Shown: in pieces, positions 1 through 64,000 of the stretch
Layout of the letters: each line of letters opens with the position of its first letter
How positions within the stretch are numbered: the first letter of the stretch is position 1
NCBI RefSeq assembly: GCF_900109455.1
Contig: NZ_FOAG01000002.1
Location: 62,001 to 126,000 of the forward strand
Direction: 5' to 3'
DNA length: 64,000 nt
Source: Roseovarius azorensis
GTDB taxonomy: Bacteria; Pseudomonadota; Alphaproteobacteria; Rhodobacterales; Rhodobacteraceae
Notes under the pieces: generated by a model
The model's database searches: none
The model's input: only the letters and a program-made list of their open reading frames with translations
Told to the model about the DNA's origin: nothing
Program-made: the position numbers and the translations under genes

Positions 1-1
1 G

Positions 2-2779
2 GACGAGGTGCGCAAGACCACCTGTTACATGTGTGCCTGCCGCTGCGGCATCAACGTCCATATCAAGGACGGCAAGGTCGCCTACATCGAGGGCAACCGC
101 GACCATCCGGTGAACAGGGGCGTGCTCTGCGCCAAGGGTTCGGCGGGCATCATGCAGGTCAACGCCCCCTCGCGCCTGCGCGCGCCCCTGAAACGTGTCG
201 GCCCCCGTGGCTCGGGCGAGTTCGAGGAAATCTCGTGGGACGAGGCACTGCAGATCGCGACCGACTGGCTGGCCCCGATCCGCAGGAACGATCCGTCGAA
301 ACTCGCCTTCTTCACCGGGCGTGATCAGTCGCAGTCCTTCACCAGCTTCTGGGCGCAGAATTTCGGCACGCCCAACTATGCCGCGCACGGCGGATTCTGT
401 TCGGTCAACATGGCGGCGGCGGGCATCTACACGATGGGCGGTGCGTTCTGGGAATTCGGCCAGCCGGATTGGGAGCATACCAAGCTCTTCATGCTCTTCG
501 GCGTGGCCGAGGATCATGACAGCAACCCGATCAAGATGGGCATTGGCCGGATCAAGGCGCGCGGCGCGCGGGTGATCGGCGTCAACCCGATCCGCTCCGG
601 CTATAACGCCGTGGCTGACGATTGGGTCGGCATCACGCCCGGTACCGACGGGCTGTTCATCCTGTCGCTCATCCACGAACTGATGCGCGCGGGCAAGATC
701 GACCTCGATTACCTCGCCCGCTACACCAACGCGCCGGTGCTGGTGAATGCCGATTCTGCCTCGTCCGAACACGGCCTCTTCCTGCGTGATACAGAGGGCA
801 AGCCGCTGGTCATCGACCGCAACACGGGCCGACCAACCGCCTTTGACAAACCCGGCGTGCGCCCCGATCTGAACGCCACGCACGAGGCCGATGGCATCAC
901 GCACCGCCCGGTCATGCACCTGATGGCAGAGCGCTATCTTGACCCGCAATACGCTCCCGAGGCGGTGGCCGGGCGCTGCGGCATCACGCCTGACAAGATC
1001 CGCCGCATCGCCGCCGAGATCGCCCGCGTCGCCTTTGACGAGGCGATCACGCTCGATCGCGAATGGACCGATTTCCGCGGCGAGACGCACAAGACCATGA
1101 CGGGCCGCCCCGTCAGCTTTCACGCCATGCGCGGCATTTCGGCCCATTCCAACGGCTTTCAGACCTGCCGCGCGCTACATGTGCTGCAAATCCTTCTGGG
1201 CACGGTCGAGGTTCCCGGCGGCTTTCGGTTCAAGCCACCCTATCCGAAACCCGCACATGCCCATCCCACCCCGCATTGCCACTCCAGACCCGACAGCCCG
1301 CTCGACGGCCCGCACCTGGGCTTTGTGCGTGGTCCCGAGGATCTGGCCCTGCGCGAGGATGGCAGCCCGGCGCGCATCGACAAGGCATTTACCTGGGAAA
1401 ACCCGATGTCGTCGCATGGGCTTATGCACATGGTGATCTCCAACGCCCATGCGGGCGATCCCTACAGGATCGACACGCTGTTTCTCTATATGGCCAACAT
1501 GTCGTGGAACTCTTCGATGAACACGCGCGGCGTGATCGAGATGCTGACCGACACCGATCAGAACGGCGACTATGTTATCCCGCGCATCATCTATTCGGAT
1601 GCCTACAGCTCGGAAATGGTCGCCTATGCCGATCTCATCCTTCCTGACACCACCTATCTCGAACGACATGACTGCATCTCGCTGCTCGACCGGCCGATCT
1701 GCGAGGCCGAGGCGGCGGCGGATGCGATCCGCTGGCCGGTGATCGAACCCGACCGCGACGTGCGCGGATTTCAGACCGTGCTGATCCAGCTTGCCAACAA
1801 GCTGAAACTGCCCGGCTTTACCGATGCGGACGGCGGCGCGAAATACATCGATTACGCCGATTACATCGTCAACCACGAGCGCAAACCCGGCATCGGCCCG
1901 CTCGCGGGCTTTCGCGGCGACGGCAGCGAGGTGGGGCGCGGCGAACCCAACCCCGGACAACTCGACCGCTACATTGAGAACGGCGGCTTTTTCGTCAGCC
2001 ATATTCCCGATGCCGCGCAATATTACAAACCCTGGAACACGGCCTATCAGGACTGGGCCGTGGGCATGGGCATCTATGACGCGCCGCAGCCCTATGTCTT
2101 CGATCTCTATGTCGAACCGATGCGCCGCTTTCAGCTTGCAGCCGAGGGTCATGGCGAACGCCAGCCGCCCGATCACCTGCGCGACCGGATCAGGCGCACG
2201 CTTGATCCCCTGCCGATCTGGTATCCGCCGTTCGAGGACGACAGCATCGACACCGATGAATTCCCGGTTCATGCCCTCACCCAGCGGCCCATGGCGATGT
2301 ATCACTCCTGGGGCACGCAAAACGCCTGGCTGCGGCAGATCCACGGGCAGAACCCACTCTATCTGCCCACGAAACTCTGGCGGCAGCACGGCTTTGCCGA
2401 AGGAGATTGGGCGCGCGTGACCTCGGCGCATGGCGAGATCACGGTGCCCGTGGCCCATATGGCGGCGCTGAACGAGAACACCGTCTGGACATGGAACGCC
2501 ATCGGCAAGCGCAAGGGCGCCTGGGCGCTCAGCAACGACGCCCCCGAGGTGACACGCGGTTTCCTGCTCAATCACCTCATCCACGAACTGCTGCCGCCCA
2601 GGGGCGACGGCCTACGCTGGTCCAATTCCGACCCGGTCACCGGGCAGGCCGCATGGTTCGACCTGCGTGTCAGGATCGAAAAGGCCCCGGCGCCGAAAGA
2701 GTCGCAACCGACCTTTGCGCCGTTCAAGTCTCCCGTGGGTCAGGGCCCGGATCATCTGGAATGGAAGGTGGGCAAATGA
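2..2779 (+). CDS. soeA: Sulfite dehydrogenase molybdopterin subunit SoeA (5' partial)
   Basis: Molybdopterin oxidoreductase of the DMSO reductase superfamily, read as the catalytic subunit of SoeABC, which oxidises sulfite to sulfate and feeds electrons to the quinone pool. The window opens inside the gene: the frame is open from base 2, so the true start lies outside. Probably only a few residues are missing, because the N-terminal [4Fe-4S] cysteines (C6, C9, C13 and C41 counted from the GTG at 8) come at once. About 925 residues are visible, the usual size for the family. It is followed by an iron-sulfur subunit and a DmsC-like anchor, the soeABC order. A polysulfide or thiosulfate reductase-type enzyme is the main alternative; the taxon and gene order favour sulfite. 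Confidence 0.82.
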   Translation, partial: DEVRKTTCYMCACRCGINVHIKDGKVAYIEGNRDHPVNRGVLCAKGSAGIMQVNAPSRLRAPLKRVGPRGSGEFEEISWDEALQIATDWLAPIRRNDPSKLAFFTGRDQSQSFTSFWAQNFGTPNYAAHGGFCSVNMAAAGIYTMGGAFWEFGQPDWEHTKLFMLFGVAEDHDSNPIKMGIGRIKARGARVIGVNPIRSGYNAVADDWVGITPGTDGLFILSLIHELMRAGKIDLDYLARYTNAPVLVNADSASSEHGLFLRDTEGKPLVIDRNTGRPTAFDKPGVRPDLNATHEADGITHRPVMHLMAERYLDPQYAPEAVAGRCGITPDKIRRIAAEIARVAFDEAITLDREWTDFRGETHKTMTGRPVSFHAMRGISAHSNGFQTCRALHVLQILLGTVEVPGGFRFKPPYPKPAHAHPTPHCHSRPDSPLDGPHLGFVRGPEDLALREDGSPARIDKAFTWENPMSSHGLMHMVISNAHAGDPYRIDTLFLYMANMSWNSSMNTRGVIEMLTDTDQNGDYVIPRIIYSDAYSSEMVAYADLILPDTTYLERHDCISLLDRPICEAEAAADAIRWPVIEPDRDVRGFQTVLIQLANKLKLPGFTDADGGAKYIDYADYIVNHERKPGIGPLAGFRGDGSEVGRGEPNPGQLDRYIENGGFFVSHIPDAAQYYKPWNTAYQDWAVGMGIYDAPQPYVFDLYVEPMRRFQLAAEGHGERQPPDHLRDRIRRTLDPLPIWYPPFEDDSIDTDEFPVHALTQRPMAMYHSWGTQNAWLRQIHGQNPLYLPTKLWRQHGFAEGDWARVTSAHGEITVPVAHMAALNENTVWTWNAIGKRKGAWALSNDAPEVTRGFLLNHLIHELLPPRGDGLRWSNSDPVTGQAAWFDLRVRIEKAPAPKESQPTFAPFKSPVGQGPDHLEWKVGK

Positions 2780-2784
2780 CCCTG

Positions 2785-2829
2785 TTTCTTCTTGGCTGCA
2801 ATACCCCGGGGTCTGGGGCAGCGCCCCAG
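2785..2829. repeat. GC-rich hairpin repeat, copy A (soeA-soeB gap)
   Basis: A TTCTTCTTGG stretch, then AATACCCCGGGG, then a hairpin GGGGC-agc-GCCCC with a 7-bp stem (2813-2819 with 2823-2829). The same arrangement recurs at 26340-26404 and, inverted and degenerate, at 32003-32058. It sits inside the soe operon, between soeA and soeB, so it may modulate message stability. It looks like a small dispersed palindromic repeat rather than a gene. Confidence 0.6.
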
Positions 2830-2863
2830 TCCTGCCCAGTCCACCCGAACGAGGGCTGACAAG

Positions 2864-3646
2864 ATGACCACACTGCCCAAATCCACCACCCGCAAACTTG
2901 GCCTCGTCATCGACCTGGATACCTGCGTCGGCTGTCATGCCTGCGTCGTGTCCTGCAAGGGCTGGAACACCGAAAATTACGGCGCGCCTTTGTCGGATCA
3001 GAACCCCTATGGCGCGGACCCCTCCGGCACCTTCCTCAACCGGGTTCACAGCTACGAGGTACAACCGCTGGCGACCTCCGCCATGCCTCACCCGGCAGCG
3101 CAGCTGATCCACTTCCCCAAATCCTGCCTGCACTGCCAGGATGCGCCCTGCGTCACCGTCTGCCCCACCGGCGCCAGCTACAAGCGGGTCGAGGACGGCA
3201 TCGTTCTGGTCAACGAGAGCGACTGCATCGGCTGCGGTCTCTGCGCCTGGGCCTGCCCCTACGGCGCGCGCGAGATGGATCAGGCCGAGGGCGTGATGAA
3301 GAAATGTACCCTCTGCGTCGATCGCATCTATAACGAGAACCTCCCCGAGATCGACCGTGTGCCCGCCTGCGTACGCACCTGCCCGGCCGGCGCGCGGCAT
3401 TTCGGCGATTTTGCCGATCCCGACAGCACTGTAAGCCGTCTCACCGCCGAGCGCGGCGGTATGGATCTCATGCCCGAACAAGGGACAGGGCCAGTCAACA
3501 AATACCTCCCGCCCCGGCCCAAGGATCGGCTCGATCAACCGAAACCTGACGGAGAGATCGACATCCTCGCCCCCTTCCTCACCCCGGTGATGGAAGAACC
3601 CGCAGGCTTCCTCGGCTGGCTCGACCGCGCATTGGAAAGGATCTGA
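2864..3646 (+). CDS. soeB: Sulfite dehydrogenase iron-sulfur subunit SoeB
   Basis: Electron-transfer subunit of about 260 residues carrying four ferredoxin-type cysteine clusters: CVGCHACVVSC near residues 21-31, CLHCQDAPCVTVCP near 87-100, CIGCGLCAWACP near 120-131, and a last group around KCTLC and ACVRTCP. This matches the four [4Fe-4S] relay of the DmsB/PsrB/SoeB family, passing electrons from SoeA to the membrane anchor. The ATG at 2864 is preferred; the frame stays open further upstream but there runs through the repeat in the soeA-soeB gap. Its stop is one base from the soeC start, so the two are surely cotranscribed. Confidence 0.85.
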   Translation: MTTLPKSTTRKLGLVIDLDTCVGCHACVVSCKGWNTENYGAPLSDQNPYGADPSGTFLNRVHSYEVQPLATSAMPHPAAQLIHFPKSCLHCQDAPCVTVCPTGASYKRVEDGIVLVNESDCIGCGLCAWACPYGAREMDQAEGVMKKCTLCVDRIYNENLPEIDRVPACVRTCPAGARHFGDFADPDSTVSRLTAERGGMDLMPEQGTGPVNKYLPPRPKDRLDQPKPDGEIDILAPFLTPVMEEPAGFLGWLDRALERI

Positions 3647-3647
3647 C

Positions 3648-4520
3648 ATGCATCCCGCCCCTTCCGTCATCACCTTCACAACGCTTTCGGGGTTGGGCTT
3701 CGGGCTGCTGTTCTGGCTCGGGATCGGCCTGCCTGCCGTGACCGGCTGGGTGGCCTTCACCTTTTTCGCAATTGCCTACGCCCTTGCCGTGGGCGGGCTC
3801 ATGGCCTCGACCTTTCACCTTGGCCACCCCGAGCGCGCGATCAAGGCGTTCAGCCAGTGGCGCTCAAGCTGGCTGTCGCGCGAGGGCATCTGCGCGGTCG
3901 CGGCGCTGGTCGTCATGGCGGCCTATGGCGCGGGGCTGGTGTTCTTCGACGCCCGAATCGCGATGCTTGGATGGATCGGCGCGGCGCTGTCGCTGGCCAC
4001 GGTGTTCACCACCTCGATGATCTATGCGCAGATGAACACCGTGCCGCGCTGGAAAACGCCGCTGACGCCCGCGCTGCTGATCGCGATTTCCCTCGCCGGT
4101 GGCGCGCTGCTCGCGGGACAGATCAGCGCCGTGCTGATCCTCATTCCCATCGCCGCCGTGCTTCAGGTCCTGTGGTGGGCGCGTGGCGACAGTGCCTTTG
4201 CGGTCAGCGGAACGACCCTCGCCACGGCAACCGGGCTGGGCGATATCGGCACGGTCCGCGCGTTCGAGCCGCCGCATACCGGCACCAACTACCTGCTGCG
4301 CGAGATGGCCTATCAGGTAGGACGCAAACACGCGCGCAAACTGCGCGTCATCGCCCTTGCGCTCGGCTATGCGCTGCCGGTGGCGCTGCTGCTGGCGCCG
4401 TTTTCGCATGCCCTCGCGCTTGTGGCCGTGATCAGCCATGTCGCAGGCATCCTTGCCTCGCGCTGGCTCTTTTTTGCCGAGGCCGAACATGTCGTCGGCC
4501 TCTATTACGGCAGGCGATAG
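3648..4520 (+). CDS. soeC: Sulfite dehydrogenase membrane anchor SoeC (DmsC-like)
   Basis: Strongly hydrophobic protein of 290 residues with about eight predicted membrane segments, of the DmsC anchor type. It should hold SoeAB at the cytoplasmic membrane and deliver electrons to quinone. It starts one base after the soeB stop. The hydrophilic loop around FHLGHPERAIKAF and a histidine-rich C-terminal end are typical of this anchor family. It ends 10 bases before the convergent DUF1523 gene. Confidence 0.83.
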   Translation: MHPAPSVITFTTLSGLGFGLLFWLGIGLPAVTGWVAFTFFAIAYALAVGGLMASTFHLGHPERAIKAFSQWRSSWLSREGICAVAALVVMAAYGAGLVFFDARIAMLGWIGAALSLATVFTTSMIYAQMNTVPRWKTPLTPALLIAISLAGGALLAGQISAVLILIPIAAVLQVLWWARGDSAFAVSGTTLATATGLGDIGTVRAFEPPHTGTNYLLREMAYQVGRKHARKLRVIALALGYALPVALLLAPFSHALALVAVISHVAGILASRWLFFAEAEHVVGLYYGRR

Positions 4521-4530
4521 ATCGGGCTTT

Positions 4531-5112
4531 TCAGCCCATGCCCTCGCTCCACTCATCGTCCGCCTGCTCTCCCCGCGCCTGCCAAAACCGGTTCCAGCGC
4601 ACACGAATGGCCCAGAATATCGCCGCCAGCAGCGTCAGCAGCACGATGTTGAACCACGGAATGACCCGCGCATCGGGCCCCTCAGCCGCCCGTATGCTGA
4701 CCGCATTGGGGTAGATCGAGAAAAACTCGTTGCGCCAGCCATAATGGCGCACGACAACCCATTGCGCGGTTTCCGCGCTCTTCTTCGAGATCAGATCAGA
4801 TGCCTGCGCCTGCAAATTCGACGTATTGAACTTGAAATAGGGTGGCCAGCCCCATCCGGTATCCTCGTTGCGGTAGATCATCGGCTTGTCATTGGAGCGG
4901 AACGTCTGGATGAAGAATACATCCCGCTCGACCACATCGGTCCGTTCGCCGGTATCGGCATTCGACCAGAACAGCGCGTTGTCTCCCGGATTGACCCGCT
5001 TTTCGTAGGTATCGGTGATCCGCACCACGTCATGCTGCGGCAGCGTGTAATGCAGGAACACAATCAGCGCGATCCAGAACAGCCCCCGCAACACCCATTT
5101 GACATAGACCAT
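4531..5112 (-). CDS. DUF1523 family membrane protein
   Basis: Protein of 193 residues with one membrane segment at each end (near residues 3-23 and 155-175) around a hydrophilic, probably periplasmic, middle with conserved-looking aromatic stretches (GWGWPPYFKF, WVVVRHYGWR). I recognise it as DUF1523, common in Rhodobacteraceae and without known function. Two starts are possible: an ATG at 5127 that overlaps the stop of the upstream gene (ATGA), and the ATG at 5112 chosen here because a GAGGGGG purine tract lies at good spacing. It is cotranscribed with the small membrane protein upstream. Confidence 0.75.
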   Translation of the reverse strand: MVYVKWVLRGLFWIALIVFLHYTLPQHDVVRITDTYEKRVNPGDNALFWSNADTGERTDVVERDVFFIQTFRSNDKPMIYRNEDTGWGWPPYFKFNTSNLQAQASDLISKKSAETAQWVVVRHYGWRNEFFSIYPNAVSIRAAEGPDARVIPWFNIVLLTLLAAIFWAIRVRWNRFWQARGEQADDEWSEGMG

Positions 5113-5123
5113 TCCCGGCCCCC

Positions 5124-5390
5124 TCATCTGAAATTCGTCACATAAATGATGACTGCCACCGCCGTCACCGGCACCACATAGACCAGCCAGATCAGTCGAC
5201 GCCGCAGGGAGCGCTCATATTGCGCCATCCCCGTCTCTATATAGGCGTCGCGGTCGCCGGGCCTGCCCGCGTCTTCCCAATCCGCCGTCATCTTGCGTCG
5301 CCGCACAGAGCGTGAATACCACGACAGGCCCAGATAGATCCCCGTCAGCAGGATAAAGCCGAAGATCAGCAATCGCATCAGGGCAATCAT
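5124..5390 (-). CDS. Small two-helix membrane protein, unknown function
   Basis: Protein of 88 residues with a hydrophobic helix at each end (near 3-22 and 66-85) and a charged central segment (SVRRRKMTADWEDAGRPGD). The ATG at 5390 is chosen because AGGAGG lies 4 bases upstream and a membrane helix follows at once; the frame is open further upstream but that part has no plausible coding character. Stop and start overlap with the DUF1523 gene, so they form a two-gene membrane unit. I do not recognise a function. Confidence 0.65.
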   Translation of the reverse strand: MIALMRLLIFGFILLTGIYLGLSWYSRSVRRRKMTADWEDAGRPGDRDAYIETGMAQYERSLRRRLIWLVYVVPVTAVAVIIYVTNFR

Positions 5391-5568
5391 CGCGCCTCCT
5401 CTTTGACACCGCCGGGCCGTCACGGTCCACGACCGGCGGGGGTCATTGTGCCGCCCGGAACCCGCAGATGTCCAGTATCCGGGGATCAATCCTTGAAAAA
5501 ACCCCGCACCGGCGTAGGGTTTTGTCAAGGACACCGCCTACTCGCCAACCAGCAGAGGAGAGACAACC

Positions 5569-6372
5569 ATGTGTGACGCCTGTATCATCAACGCGGTCAG
5601 GGACAGGATGCTGTCGCGCCGCGCGTTCCTTGCCGCCACCGCCGGAGCAGCCACACTTGCCCCTCTGGGCGCACCACCCGCGCTGGCGATGGGGCATGGC
5701 GCGGTCGAAGATCTGACCCATGCCTATGACACGGATTTTCCAACCTATTTCGGCACGCCTGGCATCTCGACCGAACAGAATTTCAACTTTGCCGAACACG
5801 GCTTCAACCTGATGACGCTGACGGTCAACGAGCATACCGGCACCCATATCGACGCGCCGCTGCATTTCTCTGCCGATGGCGCGTCGGTGGATGCGATCCC
5901 GGTGGGCGATCTCGTGGCGCCGCTCTGCGTGGTCGATATCGCCGCCCGCGCCGCCGGGGATGCCGATGCCCTGCTCACCCCCGATGACCTGAACGCCTGG
6001 ATCGCCACCAATGGTCCGATTCCCGACGGCGCCTGCGTCGCGCTCTATTCCGGCTGGGGGGCCAAGACCGGTACGGACGATTTTCGCGGATTTGACGGCG
6101 AGAAACAGCACTACCCCGGCTTTCACGTCGAAGCGGCACAGATGCTGCTGGAAACCGGCGCGCGCTCGATCGCCTCTGACACGCTCTCCCTCGATCATGG
6201 ACCTTCGGCCGATTTCGCCACCCACTATGCCTGGCTGCCCGCAGGGCGCTTTGGCATCGAATGTCTGGCCAATCTCGACAAGGTCCCAGCAGCGGGAGCG
6301 ACCATCGTCATCGGCGCGCCCAAGCATCGCGGCGGCACCGGCGGACCGGCGCGTATCCTTGCGCTGATCTGA
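5569..6372 (+). CDS. Tat-exported cyclase family protein (kynurenine formamidase-like)
   Basis: Metal-dependent hydrolase of the cyclase/kynurenine formamidase superfamily, 267 residues. The metal-binding signature HTGTHIDAPLHF is present near residues 88-99. An N-terminal SRRAFLA motif and alanine-rich stretch near residues 16-40 are a twin-arginine signal, so the enzyme is probably periplasmic. A CDAC motif precedes the twin arginines. The start is supported by GAGGAGAG upstream. Members open cyclic or aryl amides; the actual substrate cannot be read from sequence. It stands alone between divergent and co-directional neighbours. Confidence 0.78.
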   Translation: MCDACIINAVRDRMLSRRAFLAATAGAATLAPLGAPPALAMGHGAVEDLTHAYDTDFPTYFGTPGISTEQNFNFAEHGFNLMTLTVNEHTGTHIDAPLHFSADGASVDAIPVGDLVAPLCVVDIAARAAGDADALLTPDDLNAWIATNGPIPDGACVALYSGWGAKTGTDDFRGFDGEKQHYPGFHVEAAQMLLETGARSIASDTLSLDHGPSADFATHYAWLPAGRFGIECLANLDKVPAAGATIVIGAPKHRGGTGGPARILALI

Positions 6373-6508
6373 GACCGGTTGCCCTGACCCGAGAAAAGCG
6401 CCGGAGGATTCGACGAATTTTTCGGCCACGCCTGCCTGACAGGCTTGTGACATGACATTTCGCCGGTGCTGGCTACCTTGGGGCAATATGCCCAACGACG
6501 GAATCCTT

Positions 6509-7318
6509 ATGCGTCCCTTTTTGCTTGCCCTTGCCCTTATCTGGCCCGTTACCGCATTTGCAACAGGTGCTGAGATCGCCCCCTGCCACGACGCGGTGCC
6601 CTGCCCGCTCGACGAGCGCTCCTATCACGTCAAGGAACCCGACGGCTGGGACGGCATCAGCCCGCTACCCGTTCTTCTGCATTTTCACGGCTGGATGCGG
6701 CAGGGCACGCTGATCGTCAAACATGGCCGCATCTCCGGCGCGACCCGCACGCGCGGGGTGCTTCTGCTGGCCCCGAACGGCACGGGGCGCACCTGGGATT
6801 TCTGGACGCGGCACACCGATGATGTCGATTTTGCCGCCGCCGTGATCGAGGACGCCGCCAGACGCTATCCCATCGACCGCAACCGCATCTTTGTTTCCGG
6901 CTATTCCTACGGTTCCGCCATGGCCTGGCGCTATGTCTGCGAAAACGGCGACGACGTCGCGGCGCTGCTCGCGGTCTCGGGTACGCTGGATCAGTTCACC
7001 AACTGCCCGCAGGCCCCGCAAGAGGTCCGCCATGTGCATGGCACAAGGGACACCGTGATGGCATTCCCCTTCGGTCCGGGGGGCGACACCACCTTTCCGG
7101 TGCGGCTGTGGCGCGACCGGCTGGGCTGTGCCGGGCCGGGCGAGGACATGGGCGACTGGAGCGTCACGCAGCATGACACCTTCACCCGAACCACCTGGTC
7201 CGATTGCGAGGCGGGGCAGGTCACGCTGGACGTGCACGGACGCGGGCATTTCATTCCGCGCGGCTGGATCGCCCGGCAACTCGACGACCTGCTTGGCCTG
7301 CCACCCTCTGAACCATAG
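6509..7318 (+). CDS. Secreted esterase, PHB depolymerase/LpqC-like alpha/beta hydrolase
   Basis: Protein of 269 residues with a clear signal peptide (MRPFLLALALIWPVTAFA) followed by an alpha/beta hydrolase domain. The nucleophile elbow is GYSYG near residue 132, an oxyanion-side motif is LHFHGW near 54, and a late histidine lies in HGRGHFIPRG. This fits the polyhydroxybutyrate depolymerase/feruloyl esterase-like family that acts outside the cytoplasm. The ATG at 6509 is chosen because the signal peptide begins exactly there; in-frame ATGs upstream (6488) would bury it. Substrate unknown. Confidence 0.75.
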   Translation: MRPFLLALALIWPVTAFATGAEIAPCHDAVPCPLDERSYHVKEPDGWDGISPLPVLLHFHGWMRQGTLIVKHGRISGATRTRGVLLLAPNGTGRTWDFWTRHTDDVDFAAAVIEDAARRYPIDRNRIFVSGYSYGSAMAWRYVCENGDDVAALLAVSGTLDQFTNCPQAPQEVRHVHGTRDTVMAFPFGPGGDTTFPVRLWRDRLGCAGPGEDMGDWSVTQHDTFTRTTWSDCEAGQVTLDVHGRGHFIPRGWIARQLDDLLGLPPSEP

Positions 7319-7397
7319 GGCGCTTAATGGGATGACCTCGGGCGCGGAACCCTTTATGAGGCGGGACAACATATCCTGATCAATCGGTCCCAACCGC

Positions 7398-9182
7398 ATG
7401 CCCAAACCCGCCCGCTCTGCCAAAACCCCGCTTTTCTCTGCACGGGATCGCGACAACCTGCGCTGGTTCTGGCGGCACTACATGAAACGGCGCGCGCCCT
7501 GGCTGGGACTGGTGCTGGGCATGATCCTGGTGCAGGGCGTGGTCTATCAGCAATTCCTGTCGATCACCGAAAACGGCCTGCGGGTGATCTTTGAAAAGGG
7601 CATGATGCGCGAACTGCTGCTGATCTGCGTGGTGGTGTTCTTTCTCTTCACGGTGCGCGGGCTGATGGCCTATCTCGTACCGCGTGTTTCGGTGTGGGTC
7701 TCCAACAGCGCGATCTTCGAGATTCGGCGCGACCTGACCACGCATATGATGGGTCTCGACCTGGCCTATTTCGAACGCACCAAATCCGGCGAGATCATCC
7801 AGCGCCTTGTCAGCCAGACCCAGGCGCTTGGTCATTTCATCGGCCTTGCCACAGCCAACGCGGTGCGCGACCTCGTAACGCTCGTGATCATCTCGGGCTA
7901 TCTGATCTGGAAGAACCCGCTGCTCTTCACCGCCGCAATTCTGGTGCTGCCCTTTATCATCTGGGTAATGAATTTTGTCGCTGCCAAGGTCAAGCGCGTA
8001 CAGGGCGAGGCGGAAACCGCGCTCGGACAGTATATGAGCGGGATCGAAGAGACCGTGACGGGCATGCGAACCGTCAAGATCGCAAGCCAGGAGGATATGG
8101 AAATCGCGCGCCTGGAAAAGGAGACCGCCAGGCTGCGCGATCTCTCGCTCAGGGTCCAGCGCACGCAGGCACTGGTCGTGCCATCGGTCGATCTTTCGTC
8201 GGCCTTTGTCTATGTGCTGGTCATCGGCGGCGGCGGCTACATGGTGCTCAATCCCCATTTCGACATCGACGGGGCCGGCATCATCACCTTTCTTTTGGGC
8301 ATGGTGCTGGTCTCGGATCCGGCGCGTATGCTCGCGCAGTATCTGGGCATCGTGCAAACTCATCTCGTCCTTCTCGACCGGGTGCGTGGCCTCTATTTCG
8401 AAACCCCCACGATCGTCGATGCCCCCGAAGCGCTGACTGAATTCGACACCGGCGGCGATATCGTTCTCGACCGTGTGCGTTTCTCCTATAGCCCCGATCA
8501 GCCGCTCTTTGACGGCCTCACAATGACCTTTCGTGGTGGCCAGGTCTCGGCCATCGTCGGGGCCACCGGCTCGGGCAAGACGACGATCCTGTCGCTTCTG
8601 TCGCGACTTTATGATGTACAGGACGGACAGATCACCATCGGCGGCACACCCATCGACCGGCTGCGCGTGCGCACCCTGCGCAGCGCTTTTTCGGTGGTGG
8701 CGCAGGACATCGTGATCTTCAACAGCTCGATCTGGGACAATATCCGCTATGTGAACCCCGACGCGACCGACGCACAGATATGGACCGCCGCCGAAAACGC
8801 CGAGATCGCGGAACTGATCCGCGCCCGTGGCGACACCCCCGTGGGCCCCAAGGGTGCGCAACTCTCGGGCGGGCAGAAACAGCGCATCGCCATCGCCCGC
8901 GCCTTCCTGGTCAATGCGCCGATTCTGCTGCTTGACGAGGCGACGAGCGCACTCGATCAGGGCACCGAGGCGCGGATCAAATCCGCGCTGACGCGCCTGA
9001 CAAAGGGGCGCACGACAATTGTCGTGGCGCACCGCCTGTCCTCTATCGCCGACGCCGATACCATCTTTGTGCTCGAAGCGGGGCAACTGGTCGAACAGGG
9101 CGGACATGCCGAACTTCTGGCGAAAAGCGGCTATTACGCTCAGCTTTATCAGGCGCAGAAACAGGGCGACTCCGATGGTTAA
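7398..9182 (+). CDS. ABC transporter, fused permease and ATPase (exporter type)
   Basis: Half-transporter of 594 residues: an N-terminal six-helix membrane domain (about 30-330) and a C-terminal nucleotide-binding domain. Walker A GATGSGKTT lies near 387, the signature LSGGQKQR near 488, Walker B ILLLDEATSALD near 508 and the H-loop VVAHRLSS near 541. It should act as a homodimer exporting a lipid, peptide or drug; the substrate is not evident. The stop codon overlaps the stop of the convergent DUF1185 gene at a shared TTAA. Confidence 0.85.
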   Translation: MPKPARSAKTPLFSARDRDNLRWFWRHYMKRRAPWLGLVLGMILVQGVVYQQFLSITENGLRVIFEKGMMRELLLICVVVFFLFTVRGLMAYLVPRVSVWVSNSAIFEIRRDLTTHMMGLDLAYFERTKSGEIIQRLVSQTQALGHFIGLATANAVRDLVTLVIISGYLIWKNPLLFTAAILVLPFIIWVMNFVAAKVKRVQGEAETALGQYMSGIEETVTGMRTVKIASQEDMEIARLEKETARLRDLSLRVQRTQALVVPSVDLSSAFVYVLVIGGGGYMVLNPHFDIDGAGIITFLLGMVLVSDPARMLAQYLGIVQTHLVLLDRVRGLYFETPTIVDAPEALTEFDTGGDIVLDRVRFSYSPDQPLFDGLTMTFRGGQVSAIVGATGSGKTTILSLLSRLYDVQDGQITIGGTPIDRLRVRTLRSAFSVVAQDIVIFNSSIWDNIRYVNPDATDAQIWTAAENAEIAELIRARGDTPVGPKGAQLSGGQKQRIAIARAFLVNAPILLLDEATSALDQGTEARIKSALTRLTKGRTTIVVAHRLSSIADADTIFVLEAGQLVEQGGHAELLAKSGYYAQLYQAQKQGDSDG

Positions 9183-9760
9183 CGCAACCCGTCCTCGCCC
9201 CGGACCTCGGCCACGCTCAGCCCGCCCATCCGGTCATGCACACGTCCGCCGCGCGCCATGGCGAGAATGAACAGGATTTCATCGGCCCTTGGCCCATCGG
9301 CCAGCCCCACCTCCATCGCATCGAAATGGCTGCGCACATAGGCGGCGTTGATGTGGCCCAGCGGCACGTCGATCCGGCTGCCCGGTCCGCCCTGTTTCAT
9401 CGCCGAGGGCACGATCGCCCGCGCCTGGCCCAACCGCGCGCGCATCGCATAACCGCCCGGCACATGCCAGAGCGCGGTATGCTCGAGTTCGCCCCGCTCA
9501 CCCGCCATCGCCGCCTTGCCATAGCCGTCGATCCCCTCGGGGCCATCCATCGCCTCGATCAGCCGGTCGGTCATCATCAGGCCCAGCGGCTTGAGATCCT
9601 CCATCGCGGATTGCAGTTCCTCCACATATCCCCCGGCAAAGGGGTTGCCGACCAGCGCCGCAATCGCCGCCCGCCTGCGCGGCAAGGCCGGGGCAGAACC
9701 CCCGTCATGGTGAATATCCTCGATGAAAATCGCCGTCTTGCGCAGGATGAATTCAGGCAT
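9179..9760 (-). CDS. DUF1185 / 'amino acid synthesis' family protein
   Basis: Protein of 193 residues of the family called amino acid synthesis protein (PF06684, DUF1185), whose reported structure is a variant chorismate mutase-like fold with no proven reaction. It is the last gene of a tightly packed minus-strand block with a UPF0280 protein, a 6-hydroxynicotinate-reductase-like protein and a molybdenum hydroxylase. It overlaps the UPF0280 gene by 8 bases. Its place in the block suggests a step in breakdown of a ring compound, for example ring hydrolysis; that is inference only. Confidence 0.75.
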   Translation of the reverse strand: MPEFILRKTAIFIEDIHHDGGSAPALPRRRAAIAALVGNPFAGGYVEELQSAMEDLKPLGLMMTDRLIEAMDGPEGIDGYGKAAMAGERGELEHTALWHVPGGYAMRARLGQARAIVPSAMKQGGPGSRIDVPLGHINAAYVRSHFDAMEVGLADGPRADEILFILAMARGGRVHDRMGGLSVAEVRGEDGLR

Positions 9761-10589
9761 TCACTGCCTCCTTTTCTTGACTCGTGACAAGCGGCAGGTC
9801 GCCCACGATCCGCATCTGACCGCGCAGGGCAAGCATCGCGCCGCCAATTAGCCCTCGCATCCGCAAACCCTGCGCATAATCCGTGCCCCGGTCCAGCGCC
9901 TGCGCCACCTCGTCCGGCGTCAGCGGCCCGACATGCCGCACCACCAATCGTGCCCCCAGATCGCTGTCGGGCGCGACCTCGCAGGCCGGCACGCGCAGGA
10001 TCGCTGCATGCCCCGGCAGATCGACGCGGTTGGCGATCATCGTCGCCGCCGCATCCGCCAGCGCCGCGCCGCGCGCCAGCACCGTCACGCTTTCGGCGAT
10101 GCCCAGCGACAGGCTGCGCCCGCCCTGACCAGAGGTTGCCACACCGCGCCACGGATCGTCTGTCCCGATCCGTACCAGCCCTGCCACCCCCGCCGCGCGC
10201 ATCTCCTGCCCCGTGCCCAGATGAAACGCCACATCGCCGCCGTTGTTGACATAGGCCCGCCCGATACCCGGCCCGTTGCAGAGCGCCGCCAGTACTGCCT
10301 CGGCCCCCGCGCCCGCAACCGCCGCCATTGGCGTGATGAACTCGGGCGCAAACGGTGCAACCGCCGCCACCATCCGCCGCGCCACTGCGCCCCGCGGCAT
10401 CGGCCCGGCATCCGCGCGCAATCGCGGCAATTCTTCCACCAATCCCTGCAACACCCCCCCGAACGCACCCGCCGCGCGCGCCAGCCCGGCCTCGCGCCCC
10501 GGCCCCTCTGCGCCCACGATCATGTCGATCGGCCCGTGATGCAGATGCAACCGCCCGCCGGACAGCCATGCCGCCTGCACCCCGCTCAT
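9753..10589 (-). CDS. UPF0280 family protein (ApbE-like)
   Basis: Protein of 278 residues, recognised as UPF0280, a family of unknown function with some resemblance to the flavin transferase ApbE. Glycine/alanine-rich segments (GAEAVLAALCNGPGIGRAYVN, NNGGDVAFH) are the recognisable core. Its start overlaps the stop of the reductase-like gene upstream by 4 bases and its end overlaps the DUF1185 gene, so it is translationally coupled to both. An ApbE-like protein might attach or process a flavin for the neighbouring redox enzymes; this is speculation from context. Confidence 0.75.
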   Translation of the reverse strand: MSGVQAAWLSGGRLHLHHGPIDMIVGAEGPGREAGLARAAGAFGGVLQGLVEELPRLRADAGPMPRGAVARRMVAAVAPFAPEFITPMAAVAGAGAEAVLAALCNGPGIGRAYVNNGGDVAFHLGTGQEMRAAGVAGLVRIGTDDPWRGVATSGQGGRSLSLGIAESVTVLARGAALADAAATMIANRVDLPGHAAILRVPACEVAPDSDLGARLVVRHVGPLTPDEVAQALDRGTDYAQGLRMRGLIGGAMLALRGQMRIVGDLPLVTSQEKEAVNA

Positions 10590-12025
10590 TCCCTTGGCCC
10601 CACCGCACGGAACGCCGCGCCATAGTCGCCGCCGCGCTCCAGAACGTCCGCTACCGTACGGATTGCCGCCTCATGCCCGCCCAGTTCCACGTAATCCGCG
10701 CGCGGCAGGGTGAATTCCAGCGGCGCCACCAGCGCAGGCGTCGGCACATAGCCGAAACTGCCCTCGGGCATTGCCAGCACATGCACCATGATCGTGATCC
10801 CGCCGCCGGGCCAGACCCACGCCGGTGCACCGCCGCACGTCACCCGCGCCCGCCCCGCCTGTACCGCCCGCGTCAGCCGCACCGGATTGCGCGTCACGCC
10901 GGAACGCAACGATCCGCCCGCACCCGCCTGAAACATCACCGTGCAGAGTGCAGGTTCGCAATTCTCGGCGATCAGATCGACCGAGGCGCGCAACGCCTCC
11001 GGCATCCCGGCAGGCTGCGGCTGCAACGCCTCATCCAGCACGTAATACCCCGAATGCTCTCCGGTCGTGGATACCATCAGCAGGCTCAGACCGGGCCGCG
11101 CGCCCTTCTTTTCCCACCACGGGTTGAGAATGGTCAGCGGATCGTCGATATTGGTCCCGCCCCAGCCCTTGCCGGGCCGGGCCACCTTGAAATACCGTCC
11201 CGGCGTGGATCTGTGCCCCTTGATCCGGATTCCGGTATCGGGCCAGCCCAGCACCTTGCCCGCCTGATGCTCGCTGACGACCCCGGTGATATGGTCGTCG
11301 ACCACAACCACCTCATCCACCAGTCCCTGCCATTGACTTGCAAACATCCCGATGGTGGCCGATCCACAGCCCACGCGCATCCGCTCTTCGCGCACGCCAT
11401 CCACCACCGGCGCCTGCCCCGCCTGCACCACGACGGATGCGCCGCCCTCAATCTCGAGTTCCACCGCCTCGCGGCTACACAGGCGCAGCAGCGTATCGCA
11501 GGTCACCCGCCCCTCGGCCTTGCTGCCGCCGGTCAGATGCTCAACCCCGCCCAGTGACAGCATCCGGCTGCCATATTCCGACGTGGTCACATGCCCCACC
11601 ACCTCGCCACCCGCGCGGACGATGGCGCGCTCCTCGCCCAGATGCCGATCGGTGTCGATCTTTACCTTGACGCCGCAATAGGAATAGATCGCCTCGGTCA
11701 CGACGGTGACGAAATCCGCGCCCTCCACCTCGCGGCTGACGATGAAGGGGGCGGGTTTGTAATCGGGATAGGTGGTGCCCGCGCCCACGCCGCTGACCGT
11801 CAGATCGCCCGAGCCGATCACATCACCCTCCCAATGGGTTTTCAGAAAGGGCCGTATCTCGCCGCCCACCTGAACCCTGCGGTCCAGTATGGTAATCGGA
11901 TCGCAGCGCACGATGCGCCCATCCTCATTGGCATAACGGTCGCAGGCCCCCACCTTGCCCGGCGCGATATAGCACATGACCGGGCAGGCATCGCAGCGGA
12001 TCTTTTCTTCGCGCGGGCGGCTCAT
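10586..12025 (-). CDS. 6-hydroxynicotinate reductase-like iron-sulfur protein
   Basis: Protein of 479 residues with an N-terminal cysteine motif CDACPVMCYIAPGKVGACDRY near residues 11-31, probably a cluster ligand set, and glycine-rich regions further on (RVGCGSATIGMF, WVWPGGGITI). It resembles proteins named 6-hydroxynicotinate reductase after the Eubacterium barkeri enzyme, which reduces 6-hydroxynicotinate to 1,4,5,6-tetrahydro-6-oxonicotinate. Start and stop overlap with the genes on either side. Next to a molybdenum hydroxylase it suggests a hydroxylate-then-reduce route for an N-heterocycle; the true substrate is unproven. Confidence 0.72.
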   Translation of the reverse strand: MSRPREEKIRCDACPVMCYIAPGKVGACDRYANEDGRIVRCDPITILDRRVQVGGEIRPFLKTHWEGDVIGSGDLTVSGVGAGTTYPDYKPAPFIVSREVEGADFVTVVTEAIYSYCGVKVKIDTDRHLGEERAIVRAGGEVVGHVTTSEYGSRMLSLGGVEHLTGGSKAEGRVTCDTLLRLCSREAVELEIEGGASVVVQAGQAPVVDGVREERMRVGCGSATIGMFASQWQGLVDEVVVVDDHITGVVSEHQAGKVLGWPDTGIRIKGHRSTPGRYFKVARPGKGWGGTNIDDPLTILNPWWEKKGARPGLSLLMVSTTGEHSGYYVLDEALQPQPAGMPEALRASVDLIAENCEPALCTVMFQAGAGGSLRSGVTRNPVRLTRAVQAGRARVTCGGAPAWVWPGGGITIMVHVLAMPEGSFGYVPTPALVAPLEFTLPRADYVELGGHEAAIRTVADVLERGGDYGAAFRAVGPRE

Positions 12026-14712
12026 GTCCCTGCCTCCCGGATCGCCGCAAGTACCCGGTGCGGCAGCGCGGGCAGGCGCGTGACACGCGCGCCCGTCGCA
12101 TCCCGGATCGCATTGATAATCGCAGGTGCGGTCGGGATCAGCACATGCTCGCCCAACCCCTTTGCCCCCATCGGCCCCTCGGGATCGGGCACCTCGACAA
12201 AAATCGTCTCGATCTGCGGCATGTCACCCGTGGTGGGGATCAGGTAGTCATGCAGGTTCTCTGTCCGCCCCGGAATGAACTCCTCCATCAGCGCCATACC
12301 CAGCCCCTGCGCGATGCCGCCCTCGACCTGCCCCCGCGCCAGAAGCGGGTTTATGACCCGTCCCAGGTCATGCGCGGCGGTGATCCGCGTGACCCTGACC
12401 GTGCCAAGACAGGTATCCACCGCCACCTCCGCCACCTGCGCGCCATAGCCGTAAACCGCATAGGGTGCGCCCTGCCCGTTGGCATCCAGCGGCGTGGTCG
12501 GCGGATCATAGGTTTCCTCGGCGCTCAGCACATAACCCCGCGCATCCCGTTCCAGCGCGTGCAGATCAATGCGCCGCTCTGCCTGCCCGTCACTCACGAT
12601 CAGAACGGCACCCGACAGCCGCAGCGCCGCCTCCGGCCCCATGTTGCTCAGCGCCAGCACCTTCTCCCGCAACGCCTGCCCCGCGAGCATCGCCGCCTTG
12701 CCGGTGACAAAGGTCTGGCGCGAGGCCGATGTCTTGCCGCAGTCGGGCGTGAGATCGGTATCGGCACCGATCAGATCAAGATCATTCAGTGACAGCCCCA
12801 CCGCGTCGGCGCAGATCTGCGCGATGACGGTGTTGGCCCCCTGTCCTATATCCGTCGCCCCCTGATGCAGCACCAGCCGGCCCCCGGCGCTGATCCCCAA
12901 CCGGATGGTCGAGGGATTGGCAAGACCCGTGTTGCCGCAACCATACCAGCACGCCGCGATGCCCACGCCTTGCCGGATATGCCCGCCGCCCGCATTGGCC
13001 CCCGCCGCCCGCGCCAGCGCCGCCTGCCACGGTTCTACCAGCGCCTCCAGGCAGGCGCCGATGCCCACGCCCTGCAAGACCTGTCCGCAAACTGTCGCCT
13101 GCCCGTCGCGCAACGCATTCACCCGGCGGAACTCCAGCCGGTCGATCCCCGCCCGAGCCGCCAGATCATCATACAGCATTTCCTGCAGGATCGTCGCCTG
13201 CGGCACGCCAAAGCCGCGAAACGCCCCCGATATTGCGCTGAACGTGTGCCGCGCCCGCGCCTCGGCGCGATAGGCGGGGGTGAAATAGGGGCCTGAAGCA
13301 TGCACCGGCACGCGCCCCGCCACCGTGGGCCCCCAGCTTGCATAGGCCCCGGTGTTGAACTCGCCGTCAAATTCCATCGCGGTGATCCGACCATCCGCAC
13401 CGCACCCCATACGCCCTCGCATGGAAGACGGGTGCCGTTTGGTCGAGGCGGCCATTGATTCGGCCCGCCCCCAGACCATCCGCGCCGCCCGCCCGGTCTT
13501 CAGCGTCACCAACCCGATCAACGGCTGCACACTGAGATCGAGCTTGGCCCCGAACCCGCCGCCCGCCACCGCCGGAATGACCCGCACCTGATCGGGGGCG
13601 AGGCCAAGCACCTTCGCCGTCTCGTCCCGATCCATCACCGGTGTCTGAGTGCAGGCCTGAATCACCAGCCGTCCGCCCTCCATCCAGGCCACACCGGCCT
13701 CGGGCTCGATATAGGCATGTTCGATATAGGGCGTCGTCACCTCCAGTTCCGCCAGATGCGCCGCCTGCGCGAACCCTTCCGCCAGATCGCCACGCTGCAC
13801 CAACCCGAGAATCAACAGATCGCCCTCGCGCCCCTCATGCACAAGGCCCGGTCCCCGCGGCTCCCACACGACCGGGAACCGCTCCAGATCCAACGCCTCG
13901 ATCACCGATGCCTCGCCCGCCACCAGCGCCACCGCCTCGCCGCGCATCCGTACGTGGCGCTCGGCCAGAACCGGCTGATCGGCAAAGGCAGGCAGCACGC
14001 CAAACACATTGACCCCCGGCACATCGGCGGCGGTGAACACATGCACCTCGCCCACCTGCGCCGCGCGCCATGCCGCGATATCGCCAAACGCAAACCCCAT
14101 CGGTGCATCCGGCGCGCGCACCGCCCGCACCAAGAGCGCGCCCTCGGGCAGGTGATCCGCGCCGTAAACCTCTGTCCCTGCCACCTTGGCCAGACCGTCC
14201 AGCCGCTCGACCGCCGCGCCGACCGCCGCCCCGGCGGGCGGACAGTCCGCCCCGCCCTCCGGCACGGTATCCATGACCGCCGCGATGATCCGCGCATAGC
14301 CGGTGCAACGGCACAGCACACCGCCCAGCGCCTCCTCCACCTCGGCGCGGGTGGGTTGCGCCACCCGGTCCAGAAGCGCCCGCGCCGCCATCAGCATCCC
14401 CGGCGTGCAAATCCCGCATTGCGCAGCGCCATGGCGCAGAAACGCCTGCTGCAGCGGCCCCATGTCCAGCCCTTCGACCGTGGTGACCGCGCGCCCCGCC
14501 ACCTGCGCTACGGGCGTCAGGCAGGCACAGACCGGTGCGCCGTCGATCAGCACCGTGCAGGCCCCGCAATCGCCCGCGTCACAGCCCACCTTGGTGCCGC
14601 GCAACCCCAGATCCTCGCGCAGCACCTCGGACAGCCTTCGTCCGGGGCTGACCGGCAGATCGACCGCCGCGCCATTGACCTTGAATCTCAGACTTTCGAA
14701 CATCCTGTTCAT
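12022..14712 (-). CDS. Molybdenum hydroxylase, fused [2Fe-2S] and molybdopterin subunits
   Basis: Xanthine dehydrogenase-family protein of 896 residues joining two normally separate subunits. Residues about 1-150 are the small iron-sulfur subunit: a plant-type [2Fe-2S] set around CDAGDCGACTVL and a second set CGICTPGM with CRCTGY. From about 160 on is the molybdopterin subunit, with GGGFGAK near 385, GAFRGFG near 495 and the C-terminal GAKGLGE bearing the likely catalytic glutamate. FAD is supplied by the separate protein encoded upstream, with a 4-base gene overlap. The family hydroxylates purines, nicotinate and other azines; the neighbouring reductase favours a nicotinate-like substrate. 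Confidence 0.83.
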   Translation of the reverse strand: MNRMFESLRFKVNGAAVDLPVSPGRRLSEVLREDLGLRGTKVGCDAGDCGACTVLIDGAPVCACLTPVAQVAGRAVTTVEGLDMGPLQQAFLRHGAAQCGICTPGMLMAARALLDRVAQPTRAEVEEALGGVLCRCTGYARIIAAVMDTVPEGGADCPPAGAAVGAAVERLDGLAKVAGTEVYGADHLPEGALLVRAVRAPDAPMGFAFGDIAAWRAAQVGEVHVFTAADVPGVNVFGVLPAFADQPVLAERHVRMRGEAVALVAGEASVIEALDLERFPVVWEPRGPGLVHEGREGDLLILGLVQRGDLAEGFAQAAHLAELEVTTPYIEHAYIEPEAGVAWMEGGRLVIQACTQTPVMDRDETAKVLGLAPDQVRVIPAVAGGGFGAKLDLSVQPLIGLVTLKTGRAARMVWGRAESMAASTKRHPSSMRGRMGCGADGRITAMEFDGEFNTGAYASWGPTVAGRVPVHASGPYFTPAYRAEARARHTFSAISGAFRGFGVPQATILQEMLYDDLAARAGIDRLEFRRVNALRDGQATVCGQVLQGVGIGACLEALVEPWQAALARAAGANAGGGHIRQGVGIAACWYGCGNTGLANPSTIRLGISAGGRLVLHQGATDIGQGANTVIAQICADAVGLSLNDLDLIGADTDLTPDCGKTSASRQTFVTGKAAMLAGQALREKVLALSNMGPEAALRLSGAVLIVSDGQAERRIDLHALERDARGYVLSAEETYDPPTTPLDANGQGAPYAVYGYGAQVAEVAVDTCLGTVRVTRITAAHDLGRVINPLLARGQVEGGIAQGLGMALMEEFIPGRTENLHDYLIPTTGDMPQIETIFVEVPDPEGPMGAKGLGEHVLIPTAPAIINAIRDATGARVTRLPALPHRVLAAIREAGT

Positions 14713-15557
14713 GCGCGCACCAGATCGCCAATCGCTCGACGGATCAGTTCCACCGCCGCCGTGCCGCGATAGGCGGCATCGGCGCGGATATCGTCGATGG
14801 GCGCAAGGTCCTGCAGAACCAGCCCCGCTTCAACCCGGCCCACCGTTTCATCTGCCCGCGCGCCGACCAGCGCCCCCTCCAGCCGCGCCAGCCGCCGAGC
14901 GACGGCGCTGCACGCACCCACCGCCACCGCCGCCTGCGACACGCGCCCCTCCTCAACCAGCAGCCGCACCGCCACCATGGCAATCGAAATCACCAGATAG
15001 CGCCGCGCCCCCAGCTTCAGGAACCGCGAGCGCCCGTGTGCCGCCGCATCGGGCACATGCAGCGCCAGCACCATTTCGCCGGGGCGCAGGACCGTCCGCC
15101 GGACCCCGGTAATGAACCCGGCCAGCGGCACCCGCCGCGTGCCCGCGACGGAACCGATCTCGACCTCCGCCTCCAGCGCCAGCAGGCAAGGCACCCCATC
15201 GGCGGCGGGCGAAGCGTTGCAGATATTCCCGGCCAGCGTTCCGGCGGTCTGAATCTGCACCGATCCCACCTCGCGCGCCGCCTCTTTCAGCATGTCGAAA
15301 GCGGGCGGCAGATCGGCACGGATCACATCCGCCCATGTGGTCGCCGCCCCGAACCGCCAGCCATCCGGCCCCTGCGTCACCCCGCGCAGTTCCTCGACGC
15401 GCGTGATATCCACCACCGGTCCGGTCAGTTCCCGCGCACCCGTCGCCGGAAAGAGATCGGTACAGCCTGCGGCCACGCGCGCGGCCCCACCCGCCAGTGC
15501 GCCCAGTGCGTCCTGCAATGTCCTGGGACGGTGATAGGCCTGCATCCGCGCATCCAT
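14709..15557 (-). CDS. Molybdenum hydroxylase FAD-binding subunit (CoxM/XdhA type)
   Basis: FAD subunit of 282 residues, the usual size, with the two flavin motifs: a variant first motif AAGCTDLFPATG near residue 30 and a standard second one, AGTLAGNICNASPAADG, near 105. It should pass electrons from the iron-sulfur/molybdenum partner encoded downstream, with which it overlaps by 4 bases. The first ATG (15557) is given; an in-frame ATG at 15545 is an equally plausible start since neither has a strong ribosome binding site. It follows the TRAP permease gene by 66 bases. Confidence 0.82.
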   Translation of the reverse strand: MDARMQAYHRPRTLQDALGALAGGAARVAAGCTDLFPATGARELTGPVVDITRVEELRGVTQGPDGWRFGAATTWADVIRADLPPAFDMLKEAAREVGSVQIQTAGTLAGNICNASPAADGVPCLLALEAEVEIGSVAGTRRVPLAGFITGVRRTVLRPGEMVLALHVPDAAAHGRSRFLKLGARRYLVISIAMVAVRLLVEEGRVSQAAVAVGACSAVARRLARLEGALVGARADETVGRVEAGLVLQDLAPIDDIRADAAYRGTAAVELIRRAIGDLVRA

Positions 15558-15623
15558 TGGGCCGACATGGCCCGATCGGATGGTGCGGCAGCCCTCACGC
15601 CCGTGTCAACACGGCAATCGCGC

Positions 15624-17174
15624 TCAGAACACCAGACCCGGCAGCCATGTCGCCAGCTGCGGCAGCGCCCAGATGACCGCCACACCGACGATCTGCAACA
15701 GGATGAACGGTGCGACACCGGCATAGATCTGCCCCGTGGTGATCTCGGGCGGGGCCGCCCCACGCAGGTAGAACAGCGAAAAGCCAAAAGGCGGCGTCAG
15801 GAACGAGGTCTGCAGATTGATCGCGATCAGGATCGCCAGCCAGACCGGATCATGCCCCATCAGGATCAGAACCGGGGCCAGCAGCGGCAACAGGATCACC
15901 GTGATCTCGACGAAATCGAGAAAGAAACCCAGCACGAAGATCAGCACCATGGCAAAGATCAGCGCCCCGGTCGCCCCTCCCGGCATGGATTGCAGGATAT
16001 GCGCCACGCGGTCCTCGCCGCCCAGCCCTACGAAAACCAGAGAGAAAACGCTCGCCATCAGGATCGTGGCAAAGATCATCGCGCTGACCGTCATCGTGGT
16101 GGTCACCACCCCGCCCAGCACATCACGCGCGTAAAGGCGGCGCAAAGAGGCCAGCACCGCCGCCACCCCGATCAGTGCCAGCATGCCGTAGACCGCCCCC
16201 AGCGCCCATGTCGCCAGCCCCGTATCGCTGCGCTGCAGCCGCACCGGGGCCAGCCCCGCCGCCACCGCAAGGATCAGCAACGCCGCAACCCCGGCCCCGA
16301 TCAGGCGTGGGCTCACCCCCTGCCGCGCGCCCGCCATCAGGATCGCACCGACCGCCCCGACCGAGGCCGCCTCGGTCGGCGTGGCGATGCCGCTCAGGAT
16401 CGCGCCCAGCACCGCCACGATCAGCATCACCGGCGGCGCGATCGCGCGCGCCACCTCCGTCGCGCCGGGGCGTCCCCCGGGCGTGGGCGCGGGCGGCACA
16501 TCCTGCGGCCGGATCAAACCGCGCAACAGCACATAGGCGATATAGATCCCCACCAGAGTCAGCCCCGGCACCAGCGCACCGGCGAAAATCTGGCCCACCG
16601 AAATCGTCTCGACCGAAAACCTGCCCTGCTCATACTGTGCCTGCTGATAGGCGCTCGACATCACATCGCTGAGAATGATCAGCAGCGTCGAGGGCGGGAT
16701 GATCTGCCCAAGCGTTCCGGCGGTGCAGACCAGCCCCGAGGCAAGCCGCGGATCATACCCGGTGCGCAGCATCGTGGGCAGGGCGATCATCCCCATGGCG
16801 ATGACTGTCGCACCCACGATCCCGGTCGAAGCCGCCAGCAACGCCCCCACCAGGATCACCGACACGCCAAGACCCCCGCGCAGTTGGCCAAAGAGACGGC
16901 CCATCGTATCCAGCAGATCCTCGGCGATGCGCGCCCGCTCCAGCACCACGCCCATGGTGACGAAAAGCGGAATGGCGATCAGCACCTCGTTGGTCAGCAC
17001 GCCGAACACCCGCTGCCCGAGCGCGCCCAGCAGACCAAGCGGCATCACTCCCGCCACCCATCCCAGGTAGGCAAAACCGATTGCCGTGCCCGCGATGGCG
17101 AAACTGACCGGAAAGCCGGACATGATCGCCACCATGAGGGCCGCGAACATCAGAAGATCAAGGTATTCCAGCAT
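15624..17174 (-). CDS. dctM: TRAP transporter large permease DctM
   Basis: Membrane protein of 516 residues with about a dozen or more hydrophobic segments, of the DctM/large TRAP permease family, which uses a sodium gradient to import carboxylates delivered by the periplasmic binding protein. Its ATG at 17174 overlaps the stop of dctQ in a TGATG arrangement; a longer reading upstream would run through dctQ. It contains an extra low-complexity loop near residues 225-245 rich in proline and glycine (PPAPTPGGRPGA). It lies between dctQ and the molybdenum hydroxylase genes, suggesting it feeds that pathway. Confidence 0.85.
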   Translation of the reverse strand: MLEYLDLLMFAALMVAIMSGFPVSFAIAGTAIGFAYLGWVAGVMPLGLLGALGQRVFGVLTNEVLIAIPLFVTMGVVLERARIAEDLLDTMGRLFGQLRGGLGVSVILVGALLAASTGIVGATVIAMGMIALPTMLRTGYDPRLASGLVCTAGTLGQIIPPSTLLIILSDVMSSAYQQAQYEQGRFSVETISVGQIFAGALVPGLTLVGIYIAYVLLRGLIRPQDVPPAPTPGGRPGATEVARAIAPPVMLIVAVLGAILSGIATPTEAASVGAVGAILMAGARQGVSPRLIGAGVAALLILAVAAGLAPVRLQRSDTGLATWALGAVYGMLALIGVAAVLASLRRLYARDVLGGVVTTTMTVSAMIFATILMASVFSLVFVGLGGEDRVAHILQSMPGGATGALIFAMVLIFVLGFFLDFVEITVILLPLLAPVLILMGHDPVWLAILIAINLQTSFLTPPFGFSLFYLRGAAPPEITTGQIYAGVAPFILLQIVGVAVIWALPQLATWLPGLVF

Positions 17175-17677
17175 CACGCGCGCCCCCCGCCCAGCCGCAT
17201 CAGATTGCGCAGAAGACAGGCCAGCGACTGAACGATCAGCAGCACGCAGAAGGCCGGGATCAGCGACTTGAGCAGAAAGACGGCCGGAATTCCACCCACC
17301 GAAATCGCCCCCTCTCGGATCGCCCAGGCATTGCGCACCGACGGCCATGACCACCACAAGAGCGCCAGCATCGACGGGAGAAGCAGCACCAGATGCCCCG
17401 CCACATCAATCAGCGCCTTGCCGCGCGCACTTGCCTTCGCCTGAAAGATATCGACGCGGACGTGATCATCGACCAACAGCGTATACCCCGCGCCCAGCAT
17501 GAACAGCGAGGCATGCATGTAAAGCACGCTTTCGTTCACCGCGATGGAACTGATGCCAAAGACATAGCGCAGCAGCACCACGCCGAATTGCACCAGCACC
17601 ATGAGGATCGCCAGCCAGCGCACGACACGACCCACCTGACGGTTGACCTGATCCAGCCCGCTCGCGATCCGTTCCAT
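17174..17677 (-). CDS. dctQ: TRAP transporter small permease DctQ
   Basis: Protein of 167 residues with four predicted membrane helices, the normal make-up of the small TRAP permease. The ATG at 17677 is chosen because GGAGGGGG lies just upstream; an upstream in-frame start would run through the hairpin in the dctP-dctQ gap. Stop overlaps the dctM start. The conserved NESVLYMHASLFMLGAGY segment is typical of the family. Confidence 0.82.
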   Translation of the reverse strand: MERIASGLDQVNRQVGRVVRWLAILMVLVQFGVVLLRYVFGISSIAVNESVLYMHASLFMLGAGYTLLVDDHVRVDIFQAKASARGKALIDVAGHLVLLLPSMLALLWWSWPSVRNAWAIREGAISVGGIPAVFLLKSLIPAFCVLLIVQSLACLLRNLMRLGGGRA

Positions 17678-17700
17678 GCCCCCTCCGATCCTTGGCAAGG

Positions 17701-17726
17701 GGCCCGGCGCAGGTCCGCGCCGGGCC
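17701..17726 (-). promoter_or_regulatory. GC-rich hairpin between dctP and dctQ
   Basis: Perfect 10-bp inverted repeat GGCCCGGCGC / GCGCCGGGCC with a 6-base loop, in the 59-base gap after the binding-protein gene. There is no T run, so it is not a classical terminator. Such hairpins after binding-protein genes often protect the upstream message or partly attenuate, giving more binding protein than permease. Confidence 0.6.
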
Positions 17727-17736
17727 GCCATGTCAG

Positions 17737-18819
17737 TCAGTATCCCAGAACCCGCGCCCGCGCGTTCATCTGACCGTTATCGGCATAGGTCATATAGGCC
17801 CCCACCGAATCGCGATAGTCGACAAAGCTCTCGGCGATCCGCCGCACCAGCTCGTCGCTGTCCTCACGCAGGCGGGTGATCACCGTCCCGGCGGCCTTGC
17901 CCATGTCGTCGACAATGGCATCTGGCAATTGCCGCAGGATCACGCCCTCGCTCTCGACAAGCTGCCTGAGCGCCAGTGCATGCTTTGTCTCGTACTCGGT
18001 CCAGACATCGTTGTAGAGGCTCGACGCCGCCAGTTGCACCACGGCCTTCAGGTCGTCGGGCAGATCGTTCCAGGCCGCCATGTTGACACCGCATTCCTCG
18101 GCAGATGAGGGCTCGCCCACGCCGGGCCAATAGTAATTCTTGGCCACCTGATGATAGCCCAGCGCGCTGTCGGTCCAGGGTCCGATGAATTCGCCCGCGT
18201 CCAGCGCGCCCGATTGCAGCGCCTGGAACATCGCCGGACCGGACATCGCCTGCACCGCCATGCCGATCTCGGCGCACATCTCCGAGGCAAGCCCGGTCGA
18301 GCGGTATTTCATCCCCCTGAGATCGTCGGTCGAATTGATCTCGTTGCGGAACCAGCCAAACCATTGCGGGCCGGAATTGCCACACAGGAACGGCTTGATC
18401 CCGAAACGGCCATACATCTCGTCATAGAGCGCCTGACCGCCGCCATGCACCATCCAGCCCACCTGCTCGTCAGCGCGCAGGCCAAAGGGCTGTGAGCCAA
18501 ACAGCAGGATGCCCTTGGATTTCGACCCCCAATAGGCGGGCACCGCGTGATAGATCTGCGCCGTGCCCTCGGACACCGCGTCGAACACCCCCGGCCCCGG
18601 CACGATCTCGCCGGCGGCAAACAGGTTTACCTCCAGCCGCCCGCCCGACAGCGTGGTGATCCGGTCGGCCAGCGTCTGCGCCGCCACGCCCGGCCCCGGA
18701 AGGTTCTTGGGCCAGGCCGACACAAGCGTCCACTGCCGCCGGTCCTGCGCGACGGCCGGAGCGGCCAGCGCCGCCGCGCCGCCGATGGCCCCGGCGCGGA
18801 TAAATTCACGTCTTTTCAT
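17737..18819 (-). CDS. dctP: TRAP transporter substrate-binding protein DctP (TakP-like)
   Basis: Periplasmic binding protein of 360 residues. The N-terminus MKRREFIRAGAIGG followed by an alanine-rich stretch is a Tat signal. The mature part carries SAWPKNLPGPG near the start and GEFIGPWTDSALGYHQVAK near residue 215, both reminiscent of TakP, which binds 2-oxo acids with sodium. The ligand is therefore probably a carboxylate. The ATG at 18819 has AAGGAGG at good spacing; an in-frame ATG 27 bases upstream is less well supported. It follows hutU by 67 bases on the same strand. Confidence 0.82.
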   Translation of the reverse strand: MKRREFIRAGAIGGAAALAAPAVAQDRRQWTLVSAWPKNLPGPGVAAQTLADRITTLSGGRLEVNLFAAGEIVPGPGVFDAVSEGTAQIYHAVPAYWGSKSKGILLFGSQPFGLRADEQVGWMVHGGGQALYDEMYGRFGIKPFLCGNSGPQWFGWFRNEINSTDDLRGMKYRSTGLASEMCAEIGMAVQAMSGPAMFQALQSGALDAGEFIGPWTDSALGYHQVAKNYYWPGVGEPSSAEECGVNMAAWNDLPDDLKAVVQLAASSLYNDVWTEYETKHALALRQLVESEGVILRQLPDAIVDDMGKAAGTVITRLREDSDELVRRIAESFVDYRDSVGAYMTYADNGQMNARARVLGY

Positions 18820-18886
18820 CTTTGGTCCTCCTTGTTGCAAATTCAATCGGTTATGTATCAGTTCCCTGGCCGGAAGAGATCCGGCA

Positions 18887-20554
18887 TCACTTCAATATAC
18901 CCGGCAGATTGAGCCCGTGTTCGCGCGCGCAGTCCAGCGCGATCTCATATCCCGCATCGGCATGGCGCATCACGCCGGTCGCGGGATCGTTCCACAGGAC
19001 ATTGGCAATGCGCCGATCCGCATCCTCGGTGCCGTCACAGCAGATCACCATGCCTGAATGCTGGCTGAACCCCATGCCGACACCACCGCCGTGATGCAGG
19101 CTGACCCATGTGGCCCCCGATGCACAATTCAGCAGCGCATTCAGCAGCGGCCAGTCGCTGACCGCGTCGGAGCCGTCCTTCATCCCCTCGGTTTCCCGGT
19201 TCGGGCTGGCAACAGACCCCGAATCCAGATGATCGCGGCCAATCACCACCGGCGCGCTCAACTCTCCAGTGCGCACCATCTCGTTGAACGCCAGCCCCAG
19301 CTTGTGCCGCACGCCCAGTCCAACCCAGCAGATGCGCGCGGGCAGGCCCTGAAACGCGATCCGCTCGCGCGCCATGTCCAGCCAGTTGTGCAGATGCGGA
19401 TCATCCACCAGTTCCCTGACCTTGGCATCGGTCTTGTAGATATCCTCGGGATCGCCCGACAGCGCGCACCAGCGAAACGGCCCGATCCCGCGGCAGAACA
19501 GCGGCCGGATATAGGCGGGCACAAAGCCTGGAAAGGCAAATGCGTCCTTCAGCCCCTCATCCAGCGCCACCTGCCGGATGTTGTTGCCATAGTCTAGCGT
19601 CGGCACGCCCGCATTCCAGAAATCCACCATTGCCTGCACATGCACGCGCATGCTGGCGCGCGCCGCGCGTTCGACCGCCTTGGGATCGCTCTCCTGTTTC
19701 GCGCGCCACTCGGCAACCGTCCAGCCCTGCGGCAGATAGCCATGCACCGGATCATGCGCGCTGGTCTGATCGGTCACGATATCGGGCCTGACACCCCGGC
19801 GGACCAGTTCCGGGAACACATCCGCCGCATTGCCGATCAGCGCCACGCTCTTCGCCTCGCCCGCCGCTGTCCAGCGGTCGATCATCGTCAGCGCCTCGTC
19901 AAGCGAATGCGTGATCTCATCGACATAGCGGGTCCGCTTGCGGAATTCTGCGCGCGTCTCGTCGCATTCCACGGCCAGACAGCAGGCCCCCGCCATCACC
20001 GCCGCCAGCGGCTGCGCGCCGCCCATGCCGCCCAGACCCCCGGTCAGGATCCACCGACCCCCGAGGTTGCCACCGTAATGCTGCCGCCCGGCCTCGACAA
20101 AAGTCTCATAGGTGCCCTGAACGATGCCCTGAGAGCCGATATAGATCCACGAACCGGCGGTCATCTGGCCATACATCATCAGGCCCTTGCGATCCAGTTC
20201 GCTGAAGTGATCCCAGGTCGCCCAATGCGGCACGAGGTTGCTGTTGGCGATCAGCACCCGCGGCGCGTCCTTGTGGGTGCGGAACACGCCCACCGGCTTG
20301 CCCGACTGCACCAGCAGGGTTTCATCCGCCTCCAGTCCCTTCAGGGCTCCCACGATCCGGTCGAAATCCTCCCATGTGCGGGCCGCACGCCCGATGCCGC
20401 CATAGACGACCAGTTCATGCGGGTTCTCGGCCACGTCGGGATGCAGGTTGTTCATCAGCATCCGCATCGGCGCCTCGGTCAGCCAGCTCTTGGCGCTGAT
20501 CTCAGCGCCGGTGTCGGGATAGATGTCGCGGGTGTTGTGACGCGGATCGGTCAT
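18887..20554 (-). CDS. hutU: Urocanate hydratase
   Basis: Urocanase, 555 residues (family about 555-560), second enzyme of histidine breakdown: converts urocanate to 4-imidazolone-5-propionate using tightly bound NAD+. The glycine-rich [13 protein letters not shown] near residues 170-182 is the NAD-binding region, and DQTSAHDP and the C-terminal [16 protein letters not shown] are diagnostic. CAGGAG precedes the ATG, which overlaps the stop of hutG. It is the last hut gene of the minus-strand operon and is followed, 67 bases on, by dctP. Confidence 0.95.
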
Positions 20555-21345
20555 GTCAGATCTCCTGTGCGCGCAAGCGTTTCCAGTTGTTTTAGTATCT
20601 CCGCCAGATGCGGGCGCAGCCGCTCAGCGCGGTCGTGCAGATAGGGCCAGGGCGCCGCCTCTTCCATATAGGTCGACTGGGCCAGCTCCATCTGGATCGC
20701 GTGCCAGCCCTCTTCGGGCCGCCCGTAATGGCGGGTGGTCCAGCCGCCCCGGAACCGGCCGTTGGTGACACAGCTATAGCCCTCTGCCGCCCGGCAGACT
20801 GACTCGACCGCCCCGACGATCGCCGGCGCGCAGGTCGCGCCATCATTGGTGCCGATGTTGAAATCCGGCAGCACGCCGTCGAAAAGAAATGGAATACGTG
20901 ACCGTATGGAATGGCAATCGTAAAGCACCGCCACCCCGTGCTGCGCGCGCACCCGCGCCATCTCTGCCTCCAGCGCCGCATGATAGGGCACATGGAACGT
21001 CTCGCGCCGATACTCCACCTCGCCGCCCGAGGGCGGCACCTGCCAGATGTCGTGACCGTCGAAATCCGTCAGCGGCACCAGTCCGGTGGTATTTTGCCCC
21101 GGATAGAGGCTCGCCCCCGAAGGATCGCGATTGGCGTCGATGACATAGCGATGGAATGTCGCGCGCACCGTGGTCACGCCGGGCAGCAACCCCTCGTAGA
21201 GCTTGTGAATGTTCCAGTCTGTATCGGCCAGCCCGCGTCCCAGATCATTCAGCCGTGCCCGGACGTCCGCCGGAACATACGTACCAGTATGCGGCAGTCC
21301 CAGAATGACCGGGCCATCCCCCCGCACCACCTCGACCGGGATCAT
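20551..21345 (-). CDS. hutG: N-formylglutamate deformylase
   Basis: Protein of 264 residues of the N-formylglutamate amidohydrolase family. It releases formate from N-formylglutamate to give glutamate, the last step of the five-step histidine route. Family motifs are [10 protein letters not shown] near residues 16-25, YDCHSIRS near 141, and [14 protein letters not shown] near 196. Its presence together with HutF, rather than a one-step formiminoglutamase, defines the pathway branch. The stop overlaps the hutU start; the 49-base gap to hutH contains a degenerate fragment resembling the dispersed hairpin repeat. Confidence 0.92.
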
Positions 21346-21394
21346 GCCGCACCCCTTTCACTGTTCCGGAAATACTCAAATCTCGGGCCCCGCC

Positions 21395-22936
21395 TCACAG
21401 AACCAACTCCAGCCCGGATGCGTTGACCAGATCGCCCGCGCGCACCATTTCCGACGCGGCCGCCAGATCGGGCGCCAGATAACGGTCGGCTGCCAGAACC
21501 GGCACCACCTCGCGCAGCCGCGCGATGACCGACCTTAGCGGCGTGCTCGTCTGCAGGCGCGCACGGAACCCGATGCCCTGCGCGCCGCAGATCGCCTCGA
21601 CCCCCAGAATGACCGACAGGTTGTCATTCATCCGCTTCAGCCGCCGTGCCGCATGCGCCGCCATGCTGACGTGATCCTCCTGATTGGCAGAGGTGGGTGT
21701 GGAATCCGTCGTGCAGGGATTGGCCATATGCTTGTTCTCGCTCATCAGCGCAGCGGTGGTGACCTCGGCGATCATCATCCCCGAATTCAGCCCCGGTTCG
21801 GGCGTCAGGAACGGCGGCAGATCGAAACTCAGCGTCGGATCCACCATCAGCGCGACGCGCCGTTGTGCAATCGCCCCGATTTCCGAGATGGCCATGGCGA
21901 TCTGATCGGCGGCGAAGCCCACCGGCTCGGCATGAAAATTCCCGCCCGAGACGATCATGCCTCCCTCGGGGTGGTTGTCGTCCACCAGCACGAGCGGGTT
22001 GTCGGTCACCGCGTTGGCCTCGATCTCCAGCACCGCGCCCGCCCGCCGCAACAGATCGACCGCCGCCCCCGAAACCTGTGCCTGACAGCGGATGCAATAG
22101 GGATCCTGAACGCGAGTGTCGCCCTCGCGGTGGCTCTCGCGGATCTCGCTGCCCTCCATCAGCGCCGCCTGCGCCCGGGCCACCTCGATCTGCCCGGCAT
22201 GGCCGCGCAGGCTGTGGATCGCCGCCACCAGCGGCGCCGTCGATCCCATGATTGCATCCGTGGACAGCGCCGCCGTCACCACGCAATTCTGCGCGTTGCG
22301 CCAGGCCCCCCACAGCCCGGTCAGCGCACAGGCGGTGGAAAACTGCGTGCCGTTGATCAGCGCCAGACCTTCCTTGGGGCCCAGCACGATAGGGGCAAGA
22401 CCCGCACGCGACAGCGCCTCTGAGCCGGGCAGCCGCGTCCCATCATGCCACGCCTCGCCCGCACCGATCATCACCGCCGCCATATGCGCCAGCGGAGCCA
22501 GATCGCCCGACGCACCGACCGATCCCTGATCGGGCACCACCGGCGTCACATCCCGCGCCAGCATCCCCTCGATCAGTTCGATCGTAGCCCACGCCACGCC
22601 CGAGGCACCGCGCCCCAGGCTCATCAGCTTGAGCACCATCATCAGCCGCGTGGTGGCTACGTCCAGCGTCTCGCCCACACCACAGCAATGCGACAGGATG
22701 AGATTGCGCTGCAGATCCGCGGTCTTCTCCGGCGCGATCTTGACGCTCGCCAGCTTGCCAAAGCCGGTATTGACACCATACACAGCCGTACGTCCAGCCG
22801 CCGCCCGCGCCACCAGCGCAAAGGCGGCCTCGACTGAGGGTCTTACGTTGCGGTCCAGTTCCGCCGTCAGCCCGCCGCGCCAGATCGCCTCCAGCACCGC
22901 CAGCCGCACCTGTCCCGGCATCAAGACTTCCGTCAT
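21395..22936 (-). CDS. hutH: Histidine ammonia-lyase
   Basis: First enzyme of histidine degradation, removing ammonia to give urocanate; 513 residues as expected. The Ala142-Ser143-Gly144 triad in [11 protein letters not shown] forms the MIO electrophile. NTGFGKLA near residue 56 and the C-terminal NQEDHVSMA also mark the family. The start ATG overlaps the stop of hutI (ATGA) and is preceded by GGTGAGGG, so translation is coupled to hutI. Confidence 0.95.
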
Positions 22937-24123
22937 CCCTCACCCCCAAAAATCCGCCGCCAGAGCGGGTTGTATCCAATGCGATATGCCAGTTCCGCGG
23001 GCTGCTCCACGTCCCAGAGCGCCAGATCGGCGCGTCGGCCCGCCGCGATCACGCCGCAGTCGCCCAATCCCAGCGCCCGCGCCGCATACCGCGTCACCCC
23101 GGCCAGCGCTTCTTCGGGAGTCATGCGAAACAGCGTGCAACCCATGTTCATCGCCAGTAGCAATGACGCCATCGGCGACGATCCCGGATTGCAGTCCGTG
23201 GCCAGCGCCATCGGCACGCCATGCCTGCGAAAGATGTCGATCGGCGGCGCCTGCGTCTCGCGCAGGGTATAAAACGCGCCGGGCAGGATCACCGCCACGC
23301 TGCTCGCCCGCGCCAGCGCCCGCGCATCCGCATCGTCGGCATATTCCACATGATCCGCCGACAGCGCGCCATAGCGCGCCGCCAGCTGCGTGCCGCCCAG
23401 ATGACTCAGTTGCTCAGCATGCAGCTTGACCGGCAGGCCCAGTTCCCGCGCCCGGTCGAACACCACCGCGATTTCCTCGGGCGAAAAGGCGATACCCTCG
23501 CAGAACCCGTCCACCGCATCCACCAGCCCCGCGTCATGCGCCGCCTCCAGCGCGGGCAGGCAGATCTCGGAAACATACGCCTTCGAACGGTTCTTGTACT
23601 CCACCGGCACCGCATGCGCCCCAAGGAAAGAGGTTTTCACCCGCACCGGGCGCGCGCCCTCGATCGCGCGCGCCACACGCAGCATTTTCAACTCGGTAGC
23701 GATATCCAGCCCATAGCCGGATTTCACCTCGATGACCGCAACCCCCTCGGCGATCAACGCATCGGCGAACCGCAAGGCTCCCGCCAGCAACGCCTCTTCC
23801 GACGCCTCGCGCGTCGCCCTGACGGTCGAAACGATCCCGCCACCCGCGCGCGCCACCTCTTCATAGCTTGCCCCGTTCAGGCGCATCTCGAACTCGCCCG
23901 CGCGGTTGCCGCCATGCACGATATGGGTGTGGCAATCGATCAACGCCGGGGTCACAAGTCGCCCGCCCAGATCCTCTTGCGGCCCATCATATCCGCCCGG
24001 CAGATCCGTCTCCTGCCCGACCCATGCAATCCGCCCGCCCTCGACCAGCAGCGCGCCGCGCGCGATCAACCCATAGGCTTCATCCCCCGCCATCGTCGCA
24101 ATCCGCGCATTCCTGAACAACAT
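22933..24123 (-). CDS. hutI: Imidazolonepropionase
   Basis: Amidohydrolase-superfamily enzyme of 396 residues that opens imidazolonepropionate to formiminoglutamate. The metal-binding HTHIVHGG near residue 68, KLHAEQ near 235 and [10 protein letters not shown] near 310 are family signatures. The ATG at 24123 is chosen over a TTG six bases upstream. It is the first gene of the hutIHGU operon and is read divergently from hutF across a control region of about 80 bases. Confidence 0.94.
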
Positions 24124-24160
24124 GGCCAAGACCTTCTTGATTTCCGAGTCGTTTGATGCA

Positions 24161-24188
24161 ATTATGTCTATACATATTAATCTGTCAA
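24161..24188 (-). promoter_or_regulatory. Predicted hutI promoter
   Basis: Read on the minus strand: a perfect -35 TTGACA (24183-24188) and -10 CATAAT (24161-24166) separated by 16 bases, about 40 bases upstream of hutI. On the other strand TTGATG (24153-24158) and TATTAA (24175-24180), also 16 apart, could serve hutF. Both overlap the palindromes described here, which suits repression by HutC. Confidence 0.5.
24163..24176. promoter_or_regulatory. Candidate HutC operator
   Basis: Near-palindrome TATGTCTATACATA in the hutI-hutF gap. Its core GTCTATAC fits the GT-N-TA-N-AC pattern known for the HutC subfamily of GntR regulators. It overlaps the predicted hutI -10 element and the hutF promoter spacer, so one bound repressor could close both directions. 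The hutC gene lies in the hutF operon. Confidence 0.55.
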
Positions 24189-24193
24189 GACAG
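24182..24193. promoter_or_regulatory. Second palindrome in the hut control region
   Basis: CTGTCAAGACAG, perfect 5-base arms around AA, 6 bases from the candidate HutC site. It covers the predicted hutI -35 hexamer and ends 9 bases before the hutF start codon. It could be a weaker HutC site (GT....AC spacing is kept) or a site for another regulator. Confidence 0.4.
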
Positions 24194-24202
24194 GATCACG
24201 CA

Positions 24203-25567
24203 ATGACACAAATCTGGGCCTCTCAGGCGCTCCTGCCCTCCGGCTGGGCGCCCGACGTATCGGTAGAGATCGACGAGACCGGCCATATCGTCCGCGTGAC
24301 ACCCGGCGCGCCACCTGCGGGTCACCGCACCGGCCTCCTGCTGCCCGCGCCCGCCAACGCCCATTCCCACGCATTCCAGCGCGCCATGGCGGGCCTGACC
24401 GAAACGCGCGGCCCCGATCCGCGCGACACGTTCTGGACATGGCGGCAGTTGATGTATCGCTTTCTCGACCGGCTGACCCCGGATCAGGTGCAGGCCATCG
24501 CGGCGCTGGTGCAGATGGAAATGCTCGAATCCGGCTATGCCACCAATGTCGAATTCCACTACCTGCACCATCAGCCGGGCGGCCTGCCTTATGACGACAG
24601 CGCGGAAATTGTGCATCGCATCGTCGCCGCGGCACAGGAAACTGGCATCGGCCTGACGCTGCTGCCGGTGCAATACGAATTCGGCGGCGTCGACCGCCGC
24701 CCGCTTGGCCCCGGCCAGATCCGTTTCGGAAACACCCCGGATCAGTTTGCCCGACTGATGGACGCCAGCCGCGCGGCCCTCACCCCCCTGCCGCCCGATG
24801 CACGTATCGGCGTGGCCCCCCATAGCCTCCGCGCCGTGACGCCAGAAGCGATCCGCAACGCTGCGGCCCTCGCCCAAGGCAGCCCCATCCACATGCACCT
24901 CGCCGAACAACTGGCCGAAGTCACCGAAGTCGAGGCCGCCTATGGCGCGCGCCCCGTGGACTGGCTCTTGGGTCATACGGAAATCACACCGCAATGGTGC
25001 CTCATCCACTGCACCCAGATGCAGCCGCATGAGACCAAGGCGCTCGCCCGCACGGGTGCCGTCGCGGGCCTCTGCCCGATCACCGAATCAAGCCTCGGCG
25101 ACGGCATTTTCGAAGGGCTGCGCTGGATGGAGGCTGGTGGGCGCATCGCCATCGGATCGGATTCCAATATCCGCATCGCCCTGTCGGAGGAAATCCGCAC
25201 GCTCGACTACTCGCAGCGCCTGCGCGATCATTCCCGCGCCGCGCTGGCCACGCCCGCGCACTCCACCGGCCGCCGCCTGATGGATGCCGCCACCGCAGGC
25301 GGCGCACAGGCCGCCGGGCGCAACACCGGGCAGATCGCGCGGGGATTCCTTGCCGATCTCATGGCGCTCGACGACAGCCATATCGACCTTGCGGACCGAC
25401 CCGGCGACACCGCCCTCGATATCTGGATCTTCGCGGGCGACGACCGTATGGTCCGCGATGTCTGGGCGGCGGGTCGCCATATGGTGCAGGGTGGCCGCCA
25501 CATCGCCCGAGACGCGATCACTCACCGCTATGCTGCGGCCATGAAACCACTCCGGGACGCGCTATGA
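24203..25567 (+). CDS. hutF: Formimidoylglutamate deiminase
   Basis: Amidohydrolase-superfamily protein of 454 residues that deiminates N-formimino-glutamate to N-formylglutamate, which HutG then cleaves. Seen in the sequence: the metal motif NAHSHAFQRAMAG near residue 52, HMHLAEQ near 232, and a late GSDSNIRIALSEE. The ATG at 24203 is preferred because AGGA lies 8 bases upstream and the gene then begins after the control palindromes. Its last four bases overlap the hutC start. Confidence 0.92.
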   Translation: MTQIWASQALLPSGWAPDVSVEIDETGHIVRVTPGAPPAGHRTGLLLPAPANAHSHAFQRAMAGLTETRGPDPRDTFWTWRQLMYRFLDRLTPDQVQAIAALVQMEMLESGYATNVEFHYLHHQPGGLPYDDSAEIVHRIVAAAQETGIGLTLLPVQYEFGGVDRRPLGPGQIRFGNTPDQFARLMDASRAALTPLPPDARIGVAPHSLRAVTPEAIRNAAALAQGSPIHMHLAEQLAEVTEVEAAYGARPVDWLLGHTEITPQWCLIHCTQMQPHETKALARTGAVAGLCPITESSLGDGIFEGLRWMEAGGRIAIGSDSNIRIALSEEIRTLDYSQRLRDHSRAALATPAHSTGRRLMDAATAGGAQAAGRNTGQIARGFLADLMALDDSHIDLADRPGDTALDIWIFAGDDRMVRDVWAAGRHMVQGGRHIARDAITHRYAAAMKPLRDAL

Positions 25568-26277
25568 CACCCCCGCAATTCAACAGTTGGCAATCAATCC
25601 AGGACGAGGTGCTGCGCCGCATCCATGCGCGCGAATGGCCCCCCGGCACCGTGATCCCGAACGAAGCCGATCTCGCGCAGGACTTCGGCTGCGCGCGCGC
25701 CACCGTCAACCGCGCCCTGCGCGCGCTGGCCGATGCGGGCATCCTCGAACGCCGCCGCAAGGCGGGCACGCGCGTGGCGCTCCACCCGGTCAGCCGCGCC
25801 ACCGTGGATATTCCCCTGATCCGCCAGGAAATCACCGCGCGCGGCCTGGTCTATGCCTATCGCCACCTCAGTCGCCGTATCGCCAGCCCGCCACGCGACG
25901 TGGCCGCAACGCTCTGTGCCGGGACGCCCTGCGAGGGCCTGCATGTCACCGCGCTGCACCTCGCCTCGGACGCGCCCTTTGTCTTTGAGGACCGCTGGAT
26001 CAGCCTCACCACCGCCCCCGCCGCCGCCGCGCAGGGCTTCGAGACGCTGAGCGCGAATGAATGGCTCATCTCGACCATTCCCTACACCCATGGCGATATC
26101 CGCTTTTCCGCCGAGGTGGCCCCCGAGTCCATCGCCGAACTGCTTGGCACCAGCCCCGGTGCGCCGATCTTTGTGGTCGAACGCACGACATGGGATCATA
26201 CCCGCGCCATCACCACCGTGCGGCTCAACTACGCCCCCGGCTACAGCATCACCACCGGTATCGGTACGCCCAGCTGA
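25564..26277 (+). CDS. hutC: Histidine utilisation repressor HutC (GntR family)
   Basis: Regulator of 237 residues: an N-terminal winged helix (about 10-75, with PNEADLAQDFGCARATVNRA as the recognition region) and a C-terminal UTRA effector domain. In characterised bacteria HutC is released from DNA by urocanate, inducing hut genes. It is translationally coupled to hutF by an ATGA overlap, so it should repress its own synthesis through the hutI-hutF control region. Homology and context agree. Confidence 0.9.
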   Translation: MTPPQFNSWQSIQDEVLRRIHAREWPPGTVIPNEADLAQDFGCARATVNRALRALADAGILERRRKAGTRVALHPVSRATVDIPLIRQEITARGLVYAYRHLSRRIASPPRDVAATLCAGTPCEGLHVTALHLASDAPFVFEDRWISLTTAPAAAAQGFETLSANEWLISTIPYTHGDIRFSAEVAPESIAELLGTSPGAPIFVVERTTWDHTRAITTVRLNYAPGYSITTGIGTPS

Positions 26278-26303
26278 ACGGTCCGCATGCCGCGCCTGCA
26301 GAT

Positions 26304-26405
26304 GGGTATTTGGACCAAGAAGAAACCCCGATCTCCCGATTTCTTCTTGGTCTCAATACCCCGGGGGAGTCCCGGATGAAATCCGAGACGGGGGCAGCGC
26401 CCCCT
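26304..26405. repeat. Dispersed hairpin repeat, copy B, with long inverted arms
   Basis: Largest copy of the element. A 21-base arm at 26305-26325 is repeated inverted at 26340-26360 with two mismatches (both contain the AAGAAGAAA/TTTCTTCTT block), giving a strong stem with a 14-base loop. AATACCCCGGGGG and a second hairpin GGGGGC-agc-GCCCCC (26390-26404) follow. It sits between the convergent hutC and 26404-27258 genes, so it may also stop transcription. Confidence 0.65.
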
Positions 26406-27258
26406 ACTTTTCCCCCTCCAGCAGCGCCCGCAACCCGACGCGGTAATCGGGATAGATAAGTCTCACACCCAACTCTTCCTTGATTCGCCGGTTACAAACC
26501 CGCTTTGACTCGGCATAGAACGAGCGGGCCATCGGTGTCATCTCGGCGTCGTCATGGGCCACCTCCTCGGGCAGCGGCAGGCCCAGAAGTTCCGCGGCAT
26601 ATCCGATCACGTCCTGCGGCGGGGCCGGATCGTCATCGCACAGGTTGTAGACCGCCCCCGGATCGGGCCGGCGGATCGACGCCTCCAGCACCTGCGCGAT
26701 GTCCTCCACATGGATGCGGCTGAATACCTGTCCCGGTTTGACGATCCGCCGCGCCGTGCCCTGACGCACCTTCTCGAACGGGCCGCGCCCCGGGCCATAA
26801 ATGCCCGCCAGGCGGAAGACATGCAGTGGCAGGCCGGGGATGGCCCGCCACTCGGCCTCTGCTGCCACCCGCATCTGCCCGCGCCGGGTCGAGGGGGTGA
26901 GCGGTGTCGACTCATCCACCCAACCGCCCTGATGATCGCCATAAACCCCGGTCGTCGACAGATAGCCGACCCAATCCAGCCGGGACGCAATCCGCGCGAT
27001 TGCATCCCGGTGCAGCGCCAGAACCGGATCGCCCCCGGCCTCCGGCGCAACCGAAACCAGGATATGCGTGGCGTTCTCAAGGGACTCCGTCAGATCGCCC
27101 TCCGGCCACAGCACCGGCGTCACACCCTCGCGCGCCAACATCGCCGCCTTCTGCGCGCTGCGCGTCGTGCCATAGATCCGCCAGCCCTGCGGCAAGAACT
27201 TCGCCGCCAGCGCGCGTGCGCTGTAGCCGTGACCAAAGGAAAGCAGAGTTTTGCCCAT
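26404..27258 (-). CDS. NAD(P)-dependent SDR/epimerase-like protein (YeeZ type)
   Basis: Protein of 284 residues with an N-terminal Rossmann motif (LLSFGHGYSARALA) and an extended-SDR pattern: YLSTTGVYGDHQGGWVDE near residue 97 and IHVEDIAQVLEA near 185. It resembles the YeeZ-like nucleoside-diphosphate-sugar epimerase-related proteins, often annotated as NAD(P)-dependent oxidoreductase. The classical catalytic YxxxK is not evident, so catalysis on sugars is doubtful. Its 3' end touches the hairpin repeat. Confidence 0.7.
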   Translation of the reverse strand: MGKTLLSFGHGYSARALAAKFLPQGWRIYGTTRSAQKAAMLAREGVTPVLWPEGDLTESLENATHILVSVAPEAGGDPVLALHRDAIARIASRLDWVGYLSTTGVYGDHQGGWVDESTPLTPSTRRGQMRVAAEAEWRAIPGLPLHVFRLAGIYGPGRGPFEKVRQGTARRIVKPGQVFSRIHVEDIAQVLEASIRRPDPGAVYNLCDDDPAPPQDVIGYAAELLGLPLPEEVAHDDAEMTPMARSFYAESKRVCNRRIKEELGVRLIYPDYRVGLRALLEGEK

Positions 27259-27385
27259 GACCCCCTACATGACCCGGCCCGCGCGCTTTGGCAAGGTGGC
27301 GGTCTTTCGCCGGTGCGCGGCAAAGCCTCTGGCGCAAATCGCAATCTGCGGGCAGTGTGCACGCGAAACCGTGCCCGGAGCCGCC

Positions 27386-27871
27386 ATGCCCTATCTGTCC
27401 CGTCGTCACGCTATCGCGCTGATCGCCGTCGCACCCCTCGCCGCCTGTGCCAAACCTGATCCCGATCTCTCGAGCCGCAACGCGCCGTTCGAGCCGCAGT
27501 TCTATCCCAACGAGACACCGGAACTGCGCCGCCTGATCAACCAATACGCCGATCACTACGAGGTGCCCCGTTCGCTCGTCCACCGCCTCGCCATACGCGA
27601 AAGCAGGCACCGCCCCGGCGCACGCAACGGCCCCTATTACGGCCTGCTGCAAATCCTGCCGCAAACGGCCCGCAGCATGGGGTTCCGCGGACAGCCAAAC
27701 GATCTGCTCGATGCCGAAACCAACCTGAAATACGCGGTCAAATACCTGCGCGGTGCCTATATCGTGGCGGATGGCGACCCGGATGCCGCGATCATGTGGT
27801 ACGCGCGCGGATACTACTACGAGGCCAAGCGCAAAGGTTTGCTGGTGGAAACGGGTCTGCGCTCTGCCTAA
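27386..27871 (+). CDS. Lytic transglycosylase SLT domain lipoprotein
   Basis: Protein of 161 residues. The N-terminus has a signal peptide ending in a lipobox (APLAAC), so it should be lipid-anchored. The rest is an SLT-type domain: catalytic Glu in LAIRESRHRPGARNG, then YYGLLQILPQTARSMG and NLKYAVKYLRG. Members cleave the glycan strands of peptidoglycan. The ATG at 27386 is chosen because the signal peptide begins there and GGAG precedes it. It converges with the aldolase gene, overlapping it by 4 bases. Confidence 0.8.
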   Translation: MPYLSRRHAIALIAVAPLAACAKPDPDLSSRNAPFEPQFYPNETPELRRLINQYADHYEVPRSLVHRLAIRESRHRPGARNGPYYGLLQILPQTARSMGFRGQPNDLLDAETNLKYAVKYLRGAYIVADGDPDAAIMWYARGYYYEAKRKGLLVETGLRSA

Positions 27872-28623
27872 CAGGCGTAGTCTGACCCTTCGCTGTCCAG
27901 AATTGCCTTCAACTCCGCCATATGCCGCTCGGCCTGGTCAGGATAATCCTCCAGCTCCCGCGCGGTCTTTTCCGCCACCGCGTCCGACAGCACCCGCAGC
28001 GGCCGCCCGGTCTGCAGCGCCCGGATATAGGTCTCAGCGGCGCGCTCGAAATAATAGAGCCGGTTGAACGTGTCCGCCACCGTGTCGCCGATCACCATCA
28101 CGCCATGATTGCCCATGATCAGAACCTTGTGCTTCGGATCGCTCAGCAGTCGCGCACAGCGCTCCCCCTCATCCTCGAACGCCAGCCCGCCATACCCCTC
28201 GTCAACCACATGACGGTTATAGAAGGTGGCACAGTTCTGGTCGATGGGCGGCAGGCGACTGTCGGCCAGAGAGGCCAGAACAGTGGCGTGAATCGAATGC
28301 ACATGCATCGCGCAGCGGGCATGGCGGCAATGCCGGTGCAGCCCGCCATGCAGGCCCCAGGCGGTTGGGTCCGGCGCGTCCGGTCCCTCCAGCGTCGCCG
28401 GATCATTGGCATCGACCTCGATCAGATCGCTCGCCCGAATGCGGGTGAAATGCATCTGGTTGGGATTCATCAAGAACCGCGTGCCATCCTCGTTGATCGC
28501 AAGGCTGAAATGATTGGCCACCGCCTCGTGCATGTCCAGCCGCACGGTCCAGCGGAAGGCCGCGGCGAGATCGACCCGCTCCTGCCAGTGCTCCATGTTT
28601 GGCTTGAGATTGGTCACGGTCAT
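27868..28623 (-). CDS. Class II aldolase/adducin family protein
   Basis: Protein of 251 residues of the class II aldolase/adducin family. The zinc-binding pair is in MHVHSIHATV and a further signature is IMGNHGVMVIGDTVADTFN; a third histidine ligand expected near YYFERAAETY is not clear. Family members cleave sugar phosphates or act as decarboxylases or epimerases; the substrate is not evident. The frame stays open for 1.7 kb upstream but the coding character ends at this ATG, which overlaps the stop of the VOC gene (ATGA) and has AGGA before it. Confidence 0.75.
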   Translation of the reverse strand: MTVTNLKPNMEHWQERVDLAAAFRWTVRLDMHEAVANHFSLAINEDGTRFLMNPNQMHFTRIRASDLIEVDANDPATLEGPDAPDPTAWGLHGGLHRHCRHARCAMHVHSIHATVLASLADSRLPPIDQNCATFYNRHVVDEGYGGLAFEDEGERCARLLSDPKHKVLIMGNHGVMVIGDTVADTFNRLYYFERAAETYIRALQTGRPLRVLSDAVAEKTARELEDYPDQAERHMAELKAILDSEGSDYAC

Positions 28624-29063
28624 AATGCTTTCCTTTCTTCGAGCGTGAGCGGGCGCGAGGCGATCCAGGCATAACCATCCGCACACAGGATGCAGCATTC
28701 GCGCAACCCGTGCGGCTTGTTCACGGGTGGCTGCAGGATCATACCTCCCGCCACCCCGGCCCTTGCCGCCGCCTGGTCGGGATCGCTCTGAAACAGATGG
28801 ATCGATGCGCCGGCGCCCCGTGGCGGGCTTTCCGGCACCAGCCCCAGCAGCGGATGACTGCCATAGGTGTGATCCGCATGCAGTTGCATGACCTGCCCGT
28901 GATAGACCATGATCGCGAAATCCGCGCTCAGCCGGTGGGCGGACATGCCAAAGACCTCTGTTAGAAACGCCGCCTCTCCCAACACATCCCGCACCAGCAG
29001 GTTCAAGCCCAGCCCGCGCAGCGACGCGCCGAAATCCGTCGGGCTGACTGTCTCGTAATCCAT
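28620..29063 (-). CDS. VOC family (glyoxalase-like) protein
   Basis: Protein of 147 residues with the vicinal oxygen chelate fold pattern: LGLNLLVRDVLGEAAFLTEVFG near residues 16-37, histidines in HADHTYGSHP, and a repeat-like second half. Metal-dependent isomerase, dioxygenase and resistance proteins share this fold, so the reaction is open. It overlaps the aldolase gene by 4 bases; the pair probably works on one substrate. ATG 29063 is preferred over an upstream GTG/ATG because AAGGGGCAGG lies upstream. It is divergent from amn. Confidence 0.7.
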   Translation of the reverse strand: MDYETVSPTDFGASLRGLGLNLLVRDVLGEAAFLTEVFGMSAHRLSADFAIMVYHGQVMQLHADHTYGSHPLLGLVPESPPRGAGASIHLFQSDPDQAAARAGVAGGMILQPPVNKPHGLRECCILCADGYAWIASRPLTLEERKAL

Positions 29064-29145
29064 GCCGCCTGCCCCTTTCGGTCGCAGCTTGATGTCGGCC
29101 CCGGCCCGTGTCAACCTGCACCATCAACCACACAGCCAGGGCCAG

Positions 29146-30630
29146 ATGCAATTGCGAGATCAGACAGGGACGACCACCACACCCGACATACCCGGCCCGC
29201 AGGACTTTACCGAGGCCCGCGCCGCCGTGGACCGTCTCTGCCTGCTGCATGATGCGGCGACCCGGTTTCTCTGCGCCGAATTCACCCGCGCGCTTGCCGG
29301 CGATGTCCCGTCCACCCGCGTGCGCGCTTTCTACCCCGAGATCCGCCTGACCACGACAACCTACTCCAAGGTCGACAGCCGCCTCAGTTTTGGCCATGTC
29401 TCGGGACCGGGCACCTATGCCACCACGATCACCAGGCCCGACCTCTTTCGCAACTACCTCGAACAGCAGATCGGCCTGCTGCTGGAAAACCACGGCGTGC
29501 CGGTCTCGATCCGCGCCTCCGACACGCCGATACCGGTGCATTTCGCGGTCGCGGGCGACGAGGGTCTCACCGTTCCGCAGGAAGGCGCTGCCGATTTCAC
29601 CCTGCGCGATGTGTTCGACGTGCCGGATCTCTCGACCACCAACGACCACATCGTCAACGGCACATGGGCGCAGGATGCCCAGGGCGCGGCCCCCCTCGCG
29701 CCGTTCACCGCGCAGCGCGTGGATTATTCGCTGGCGCGCCTTGCGCATTACACCGCCACCGATCCCTGCCATTTCCAGAATTACGTGCTCTTCACCAACT
29801 ATCAGTTCTACGTCTCGGAATTCGAGACCTTCGCCCGCCGGATGCTCGCGGACCCGGCCAGCGGCTATACCGCCTTTGTCAGCACCGGCAATGCCCGGAT
29901 CATCGCACCCGATACGCCGCTGCCGATCCCCGACCGCCTGCCGCAGATGCCCGCCTATCACCTCGAACGCGCCAACGGCTCGGGCATCAGCCTGGTCAAT
30001 ATCGGTGTCGGTCCGTCGAACGCCAAAACAGCCACCGACCATATCGCCGTCCTGCGTCCGCATGCATGGATCATGGTCGGCCACTGCGCGGGCCTGCGCA
30101 ATTCGCAATCGCTCGGCGATTTCGTGCTGGCGCACGCCTATCTGCGCGAGGACCGCGTGCTCGACGCCGACCTGCCCGCCTGGGTGCCGATCCCGGCGCT
30201 GGCTGAGATCCAGATCGCCTTGCAAGAGGCGGTCGCCGCCGAAACCCAACTCGACGGCTTCGACCTCAAGCGGGTGATGCGCACCGGCACCGTGGCCAGC
30301 GTCGACAACCGCAACTGGGAACTGCGCGACCAGTCCGGTCCGGTGCAACGCCTCAGCCAGTCCCGCGCCGTGGCACTGGACATGGAAAGCGCCACCATCG
30401 CCGCCAACGGATTCCGCTTCCGGGTGCCCTATGGCACGCTGCTGTGCGTCTCCGACAAGCCGCTCCAGGGCGAGCTGAAACTGCCCGGAATGGCCTCTGA
30501 TTTCTACAAATCACAGGTTTCCCGGCACCTGATGATCGGGATTCGCGCGATGGAATCACTGCGCAAAATGCCGCTCGAACGCATCCACAGCCGCAAATTG
30601 CGCAGCTTTGAAGAGACAGCCTTCCTCTGA
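29146..30630 (+). CDS. amn: AMP nucleosidase
   Basis: Protein of 494 residues, close to the 484 of the Escherichia coli enzyme. It hydrolyses AMP to adenine and ribose 5-phosphate in purine salvage and adenylate balance. The N-terminal half is the AMN-specific domain (TTTTYSKVDSRLSFGHVSGP); the C-terminal half is a nucleoside phosphorylase-like fold with IMVGHCAGLR and ALDMESATIAANGFR. The ATG at 29146 is chosen to match the usual N-terminus; in-frame starts upstream lie in the promoter region shared with the VOC gene. Confidence 0.88.
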   Translation: MQLRDQTGTTTTPDIPGPQDFTEARAAVDRLCLLHDAATRFLCAEFTRALAGDVPSTRVRAFYPEIRLTTTTYSKVDSRLSFGHVSGPGTYATTITRPDLFRNYLEQQIGLLLENHGVPVSIRASDTPIPVHFAVAGDEGLTVPQEGAADFTLRDVFDVPDLSTTNDHIVNGTWAQDAQGAAPLAPFTAQRVDYSLARLAHYTATDPCHFQNYVLFTNYQFYVSEFETFARRMLADPASGYTAFVSTGNARIIAPDTPLPIPDRLPQMPAYHLERANGSGISLVNIGVGPSNAKTATDHIAVLRPHAWIMVGHCAGLRNSQSLGDFVLAHAYLREDRVLDADLPAWVPIPALAEIQIALQEAVAAETQLDGFDLKRVMRTGTVASVDNRNWELRDQSGPVQRLSQSRAVALDMESATIAANGFRFRVPYGTLLCVSDKPLQGELKLPGMASDFYKSQVSRHLMIGIRAMESLRKMPLERIHSRKLRSFEETAFL

Positions 30631-30686
30631 CTTCACGAAAATCTGCACAAAATCCGCCAAAATTGCTTGCTTTTGCCCACCAGACG

Positions 30687-30715
30687 TTGTGTTTAGCCAC
30701 ATCATAGCGTTTAAT
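30687..30715 (+). promoter_or_regulatory. Predicted promoter of the HU gene
   Basis: TTGTGT (30687-30692) and TTTAAT (30710-30715) with a 17-base spacer, in an AT-rich stretch that stands out from the GC-rich surroundings. It lies 45 bases before the HU start codon. Confidence 0.4.
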
Positions 30716-30760
30716 CACGCGCATGAGGCCCAAGACACGGGCAGTTGAAGGAGACCAAAA

Positions 30761-31048
30761 ATGGCAAAACCCATGACCAAAACCCAACTCGTCGCTGCCT
30801 TGGCCGATGAAATGGGCAGTGACAAGAAGACCGCGAACGGCGCGCTTGATGCGGTGATCGCAATCATCACCAGAGAAGTATCCGCCGGCGGTGCAGTAAC
30901 CTTGCCCGGCATCGGCAAGATCTACTGCCGCGAGCGCCCCGAGCGCATGGTGCGCAACCCCGCCACCGGCGAGCAGATGAAGAAAGAGGCCGACAAGGTG
31001 GTCAAGATGACCATTGCCAAGGCGCTCAAGGACAGCGTCAACGGCTGA
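30761..31048 (+). CDS. HU family DNA-binding protein
   Basis: Nucleoid protein of 95 residues with the HU/IHF pattern: an N-terminal helical part (MTKTQLVAALADEMG) and the beta-arm region. The arm lacks the usual GRNPxTG, having RMVRNPATGEQMKK instead, which is a common variant. It should bind DNA with little sequence preference as a dimer. GAAGGAGA precedes the start. A 13-bp hairpin follows the stop by 22 bases, so it is probably a single-gene transcript. Confidence 0.9.
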   Translation: MAKPMTKTQLVAALADEMGSDKKTANGALDAVIAIITREVSAGGAVTLPGIGKIYCRERPERMVRNPATGEQMKKEADKVVKMTIAKALKDSVNG

Positions 31049-31070
31049 CCTTGCAATTCCCACACGTTTC

Positions 31071-31103
31071 GGAAAGGGTCGCCCGCGAGAGGCGACCCTT
31101 TCC
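31071..31103 (+). terminator. Hairpin after the HU gene
   Basis: Perfect 13-bp stem GGAAAGGGTCGCC / GGCGACCCTTTCC with a 7-base loop, 22 bases after the HU stop. The descending arm ends in CTTTCC rather than a long T run, but the stem is strong. It also lies just ahead of the EamA start. Confidence 0.7.
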
Positions 31104-31120
31104 AGTTGCGGAGACAGAGA

Positions 31121-32002
31121 ATGGACATTCGGGCGATCGTCATGGGCCTCGCCTTTGCCCTCATGTGGTCCTCGGCCTTTACCTCGGCGCGCATCATCGT
31201 CGCCGCCGCACCCCCGCTCACCGCGCTTGGGCTGCGGTTTCTGATCTCCGGCGTGATCGGCATCGCCATCGCCCTGATGCTTGGCCAGAGCTGGCGCCTG
31301 ACCCGCCTGCAATGGCGCGCCACGATCGTCTTCGGGATCTGCCAGAACGCGCTCTATCTCGGGCTCAACTTCGTCGCCATGCAGACCATCGAGGCCTCGC
31401 TGGCCGCGATCATCGCCTCGACCATGCCATTGCTGGTGGGGTTCTTCAGCTGGATGTTCCTGGGCGAACAGCTGGGTCGGATTGGCATCGCGGGGCTGTT
31501 TGCGGGCCTGATCGGCGTCACCATCATCATGGGAGCCCGATTGCAGGGCGGCATGGACCTATACGGTGTCGCGCTCTGCATCATCGCGGTCTTTGCGCTG
31601 GCCTTCGCCACGCTCGCGGTGCGCGGCGCGGCATCGGGCGGAAACTTCCTGATGGTGGTGGGGTTGCAGATGATGGTTGGCGCGGTGCTTACGGGGACCA
31701 TCGGTATTGCCACCGAACCGCTGCTTGTCGACTGGAGCTGGCTGCTCATCGCCGCCTTTGCCTATACCACGCTCATCCCCGGCCTCGCCGCCACGCTGGT
31801 CTGGTTCCTGTTGGTCGAGCGCATCGGCGCCACCCGCGCCGCCACGTTCCACTTCCTCAACCCGTTCTTCGGCGTCGCCATCGCCGCGATCCTGCTCAGC
31901 GAGGCGCTGCGCCTTGGCGATCTGATCGGCGTGCTGGTGATCATGGGGGGCATCCTGGCGGTGCAGCTGTCGCGGCAGCCGCGACAGTCGCCCCTGCCGT
32001 AG
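31121..32002 (+). CDS. EamA/DMT superfamily transporter
   Basis: Membrane protein of 293 residues with about ten hydrophobic helices arranged as two EamA repeats (about 5-135 and 150-285), as in drug/metabolite exporters. The substrate cannot be told. GGAGACAGAGA precedes the ATG at 31121; an upstream in-frame ATG would fall inside the HU hairpin. It converges with aroC; a copy of the dispersed repeat lies in the gap. Confidence 0.82.
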   Translation: MDIRAIVMGLAFALMWSSAFTSARIIVAAAPPLTALGLRFLISGVIGIAIALMLGQSWRLTRLQWRATIVFGICQNALYLGLNFVAMQTIEASLAAIIASTMPLLVGFFSWMFLGEQLGRIGIAGLFAGLIGVTIIMGARLQGGMDLYGVALCIIAVFALAFATLAVRGAASGGNFLMVVGLQMMVGAVLTGTIGIATEPLLVDWSWLLIAAFAYTTLIPGLAATLVWFLLVERIGATRAATFHFLNPFFGVAIAAILLSEALRLGDLIGVLVIMGGILAVQLSRQPRQSPLP

Positions 32003-32058
32003 GCGCGGATCGGGGGCCAGCCCCCGAACCCCCGAGGTATTTCCGGCCAGGTGAACGA
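32003..32058. repeat. Dispersed hairpin repeat, copy C (inverted)
   Basis: Reverse complement shows GGAAATACCTCGGGGG followed by the hairpin GGGGGC-tg-GCCCCC, matching the order AATACC, G run, hairpin of copies A and B. On the plus strand the hairpin is CGGGGG (32011-32016) with CCCCCG (32021-32026). It fills the gap between convergent eamA-like and aroC genes. Confidence 0.5.
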
Positions 32059-32065
32059 GGGCCGG

Positions 32066-33169
32066 TCAGCCAATCCGCCCGCGCGGGCCATCCCCCACCT
32101 GCCCACGATGCAACAGCAGGTGATCCAGGATAACGCAGGCCATCATCGCCTCGGCCACCGGCACGGCGCGAATGCCGACGCAGGGGTCATGTCGCCCCTT
32201 GGTCACCACCTCGATGGGCTGGCCGTCGATGGTGATCGACCGGCGCGGGGTCAGGATCGACGAGGTGGGCTTGACCGCGAACCGCACCACGACATCCTGC
32301 CCGGTGGAAATCCCGCCCAGGATGCCGCCCGCGTGGTTGGAACCGTATTCCGGACCGTTTTCGCCCATGAAGATCTCGTCGGCATTGGCACTGCCGGTCA
32401 GCCGCGCCGCCGCCATCCCCTCGCCGATCTCGACGCCCTTGACGGCGTTGATCGACATCATCGCGGCGGCCAGATCGGTGTCGAGCTTGCCATAGACCGG
32501 CGCGCCCAGTCCCGCGGGCACGCCACGCGCCACCACCTCGACCACCGCGCCGACCGAATCGTGCGCCTTGCGCAGGGATTGCAGATAATCCTCCCAGGCG
32601 GGCGCGGCGGCGGCATCCGGCAGCCAGAAATCGTTACGGTCGATCGCGTCCCAGTCGAACCGCGCGCGGTCCAGTTCCATCTCGCCCATCGCGACCATGT
32701 AGCCCTTGATCTCAAGCCCCGGCACCAGAGCGCCCAGCACGGCCCGCGCCACGCCGCCCGCCGCCACCCGCGCCGCCGTCTCGCGCGCCGAGGACCGCCC
32801 GCCGCCGCGCGGATCGCGCAGACCGTATTTGAGGTGATAGGTGATATCCGCATGGCCGGGGCGAAACGTCCGAGCAATCTCGCCGTAATCGCGTGAGCGC
32901 TGATCGGTATTCTCGATCATCAACTGAATGGGCGTACCGGTGGTCTGACCCTCGTAGACGCCCGACAGGATCCGCACCGCGTCCGGCTCCTGCCGCTGCG
33001 TGGTATTCCGGTTCTGTCCCGGCCTGCGCTTGTCCAGCCACTGCTGCAGCATCGCCTCGTCGATCGTCACGCCGGGCGGACAGCCATCCACCGTGGCCCC
33101 CAGAGCCGGCCCATGACTCTCGCCCCAGGTCGTGAACCGAAAGAGATGACCGAATGTATTGAGGCTCAT
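32066..33169 (-). CDS. aroC: Chorismate synthase
   Basis: Protein of 367 residues converting 5-enolpyruvylshikimate 3-phosphate to chorismate with reduced FMN, last step of the shikimate pathway. Family signatures are present: [18 protein letters not shown] near residues 15-32, [15 protein letters not shown] near 128 and RTDISVGIRA-like [18 protein letters not shown] near the C-terminus. The ATG at 33169 has AAGGAG upstream; the open frame beyond it is in the gap. No neighbouring aro gene is present. Confidence 0.93.
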
Positions 33170-33435
33170 GGCGCAACACTCCTTTGCCGCTGCTCTAGCC
33201 CCGCCTTGCCGCCACCTCAAGCCATTTTGGCGGGCATTTGTCGCAAACAGGCTATCCCGGCGCTGGAATCGCGATACTCTCCAGACCGGGCCGGATCCGG
33301 AGGCGAAGTAAAACCGCAATGACCGGCACACTCAGAAAATACTGGCGCGACGACTGCGCCATGATAACACTAGCGACAGACTTGCCGGAAAACGACAAGC
33401 CCCCGGAACAACGAACAACCAACACGGAGGAAGAC

Positions 33436-35079
33436 ATGACACATGACCGATCGCAAGATAGCGTGCGCCCGATCGTCCGGAAACTGGCCGAAGACACGCG
33501 CGCCGGCAAGATGAGCCGCCGCGAATTCATGGCCCTCGCCTCAACCTTCGGCGCCTCGTCGGCAGCCGCCTACGGCCTTCTCGGCCTTGCCGCGCCCACC
33601 GCAGCGCAGGCGCAAGAGGGCAAGAAAGGTGGCGTGCTGCGCGTGGCCTCGCGCGTGATGGACATCACCGATCCGCGCAAGTATTCTTGGACAGAGCCAG
33701 GCAACCTTGCCCGCCAGTTCTGCGAACCACTGGTCCGCTGGGCCCCCGATTTCACCTTTCAGCCGATGCTGCTGGAAGGCTGGGAGGTGAGCGACGACGC
33801 CAGAACCTACACGCTCAGGGTTCGCCAAGGCGCCACCTGGAACAATGGTGATACGTTCAACGCCGATGACGTGATCCACAACCTCAACCGCTGGTGCGAC
33901 AAGGCCGTTGAGGGAAATTCCATGGCCTCTCGCATGGGTACGCTGATTGATCCCGACACCAACAAGGCCATCGAGGGTGCCATCGAGCGCGTCGACGACT
34001 ATACCGTGCGCCTCAACCTGCCGCGCCCGGATATCACCATCATCGCCGGCATGTCGGATTATCCCGCGCTTTGCGTTCACCGCAGTTTTGGCGAGGATGG
34101 CAATCTGGCGCAGGCGCCCATCGGCACCGGTCCGTTCGAGCTTGTCTCGATCGAAATTGGTGTCGCGGCAGAGTACAAGCGCCGCGAGAATGGCAATTGG
34201 TGGGGTGGCGATGTCTATCTTGACGGTATCCGCTTCATCGACTTTGGCGAGGACAACGCCTCGATCGTTGCAGCCTTTGACGGGGACGAAATCGACATCA
34301 ATGACGAATCCACCGCCGATTTCATCGAATCCTACGACGCGCTCGGCCTGATCAAGCAATCCAAGCCCACTGCCAACACCATCGTCGCCCGGATGCGCGC
34401 CGACACCGCCCCCTATGACAGCAAGGAACTGCGCAACGCGATCCAGTTGGCCTGTGACAATGCGGTGCTGCTTGCCATCTCGATCAACGGCGAGGGCATT
34501 CCGGCAGAAAACCACCATGTCGCCCCGTTCCATCCGGAATATGCCGAATTGCCCGCCATCGCGCCCGATCCGGCCAAGGCCATCGAAATGGCGCGCGCGG
34601 CGGGCCACGGCGACACCGAGATCGAGATCATCTCGATTGACGGCGACTGGCGCACCACCACCACCGATGCCATCGGCGCACAGTTGCGCGACGCGGGCTT
34701 CAAGGTCAAGCGCACGGTGATCCCCGGTTCCTCGTTCTGGAACGACTGGACCAAATACCCATTCTCCACCACCAACTGGGGTCCGCGTCCGCTCGGGGTT
34801 CAGGTGCTGGCGCTGGCCTATAAATCCGGCGAGGCGTGGAACGAATCCGGGCACGCGAACCCTGAGTTCGACGCCCTGCTCGACGAGGCGCTCGGCATTT
34901 TCGACGCCGACCGGCGCCGTGAATATTCGGCCAAGCTCCAGACGATGCTTCAGGACAGCGGTGTGATCATCCAGCCGTTCTGGCGCAACCAGGCGCTGCA
35001 CCATACCGACAGGGTCAAGAACGTGCAGGCGCACCAGTTCCGCGAAATGCACTATGAAAAGGTCTGGCTCGACGCCTGA
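33436..35079 (+). CDS. ABC transporter substrate-binding protein, peptide/DppA family, orphan
   Basis: Family 5 extracellular solute-binding protein of 547 residues. The N-terminus has a long charged part, then [19 protein letters not shown], a Tat signal starting near residue 32. The mature protein has [19 protein letters not shown] and the FEPLVRW-like start of binding-protein family 5, which binds peptides, nickel, or opines. CGGAGG precedes ATG 33436. Permease and ATPase genes normally follow such a gene; here a terminator and an opposite-strand gene follow, so its transporter must lie elsewhere. Confidence 0.83.
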
Positions 35080-35104
35080 TCCCTGTCGCGGACATCTGAA
35101 CCTG

Positions 35105-35131
35105 AAAGGCGGCACGTCATGTGCCGCCTTT
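35105..35131 (+). terminator. Terminator after the orphan binding protein
   Basis: Perfect 11-bp stem AAAGGCGGCAC / GTGCCGCCTTT with a 5-base loop and a short T-rich tail (TTTGCATTTG), 25 bases after the stop. It isolates the gene from what follows. Confidence 0.75.
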
Positions 35132-35154
35132 GCATTTGCAGCGCCGGGCTGATC

Positions 35155-35769
35155 TCAGATTTTGGCGTATTTTGTCACGATATCAGCGACATGGTCCGCC
35201 GGCAGGACCGGCGGCATCAGGGTCAGCACCCTGCCGGTGGCGTCGAGCAGATAGATATGGCTGCCATGCGCATAGATCGGGCCGTGCTGCGGGTCATTCA
35301 TGATCTTTTCGAAACTGATCTGAAACGCAGCATGGACCTCTGCCAGTGCTTCGGGGCTGCCCGTCAGCCCGACCAGATCCGGCGAAATTTTCGCCAGCGC
35401 CGGCCCCATCGTTCCGACCGTGTCCAGCACCGGGTCAATCGTGATCATGACCGGGGTAACCGCGATTCCCCGGGTCTCAAGGATGTCCGCCGCATCCGCC
35501 ATCATCGGCAGGGCAGCACTGCAAATGCCGGGGCAATTGGCATAGCCGAAAAAAACCAGCTGCATGCGCCCGTCCGGCTCGACCTGACTGCGCGCCGCGC
35601 CGGTATGGTCGATCAGTTCGAATGCGCCGCCAATCTTCCACGGCAGGGGCGTCACCGCATCTGTCAGGGGCGGCGTGGTTGGATCGGTGTGCCGCTCGGC
35701 GCCATGCGCCAGGCCTCCGCTTGCCAGGCCACAGATCGCGGCACTCAGGACCAGACTCCGCCAGTTCAT
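35155..35769 (-). CDS. SCO family protein (copper/thiol chaperone type)
   Basis: Protein of 204 residues with an N-terminal signal peptide or anchor (MNWRSLVLSAAICGLASGG) and a thioredoxin-like SCO domain. The metal/redox motif is in FFGYANCPGICSAALP (CPGIC), with a later histidine in HGSHIYLLD. SCO proteins deliver copper to cytochrome oxidase or act as thiol reductases in the periplasm. It is the third gene of a set with two other exported proteins; the ATG at 35769 overlaps the stop of the gene before it. Confidence 0.82.
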   Translation of the reverse strand: MNWRSLVLSAAICGLASGGLAHGAERHTDPTTPPLTDAVTPLPWKIGGAFELIDHTGAARSQVEPDGRMQLVFFGYANCPGICSAALPMMADAADILETRGIAVTPVMITIDPVLDTVGTMGPALAKISPDLVGLTGSPEALAEVHAAFQISFEKIMNDPQHGPIYAHGSHIYLLDATGRVLTLMPPVLPADHVADIVTKYAKI

Positions 35770-36338
35770 TCGAACAACTCCTTGAGAAACGGCTTCTCCT
35801 CTTCCACGCCGATGCCGGTATAGCCATGCGCGGCGATTTCGGCATTGACGCGCGGATCGCGCCGGAACCACGGCCCCTTGCCATCCGCCTCGGGATTGGT
35901 CTTGGCCCATTCCTTTGTCCAGCGGTTCGCGGCGGTCCATTCGGCATCACCCACGGCGCGGACCTTCTGCACCAGATAGATATTCACCGCCCCCAGATCA
36001 GGATCCTCGATCAGCAGACCATCGACCTCGACCTGCCTGCCGCAGAACGGCAACAGTTCAACCACCGCCCCGGTGAACGCGGCCTGCGCGTTCTTGTTGG
36101 GATAGACCAGCACGTCGTCAACGCCGCGCAGCAGGCCCAGCTGACGCACCCCGCCACCGCAATCTGCCGGACAATCGCCGGTCAACTCGCACAGGATATC
36201 CACCACCCTGGCCTCAAACCGCGCCGGTTGCTCTGCATAGAGGTTCCACGGCTTCGCCTCCGACCCCTCCGAGAAATCCTGCGCCATGGCAGGCAGCGCC
36301 ATTCCGGCAGATACAAGCGTCATCAGAAAATGTCTCAT
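35766..36338 (-). CDS. Exported cysteine-containing protein, unknown
   Basis: Protein of 190 residues starting with a signal peptide (MRHFLMTLVSAGMALPAMA). The mature part carries cysteines around ILCELTGDCPADCGGG and again in LPFCGRQVEVDGLLIEDPD, suggestive of a beta-rich small domain binding a metal or making disulfides. I do not recognise the family. It lies between a similar exported protein (11-base gap) and the SCO gene (4-base overlap), so a shared periplasmic role with SCO is likely. GGGGGC precedes the ATG chosen. Confidence 0.6.
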   Translation of the reverse strand: MRHFLMTLVSAGMALPAMAQDFSEGSEAKPWNLYAEQPARFEARVVDILCELTGDCPADCGGGVRQLGLLRGVDDVLVYPNKNAQAAFTGAVVELLPFCGRQVEVDGLLIEDPDLGAVNIYLVQKVRAVGDAEWTAANRWTKEWAKTNPEADGKGPWFRRDPRVNAEIAAHGYTGIGVEEEKPFLKELFE

Positions 36339-36349
36339 CTCACGCCCCC

Positions 36350-36802
36350 TCACTCTTTCGGCTCTGGAATGGCGAAGGGCGGAACAGGTCCGTAATCCTC
36401 GTGGTTGAGCTTGGTGATCCCGTGATCGGTCACAACCTTTTCGACCACCAGATAATTCAGCCCGTCGCGATGATAGAGCAGGCCATCCGCCGTGATCTCG
36501 TGACTGGCAAGGCGCAGTTGCATGTCGCCCCCGGCAGAACCGTCGTCCCCCTCGATCCTGAGCACCATGTAAACCTGGCCATCCTCGCCCAGAAGACCCA
36601 CTGGTATCCCCCCTGCCGAACACCATAGCGCACAGGTGTGATGTGCCGTGCCAGTAACAGCGTCGGGGCCGCCCATAACACCGGAATAATAGCACCAGGT
36701 GTCGATGATCTCGCCCCTGATCTGGACACGTTCGCCCTCTGCCGCCTGCACGGCCCCAGGCAATGGCAGCAGGATTGCCGCCATAAGTAATCTCATTCGC
36801 AT
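36350..36802 (-). CDS. Exported protein with WC motif and histidine pair, unknown
   Basis: Protein of 150 residues with a signal peptide (MRMRLLMAAILLPLPGAVQA). Right after it comes GEIIDTWCYYSGVMGG, followed by TAHHTCALWCSAGGIPVG: three cysteines and a histidine pair in a row that could bind copper or haem or form a redox centre. I do not recognise the family. AGGAGG lies upstream of ATG 36802. It heads the three-gene set ending in the SCO protein. Confidence 0.6.
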   Translation of the reverse strand: MRMRLLMAAILLPLPGAVQAAEGERVQIRGEIIDTWCYYSGVMGGPDAVTGTAHHTCALWCSAGGIPVGLLGEDGQVYMVLRIEGDDGSAGGDMQLRLASHEITADGLLYHRDGLNYLVVEKVVTDHGITKLNHEDYGPVPPFAIPEPKE

Positions 36803-37079
36803 GATATTATACCTCCTGAAAATCGGGGTTCGCCCGTTCAAGATTAACCATACCTGAGACCACACGGTAAAATGACTTTTTTGTTCGTGAGCCTGCGGAA
36901 AGAGGGAACGTCAGTGCTGTTGAACAAGTGGCTCGCCTATTGATCTAGAGCGGCCATCCGGCATCCCGGCGGGGGGTCGCGCCTTGTTCCGCACGGGTGG
37001 CGAATGCAACGCCCCCTTCAGGCCGGATCACGACAAACGCCCGGCCGGCCTGACCCGACCGCTGACGGCTCCCCCCGTC

Positions 37080-37619
37080 TCAGACCACTTCGGCCCGCAG
37101 TGCCTCCATACGCGCGGCCAGGAACTTGCGCGAGGTCGCGTCCTTCAGCCGCCCCGCCTCGTCGAACGCATCCCCCGCCCCGGCGATCAGCACCGCCGTG
37201 CCGGGCAGCAGACGCGCCTGCAACTGCGTCAGGCACGACAGCGTCATGAACTGCGCCGTCTCTCCCCCGGTGCGCCCGGCAGAGGCCGAGATCACCACGA
37301 CCGGCTTGTTGCGGAACGCCGCGCCCGGCACCCGGCTCACCCAGTCGAGCGCGTTCTTCAGAACGCCGGTGATCCCCTTGTTGTATTCCGGAGCGGCGAT
37401 CACCACCGCATCCGCCTCGCTGATCTGCCGGGCCAGATGCTGCACCTTCTCAGGCACGCCCTCGGCCTCTTCCAGATCGCCATCGTAGAGCGGCAGATGC
37501 AGGTCGGCCTCGCTCACCTCGGCCGGGCCGAATGCCTCGACCGCCTCGCGCAGCAGCATCCGGTTATACGATCCCTTGCGGAGTGATCCCGAAATCGTCA
37601 GCAGCTTGGGGTTTACCAT
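37080..37619 (-). CDS. NADPH-dependent FMN reductase family protein
   Basis: Flavodoxin-like reductase of 179 residues. GSLRKGSYNRMLLREA near residues 11-26 is the FMN phosphate loop and PEYNKGITGVLKNALDWVSR near 80-99 the second flavin contact, as in ChrR and related quinone/chromate/azo reductases. It likely reduces quinones or flavins in the cytoplasm. It ends next to a gap and is followed upstream on the same strand by a LysR regulator, from which it is separated by a terminator. Confidence 0.83.
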   Translation of the reverse strand: MVNPKLLTISGSLRKGSYNRMLLREAVEAFGPAEVSEADLHLPLYDGDLEEAEGVPEKVQHLARQISEADAVVIAAPEYNKGITGVLKNALDWVSRVPGAAFRNKPVVVISASAGRTGGETAQFMTLSCLTQLQARLLPGTAVLIAGAGDAFDEAGRLKDATSRKFLAARMEALRAEVV

Positions 37620-37730
37620 GTGTCATCCTCTCCAGTGCAAATCGTTGTTGGGCTGCAAACTGGGGCGGACCTGCCCGCTTGGCAACTGCGGCTGGCTGCA
37701 CAGCGGCTGTGCGGCGACGTTGCTGAACAG

Positions 37731-37761
37731 AAAACCCCGGCTCGCACTGCTGCGACCGGGG
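37731..37761 (-). terminator. Terminator of the LysR gene
   Basis: On the minus strand: CCCCGG-t-CGCA, a short loop, TGCG-ag-CCGGGG, then TTTT. It lies 33 bases after the LysR stop and has the stem-plus-T-run form of an intrinsic terminator. Confidence 0.65.
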
Positions 37762-37793
37762 CGAGGGCCACCATGACCGGCGACGCGGTTCCG

Positions 37794-38699
37794 CTACCAG
37801 GCCAACGGTCCCTTGTCGGCAAACTGATGCACCAGAAAATCAATGAATGCCCGCACCTTGGGCTGGGTGAACCGGCCCGGCGGATAGACCGCAAAGATGC
37901 CCTGCGTCTCCATCGGCAAATCGGGCATCGCATCCTCGACCAGCCCTTCCGCCATCGCGCGAGCATAGAGGAACGATGGCAGATAGGCGATCCCCAGCCC
38001 CGAAATCGCGGCATTGAGCAGCGATTGCCCGTCATTCACGCTCAGCCCCCCCGCCGTGCGCACCTGCCGTTTCTCGCCCGAGGGCGCGGTCAGCTTCCAG
38101 ACCGCGCCGCCCGCCTGGCTGGAATAATGCAAGAGCTTGTGCGCGTTCAGATCGTCGATCTTCTGCGGCCGCCCGTATTTCTTCAGATAGGCCGGACTGG
38201 CGATGATCCGCCTTGTAGTTTCGGTCAGCTTGCGGGCGCGCAGCGTGCTGTCTTCCAGATCGCCAATCCGGACCGCCATGTCAAAGCCTTCGGAAATCAG
38301 CTCTACATAGCGGTTGTTGAGTACCATGTTCACAGTGATGTCGGGGAATTCCTCGAGGAACTGGCCCAGCACCGGACTCAGGTGATTGACCCCGAAATCG
38401 GTCGCCACCGAGATGCGCAACAGCCCCGAGGGATCGGACTGCATCGAGCTCACCAGCGCATCCGCCTCGCCCGCGTCATTGAGCACCTTGAGCGCACGGT
38501 CGTAATAGGCCAGACCGATCTCGGTCGGGCTCACACGCCGCGTGGTGCGGTTCAACAGCCGCGCTCCCAGACGTGCCTCCAGCGAGGAAACATGTTTTGA
38601 AACGGCCGATTTCGAAATGCCCATCTTGCGTGCCGCATCGGTGAACCCGCCCTGGTCTACCACCGTGGCAAAGGCCTCCATTTCCGTCAGGCGATCCAT
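37794..38699 (-). CDS. LysR family transcriptional regulator
   Basis: Regulator of 301 residues. The winged helix-turn-helix is at residues about 4-62 (FTDAARKMGISKSAVSKHVSSLE), followed by a ligand-binding domain. The type is the CrgA/AaeR-like group common in proteobacteria. LysR regulators often act on a divergent neighbour, but here fadH is co-directional and 240 bases away, while the FMN reductase lies downstream on the same strand. Target and inducer are unknown. Confidence 0.85.
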   Translation of the reverse strand: MDRLTEMEAFATVVDQGGFTDAARKMGISKSAVSKHVSSLEARLGARLLNRTTRRVSPTEIGLAYYDRALKVLNDAGEADALVSSMQSDPSGLLRISVATDFGVNHLSPVLGQFLEEFPDITVNMVLNNRYVELISEGFDMAVRIGDLEDSTLRARKLTETTRRIIASPAYLKKYGRPQKIDDLNAHKLLHYSSQAGGAVWKLTAPSGEKRQVRTAGGLSVNDGQSLLNAAISGLGIAYLPSFLYARAMAEGLVEDAMPDLPMETQGIFAVYPPGRFTQPKVRAFIDFLVHQFADKGPLAW

Positions 38700-38939
38700 A
38701 CGCGATACCTCTGAATTACGTCTTGAGGGCCTTTCTGGCCGCAAATTCAGGCACAACTGGGGCACATGCCCGACAATATCTGGGTTTTGTCTGGATCGTT
38801 CCCCAAGGGGAAACGCGCGGACAACCACAATACGAGCGATCAAAGCCGTCTGCACGCGCCATTTTTCCCGAAAACGCCCAGAGCGGACGCATCATGAAAA
38901 TCCATCTTTGCCCGGGTCGTCACCACTTTTGCGGCGACA

Positions 38940-41048
<2,109 letters not shown>

Positions 41049-41078
41049 TCACGGGGTGCGCCCCGCCACGCAGCCGTC

Positions 41079-41501
41079 CTACTCCTCCCCCTCCACTTTT
41101 CCCCGCAGCGCCTTGACCTCGCCGCGCAGCGTCTTGGCCTTGAGCCGCCGCTTCTTCGATCCCAGCGTCGGTTTCGTCGCCACCCGCCGCTTGGGCGCAA
41201 CGCTGGCCTGCCGGATCAGATCGGCCAGCCGTTCGCGCACGATCTCGCGGTTGCGGGTCTGGCTGCGGGTCTCGTCACACTGCAGGACGACCGCCCCCTC
41301 CTTGGTCCAGCGCCGCCCGGCCAGGCGGCGCAACCGCACCTTGACCGGAGCGGGCAGGTTGGGCGAGCGTTCGGCCTCGAACCGCAATTCGACCGCGCTC
41401 GACACCTTGTTCACATTTTGTCCGCCGGGACCCGAGGCGCGGATGAACTGTTCCGTCAGTTCCCAGTCCTCGATGGCGATCTGATCGTTGATCCTCAGCA
41501 T
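41079..41501 (-). CDS. arfB: Peptidyl-tRNA hydrolase ArfB (ribosome rescue)
   Basis: Protein of 140 residues, as expected for ArfB/YaeJ. The catalytic GGQ is at residues 26-28 (ASGPGGQNVNK), and the basic C-terminal tail (KKRRLKAKTLRGEVKALRGK) inserts in the empty mRNA channel of a stalled ribosome. It releases stuck nascent chains, a backup to tmRNA. Upstream lies a conspicuous 347-base stretch with an extended -10 element and a perfect palindrome that probably control it. Confidence 0.9.
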   Translation of the reverse strand: MLRINDQIAIEDWELTEQFIRASGPGGQNVNKVSSAVELRFEAERSPNLPAPVKVRLRRLAGRRWTKEGAVVLQCDETRSQTRNREIVRERLADLIRQASVAPKRRVATKPTLGSKKRRLKAKTLRGEVKALRGKVEGEE

Positions 41502-41541
41502 CTGTCCGGTTTGGTTAGGGCGTCGCGCGCCAGGTGGGGTG

Positions 41542-41574
41542 ATCCGTACGGTTCACGGCCCGAACCGTACGGAT
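41542..41574. repeat. Perfect 13-bp inverted repeat upstream of arfB
   Basis: ATCCGTACGGTTC (41542-41554), a 7-base spacer, and GAACCGTACGGAT (41562-41574). Each arm also contains the self-palindrome CCGTACGG. It lies just after a TATAAT element on the minus strand and about 40 bases before the arfB start codon, where a repressor operator or a 5'-leader hairpin would sit. No T run follows, so it is not a typical terminator. Confidence 0.7.
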
Positions 41575-41581
41575 TATAACA
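41573..41581 (-). promoter_or_regulatory. Extended -10 promoter element before arfB
   Basis: TGTTATAAT on the minus strand, a perfect TATAAT with the TGn extension. No good -35 lies 16-18 bases upstream, which extended -10 promoters can tolerate. Transcription would begin inside the adjoining inverted repeat, about 70 bases before the arfB ATG. Confidence 0.45.
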
Positions 41582-41588
41582 GATCAGA

Positions 41589-41757
41589 AGGGCCGCCCCG
41601 ATCCCGGAACGGCCCTCTGGAAGTTACGGAGGTGGGCCGGTTAGGCGCACCAATTCGGGTTTCGCTTCCGCCTCGGGGCTGCCCTAGGCGATGACCTCCC
41701 GAACTGTTCCGACACCTCGCTCCAATACCTCTGCAGACACTGGACCACCTCCTTTCG
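41589..41757 (-). ncRNA. Candidate structured RNA with sequestered ribosome binding site
   Basis: On the minus strand this stretch begins with AAAGGAGGTG, a full match to the 16S anti-Shine-Dalgarno sequence, and carries CCACCTCC some 110 bases later (plus-strand 41628-41635) that can pair with GGAGGTGG (41745-41752), adding two more pairs after one mismatch. Near its end AGGGCCG and CGGCCCT (41610-41616 and 41589-41595) form a hairpin. A TTGACA at 41798-41803 could be the -35 of its promoter, but no good -10 is visible. The RNA itself and its ends are inferred. Confidence 0.3.
41684..41740 (-). CDS. Possible 18-residue leader peptide
   Basis: GTG start with AAAGGAGGTG ending 5 bases upstream (GGAGG 7 bases away), reading MSAEVLERGVGTVREVIA and a TAG stop. 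The ribosome binding site is as strong as any in the window, but the peptide is short and unrecognised. A second frame through the same bases is open from 41748 to 41641 and would give a basic peptide ending RRKRNPNWCA (GTG starts at 41748 or 41715). Only one, or neither, may be translated. Confidence 0.3.
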   Translation of the reverse strand: MSAEVLERGVGTVREVIA

Positions 41758-41767
41758 CTTGTTGAAC

Positions 41768-41776
41768 TTATCCACA
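41768..41776. promoter_or_regulatory. Perfect DnaA box
   Basis: TTATCCACA, the strongest DnaA-binding consensus, in the AT-rich stretch between arfB and mepA, beside the candidate structured RNA. A single box could regulate a promoter; no cluster of boxes was seen that would make an origin. Confidence 0.4.
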
Positions 41777-41848
41777 GGTTGCCACAAATTCTGCCGTTGT
41801 CAAAACAAAATGATGTGGTGCAGATAAATTTTCCCGCAGGATGATGAT

Positions 41849-42769
41849 TCAGTTGCCTTGCAACACCGCTACGCATTGGCGCGGCAGGTCGGCCATGGTC
41901 AGCTCGCGCTTTGGCTTGGGTTTGGGTGCGGTCGGATCGGGCGGTGGCGGGTTCAGGATGTTGCGCACCCATTGCTCTGCCTCGGCACAGCCATCACCCG
42001 GCGGCGGCGCGGCCTGCGGTTCGCAACCAGTTGCATTATCAGGGCAATTCAGCCTGACATGGAAATGGTAATGATGCCCCCACCATGGCCGAACCTTGCG
42101 CAGCCACGCCCGGTCGCCGGTTTCGTCCCGGCACATCTGCGCCTTGGCCCCGGCAAAGATGAAAATCCGCGCCGTTCGCGGGTCCTTTGCGGCGGCCTTG
42201 ACGATCTCATGATGGGCGCGCGTCCATTGGCTGTTGGTATAGGCACCATTCGCGCGCTGCATTGATATTGCAGAGATATTTTCCCGCTCTACCCGGCTGA
42301 GTTTCAGATTGTCCGCCGGGTTCAGCCAGATATCAACATCCAGACCCAACTGATGGCTGGCATGGCCGGTCAGCATCGGCCCGCCTCGCGGTTGACTGAT
42401 ATCGCCCACATAAAGCCCGTTCCAGCCCGGTTGTTGCGCCGCCACGTGCGACAGCTTCTGCACAAAATCAATGGTTTGCGGGTGTCCCCAGTTGCGGTTG
42501 CGGCTCAGCCGCATTGCCTGCCATGTCGGCCCCGTCTCGGGCAGGGCAACGCCACCCGCCAGACACCCCCGGGCATAGCCGCCATAGACCGCCGGTGAAT
42601 GTTCCGACCCGCGCCCTTGCACCCCGAATAGCTGTTTTGCGTGAACACCTTGCATCGCGGCGGGGATGCTCTGGCTCGACAGGATGCCGGTCTTTTCCGG
42701 CTCGGGTGTGGTCTGGTTACAGCTCGTCAACCCCAGCACAAGCGCGATTGCTACGACGCTCCGGCCCAT
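41849..42769 (-). CDS. mepA: Penicillin-insensitive murein endopeptidase MepA
   Basis: LAS-type metallopeptidase of 306 residues that cuts the D-Ala-meso-DAP cross-links of peptidoglycan in the periplasm. The N-terminus is a lipoprotein-like signal (LGLTSC). Zinc-binding parts are HASHQLGLDVDIW near residues 136-148 and WWGHHYHFHVRL near 228-239. A proline/lysine-rich tail (PPPPDPTAPKPKPKRE) is seen near the C-terminus. Its start lies inside the 3' end of the MFS gene upstream (19-base overlap). Confidence 0.88.
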   Translation of the reverse strand: MGRSVVAIALVLGLTSCNQTTPEPEKTGILSSQSIPAAMQGVHAKQLFGVQGRGSEHSPAVYGGYARGCLAGGVALPETGPTWQAMRLSRNRNWGHPQTIDFVQKLSHVAAQQPGWNGLYVGDISQPRGGPMLTGHASHQLGLDVDIWLNPADNLKLSRVERENISAISMQRANGAYTNSQWTRAHHEIVKAAAKDPRTARIFIFAGAKAQMCRDETGDRAWLRKVRPWWGHHYHFHVRLNCPDNATGCEPQAAPPPGDGCAEAEQWVRNILNPPPPDPTAPKPKPKRELTMADLPRQCVAVLQGN

Positions 42770-44133
42770 CTGTCCCTGTCCCCTTCCGCGTTGACCCAGC
42801 GTAACAGGACAAGACCGATCAGGAAAAGGAAAATCACCGGCGACACGCCGATGCGCGCAGAGCCGCTCAATGCCGTCACTAGCCCGATCAGCGCCGGGGC
42901 AAGAAACGCCGTCGCACGTCCCGACAAGCCGTAAAGACCAAAGTTTTCAGTAGGCAGCGCCGGATCCGTATGACGCACCATCAGTGAACGGCTGGCCGCC
43001 TGAAGCGTACCGCCCAGGCCGCCAATCAGCACGCCACAGCCGAAAAACACCGCGTCCGGCAGGGTCGAGCCGGGCGCGAGCGGCATGCCGAAAATCTGGC
43101 TGCGATCCATGCCCACCACCGTGACACAGACCGCGATCAGGCCCCAGATCGCGGCGATGATCACCGGTTTCGGTCCGAACCGCCGGTCCGCCTTGCCCCC
43201 CACCCAGCTGAACAGCGCCGCCGAGATCGCGCCGATGATGCCGAAAATGCCCACCGACACGATCGACCAGTTGAGCACCAGAATGGCATAGGTGCCGCCA
43301 AAGCCGTAGAGCCCGTTCAGCGCATCGCGATAGAACATCGACGATCCCAGATAGGTGCTCAGACTCAGCCTGTGGCGCAGCCCCTTGATCGTCCTGAGCA
43401 ATGTGCCCAGGGCAACCCTGACACCGCGACCGTGCCCCACTGGTCCGGTATCGCGCACCCACAGGAAATAGGGGATCATGAACACCGCAAACCACAGCGC
43501 CGAGAATGGTCCGACAAACCGTGTCCCCTCGCGCGCGCCGGCATCCAACCCGAATGCCGGGTCCAGTCCGACCAGTGTCTTGCCGCTTGGCTGTTCGACA
43601 AAAAGTAGCAGCATGACGGCCAGCGACAGCACCCCGCCGATATAGCCAAAGGCGAACCCGGACCCCGAGAGATTACCAACCTCTTCCGCCGTGCCAAGAG
43701 AGGGCAGTTGCGAGTTGATGAAAATCAGCGCATATTCCGCGCCGATGAAACCAAAACCAAAGGCCAGCAACCCCCACCACAGGGTCGACCCATCGGGCAT
43801 TGTCCACCAGATCGCGGTGGCGCCGACAACATACATCATGGAAAACACGACGATCCAAGGCAGCCGCCGCCCCGTCGTATCGGCGAAGGCGCCCATGACT
43901 GGCGCGCCGAATCCGATGATCAGCCCCGTTACCGTCAGGCACCAGGACCAAATCGTCTGCGCGCGCGCATCGGCGATCTCTTCGCTCAGCCCCGTGGTCA
44001 TGAAATGGTCAGAGGCGACAGACGCGAAATACGGCCCGAAAATGAAAGTCACCAGCAGCGTGTGATACGGCTGGCTTGCCCAGTCGAAGAAGAACCAGCC
44101 CCAGATGCGCTTGCGCTGCGATATTTCCGCCAT
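42751..44133 (-). CDS. MFS transporter, UMF1/Atg22-like
   Basis: Membrane protein of 460 residues with about twelve helices. The N-terminus RKRIWGWFFFDWASQPYHTLL is characteristic of the UMF1 family of major facilitator proteins, related to the yeast vacuolar effluxer Atg22. The substrate is unknown, amino acids being a possibility from the yeast relative. It overlaps mepA by 19 bases, so the two are cotranscribed. Confidence 0.82.
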   Translation of the reverse strand: MAEISQRKRIWGWFFFDWASQPYHTLLVTFIFGPYFASVASDHFMTTGLSEEIADARAQTIWSWCLTVTGLIIGFGAPVMGAFADTTGRRLPWIVVFSMMYVVGATAIWWTMPDGSTLWWGLLAFGFGFIGAEYALIFINSQLPSLGTAEEVGNLSGSGFAFGYIGGVLSLAVMLLLFVEQPSGKTLVGLDPAFGLDAGAREGTRFVGPFSALWFAVFMIPYFLWVRDTGPVGHGRGVRVALGTLLRTIKGLRHRLSLSTYLGSSMFYRDALNGLYGFGGTYAILVLNWSIVSVGIFGIIGAISAALFSWVGGKADRRFGPKPVIIAAIWGLIAVCVTVVGMDRSQIFGMPLAPGSTLPDAVFFGCGVLIGGLGGTLQAASRSLMVRHTDPALPTENFGLYGLSGRATAFLAPALIGLVTALSGSARIGVSPVIFLFLIGLVLLRWVNAEGDRDRWAGAS

Positions 44134-44187
44134 GCCTGTCCCTTCGCCTCAAGGGCGATATGACAGGCTCGTCAGGCCAGAGGCAAG

Positions 44188-44724
44188 CTATTCCTGCATC
44201 GGCGGCCAGGTGCGCTGCGCATCGGCCTCTATCCAGGCGCGCGCCCAGGCGGGCGCGGGGGGTGCAGGCTCGAAATGACCCAGTTCCGCCAGTATCCGGT
44301 CCGGCGTTATGATCCCCTCACGCCCGGTCAGCGCCGTGCGATACAACACATGGTTGGCGCATTCGCCCGACGATTTCCACATGGACTGCTCGACATAGAC
44401 GAAACGCGCGTCCCAGGTCAGCACCCTTGAACGCATCTCGATCCGCTCGAACATGGTGATCCGGCGGCGATAGCGCACGCTTGCCCCGGCGATCGCCAGC
44501 CCCCAGCCTTTGCGCCTGAGCACCTCGATCAGCCCGACGCGCCCAGCAAGCGGAATGCGACCCATATCATAGAGTGTCAGGGTCCGGCCATTGTTCAGCT
44601 CGCGCCACAGATCAATATCCCAGGGCAGGCAGTAATGATGCGACACATGGATGCCGGTCACAGGCAGGCGCGCGGACCTGCGATAGAGGAACAGTTGCCA
44701 CATCAGGCGCAAAACGGGATACAT
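44188..44724 (-). CDS. Thioesterase-like (hotdog fold, THEM6-like) protein
   Basis: Protein of 178 residues resembling acyl-CoA thioesterase-like proteins of the 4HBT group: HVSHHYCLPWDIDLWRELNNGRTLTLYDMGR near residues 26-56 holds the D..LN.G pattern of the hotdog helix. In well-studied relatives (human THEM6) no activity is proven. The ATG at 44724 has AAGGAGAC upstream. It is 54 bases upstream of the MFS gene on the same strand. Confidence 0.75.
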   Translation of the reverse strand: MYPVLRLMWQLFLYRRSARLPVTGIHVSHHYCLPWDIDLWRELNNGRTLTLYDMGRIPLAGRVGLIEVLRRKGWGLAIAGASVRYRRRITMFERIEMRSRVLTWDARFVYVEQSMWKSSGECANHVLYRTALTGREGIITPDRILAELGHFEPAPPAPAWARAWIEADAQRTWPPMQE

Positions 44725-44853
44725 CGGCGTCTCCTTTGCGCGCCGCGTTTATACCGGCCAACAACCGCGTCAACCGCGACCGCGCGTAAGGCTTGCGCTT
44801 TGCCGCGTGCTTGAATAGGTCATAGGCGTTTCGGACCGGAGGATCCCCTGCCC

Positions 44854-45141
44854 ATGCAATCGCTGTTCCAGATCCTGATGCTGCTGCTCGATGTCCTGTG
44901 GTTTCTGATCATCGCGCATGTCATCATGTCCTGGTTGATCAATTTCCAGGTTCTCAACCTGCGCCAGCAGTTCGTGGCGCAGGTCTGGCATGGGCTGAAC
45001 CGCCTGCTTGAGCCGATCTATGGCCGCGTGCGCCGCTTCCTGCCGCCGATGTCGGGGATCGACCTGGCGCCGCTGGTGGTGCTGGTCGCGGTCTATGCGC
45101 TGCGGATCGTGCTGATCAACAACGCGGCGGCGTTTTTCTGA
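44854..45141 (+). CDS. YggT family membrane protein
   Basis: Protein of 95 residues with two hydrophobic segments (about 5-32 and 68-92) around a loop RQQFVAQVWHGLNRLLEPIYGRVRRFLPP. The pattern N(L)R..L.....P.Y..VRR.LPP is diagnostic of YggT, implicated in cell division, osmotic stress or membrane protein placement in different bacteria. GGAGG lies 10 bases before the start. It is followed by recQ at 78 bases. Confidence 0.85.
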   Translation: MQSLFQILMLLLDVLWFLIIAHVIMSWLINFQVLNLRQQFVAQVWHGLNRLLEPIYGRVRRFLPPMSGIDLAPLVVLVAVYALRIVLINNAAAFF

Positions 45142-45177
45142 TTGAGGGCTTGTTCACCGAATCTTAGTATGGAAAAC

Positions 45178-45213
45178 TTCCTGTAAGAGCAGACAGATAA
45201 AATCCTACAGGAA
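45178..45213 (+). promoter_or_regulatory. Inverted repeat over the recQ ribosome binding site
   Basis: TTCCTGTA (45178-45185) and TACAGGAA (45206-45213), perfect 8-bp arms with a 20-base loop. The second arm contains AGGA, the likely ribosome binding site, 6 bases before the recQ ATG. If the stem forms, it would hide the site. Confidence 0.45.
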
Positions 45214-45219
45214 ATTCCC

Positions 45220-47256
45220 ATGCCCGGTGCTGCCACGCTTTTGCGCGATGTATTCGGATTCGATGCCTTTCGTCCCGGTCAGGAAGAGATCATTCACACT
45301 GTAAGCGCGGGCTGCAACACGCTGGCGATCATGCCCACGGGCGGCGGCAAATCCCTGTGTTTCCAGCTTCCCGCGCTGATGCGTGACGGGGTGACGGTGG
45401 TCATCTCGCCCCTGATCGCGCTGATGCGCGATCAGGTCCGCGCCCTGCGCGCGGCAGGCGTCGAGGCGGGCGCACTGACCTCCGGCAACACCGAGGAAGA
45501 GACGGCAGAGGTCTGGCGGGCGCTCGACGAGGGGCGACTGAAACTGCTCTATGTAGCGCCCGAACGGCTGGCGGCAGGGGCCTCTCTGGGCATGCTGCGG
45601 CGCATCGGCGTCAGTCTCATCGCCGTGGACGAAGCGCATTGCGTCAGTCAATGGGGCCATGACTTCAGGCCTGATTACCTGCGGATCGGGGAACTCAGAC
45701 GTGCGCTCAACGTGCCGCTTGCGGCCTTTACCGCCACCGCCGACACCGAAACGCAGGCCGAGATCATAGAAAAGCTGTTTGACGGGCAGCAGCCGCAGGT
45801 CTTTCTGCACGGGTTCGACCGGCCCAACATTCACCTCGCCTTTGCCGCCAAGGACCAGCCCCGCCGTCAGATCATGGAATTCGCCGCCGTGCGCAAGGGA
45901 CAGTCGGGTATAGTCTATTGCGGCACTCGCGCCAAGACAGAGAGCCTCGCGCAGGCGCTTGGCAACGCCGGACACAGTGCCTGCGCCTACCACGGCGGCA
46001 TGGAGGCAGAGGCGCGGCGCAACGTGGAACACCGCTTCAATTCCGAGGACGGTCTGATCGTCGTCGCCACCGTCGCCTTTGGCATGGGCGTGGACAAGCC
46101 GGATATCCGTTGGGTCGCACATGCCGACCTGCCCAAATCCATCGAAAGCTATTATCAGGAAATCGGCCGCGCAGGCCGGGACGGCGCGTCCGCCGAAACC
46201 CTCACCCTCTTTGGCCCCGACGATATCCGCCTGCGCCGCGCACAGATCGACGAGGGGCTTGCCCCGCCCGAACGGCGCATGGCCGATCACGGGCGGCTCA
46301 ACGCGCTTCTCGGTCTGGCAGAGGCGATGACCTGCCGCCGCGCCACACTGTTGCGCTATTTCGGCGAGCAGGCATCCCCTTGCGGCAACTGCGACCTCTG
46401 CGACACCCCGCCAGAGACGTTTGACGCCACCCAGGCCGTGCGCAAGGCGTTGTCGGCGATCCTGCGCACCGGCGAGCGGTTCGGCGCGGGGCATCTCATC
46501 GACATCCTGACTGGAAATGCCACTGACAAGCTGCGCGCGCGCGGCCACGACAGCCTGCCCACGTTCGGCGTCGGGCGCGATATAGACCGGCGCGGCTGGC
46601 AGGGGATATTCCGTCAGATCATGGGCCGCGACCTGATCCGCCCCGATCCCGAACGCCACGGCGCACTGGTCATGACAGAAGCGGCGCGCCCGATCCTGCG
46701 CGGTGAAGAAGACATCACGCTGCGCCGCGACACGGTGGCCAGCGCCCCCCGCCCCGCCGTGCGCGCGCTCGTCTCGGACGAGGATGCGCCGCTTCTGTCG
46801 GCGCTCAAGGCCAGACGCCGAGCCCTGGCCGAGGCGGCGGGCGTGCCCGCCTATATCGTCTTCAACGACCGCACGCTGATCGAGATGGCCGAGACACGGC
46901 CCGCCACCTTGGATCAGATGGCGCGCATCGGCGGCGTCGGCGCGACCAAGCTGGAACGCTATGGCGCGGCATTTCTAGAGGTGATCAATGGTGCGGCAGA
47001 GCCGGTGCATCCCGCGCGCCGCAAACTGGCCGGGCGCGCGGCGGGCGATCTGTACGATCAGCTTGTGCAGGTGCAGGCAGAGCTGGTGCATGGCCCGGAT
47101 GGCATCGACCGCCCGCTCAGCTGTTCGGCATCACTTCTGGCCAAGGTGGCCAGTCAGCGCCCGCACACCGCACAGGACATGACCCGCCTGCTGGGCGAGA
47201 AATACGCTGAACGTTTCGGCCCGGCATTTCTGGACGTTCTGCGCGCAGCGTCCTAG
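45220..47256 (+). CDS. recQ: ATP-dependent DNA helicase RecQ
   Basis: Superfamily 2 helicase of 678 residues. Walker A MPTGGGKSLCFQ lies near 37-48 and the DEAH box VDEAHC near 138; the helicase C-terminal domain reaches about 340. The RecQ-Ct zinc finger is in CRRA...CGNCDLCD near 368-394 and an HRDC domain near 520-590. It unwinds DNA 3' to 5' in recombination and repair. Arg/Ala-rich end segment is normal for alphaproteobacterial members. Confidence 0.94.
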   Translation: MPGAATLLRDVFGFDAFRPGQEEIIHTVSAGCNTLAIMPTGGGKSLCFQLPALMRDGVTVVISPLIALMRDQVRALRAAGVEAGALTSGNTEEETAEVWRALDEGRLKLLYVAPERLAAGASLGMLRRIGVSLIAVDEAHCVSQWGHDFRPDYLRIGELRRALNVPLAAFTATADTETQAEIIEKLFDGQQPQVFLHGFDRPNIHLAFAAKDQPRRQIMEFAAVRKGQSGIVYCGTRAKTESLAQALGNAGHSACAYHGGMEAEARRNVEHRFNSEDGLIVVATVAFGMGVDKPDIRWVAHADLPKSIESYYQEIGRAGRDGASAETLTLFGPDDIRLRRAQIDEGLAPPERRMADHGRLNALLGLAEAMTCRRATLLRYFGEQASPCGNCDLCDTPPETFDATQAVRKALSAILRTGERFGAGHLIDILTGNATDKLRARGHDSLPTFGVGRDIDRRGWQGIFRQIMGRDLIRPDPERHGALVMTEAARPILRGEEDITLRRDTVASAPRPAVRALVSDEDAPLLSALKARRRALAEAAGVPAYIVFNDRTLIEMAETRPATLDQMARIGGVGATKLERYGAAFLEVINGAAEPVHPARRKLAGRAAGDLYDQLVQVQAELVHGPDGIDRPLSCSASLLAKVASQRPHTAQDMTRLLGEKYAERFGPAFLDVLRAAS

Positions 47257-47289
47257 ATCAGGCGCATTGCCGACAAGAAGGATACAGGA

Positions 47290-48054
47290 ATGTTGGTCAC
47301 CCTATCACCCGCCAAGAAACTCGACATGACCCCCGTGGAAGGGATCAAAGCCACGCACCCCGTCTTTCAGACCGAGGCTCATGAACTGGCCGAGACAGCG
47401 CGCGACCTCGACGTGGGCGACCTGCAAAAACTGATGGGAATCAGCGAGAATCTGGCGCGGCTCAACGCCGGGCGCTTTGCCGATTTCGGTCGGATGGAGG
47501 AAAAGCCGGCCGCGATCGCCTTTGCCGGTGACACCTATCTGGGGCTTGAGGCAGGCTCGCTCGATCCAGAAGAGATGACATGGGCGCAGGACCACCTGCG
47601 CATCCTGTCGGGCCTTTACGGGATCCTGCGCCCGCTCGACGCGATCCAACCCTATCGGCTGGAAATGGGCAGCCGCCTGCGGACCGCGCGCGGCAGAACG
47701 CTTTATGACTACTGGGGCGCGCGCATCTCCGAGGCACTCAATGCCCAGGCCGAAACGCTGGGCACCGCCACGCTGATCAACTGCGCCAGTCAGGAATATT
47801 TCGGCGCGGTGGATCGCGCGGCGCTCAAACCGCGGGTGATCACGCCCGTGTTCATGGAGGACAAGGCGGGCACGCCGTGCATCGTCAGCTTTTACGCCAA
47901 GCGGGCGCGCGGCGCGATGGCGCGTTTCGTGATCCAGCACCGCCTGACCGCCCCCGAGGCGCTCAAGGATTTCGATACCGGCGGTTACCGCTACAGCGCG
48001 GATATGTCCGGCGGCGACAGCTGGGTCTTTTTGCGCGACCATCCCGCCGCCTGA
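47290..48054 (+). CDS. yaaA: Peroxide stress protein YaaA (DUF328)
   Basis: Protein of 254 residues, with LVTLSPAKKLDM at the start and RLEMGSRL and NCASQEYF in the middle, all diagnostic of YaaA. In E. coli it lowers free iron and DNA damage under hydrogen peroxide and binds DNA. AGGA precedes the ATG, 33 bases after recQ, so cotranscription is likely. Its last 64 bases overlap the 3' end of the PAS gene on the other strand. Confidence 0.9.
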   Translation: MLVTLSPAKKLDMTPVEGIKATHPVFQTEAHELAETARDLDVGDLQKLMGISENLARLNAGRFADFGRMEEKPAAIAFAGDTYLGLEAGSLDPEEMTWAQDHLRILSGLYGILRPLDAIQPYRLEMGSRLRTARGRTLYDYWGARISEALNAQAETLGTATLINCASQEYFGAVDRAALKPRVITPVFMEDKAGTPCIVSFYAKRARGAMARFVIQHRLTAPEALKDFDTGGYRYSADMSGGDSWVFLRDHPAA

Positions 48055-48695
48055 GCCGAATCCGCCTCGGCCTTGTGGCGTGCCGCCTCCGGTTTCTTCT
48101 GATGGCGGATGGTTCTGGTGATGTTCAGCGCAAGGCCCACGACATCGCCGTCCTGTCCGCGCCGGTCGGTCAGCCTGATGTATTGCCCGTTCCACAGCCT
48201 GACGACTTCCGGTCCGGGGGTCGGCCTCTGCCAGCGGTCCAGCATCCGCTCATGCCAGTCCTGCGGCCTGAGATCGCCGATGTCGAAAATCCCCTCTTCG
48301 GTGATGCACTGCAGGATTTCGGCATAGCTGATCCCCGGTCGCACGGCCTCGAGCCCATCAAACACCGCAAGCCAGGCGCGGTTGGCTGCGATCAGTCGGC
48401 TGTCGGCGTCGAAGACGGCGAATCCACCCTGAATAGTCTCAATCACATGCCCGAGACGACGTTGGATAACCTCGGCCCGGTGATTGGCCGAATCGAGGTC
48501 GGATCTGACGCGCAGGTTCTCGTCGCGCACGGATCGCACCTCGGCGCGCGTCTCGACAATCTCGTCGGACAGGGCGCGCGCGTGCTTGCCCAGCTTGCGG
48601 TTGGCGGCCTGCAATTCGGCCTGTTTCTGTTCCAGCAACCGTTCAGCGGCCAACCGGGCGCGCCGTTCCTGTGCCAGCTTGTTGACAAGGCTCAT
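47991..48695 (-). CDS. PAS domain protein, coiled coil, lacks kinase domain
   Basis: Protein of 234 residues. Residues about 1-85 are a charged coiled coil (KLAQERRARLAAERLLEQKQ), about 85-205 a PAS domain (ETIQGGFAVFDADSRLIAANRAWL). In roseobacter homologues I know, this arrangement is followed by a histidine kinase and receiver. Here the chain stops where the kinase linker (…RAEA…) should begin, and the last residues are read antisense to yaaA. GGAGG precedes the ATG, so expression is possible. It is either a kinase-less adaptor or a truncated remnant. Confidence 0.65.
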   Translation of the reverse strand: MSLVNKLAQERRARLAAERLLEQKQAELQAANRKLGKHARALSDEIVETRAEVRSVRDENLRVRSDLDSANHRAEVIQRRLGHVIETIQGGFAVFDADSRLIAANRAWLAVFDGLEAVRPGISYAEILQCITEEGIFDIGDLRPQDWHERMLDRWQRPTPGPEVVRLWNGQYIRLTDRRGQDGDVVGLALNITRTIRHQKKPEAARHKAEADSAQAAGWSRKKTQLSPPDISAL

Positions 48696-48785
48696 GCCAG
48701 TCCTCCGACATGCCGGATGTGATCGGGCCACAATCCGGTATCGTCGTGAAGAACTGCTTAAGGTCGATCCCTTTTATGTCAGGAT

Positions 48786-49961
48786 TCAGAGCCGCTCGAT
48801 GGCGAGCGCGATGCCCTGTCCGCCGCCGATGCACATGGTGATCAGCGCCCGCCTGCCACCCGTGCGCTCCAGCTCATAAAGCGCCTTGACGGTCAGGATC
48901 GCGCCGGTCGCGCCGACCGGATGGCCAAGTGCAATGGCGCCGCCATTGGGATTGACCCGCCCGGCATCCAGACCGAGCGCCTTGTTGACCGCAAGGGCCT
49001 GCGCGGCAAAGGCCTCGTTCGATTCGATCACGTCGAAATCCGCAACGCCCAGCCCGGTCCTTGCCAGCAGCTTCTTCACCGCAGGCACCGGACCTATTCC
49101 CATCACCTCGGGGCGCACCCCGGCATGGGCATAGCCCAGCACCCGCGCGCGGGGTTTCAGACCAGCGGCCTCCGCCGCCCCGGCGCGCGCCAGCACCAAT
49201 GCCGCCGCGCCGTCGTTGATCCCGCTGGCATTGCCCGCCGTGACGCTGCCCTCCTTCTGGAACACCGGCCTCAGACCAGCGAGCGCCTCGGCGCTCGTGG
49301 CCTTGGGGTGCTCATCCGTGTCAAATGCCACCATGTCGCGCTTGATGCGCACCTCGACCGGCACGATCTGCGACCTGAACCGCCCTTCGGCAATCGCCTC
49401 TGCCGCGCGCCGCTGGCTTTCCAGCGCAAAGGCATCCTGATCAATGCGGCTGATGTCATGCTCTGCCGCCACGTTTTCCGCCGTAACCCCCATATGCCCG
49501 GTACCAAAGGGGCAGTTGAGCGCGCCCAGCATCATGTCGAGCGATCTGACATCGCCCATCTTCGCCCCCCAGCGCTGATCGGGGATGACGAAGGGTGAGC
49601 GGCTCATGTTTTCGGCACCACCCGCAAGACCGAAATCGGCATCCCCCAGCATCAGGGATTGCACCACCGAAACAATGGCCTGCGCCCCGGAACCGCAAAG
49701 CCGGTTGACGTTCATCGCGGGCGTGGTTTCCGGGATACTCGCATCCATCGCCGCGACGCGGCTGACATACATGTCGCGCGGTTCGGTGTTGATCACATGG
49801 CCAAAGACCACGGTGCCGATCTGCCCGCCCTCGACCCCCGACCGCGCCAGCGCCTCTTTGGCGACGATGGTCCCGAGCGTGGTGGGCGGCGTCCCCGCCA
49901 GGGCACCGCCAAAGGTGCCGATCGCCGTACGGCAGCCGTCCAGAATCACGATATCGGTCAT
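48786..49961 (-). CDS. Acetyl-CoA acetyltransferase (thiolase)
   Basis: Thiolase of 391 residues. The acyl-accepting cysteine is in NRLCGSGAQA near residue 90, the catalytic His in GGAIALGHPVGATGA near 345 and the second Cys in TMCIGGGQGIA near 377. It joins or splits acetoacetyl-CoA, supplying polyhydroxybutyrate synthesis or finishing fatty acid breakdown; no reductase or synthase gene is adjacent to decide which. GGAGG precedes the ATG at 49961. Confidence 0.9.
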   Translation of the reverse strand: MTDIVILDGCRTAIGTFGGALAGTPPTTLGTIVAKEALARSGVEGGQIGTVVFGHVINTEPRDMYVSRVAAMDASIPETTPAMNVNRLCGSGAQAIVSVVQSLMLGDADFGLAGGAENMSRSPFVIPDQRWGAKMGDVRSLDMMLGALNCPFGTGHMGVTAENVAAEHDISRIDQDAFALESQRRAAEAIAEGRFRSQIVPVEVRIKRDMVAFDTDEHPKATSAEALAGLRPVFQKEGSVTAGNASGINDGAAALVLARAGAAEAAGLKPRARVLGYAHAGVRPEVMGIGPVPAVKKLLARTGLGVADFDVIESNEAFAAQALAVNKALGLDAGRVNPNGGAIALGHPVGATGAILTVKALYELERTGGRRALITMCIGGGQGIALAIERL

Positions 49962-50032
49962 GGGTATCCTCCAGATGTCAGTTGGCCGGACCCTAGCGTC
50001 TATGCGCGCCGGGTGGCAATGGCGACCTGCGG

Positions 50033-50752
50033 TCACGGACGCAGCGGCACCCGTCCCCTGTCGGTCAGCAGCCAGCAGTCCTGCCCCTCGAACACCGCGG
50101 GCCACAGCGGGCGACCATAACCCGCGCCGCCGTCCAGGTCGATGCGGTTGCCGAAATGCTGCGGCACATCAAGCGCGGTGTGACCATGCACCACCAGCCA
50201 GGGATGCGGCGCCTCGTGTTCGAGAAACCCCTCGCGGATCCACATCAGGTCAGAGGGATCCTGCATTCTCATCGGCAATCCGGGGCGGATGCCCGCATGC
50301 ACGAACAGCAGATCGCCCACCTCCTGCCAGAGCGGCAGACCCGCCAGCCAGTCGCGATGCCCGCGCGGCACGGCGGCGCGCGCCACGGCCGGATCATGCA
50401 GCGCCTCAGAGGCGGACACCCCGTAAGAGGCCAGCGTTTGCGCCCCGCCAAGCCGCTCGTTCAGCCATGTCAGCCCGGCACGCATCCGCGGTGATCCGGT
50501 CCCGCCATGATCGAGAAAATCCACGAACAACTGGTCGTGATTGCCGCGCAGCACGGTCCAGTCGCGCCCCTCGGCCTGCGCGGTCATCAGCCGCTCGATC
50601 ACCGTCCGGCTGCCCGCCCCGCGATCCACCAGATCGCCGAGAAAGACGATACACGCCCCCGCACCGCCATCCCGCTCGACACGATCGAGTGCGGCCTCAA
50701 GCAGGTCGTCCTGCCCGTGAATATCGGGAATGGCATAGATCGGTCGGGTCAT
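50033..50752 (-). CDS. Metallophosphoesterase (Ser/Thr protein phosphatase-like)
   Basis: Protein of 239 residues with the calcineurin-like phosphoesterase set: DIHG (10-13), GDLVDRG near 43-49, GNHD near 74, VHAGI near 152, VHGHT near 190. Two metals would be bound at the active site. Members include protein phosphatases and diadenosine tetraphosphatases. The ATG at 50752 is chosen because the catalytic motif begins at residue 10; the frame is open upstream but non-coding in character. Confidence 0.82.
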   Translation of the reverse strand: MTRPIYAIPDIHGQDDLLEAALDRVERDGGAGACIVFLGDLVDRGAGSRTVIERLMTAQAEGRDWTVLRGNHDQLFVDFLDHGGTGSPRMRAGLTWLNERLGGAQTLASYGVSASEALHDPAVARAAVPRGHRDWLAGLPLWQEVGDLLFVHAGIRPGLPMRMQDPSDLMWIREGFLEHEAPHPWLVVHGHTALDVPQHFGNRIDLDGGAGYGRPLWPAVFEGQDCWLLTDRGRVPLRP

Positions 50753-50858
50753 GGGCGCATGTAAATCGCAATCGGGCGGGGAATGTCCAGCAGGTTCGCG
50801 GCGCGACCGCCGCCGCCTGTCAGGGGAGCGGTCGCGCCGTCCGGTCCCATCGCGCCAT

Positions 50859-52463
50859 TCAGCCGATATCGAATTGCAGCGGGCGAATCTGCCGGAACTT
50901 GCCGGTGGCGTGCAGTGCCGCGATGGCCTTGGCCGGTACCGGCTCGTCCACATAGAGCAGGGCAATCGCCTCGCCCCCCGCATCGGCCCGGCCAAGGGTA
51001 AAGTTGGCGATGTTGACACCGTTCTCGCCCATCGTCTGCCCCAGCGTACCGATGATGCCGGGCACATCCTCGTTGGTGGTATAGAGCATGTGGCGGCCGA
51101 TCTCGGCGTCGATATTGATGCCCTTGATCTGGATGAACCGCGGCTTGCCGTCGGAAAACACCGTGCCGCCGATAGAACGCTCGCGCTTGTCGGTGACCAC
51201 CGTCAGCTTGATATAGCCCTCGAAAGCGCCGGATTTGTCCTGTTTCGTGGTCGAGATCTTGACGCCCCGCTCCTTGGCCACGACGGGAGCCGAGACCATG
51301 TTGACCTCGGGGTTGACCGATTTCATGATGCCGGCCACGGCGGCCGATGTGAGCGCGCCAAGGTTCATCTCCGAGACGACCCCGTCATAGAGGATATTGA
51401 TCGCCTTGAGCGGCTCGTCGGTCATCTGACCGACGAAATTGCCCAGATGCTCCGCCAGTTTGATCCACGGCCCCATCACCCGCGCCTCTTCGGCGGTGAC
51501 CGAGGGCATGTTGAGGGCGTTGGTCACGGCCCCGGTAAGCAGGTAATCGGACATCTGCTCGGCCACCTGCAGGGCGACGTTTTCCTGCGCCTCGGTGGTG
51601 GCGGCCCCCAGATGCGGCGTGCAGACCACGTTGGGCAGGTTGAACAGCGGGTTTTCCGTTGCCGGTTCCTCGGCGAAGACGTCAAAGCCCGCGCCCGCCA
51701 CATGGCCGGATTTCAAAAGGTCCGCCAGCGCCTGCTCATCCACCAGACCGCCACGCGCGCAGTTGATGATGCGCACGCCCTTTTTGGTTTTTTCAAGGTT
51801 CTCGCGGCTCAGGATGTTGCGGGTATGATCTGTCAGCGGCACGTGCAGCGTGATGAAATCGGCGCGTTTAAGCAGATCGTCGAGATGATCGAGCTTTTCC
51901 ACACCCATCTTGTCGGCCTTTTCGTGGCTCAGGAACGGGTCGTAGGCCACCACCTTCATCCGCAGACCGCGGGCACGGTCGCAGACGATGCCGCCGATAT
52001 TGCCCGCGCCGATCACACCCAGCGTCTTGCCGGTCAGTTCCACGCCCATGAACCGGGACTTCTCCCATTTGCCCGCATGGGTCGAGGCCGAGGCCTCGGG
52101 CAGCTGACGCGCCACCGCGAACATCATCGCGATCGCATGTTCGGCAGTGGTTATCATGTTGCCAAAGGGCGTGTTCATCACGATCACGCCTTTCTTGCTC
52201 GCCGCTTCCTTGTCGATATTGTCGGTGCCGATACCGGCGCGGGCGATCACCTTGAGCCTGTGGGCATTGGCGAGAATCTTTGCCGTCACCTTGGTGGCAG
52301 AGCGGATGGCGAGGCCGTCATACTCGCCGATCACCTCGGCCAGCTTGTCCTTGTCCTTGCCCAGGTCGGGGCGGAAATCCACCTCGATGCCGCGATCCCG
52401 AAATATCTGGACGGCGGTTTCAGAGAGTTTGTCGGATACGAGTACCTTGGGGGCCATTTTCAT
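50859..52463 (-). CDS. serA: D-3-phosphoglycerate dehydrogenase
   Basis: Long-form enzyme of 534 residues that oxidises 3-phosphoglycerate to 3-phosphohydroxypyruvate, committing carbon to serine. It has the NAD-binding domain (GVIGAGNIGGIVCDRARGL), catalytic region (NCARGGLVDE), an intervening domain and a C-terminal ACT domain (about 460-534) for serine feedback. AAGGA lies just before ATG 52463; a second ATG six bases on is also possible. It follows serC by 78 bases in one operon. Confidence 0.93.
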   Translation of the reverse strand: MKMAPKVLVSDKLSETAVQIFRDRGIEVDFRPDLGKDKDKLAEVIGEYDGLAIRSATKVTAKILANAHRLKVIARAGIGTDNIDKEAASKKGVIVMNTPFGNMITTAEHAIAMMFAVARQLPEASASTHAGKWEKSRFMGVELTGKTLGVIGAGNIGGIVCDRARGLRMKVVAYDPFLSHEKADKMGVEKLDHLDDLLKRADFITLHVPLTDHTRNILSRENLEKTKKGVRIINCARGGLVDEQALADLLKSGHVAGAGFDVFAEEPATENPLFNLPNVVCTPHLGAATTEAQENVALQVAEQMSDYLLTGAVTNALNMPSVTAEEARVMGPWIKLAEHLGNFVGQMTDEPLKAINILYDGVVSEMNLGALTSAAVAGIMKSVNPEVNMVSAPVVAKERGVKISTTKQDKSGAFEGYIKLTVVTDKRERSIGGTVFSDGKPRFIQIKGINIDAEIGRHMLYTTNEDVPGIIGTLGQTMGENGVNIANFTLGRADAGGEAIALLYVDEPVPAKAIAALHATGKFRQIRPLQFDIG

Positions 52464-52492
52464 TGGTCCTTTTGAGAATATCGGAAGGCGGT

Positions 52493-52540
52493 TGGTGGCG
52501 CCCACCCTACATTTGGTCTGTAGGGTGGATGAAACCCACC
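52493..52540. repeat. REP-like element in the serC-serA gap
   Basis: Three alternating GGTGG/CCACC blocks, with the stem CCACCCTACA (52502-52511) and TGTAGGGTGG (52519-52528) around a 7-base loop. The GTAGGGTGG...CCCACC pattern is widespread in bacterial intergenic regions. It may attenuate or process the serCA message. Confidence 0.55.
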
Positions 52541-52541
52541 A

Positions 52542-53696
52542 TCATGCGTTGACGGACAGCGCCGCGATCTCAGCGTAGAACGCCCATTCGATCCAGGGCA
52601 TGAGCGCGCTCACATCCGGCGTCTCGACCGTTCCGCCACACCAGATCCGCAAACCGGCGGGCGCGTCGCGATAGGCGCCGATGTCATAGGCCACACCTGC
52701 AGTTTCCAGCCGCTTGGCAACCGCCTTGGCAAAGGCAGCGCCGTCGGTGATCCGCGCATCCCCGAACGTGAGACAGACCGAGGTATTCGAGCGGATGGCC
52801 GGATCACTGGCCAGAAAGGACAGCCAATCATGCCGCCCCACGAATGCGTCCACCACCGCCAGATTGGCGTCGGCGCGGGCGCGCAGCCCCTTGAGTCCCC
52901 CGACAGAGGCGGCCCAGTCGAGCGCCAGGAGATAATCCTCGACCGCCAGCATCGACGGCGTGTTGATCGTCTCGCCCACAAAGATGCCCTCGATCAGCTT
53001 GCCACTCTTGGTCAGGCGGAAAATCTTGGGCATCGGCCAGGGCGGCGTGTAGCTTTCCAGCCGCTCCACCGCGCGGGGGCTGAGGATCAGCATGCCATGC
53101 GCCGCTTCGCCGCCCAGCACCTTCTGCCAGGAGAACGTGGTCGCGTCGAGCTTGTCCCAGGGCAGATCCTGCGCAAAGGCGGCAGAGGTCGCATCACAGA
53201 TCGTCAGCCCCTCCCGATCCGCCTTGATCCAGTCGCCATTCGGCACGCGCACGCCAGAGGTGGTGCCATTCCAGGTAAAGACGACATCCTTGTCCGTATC
53301 GACCGTGGCAAGGTCAACGATCTGGCCGTAATCGGCGGTCTTGACCACCGCGTCGAGTTTCAGCTGCTTGACCACATCGGTGACCCAGCCCGCGCCAAAG
53401 CTCTCCCATGCCAGCATTTCCACCGGGCGCGCGCCCAGCAGGTTCCACATCGCCATTTCCACGGCGCCTGTGTCGGAGGCGGGCACGATGCCGATCCGGT
53501 AATCGGCGGGCACGCCGAGAATGGCGCGGGTCTGCTCGATAGCGGTCTTGAGACGCGCCTTGCCTACAGCCGCGCGATGGCTCCGGCCCAGCGGGGCGTC
53601 AGATAGTTTGTCCAGGGTGAATGTGGGGATCTTGGCACAGGGGCCAGAGGAAAAACGCGGATTTCCCGGCCGCGTTGCCGGTGCTTCAATAGCCAT
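52542..53696 (-). CDS. serC: Phosphoserine aminotransferase
   Basis: Class V PLP aminotransferase of 384 residues that converts 3-phosphohydroxypyruvate to phosphoserine using glutamate. The PLP lysine is in [14 protein letters not shown] near residue 190-203. Start [15 protein letters not shown]-like sequence matches the alphaproteobacterial form. Upstream, the conserved serC leader lies within 60 bases of the ATG. The operon continues into serA; serB is divergent, so the whole serine pathway is here. Confidence 0.93.
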
Positions 53697-53698
53697 GC

Positions 53699-53762
53699 AG
53701 CTACCCTTTCAGATAAGCGCCCCTCGTTGGGGAGGGGTGTCCCACCTGCGGGATTACGGCCA
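53699..53762 (-). promoter_or_regulatory. serC leader RNA
   Basis: Minus-strand leader ending at the serC start, with the hairpin CCCCTC-(6)-GAGGGG (arms 53732-53737 and 53720-53725 on plus) preceded by CCCGCAGGTGGG and followed by GCGCTTATCTGAAAGGGTAG. I recognise it as the serC motif known upstream of serC in alphaproteobacteria (Rfam RF00517). What it senses is not established. Confidence 0.7.
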
Positions 53763-53854
53763 CGCGGGGCCTTTCGCAAGTGCAGAAATGACGCTAGAAC
53801 GCCGCTTGAGTGAGAAAATGCGACACCGCGCGCCTACGATCGGAAACCTGCCCC

Positions 53855-54739
53855 ATGTTCACAGTCACATTGATCGCCACGCCGGGTGCGCTGGAGCCTG
53901 CGCTTGTCGAGGCGCTGCGCAATGCCTGGGGGGGCGGCGCGGCCCTGTGGCTCGCCCCCGACGAGGCCGCGGAATTCACCATGCCCGAAGTGCCGGGCAA
54001 CCGATGGGACATCTGGACCGAGGTGCAGGAGCAAGGCGTGGATCTGGTGGTGCAGCCCTCAGAGGGGCGTCGCAAGAAGATGCTGCTGGCTGACATGGAC
54101 AGCACGATGATCGAACAGGAATGTATCGACGAACTGGCCGAGGTGGCGGGCGTGGGCGCGCATGTGCGCGAGATCACCGCGCGGGCGATGAATGGCGAAC
54201 TCGATTTCGAGGGCGCACTTCTGGAACGGGTCGCGCTGCTCCGGGATCTGCCCCAGAGCGTGATCGGCGAGGTGCTGGCAAGCCGGATCACCTATATGCC
54301 CGGCGGCGCCGAGCTGGTGGCGACGATGCGCGCGAACGGGGCCTATGCCGCGCTTGTCTCGGGCGGGTTCACGGTGTTCACGCAGGCGGTAGCTGCGACG
54401 CTGGGGTTTGACGAGAACCGCGCCAACACGCTTCTGACCAAAGGCGGAAGATTGCTGGGCGACGTGGCGCGACCCATTCTGAGTCGTGCGGCAAAAGTGC
54501 AAACCCTGGAGGAAATCAGCGCAAGGCTGGGGATATCTTGCGCGGATGTCATCGCCGTGGGCGACGGCGCGAACGATCTGGGCATGCTGGCGCGCGCAGG
54601 CTCGGGCGTGGCGCTGCATGCCAAACCATCCGTGGCCGCGCAATGCGATATCCGCATCAACCACGGCGATCTGACCGCGCTGCTCTATCTTCAGGGCTAT
54701 GCCAAGGATGAGTTTGTCACACCTGCCCGTCAGGATTGA
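53855..54739 (+). CDS. serB: Phosphoserine phosphatase
   Basis: HAD hydrolase of 294 residues that removes phosphate from phosphoserine to give serine. The nucleophile motif DMDST is at residues 80-84, motif II SGGFTVFT near 168, and GDGANDLGML near 235. The N-terminal 75 residues form the ACT-like regulatory part seen in proteobacterial SerB. Divergent from serC across a 158-base region, so serine synthesis genes are grouped though in two transcripts. The start at 53855 follows CGGAAA. Confidence 0.92.
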   Translation: MFTVTLIATPGALEPALVEALRNAWGGGAALWLAPDEAAEFTMPEVPGNRWDIWTEVQEQGVDLVVQPSEGRRKKMLLADMDSTMIEQECIDELAEVAGVGAHVREITARAMNGELDFEGALLERVALLRDLPQSVIGEVLASRITYMPGGAELVATMRANGAYAALVSGGFTVFTQAVAATLGFDENRANTLLTKGGRLLGDVARPILSRAAKVQTLEEISARLGISCADVIAVGDGANDLGMLARAGSGVALHAKPSVAAQCDIRINHGDLTALLYLQGYAKDEFVTPARQD

Positions 54740-54757
54740 GAACCGCGTGCGCACGCA

Positions 54758-54785
54758 AACGGGGCGGGTCAAAACCCGCCCCGTT
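54758..54785. terminator. Bidirectional hairpin between serB and the EF-hand gene
   Basis: Perfect 12-bp stem AACGGGGCGGGT / ACCCGCCCCGTT with a 4-base loop, 19 bases after the serB stop and 19 before the end of the convergent EF-hand gene. It can end both transcripts; the T runs are short. Confidence 0.65.
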
Positions 54786-54803
54786 CGGAACGAAGATCGC
54801 GGA

Positions 54804-55055
54804 TCAGCCGTCGCTTGCGGGCAGGATGCCCGCGTCCTGTGCGGCCGTGATCTCTTCCTCGCTCAGCAGGCCGTCGCCATCCGTATCCGCCGCCATGAAC
54901 GTATCAGCGGGCGCGTCGGGCATCGCCTCCTGGAACTCAGCCATCGAGATGGTGCCGTCGCCATCCGCGTCCATTGCCGCGTAATCTGCCGCGAGGGCCA
55001 CCGCAGGCAGGGTCATGGCGATGGCAAGGCTGGCTGCAATGAATTCCTTGGTCAT
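54804..55055 (-). CDS. EF-hand domain protein, exported
   Basis: Protein of 83 residues with a signal peptide (MTKEFIAASLAIAMTLPAVA) and two EF-hand loops, DADGDGTISMAEF near 29-41 and DTDGDGLLSEEEI near 57-69. It should bind two calcium ions in the periplasm. AAAGGAAG precedes the ATG. Function unknown; small calcium-binding proteins of this form are frequent in Rhodobacteraceae. Confidence 0.85.
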   Translation of the reverse strand: MTKEFIAASLAIAMTLPAVALAADYAAMDADGDGTISMAEFQEAMPDAPADTFMAADTDGDGLLSEEEITAAQDAGILPASDG

Positions 55056-55332
55056 GTTCGGTCTTCCTTTCGTTTCGGTTAAGGAGGCGCGGTTGCGCCG
55101 CCTGAGCCGAAGATGGGTGCCACGGGCGGGTTTGTCCCGCAGCCTTTCGAAAGGGTGGGAAAATCCGCAAAAAGACGCCAGAATCAATGGGTTTCATGCG
55201 CGGACACTTGCCGCGAAAATCCGGCAGGCGGCAGTCTGCCTGCGACGCGGCAGAGTTTGGGCAGACCCCCGCCGGAACGGGTGGCGCAAAGCATGAGAGG
55301 ATCGTCGCCGAGCCGCGCACAGACATCGCAAC

Positions 55333-56328
55333 TCAGGCAATTGCCGCCGCCGGTCTGATCATTCCGGTCTCGATCCCGCGCCAGTTGACGACGGGCGCGT
55401 TGCGGTATTTGAGCGCCGCCGGATGCTCGGAGTCCAGAACGCCAAGCCGCACGAGGATCGAGGCAATGGCGCATTCCGCGCCGCGCGTGCCGCCGTCGAT
55501 CACCTTGAGCGCCACGCCAAGGCCCCGCTGCGGCAGGATGGCAATGAAAAACGCCTCGGCCCCGGTCTTGAGCGCCACCGGCTCGGAGCAGGCGCGCATG
55601 AGGTCTGTGCAGGCACGCCCCTCGCCCGCCACCAGATCGGGATGCGCGACCATCGCCTGCCAGAGCCGCACCGCCGCACGCTCGACCACAGTGCCACTGT
55701 CCGAGGCCCCGGCAAACCACGCCATTGCACGCGCCATGCCGTGCAGCGTGCAGGCCGGGTTGGGGGCGGAACAGCCGTCGATGCCGTAAAACGGCGAGGT
55801 TTCCCGCGTCACCGTCTCGAACGCCTCAAACACCGCCTTTTGGACCGGATGGGCCGGGTCGATATATTCGGGTCCGCCGCCCAGATGACGGTTGAGGGTC
55901 AGGAAACCGGAATGCTTGCCGGAACAGTTGTTATGGACCTGACAGGGCGCGCTGTCTGAACAGACCAGCGCCTTGTTCGCCTCCCTGTCCTGCGGGTAAT
56001 GTGCGCCACACCGCAGGTCGTCGTCATCAAGGCCGAGCGCTGCAAGCCAGCCCTGCACCCGCTCGGTGTGAATCGCCGCCCCGCTATGCGAGGCGCAGGC
56101 AAGCGCCAGTTGCGCAGGTGTCAGCCCATGCGCATCCGCAGCGCCACTGGTCACCAGCGGCAGCGCCTGAATCATCTTGGCCGAAGAGCGCGGCAAAATC
56201 ACCTCGGACGGGTTGCCCCATGCTTCGACAATCCCACCTCCGGCGTCGCAGATCACCGCATGTCCCAGATGCACGCTCTCGGGCCGTGGGCCGCGCCAGA
56301 TTTCGGTCAGGGGAACGGGCTGTGTCAT
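55333..56328 (-). CDS. L-asparaginase, ReAV (Rhizobium) type
   Basis: Protein of 331 residues of PF06089, the asparaginase class structurally related to beta-lactamases and glutaminases. Catalytic Ser48, Ser49 and Lys51 are in PRSSAKMIQ; the zinc-site residues Cys135 and Lys138 are in NNCSGKHSG, and a further cysteine at 186 (DGCSAPNP) fits the third ligand, matching what is known of the Rhizobium etli enzyme. It converts asparagine to aspartate and ammonia, upstream of the asd/lysine branch encoded nearby. Confidence 0.88.
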   Translation of the reverse strand: MTQPVPLTEIWRGPRPESVHLGHAVICDAGGGIVEAWGNPSEVILPRSSAKMIQALPLVTSGAADAHGLTPAQLALACASHSGAAIHTERVQGWLAALGLDDDDLRCGAHYPQDREANKALVCSDSAPCQVHNNCSGKHSGFLTLNRHLGGGPEYIDPAHPVQKAVFEAFETVTRETSPFYGIDGCSAPNPACTLHGMARAMAWFAGASDSGTVVERAAVRLWQAMVAHPDLVAGEGRACTDLMRACSEPVALKTGAEAFFIAILPQRGLGVALKVIDGGTRGAECAIASILVRLGVLDSEHPAALKYRNAPVVNWRGIETGMIRPAAAIA

Positions 56329-56521
56329 GGGTTGTCTCCGGCAAAGGCAGGATCACGGCGGATTGTGCGAAATTCCGCCAATTGCGCCTTTCACATCTCG
56401 CCTGTTTCTGTCTAATGTTGCAGTGTCGAGAACGGACTGGTTGCACAAAAAAAGAATCCCGTAAAGGGACGCTGGCAACCTGATAAGAATTGAGGCTCAG
56501 GACAGCTTGGAGGCTGGACAT

Positions 56522-57049
56522 ATGGTATCACGATTTGCGGGTGCAATCGCCCTGGCGCTGGCCGGGGTTATGACAACTGGTGCAGCAGCACAGGAAACCA
56601 GCACGAATCAGGTCGCGACGAATACCGCATGGAGCGTGTTCGAGGATAACGATCCGCGCGAATGCTGGGCAGTATCCGCCCCGACCGAAACCGTCAACAC
56701 CAAGGATGGGCGCGTGGTTGCGGTGCGGCGCGGGGATATCCTGCTGATGACGTTCTTTCGCCCCGGCGCGGGGGTGCAGGGACAGATCACCTTTACCGGC
56801 GGCTACCCGTTTGCGGGCGGCTCGACGGTGAACCTCAAAATCGGAGACTCTGAATTCGAGATGTTCACCGAAGGTGAATGGGCCTGGCCCGCCAGCACCG
56901 AGGATGACGCAAGGGTTCTTGCCGCGATGAAACGCGGCACCGACGCGGTGCTGACGGCGCGTTCGGCGCGCGGCACCCAGACCAAGGACACGTTTTCCCT
57001 GCTGGGCTACACCGCCGCGGTGGAAGAGGCCGAAAAGCGCTGCGGGTAA
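56522..57049 (+). CDS. Invasion-associated locus B (IalB)-like exported protein
   Basis: Protein of 175 residues with a signal peptide (residues 1-24) and one IalB-like domain: W-S-V-F...ECWAVSAPTE near residue 42 and a C-terminal TFSLLGYTAAVEEAEKRCG. Two cysteines (near 51 and 174) may form a disulfide. The family is named from Bartonella but is common in free-living alphaproteobacteria, where its role is unknown. GGAGG is 9 bases before ATG 56522. A terminator follows. Confidence 0.75.
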   Translation: MVSRFAGAIALALAGVMTTGAAAQETSTNQVATNTAWSVFEDNDPRECWAVSAPTETVNTKDGRVVAVRRGDILLMTFFRPGAGVQGQITFTGGYPFAGGSTVNLKIGDSEFEMFTEGEWAWPASTEDDARVLAAMKRGTDAVLTARSARGTQTKDTFSLLGYTAAVEEAEKRCG

Positions 57050-57070
57050 GACGCAGGGGCATCACATGAC

Positions 57071-57105
57071 AGGCGGCAGCTTCGATATGACGCTGCCGCC
57101 TTTTT
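57071..57105 (+). terminator. Terminator after the IalB-like gene
   Basis: Stem AGGCGGCAGC / GCTGCCGCCT (57071-57080 with 57092-57101) with an 11-base loop, followed by TTTT. A standard intrinsic terminator, 21 bases after the stop. Confidence 0.8.
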
Positions 57106-57114
57106 CATGTCCTC

Positions 57115-58734
57115 TCAGCGCAGAACCTTGTCCTCGGGCCATGCCATGCGTGTTTGCAGACCGATTGTCCGGGTGTCGCCCGAGGGCAGGTCAAACTCCC
57201 ATGCGAGGATGCCGCGCTGTCCCTCCACATCCTGAACAGTGGGGACGGGGCTGGCCTGCCATGTGATCTTCAGATCCTCCTGTTCAGAGACGGGCACCCG
57301 ATCCAGCACCCGCAGAGGCCATGCCTGATCGGTCAGGTTCTCCACCTCGACCTCGACGCTTTCGGTCACCTCGTTCGATCTGGTGATCAACCCCCGGTCG
57401 CCTTCGTTACGGTCCGTCACCAGCCGTGACAGGCGCAGCCCCTCGATCGGGCCGAACGACAGATCGGCCTCCGCGCCCGCCGCCATCATGTCCACCCAGC
57501 GCTGCCCGACATAACGGCCATCCATGTAGAATCGAGCCTCGGGCGTCGGCAACAGCAACTCGCCGGTGTCATTGGTGAACCGCGCCACCAGATAGGCGGT
57601 CTGATCCAGCATCGGCACCGCCTGCGCAACCAGATCGGCGCTGGTTTCCAGCGGTCCCAGCATCAGCCGCACGCGATCCGCGCCGGTAGCGACACTTACC
57701 GGCACGGGATAGCTGTAGGTCACCGACAGCCCGTCAAAGCTGGCGCTTGCCACCTCGGGGGCTGCGGCTTCGGCCATCGGCGCTGCCATCGACATCAGCC
57801 CGCCATCGGCCTCCTTGCGGGCCAGGGGGCGGATCGTGTCGGGATCCTCGATGCGCGGAATCCACGGCCAGATCCGGCCCGGCTCGGTCTGTTCCGACGG
57901 GCGCAGGGTGGAAAGCGTTAGCGCCACATCCTGCCAGTTCTCGCCGGTGGCTTGCTGCACGAATGCCCCCCGCTCGATCCTGAGCGCGCCCGTGTCGCGC
58001 GCCAGATGCAGATCATAGAGCGGCTGCCAGCCCGCGTCGGCAATGGTATAGGTCACGCTCAGCGTGCCTGTCGCCGCAGCCTCAGTGCTGACCGTCACCG
58101 CCAGCATGGCGCGCGCCTCCTGCTCGGGCACAAGGGCGTTCAGCGCTTGGCGCGCCTTGTCGAGCGCCTCTTTCTGATCCTTGAGCGCGCGTTCCGCCGC
58201 CTCTGCGCGGCGCGTGGCCTCGGCCTCGGCCTGCCAGGCGGCCAGCGTTTCCGCACCGATCATTTCCGCCAGTTCGCGCAGGCGGTCAGTGCCAAGCGCC
58301 GCCGCGCCCTCTGCCTGCCCGATCCGGTCGAGAAAGGCGATGCGCGCGCGCGCCGCCTCGGCCTCGAGCGCGATATCCTCGATGCCCGCCCGCGCCTCCC
58401 GCAGGGCATCCTCCAGTCGCTCCACCTCGGCGCGGGCCGCGACCAGCGCGGGGCTGTCCGCCGCGTCGCGAGGTGGCACGTAATCGCTGCGGGTGGTCAC
58501 GCCCCCAAGGCGCGCGCCATCCGCCGTCACCCGGACAGAGGCCAGCGGTGTATCGCGCGGCAGATCGGCCAGGATCAGGTCGTGCTGACCGGCAGGGGCG
58601 GCAAACGGTGCCTCGCGGGTCACCGTCGCACCCTGCGGATAGAGCGTGACGGCGCTCACGCGGCTGGTCAGCGGGATATCCCCCGCCCAGAGCGGGACGG
58701 GGGCAAGAGCAAGCATCAGGGTCAGGGCACGCAT
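57115..58734 (-). CDS. DUF4139 family exported protein (MuiA-like)
   Basis: Protein of 539 residues with a signal peptide (MRALTLMLALAPVPLWAGDI), an N-terminal DUF4140 segment with a long alanine/glutamate coiled coil (about 85-200) and a C-terminal DUF4139 beta-rich part (about 210-535). Such proteins are named after the mucoidy inhibitor MuiA; the mechanism is unknown. CGGAG lies before ATG 58734. It is convergent with the IalB-like gene and co-directional with asd. Confidence 0.8.
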   Translation of the reverse strand: MRALTLMLALAPVPLWAGDIPLTSRVSAVTLYPQGATVTREAPFAAPAGQHDLILADLPRDTPLASVRVTADGARLGGVTTRSDYVPPRDAADSPALVAARAEVERLEDALREARAGIEDIALEAEAARARIAFLDRIGQAEGAAALGTDRLRELAEMIGAETLAAWQAEAEATRRAEAAERALKDQKEALDKARQALNALVPEQEARAMLAVTVSTEAAATGTLSVTYTIADAGWQPLYDLHLARDTGALRIERGAFVQQATGENWQDVALTLSTLRPSEQTEPGRIWPWIPRIEDPDTIRPLARKEADGGLMSMAAPMAEAAAPEVASASFDGLSVTYSYPVPVSVATGADRVRLMLGPLETSADLVAQAVPMLDQTAYLVARFTNDTGELLLPTPEARFYMDGRYVGQRWVDMMAAGAEADLSFGPIEGLRLSRLVTDRNEGDRGLITRSNEVTESVEVEVENLTDQAWPLRVLDRVPVSEQEDLKITWQASPVPTVQDVEGQRGILAWEFDLPSGDTRTIGLQTRMAWPEDKVLR

Positions 58735-58792
58735 GGAACACTCCGTTCGGTAGCCATCTGCACGAAACTGCTCAGGACAGGGACAAAAAGAC

Positions 58793-58816
58793 AAGGGGTG
58801 CCGTTGGGCACCCCTT
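58793..58816 (-). terminator. Terminator of asd
   Basis: On the minus strand: AAGGGGTGCC, a 4-base loop, GGCACCCCTT, then TGTCTTTTTGTC. 10-bp stem and T-rich tail, 25 bases after the asd stop. Confidence 0.75.
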
Positions 58817-58841
58817 TGAAAACATTGAGCATAGGCGAAAA

Positions 58842-59864
58842 TCAGCCCTTTTTCAGCACCCGCTGCCCCAGCGTTTCAGCGATCTGCACCGCATTCAAGG
58901 CCGCACCCTTGCGCAGGTTGTCGCTGACGCACCACAGGTTGATACCGTTGTCGATCGTCGGGTCCTGACGGATGCGGCTGATGAAGGTGGCGTAATCGCC
59001 CACGCACTCGATGGGCGTCACGTATCCGCCATCCTCGCGCTTGTCGATCACCATGATGCCGGGGGCCTCGCGCAGGATGTCGCGCGCCTCCGCCTCGTCA
59101 AGGTGATCCTCGAACTCGATGTTGATCGCCTCGGAATGGCCCACAAACACCGGCACGCGCACGCAGGTCGCGGTGACCTTGATTGCGGAATCGAGGATCT
59201 TCTTGGTCTCGGCGACCATCTTCCATTCTTCCTTGGTCTGGCCGTCCTCGAGGAACACATCGATATGCGGGATCACGTTGAACGCGATCTGCTTGGTGAA
59301 TTTCTTGGCGGGCTTGTCATCGGTCGGGTTGTAGACCGCCTTGGTCTGATCCCAGAGTTCGTCCATACCCTCCTTGCCCGCACCCGAGACCGACTGATAG
59401 GTCGAGACGACGACGCGCTTGATACGCGCGCGGTCATGCAGCGGCTTGAGCGCCACCACCATCTGCGCGGTGGAACAGTTGGGATTGGCGATGATATTCT
59501 TCTTCGCATAGCCCTCGACCGCCTCGGCATTCACTTCCGGAACCACCAGCGGCACATCCGGGTCGTAGCGGTAAAACGAGGAGTTGTCGATCACGATACA
59601 GCCCGCCTTGGCCGCCTTGGGCGCATAGGTCTTGGTTGCGTCCGAGCCGATGGCGAATAGCGCAATATCCCAGCCGGTGAAGTCGAACGTATCCAGATCC
59701 TTGGTCTTGAGAGTGCGCTCGCCAAAACTGACCTCGGTGCCCAGAGAGCGGCGGCTGGCCAGCGCCACGATCTCATCGGCCGGAAACTGGCGCTCGGCCA
59801 GAATGTTCAGCATTTCGCGCCCCACGTTGCCCGTGGCGCCGACGACGGCGATTCTGTAACCCAT
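58842..59864 (-). CDS. asd: Aspartate-semialdehyde dehydrogenase
   Basis: Protein of 340 residues that reduces aspartyl phosphate to aspartate semialdehyde for lysine, threonine and methionine. NADP-binding GATGNVGREML is at residues 9-19 and the catalytic cysteine in NPNCSTAQMV near 133. The ATG at 59864 is chosen because AGGAGG lies 10 bases upstream; the ATG nine bases further up is only one base from it, too close. Confidence 0.92.
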   Translation of the reverse strand: MGYRIAVVGATGNVGREMLNILAERQFPADEIVALASRRSLGTEVSFGERTLKTKDLDTFDFTGWDIALFAIGSDATKTYAPKAAKAGCIVIDNSSFYRYDPDVPLVVPEVNAEAVEGYAKKNIIANPNCSTAQMVVALKPLHDRARIKRVVVSTYQSVSGAGKEGMDELWDQTKAVYNPTDDKPAKKFTKQIAFNVIPHIDVFLEDGQTKEEWKMVAETKKILDSAIKVTATCVRVPVFVGHSEAINIEFEDHLDEAEARDILREAPGIMVIDKREDGGYVTPIECVGDYATFISRIRQDPTIDNGINLWCVSDNLRKGAALNAVQIAETLGQRVLKKG

Positions 59865-59936
59865 GTGTTTCATGCCTCCTGAACCGGGGGTTGCGAGGCG
59901 CGTCATACAGGGATTGCGGTCAAGGTGAAAGGGGGG

Positions 59937-61109
59937 TCACCCCATACTGTCGCGGCTGAAGAGATAGATCACAAGACCAATAACGAGGGCGAGACCAAAC
60001 AGCGCGAACAGCGCGATGTAGCCCGCAAGCGCCCCGGTAGCGGCGGCAGAAGCATATAGCGGCCCCGATGCGAACTGCGCCACACCCACCCCGCCGATGC
60101 CAAAGAGATTGAGCAGCGTCACACCGCGCCCCGCCAGATGAGCGGGGATAAAGCTGCGGCCATGCGCAACGATGACCGGGAACGATGCCCCGGAAAACCC
60201 GATGACAGCCAGCAGCGCGACCGACAGCGCAAGACTCTTGTCGGGCAGCACCATCAGCGTCAGCGTGGCCAGGGCGCAGATCAGGTTGCCCGTGAAGATC
60301 ACCCATTTTCGGCTGTTGAACACCCGGTCCAGCGGACCATAGACCAGCGTTCCGGCGATCATGGCAAGGCCCATCACCAGCGTCGCCTGCCCGACCTGAC
60401 CGATATCAAGCCCGAATATGTCATGCAGATAGGGTCCGGCCCAGAGGCCGCGCAGCGCTGCCGCCGGGGCATAGGCCACGAACATAAGGGGCAGGATCGC
60501 CCAGAGCGCAGGCATTTTCATCAGATCCAGAACCGAACCGCGCGCCTCGCCGGTCACCGCGTCGGGGTCGCGCACCAGCAGATGAATGCCCAGCGCCACC
60601 GCGCCCGAAATCCCCGCCAGCCCCCAGAGCGCCGCGCGCCAGCCCATCGTCTCGGCCGCCCAGGCCATCGGATAAGAGGCGACCAGATTGCCGACCGAAC
60701 CAACCCCCAGCATCAGCGCCGCCAGCGTGGCGAATTTTGCGGGCGGGAACTGTCTGGCGAAGATGTAATAGGACGCCATCAGCACCGGCGAACAGCCGAC
60801 GCCGATGAGCGCCATGGCGATGTTTATGTGCAGCGGTGTCGTGGCCAGCGCAAACAGCGCAGCCCCTCCGCCACCGCCGACCAACAGCAGTGCCGCCGTG
60901 CTGCGGCGCGGCCCCACCCGGTCGAGCGCCCAGCCCACCGGCAATTGCATCGCCGCAAAGACTAGGAACCACAGCCCCGAGGCAAAGGCAAGATCGTCAG
61001 ACGTGGCGCCGATGTCACGCGCCAGCGGTCCGCTGAGCACCGCCAGAAAGGCGCGAAAGAACTGGCTGAGCACATAGGCAAGGCACAGAAGGGCAAGACC
61101 GGCACGCAT
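59937..61109 (-). CDS. MFS transporter
   Basis: Major facilitator of 390 residues with about twelve helices; the loop DRVGPRRS near residue 63 is the family signature between helices 2 and 3. Similar proteins are annotated as cyanate or nitrate/sugar MFS exporters; the substrate is not readable here. It lies 26 bases downstream of the deacetylase-family gene on the same strand, so the two are probably one operon. Confidence 0.82.
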   Translation of the reverse strand: MRAGLALLCLAYVLSQFFRAFLAVLSGPLARDIGATSDDLAFASGLWFLVFAAMQLPVGWALDRVGPRRSTAALLLVGGGGGAALFALATTPLHINIAMALIGVGCSPVLMASYYIFARQFPPAKFATLAALMLGVGSVGNLVASYPMAWAAETMGWRAALWGLAGISGAVALGIHLLVRDPDAVTGEARGSVLDLMKMPALWAILPLMFVAYAPAAALRGLWAGPYLHDIFGLDIGQVGQATLVMGLAMIAGTLVYGPLDRVFNSRKWVIFTGNLICALATLTLMVLPDKSLALSVALLAVIGFSGASFPVIVAHGRSFIPAHLAGRGVTLLNLFGIGGVGVAQFASGPLYASAAATGALAGYIALFALFGLALVIGLVIYLFSRDSMG

Positions 61110-61135
61110 CTATTGTTTTTCCTTGTAGGACGGGG

Positions 61136-62065
61136 TTATGCTGCACCACGCGCGATCAGCACATCGACATGCGCCGCCACGCTCTCGGCCAGGGCATGGA
61201 GGTTGTAGCCACCCTCAAGACAACTCACCAGCCTACCGCCGCTCAGCGTATCCGCCAGATCGCAGAGCCGCTCGGTGACCCAGGCGAAATCCCCGGTATC
61301 CAGCATCAGTTCGGCCAGCGGGTCATCGCGATGCGCGTCGAACCCGGCAGAGACAAGGATCAGATCGGGTTTGAACGCCTGCACGCGGGGGAATACCTTT
61401 TCCTCGTAGGCGCGGCGAAACTCCGCGCCGCCGGTGCCAGGCGCGAGCGGCAGGTTGAGGATCGTGTCATGCGGTCCCGTCTCGTCCGCTGTTCCCGTGC
61501 CAGGCCAGAGCGGAAACTGGTGCGACGAAACGAATAGTGCGCGTGGCTCGTCCTCCAGCAGGTCCTGCGTGCCATTGCCGTGATGCACATCGAAATCCAC
61601 AACCGCGACGCGCGCCAGCCCGTGATGCACCAGCGCGTGTTTTGCCGCCACCGCAACATTCCCGAACAGGCAAAAGCCCATGGCCGTCTCGCGCTCGGCA
61701 TGATGCCCCGGCGGGCGCACGGCGACAAAGGCATTGCGCACCTCGCCCGACAGGACCAGATCGACGGCGCGCACCGCCCCCCCGGCGGCACGATGCGCTG
61801 CGGCAAGGGTGCCCGATGACATCCATGTGTCTGGATCAAGCTGCGCGATTCCAGAGATGGGCGCCGCGGCACGGACCGCCTCGACGTGGCGCCGGGGATG
61901 AACGCGCAGCAGATCGTCCTCGGCCACCAGCGGCGCGCTGACCCGGACCAGATCCCTGTCCTCGAGCGCGGTCAGGATGCGCTCCAGCCGGGCCACCTGT
62001 TCGGGATGACCGGGGGGTGTTTCGTGACCCAGGCAATCGGGATGGGTAATCAGGGCTGTGGTCAT
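61136..62065 (-). CDS. Histone deacetylase-family / acetylpolyamine amidohydrolase
   Basis: Zinc hydrolase of 309 residues. Motifs are ETPPGHPEQVARLERIL near residue 14, RPPGHHAE near 128, DFDVHHGNGTQ near 168 and SAGFDAHRDDPLA near 250, which supply the zinc ligands and general base. In bacteria such proteins deacetylate polyamines or other N-acetyl compounds. The ATG at 62065 has GGAGGA upstream. Cotranscription with the MFS gene downstream suggests the transporter handles the substrate or product. Confidence 0.87.
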   Translation of the reverse strand: MTTALITHPDCLGHETPPGHPEQVARLERILTALEDRDLVRVSAPLVAEDDLLRVHPRRHVEAVRAAAPISGIAQLDPDTWMSSGTLAAAHRAAGGAVRAVDLVLSGEVRNAFVAVRPPGHHAERETAMGFCLFGNVAVAAKHALVHHGLARVAVVDFDVHHGNGTQDLLEDEPRALFVSSHQFPLWPGTGTADETGPHDTILNLPLAPGTGGAEFRRAYEEKVFPRVQAFKPDLILVSAGFDAHRDDPLAELMLDTGDFAWVTERLCDLADTLSGGRLVSCLEGGYNLHALAESVAAHVDVLIARGAA

Positions 62066-62215
62066 GGTCTCCTCCGTCTGCGCCGCAGAAAAGAACCTGA
62101 TTTTCGTCGCTTGTTCAGTGCGGCCTTGTGAGGGGGCCGACCGCATGTCAATCCAGCATCTGGGCAAATTTGCAGCACATTGGCGCGCGATCTTTCACCT
62201 TGGCGTTACGGTTCA

Positions 62216-62244
62216 TTGAAAAGTCACATTGCTCTTGCTAAGTT
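62216..62244 (+). promoter_or_regulatory. Predicted rsfS promoter
   Basis: TTGAAA (62216-62221) and TAAGTT (62239-62244) with a 17-base spacer, in a stretch of low GC. A message starting near 62251 would have about 43 bases before the leader ORF. Confidence 0.5.
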
Positions 62245-62293
62245 GATCTCATACCCGGCACCGGGGTTGTGCGGTGCGCAGCCAAGGAGGACA

Positions 62294-62362
62294 ATGTCCT
62301 GTCTTTTACGACCCACGCGGCCGGAGCCGCTGACCATGGGGCACTTGCGATGGTGCCCGTGA
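62294..62362 (+). CDS. Possible leader ORF coupled to rsfS
   Basis: Open frame of 22 residues (MSCLLRPTRPEPLTMGHLRW, then CP) beginning 3 bases after AAGGAGG. Its TGA overlaps the rsfS ATG as TGATG, a classic coupling arrangement. The spacing to the ribosome binding site is short, and a CTG at 62299 in the rsfS frame sits at better spacing, so the alternative is an N-terminally longer RsfS begun at a rare codon. Confidence 0.35.
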   Translation: MSCLLRPTRPEPLTMGHLRWCP

Positions 62363-62715
62363 TGACCGCAGACAGCGAAGCGCAGCTTGCGGCGATCCTG
62401 ACCTCACTTGACGATGACAAGGCCGAAGATGTCGTGCAGATCGACCTGCGCGGCAAGACTGCAATTGGCGATTACATGGTGGTCTGCTCGGGCCGATCCT
62501 CGCGCCAGGTCTCGGCGATTGCGGAAAAACTGGTGGACCGGCTCAAGCAGGAGCACGGTGTTCTCGCCCGCACCGAGGGCAAGGAAACCGGCGACTGGGT
62601 GCTGATCGACACCGGCGATGTGATCGTCCACGTCTTTCGCCCCGAGGTGCGCGAATTCTATCAGCTTGAGAAGATGTGGCTGCCCACCGGGCAGACGGCA
62701 GCGTCTCAGGTCTGA
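62362..62715 (+). CDS. rsfS: Ribosome silencing factor RsfS
   Basis: Protein of 117 residues (family about 105-120) that binds ribosomal protein L14 and blocks 30S-50S joining when nutrients fall. DDDKAEDVVQIDLRGKTAIGDYMVV and SGRSSRQVSAIAEKL are diagnostic. The frame is open upstream to 62269, but the ATG at 62362 gives a normal-length protein; ATG 62350 is also possible. The rlmH ATG follows directly after the stop. Confidence 0.85.
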   Translation: MTADSEAQLAAILTSLDDDKAEDVVQIDLRGKTAIGDYMVVCSGRSSRQVSAIAEKLVDRLKQEHGVLARTEGKETGDWVLIDTGDVIVHVFRPEVREFYQLEKMWLPTGQTAASQV

Positions 62716-63186
62716 ATGCGGGTTCACATCTGCGCCGTGGGCCGGTTGCGGACCGGCCCGGAACGCGCATTGATCGACGACTATCTCACCCGGTTCGACC
62801 GAACGGGGCGCGCACTCGGACTTGGCCCGCTGCGCCTGCACGAGGTCGAGGATAAAAAGGGCGGCGGTATCGCCGCGGAGGCGGCGCTGCTCGCGCGTGC
62901 GATACCGAACGGATCGGTGATCGTGGCGCTGGATGAGCGGGGCACGCTGCTGACCTCGCCGGAGTTCTCCGAACATCTCGCGGGCTGGCGCGATGCCGGT
63001 TGTGGCGATCTGGCCCTTGTCATCGGCGGGGCGGACGGGATTGCACCCGATCTGCGCGCCCGCGCCGATTTCTGCCTGTCCTTCGGCCGCATGGTCTGGC
63101 CGCATATGCTGGCCCGCGTGATGCTGGCCGAACAGCTCTATCGCGCGGCGTCCATTCTCGCGGGTAGCCCCTATCACAGGGCCTGA
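62716..63186 (+). CDS. rlmH: 23S rRNA pseudouridine-1915 N3-methyltransferase RlmH
   Basis: SPOUT methyltransferase of 156 residues that methylates pseudouridine 1915 of 23S rRNA on the assembled ribosome. The knot region has LVIGGADGI near residues 98-106 and the C-terminal SFGRMVWPHMLARVMLAEQLYRA is diagnostic. It begins at the base after the rsfS stop, the conserved rsfS-rlmH pair. Confidence 0.94.
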   Translation: MRVHICAVGRLRTGPERALIDDYLTRFDRTGRALGLGPLRLHEVEDKKGGGIAAEAALLARAIPNGSVIVALDERGTLLTSPEFSEHLAGWRDAGCGDLALVIGGADGIAPDLRARADFCLSFGRMVWPHMLARVMLAEQLYRAASILAGSPYHRA

Positions 63187-63198
63187 GAGGGTACGGGC

Positions 63199-64000
63199 TC
63201 AGGCCGGTTTCTGTATCTCGACCGAATGCGGATAGGGGATCGTGACCCCGCCCTTGTCGAACGCCTCTTTCACCGCCCTGGTCATGGCGAATTTCAGATT
63301 CCAGTAATCCGCCGCATCGCACCAGAGCCGCACACCGATGTTGACGCTGCTGTCGCCCAGACTGACCACCCGCGCCCAGGGCTCGGGGTCGGCATGCACC
63401 CGGCCATCGGCGCGCGCCAGATCCAGAATGATCGCGATCGCCTGATCCGCGTCATCGGCGTAATCAATCCCGAAACTCAGATCGCAGCGCCGCGTCGGAT
63501 GATGCGAATAGTTGTTGATCACCGCGCCCCATGCCAGACCATTGGGCATGATGATCTGCACATTGTCCGGCGTGGCCAGTTCGGTGAAAAACAGGTTCAG
63601 ATCGACAACCGTGCCCGAAGTGCCCCCGATATCCACGTATTGACCCAGCTTGTAGGGGCGGAACAGCACCAGCATGAGTCCCGCCGCCAGATTGCTGAGC
63701 GTCCCCTGCAATGCCAGACCAACGGCCAGCGTCGCCGCGCCCAGAACCGCGACGATGCTTGTCGCCTCGATGCCGAATATCCCCAGAACCGCAACCAGCA
63801 CCATGGCGAGGATCGCCCACTTGACGATAGAGGCCGCAAAGCTTCCGATCGTCTGGTCGATCCGCTTGCTGGCGTTCACCCGGCGACGGACAATGCCGCT
63901 CAGGATCCCGGCTACCATCCAGCCCGCAACCAGAACGGCAAACGCCTTCGCGGCGTTCAGCACCAGCGGGCCATAGGCGCCGATTTCGGATGTCAGCTCT
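63199..64000 (-). CDS. Mechanosensitive ion channel, MscS type (5' partial)
   Basis: Visible part about 266 residues, open to the window edge, so the start is missing. Two or more membrane helices (near 63964-63770) precede the MscS core: GLALQGTLSNLAAGLMLVLF is the pore-lining helix with its glycine/alanine pattern, then a beta domain and a C-terminal cytoplasmic part ending EIQKPA. It would open on sudden hypoosmotic stress. It converges with rlmH, 12 bases apart. Confidence 0.85.
   Translation of the reverse strand, partial: ELTSEIGAYGPLVLNAAKAFAVLVAGWMVAGILSGIVRRRVNASKRIDQTIGSFAASIVKWAILAMVLVAVLGIFGIEATSIVAVLGAATLAVGLALQGTLSNLAAGLMLVLFRPYKLGQYVDIGGTSGTVVDLNLFFTELATPDNVQIIMPNGLAWGAVINNYSHHPTRRCDLSFGIDYADDADQAIAIILDLARADGRVHADPEPWARVVSLGDSSVNIGVRLWCDAADYWNLKFAMTRAVKEAFDKGGVTIPYPHSVEIQKPA

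What the first reader, a model, noticed from the sequence alone, without database searches (positions are those of the whole stretch)
41589..41757. Possible riboregulator: full-strength ribosome binding site paired with an anti-SD mimic
The minus strand has AAAGGAGGTG before a GTG, and 110 bases on CCACCTCC, which can close the site in an 8-bp stem (plus two pairs after a mismatch), then a GC hairpin. Two overlapping short frames are open, one encoding MSAEVLERGVGTVREVIA, the other ending RRKRNPNWCA. Such a design would let a ribosome or RNA switch open the site. It lies upstream of a ribosome-rescue gene, a fitting target for translation sensing.
Basis: partly seen in the sequence, partly recalled or inferred. 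Interest (0 to 1): 0.55.

Follow-up and report, generated by a model that had tools for sequence, protein, structure and literature searches.

The report
Ribosome-gated small RNA with 18-codon ORF
Next to a ribosome-rescue gene lies a conserved, intricately folded small RNA that carries an unusually long match to the ribosome's docking sequence, hides it inside its own fold, and encodes a peptide of 18 amino acids, so it looks like a switch that responds to ribosome binding.

Summary
The minus-strand element 41764-41586 is a conserved, self-contained unit: promoter-like TTGACA, ribosome-binding site, ORF, folded RNA, terminator. In 133 Rhodobacteraceae copies the SD:anti-SD stem (7 bp) is kept in 98.5% of cells, but by G-U changes only, because the SD never varies; other helices covary. 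The SD segment GAAAGGAGGTGGTCCAG is a 17-nt complement of the 16S rRNA 3' end; the best of 136 other ORFs in the window reaches 9. The first short frame is a genuine ORF: 127 of 133 copies have exactly 18 codons, closed by TAG, TGA or TAA, although codons 16-18 vary freely. The second frame (…NWCA) is not conserved. The element is a divergent relative of Rfam RF01867 (Caulobacter sRNA CC2171; 47 bits, below the 75-bit cut-off), a family of Alphaproteobacteria for which I found no functional paper. Best reading: a stand-alone, ribosome-gated small mRNA/dual-function RNA whose fold competes with the ribosome. Transcription, translation and any target are untested here.

The parts
41798..41803 (-). 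-35-like TTGACA of the element's own promoter (TSS not mapped)
   Evidence: Sequence; by eye, a TTTTGACA...TGTGGCA block is common upstream of the genus copies and of the family copies shown. No canonical -10 seen; promoter inferred.
41740..41756 (-). GAAAGGAGGTGGTCCAG: extended SD, complementary over 17 nt (one G-U) to the 16S rRNA 3' end CTGGATCACCTCCTTTC
   Evidence: 16S 3' end read from the own genome. 85 of 110 family copies pair 17/17, 22 pair 16/17, one each 15, 14 and 12; in 28 relatives outside the family 9, 16 and 3 pair 17, 16 and 15.
41684..41740 (-). 18-codon ORF MSAEVLERGVGTVREVIA, GTG start, TAG stop
   Evidence: 127 of 133 copies exactly 18 codons; stops over all 133: TAG 57, TGA 57, TAA 19; starts GTG 131, ATG 1, TTG 1; 76 of 80 in a named sample.
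41745..41752 (-). P1 5' arm, GGAGGTGG (SD core)
   Evidence: 7-bp core forms standard pairs in 98.5% of 923 cells in 132 distinct rows; 8th pair only partly kept.
41628..41635 (-). P1 3' arm, CCACCTCC (anti-SD mimic)
   Evidence: In the 7-bp core 96 cells are changed to a G-U pair and 14 cells are unpaired.
41721..41744 (-). P2 hairpin TCCAGTGTCT/AGGTATTGGA enclosing the start codon
   Evidence: 95.2% of cells paired over 8 pairs; MFE fold of the window copy.
41651..41706 (-). P3 CAGTTCGGG (41706-41698) with CCCGAATTG (41659-41651)
   Evidence: Alignment-free: own partner score 18.4 vs 14.8 with partners from other genera; control region 13.7 vs 13.8 (104 of 110 copies, 6 dropped because the 5' arm was not located).
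41669..41690 (-). P4 hairpin CGCCTAGGG/CCCCGAGGCG holding the stop codon in its 5' arm
   Evidence: MFE fold and alignment by eye; not counted separately.
41617..41627 (-). Post-anti-SD tail that pairs with the loop of P2 (pseudoknot) in many family copies; register in the window copy uncertain
   Evidence: Five pairs all with two-sided changes, 75 such cells vs 31 in shuffles, though the number of pair types is not raised (261 of 500 shuffles reach it). Of 110 rows GAAAG:CTTTC 26, GAGAA:TTCTC 13, GAGTG:ACTC 12, but GAGTG:TCTC 13 with only 3 pairs. Two alignment-free tests did not discriminate.
41586..41617 (-). Intrinsic terminator GAGGGCCGTTCCG/CGGGGCGGCCCTT + T-rich tail
   Evidence: Terminator-like hairpin found by a permissive script in 133 of 133 family copies; on the alignment 98.7% of stem cells paired, two-sided changes in 7 of 8 pairs.
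41079..41501 (-). arfB (alternative ribosome-rescue hydrolase), downstream neighbour; probably not part of the RNA unit
   Evidence: NCBIfam NF006718, 182.8 bits, cut-off 100; Pfam RF-1. Downstream on the same strand in 114 of 133 copies.

Best explanation
A stand-alone structured small RNA, about 180 nt, that works as a ribosome-gated switch and is also a tiny mRNA. Shown by sequence: (1) its 5' segment is a 17-nt complement of the 16S 3' end with a start codon at normal spacing; (2) in Rhodobacteraceae this segment is predicted to be closed by an anti-SD mimic downstream, with the start codon in a hairpin; (3) an ORF of nearly fixed length, 18 codons, ends inside the next hairpin; (4) a terminator-like hairpin follows. 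Inferred: a free 30S subunit with an accessible 3' tail outcompetes the internal anti-SD, the ORF is translated, and the ribosome stopping at codon 18 unfolds P2, P3, P4 and the long-range pairing, freeing the C-rich 3' part. RNA stability and/or base-pairing to other mRNAs would thus depend on how many ribosomes are free. The peptide is probably not the main product, because its last residues vary freely and its sequence differs outside the family, whereas the stop position is kept in Rhodobacteraceae. The output is unknown; I think control of the RNA's own stability or pairing in trans more likely than control of arfB.
For: 17-nt anti-16S complement, 17 vs at most 9 for 136 other ORFs in the window, and its core found at no other start-like place in the genome. 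SD sequestration far above body-shuffled controls (0.039 vs 0.278 unpaired), and pairing to the 16S tail still gains 17 kcal/mol on average, range 8 to 25. P1 core 98.5% paired. Structure as a whole: 135 two-sided cells vs 46 in shuffles, 0 of 500 shuffles reach it. ORF exactly 18 codons in 127 of 133 and 76 of 80 copies with all three stops, while codons 16-18 show 16, 15 and 12 different residues in 104 copies. Terminator-like hairpin 133 of 133. Relatives across the class with the same order of parts and no arfB beside them. Closest experimental precedent in the same class: a S. meliloti uORF leader whose RBS is masked by pairing and which its authors propose monitors ribosome availability (PMC12218461, abstract and four sections read).
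Against: No transcript, 5' end, ribosome footprint or phenotype was examined. P1 shows no two-sided compensation in its 7-bp core because the SD is invariant, so its pairing could in principle be a by-product of two separately conserved sequences. In 28 relatives outside the family the SD is not sequestered more than in shuffles (0.41 vs 0.365). Two alignment-free tests of the pseudoknot failed to discriminate. Conserved codons 6-12 would also fit a functional peptide. Relatedness of the sequences was not modelled with a tree, so shuffle controls are not probabilities.
Confidence: 0.45

Rival explanations
1. Leader/attenuator of arfB: the element is the 5' UTR of arfB, and the state of the leader ribosome decides whether polymerase reads through the terminator into the rescue gene.
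For: arfB downstream on the same strand in 114 of 133 copies; gap from terminator hairpin to arfB start as small as 10 nt and below 30 nt in 21 of 114, leaving little room for another promoter.
Against: arfB not found downstream in 19 of 133 (two of these hold under 500 nt of flank). Not within 1.5 kb in 20 of 80 named copies: of these 4 hold under 1 kb of flank and 3 have arfB 1.6-2.9 kb downstream. Found beside 0 of 28 loci outside the family (L061-L084 and L086-L090 without L077). No pairing that could compete with the terminator: 0 of 110 stronger than the hairpin, own no better than cross partners (-13.7 vs -14.3 kcal/mol; shuffled -12.6).
Confidence: 0.15
2. A small mRNA whose 18-residue peptide is the functional product; the RNA fold only tunes its synthesis.
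For: Near-fixed ORF length and all three stops; L6, E7, G9, V10, G11, T12 kept in 91-103 of 104 copies.
Against: Residues 16-18 are nearly unconstrained; outside the family the peptides look unrelated (MSHCH... or others, 18-26 residues). The conserved codons coincide with RNA helices, and AGA is used at codon 3 in 92 of 104.
Confidence: 0.2
3. A plain trans-acting sRNA; the ORF and SD are incidental, and the SD-like segment acts only by binding 16S rRNA or by protecting the 5' end, as STAB-SD elements do.
For: Rfam files the related family as an sRNA; the 5' segment is complementary to 16S over 17 nt; STAB-SD precedent in Bacillus thuringiensis cry3A (PMC4113751, passages).
Against: A start codon at normal spacing is kept in 133 of 133 and the stop codon is exact in 127 of 133. 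Codon 19 is TGG, the one T-purine-purine codon that is not a stop, in none of the rows printed.
Confidence: 0.15
4. Chance: a strong RBS near an unrelated CCACCTCC, no function.
For: CCACCTCC is only 8 nt.
Against: Matches in 181 of 198 genomes, 71 of the 88 not used for the model, covariation above shuffles, 127 of 133 ORFs of the same length.
Confidence: 0.01

Closest known systems
Rfam RF01867, CC2171 (Caulobacter sRNA)
   Same: Same order of parts: CAACAA...GAAAGGAGGTG(A/G)TCCAGTGTC at the 5' end, short body, hairpin terminator; match 1-159 of 159. The Rhodobacteraceae model R1 finds many of the same loci outside the family: of 67 listed R1 matches 33 overlap RF01867 matches, and 31 of the 37 that are at least 130 nt long.
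   Different: 47 bits, below the 75-bit gathering score. The body does not align, the CAUUGUC:GACAAUG stem is replaced by other sequence at the same place, and the SD is closed by a separate anti-SD arm. Rfam describes it as an sRNA; no ORF is mentioned in the matches or passages I saw.
S. meliloti duf1127-1 leader uORF (PMC12218461)
   Same: Alphaproteobacterial ORF whose RBS is masked by pairing when no ribosome binds; its authors propose that it monitors ribosome availability and translation efficiency.
   Different: There the uORF precedes a gene, no intrinsic terminator was found and Rho is suggested. Here the unit ends in a terminator-like hairpin and seems to stand alone. Sequence relation not tested.
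STAB-SD 5' stabilisers (cry3A; PMC4113751, passages)
   Same: SD-like complement of the 16S 3' end near the 5' end of an RNA, able to hold a 30S subunit.
   Different: STAB-SD does not direct initiation; here a start codon and ORF are conserved.
Dual-function sRNAs with short ORFs (Spot 42, rnTrpL; named in the passages and references shown)
   Same: Small RNA with an embedded ORF of under 20 codons.
   Different: No trans target known here; ORF length is kept and the last codons are unconstrained.
arfA autoregulation in E. coli (start of abstract of PMC10107115; otherwise recalled)
   Same: Ribosome-rescue gene under translation-responsive RNA control.
   Different: arfA is controlled through its own non-stop mRNA; here the element is a separate unit and arfB is only a frequent neighbour.

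Membership tests
RF01867 (CC2171) | Score at or above the gathering cut-off (75 bits) | tested here: not met
   47 bits, E 4.2e-9; of three other family copies listed 31.1, 33.4 and 43.8 bits, a fourth (L103) not listed at E up to 0.01.
RF01867 (CC2171) | Match over the whole model | tested here: met
   Positions 1-159 of 159, but the middle is bridged without aligned consensus.
RF01867 (CC2171) | 5' conserved SD segment and hairpin terminator | tested here: met
RF01867 (CC2171) | Long-range stem between codons 2-6 and the stretch before the terminator | tested here: inconclusive
   Present in 28 relatives (own -10.2 vs cross -7.1 kcal/mol, median rank 0.11, own best in 6; control -6.0 vs -5.9). 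In Rhodobacteraceae a 5-bp loop:tail pairing at the same place covaries, but alignment-free tests do not discriminate.
RF01867 (CC2171) | Expressed as a separate small RNA | not testable with these tools
   No RNA-seq available.
Transcription attenuator / leader peptide of arfB | Downstream regulated gene always present | tested here: not met
   114 of 133, 60 of 80 within 1.5 kb, 0 of 28 outside the family.
Transcription attenuator / leader peptide of arfB | Anti-terminator competing with the terminator | tested here: not met
   0 of 110 stronger than the hairpin.
Dual-function sRNA / small mRNA | Conserved ORF with SD and start codon | tested here: met
Dual-function sRNA / small mRNA | ORF translated in vivo | not testable with these tools
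   Needs ribosome profiling.
Dual-function sRNA / small mRNA | Trans base-pairing target | not tested
   No target search was made.

The most novel reading that the evidence does not exclude
An RNA widespread in Alphaproteobacteria that measures free 30S subunits: it carries a 17-nt antisense copy of the 16S 3' end and, in Rhodobacteraceae and some relatives, an internal mimic of that 16S end (CCACCTCC after the ORF, or CTGGATC..CGCCTC inside it). Ribosome tail and mimic compete for one strand. The winning state, read out by a ribosome stopping at a fixed codon, decides whether the RNA stays closed or exposes an anti-SD strand that can act on other mRNAs.
Probability: 0.25. Interest if true: 0.82.

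Novelty: new variant of a known kind. Interest (0 to 1): 0.6.

Why it matters
If correct, a widespread small RNA of Alphaproteobacteria, filed so far as an uncharacterised Caulobacter sRNA family, is a ribosome-binding, translated, fold-controlled device. It would offer a simple genetic read-out of ribosome availability in bacteria where strong SDs can be rare (24.6% of Caulobacter CDSs have an SD; PMC4117421, passages). It also supplies a covariation-supported structure for the Rhodobacteraceae branch that Rfam's cut-off misses.

Tried and rejected
Second frame (…NWCA): rejected, frame not kept. Anti-terminator for arfB: none found. SD sequestration as a general feature of relatives: not supported by ensemble folding outside the family, although the SD segment pairs with a stretch inside the ORF with z below -2 in 11 of 28 (mean z -1.47). 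Pseudoknot by alignment-free scoring: own 11.4 vs cross 11.1, and own -6.6 vs cross -6.9 kcal/mol; only the column count supports it. Plasmids: no match. One count (16S pairs 7-9 of 17 in the family) used a register off by one base and is replaced; the SD window of the relatives was also one base off. RNAalifold on the whole alignment did not recover P3 or P4, whose arms are gapped. Literature: searches (all 10 used) gave no functional study of CC2171 in the held library. It is named in the Rfam 15 paper (PMC11701678, passage) and as MH_s33 in Mesorhizobium huakuii (PMC5596092, passage). The original Caulobacter sRNA report is recalled, not read. Passages or outlines of PMC4117421, PMC5082802, PMC10117765, PMC4809877 (R. 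pomeroyi) and PMC5107571 (P. denitrificans) were seen; none could be tied to this locus.

Full report
What is there. The minus strand between the murein endopeptidase gene mepA (42769-41849) and arfB (41501-41079) holds a compact unit (gene names). A TTGACA block at 41803-41798 is followed by GAAAGGAGGTGGTCCAG (41756-41740), a GTG start (41740), an 18-codon frame to TAG (41686-41684), CCACCTCC (41635-41628) and a GC hairpin with a T-rich tail (41617-41586).

It is not a single-genome curiosity. A DNA search matched 23 of 23 same-genus genomes, some only in part, and 160 of 198 genomes of the family, one per genus, at E up to 0.001. A covariance model built from 133 copies (R1) matched 181 of the 198. 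Of these, 110 supplied sequences to the model, so 71 of 88 are independent, and some of those matches are weak.

The ribosome-binding site is exceptional. The genome's 16S rRNA gene reads CTGGATCACCTCCTTTCTAAGG at its 3' end; the exact mature end was not mapped. The element's segment pairs with CTGGATCACCTCCTTTC over 17 contiguous nucleotides with one G-U. In the family 85 of 110 copies pair at 17 of 17, 22 at 16, and one each at 15, 14 and 12; in 28 relatives outside the family 9, 16 and 3 pair at 17, 16 and 15. Those relatives were chosen by a model that contains this segment, so their values are not independent. Among 136 ORFs of 150 or more codons in the window, many of them spurious, the best start reaches 9. 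The core GAAAGGAGGTG occurs four times in the genome: the complement of the 16S end, this element, and two places with no ATG or TTG in the next 25 nt.

The fold is conserved. On 132 distinct rows a 33-pair structure has 93.4% standard pairs and 135 cells changed on both sides, against 46 in shuffles, with none of 500 shuffles as high. The SD:anti-SD stem (7 bp) is 98.5% paired. Its 3' arm drifts mostly by pairing-preserving changes (96 cells, among them 41 C-to-U at one position and 33 A-to-G at another, against 14 unpaired cells), but because the SD never changes there is no two-sided compensation. P3 pairs better with its own partner than with partners from other genera, 18.4 against 14.8, while a control region shows no difference (104 of 110 copies). 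A loop:tail pseudoknot has two-sided changes in all five pairs, 75 cells against 31 in shuffles, with 80.8% of cells paired. It shows matched sequence sets such as GAAAG:CTTTC (26 of 110 rows) and GAGAA:TTCTC (13), but also 13 rows GAGTG:TCTC with only three pairs. The number of its pair types is not above shuffles, and two alignment-free tests of the same pairing did not discriminate. A terminator-like hairpin was found in 133 of 133 by a permissive search, and its stem covaries.

The short frame is a real ORF by its pattern of change. Of 133 copies, 127 have exactly 18 codons; the other six have 12, 17, 19, 20, 22 and 24. Stops over all 133 are TAG 57, TGA 57 and TAA 19. In the named sample 76 of 80 have 18 codons and one runs off its contig. 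The two samples overlap in part. In the 104 genus-level copies with 18 codons, positions 16, 17 and 18 carry 16, 15 and 12 different residues, while L6, E7, G9, V10, G11 and T12 are kept in 91-103. RNA pairing would tolerate TGG at codon 19, yet it is not seen in the rows printed. So the place where the ribosome stops seems to matter more than the last residues it adds. The second frame, ending NWCA in the window, is not kept.

Relation to known families. Rfam RF01867 (CC2171, a Caulobacter sRNA) matches the window from the first to the last model position at 47 bits, below its 75-bit cut-off. Of four other family copies tested, three score 31-44 bits and one, L103, is not listed. RF01867 itself matches 61 of 289 class genomes (9 over the cut-off) and 55 of 299 phylum genomes (10 over the cut-off) at E up to 0.001. 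All 55 in the phylum sample are of this class, although the answer does not say how many genomes of other classes were drawn. Of 14 control genomes it rings in one, Caulobacter. The model made from Rhodobacteraceae finds many of the same places outside the family: 33 of 67 listed matches overlap listed RF01867 matches, and 31 of the 37 at least 130 nt long. Both models share the SD segment and the terminator, so this shows the same loci rather than a wholly independent proof. In 28 such relatives the ORFs have 18-26 codons, often MSHCH…. A long-range stem joins codons 2-6 to the stretch before the terminator (own -10.2 against cross -7.1 kcal/mol, control -6.0 against -5.9), and the SD pairs with a stretch inside the ORF with z below -2 in 11 of 28. 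By ensemble folding, however, their SD is not specially hidden (0.41 against 0.365 in shuffles). The hidden SD is therefore a feature of the Rhodobacteraceae branch.

arfB. The gene follows on the same strand in 114 of 133 copies, with a gap from the terminator hairpin of 10 to 838 nt, median 55, below 30 nt in 21. That is compatible with read-through expression in some species. But it is not within 1.5 kb in 20 of 80 named copies (4 of them with under 1 kb of flank, 3 with arfB 1.6-2.9 kb downstream), including 7 of 7 Paracoccus, and it is beside 0 of 28 loci outside the family. No alternative pairing competes with the terminator. I read arfB as a frequent neighbour, not as the defined target. 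A review passage says arfB is essential in Caulobacter without trans-translation (PMC8012679, passages); the passages seen say nothing of this RNA.

How it probably works. Shown by sequence: complement to 16S, predicted closed SD, ORF of kept length, stop inside a hairpin, terminator-like hairpin. Inferred: a free 30S opens the stem (co-folding with a 16-nt 16S tail gains 17 kcal/mol on average over the closed RNA), the ORF is translated, and the stopping ribosome keeps the middle of the RNA open. The consequence could be RNA stability or exposure of the C-rich 3' part to other RNAs. The nearest experimental precedent is a S. meliloti leader in which an RBS masked by pairing is proposed to report ribosome availability (PMC12218461: abstract and sections 8, 9, 11, 12 read). 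A second one is the STAB-SD of cry3A (PMC4113751, passages). Extended SD pairing has been reported to govern initiation in S. aureus (PMC13009471, abstract).

Limits. No expression data were available. Relatedness among the 133 copies was not modelled, so shuffle counts are descriptive. The promoter is inferred from one hexamer and its surroundings. No target search was made. That no functional paper was found is true only of the held library and the ten searches named.

Noticed in passing
53696-53747 (-): serC leader (RF00517), 71 bits, the only gathering-level Rfam match in the window.
   Followed up: no
L062, L064, L067, L068 (relatives outside the family): The recurring peptide stretch around W-I is encoded by CTGGAT(C/T)..., which resembles the 16S 3' end itself; peptide conservation may be RNA conservation.
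   Followed up: partly
Family copies, codon 3: AGA is used for Arg at codon 3 in 92 of 104 copies; it lies in the loop of the proposed pseudoknot.
   Followed up: no
L073 and L062, downstream of the element: By eye only, the element of L073 is followed closely by what looks like the 4.5S (SRP) RNA gene; the L062 neighbour looks like a YaiI-type protein.
   Followed up: no
Upstream of family copies, about 30-55 nt before the SD: Common TTTTGACAaacacaAAATcTGTGgCA block without a usual -10 hexamer; the sigma factor is unclear.
   Followed up: no
L024, L046, L060 between P3 and the anti-SD: A variable insert sits between P3 and the widely kept CCTAAC motif; the role of CCTAAC is unknown.
   Followed up: no
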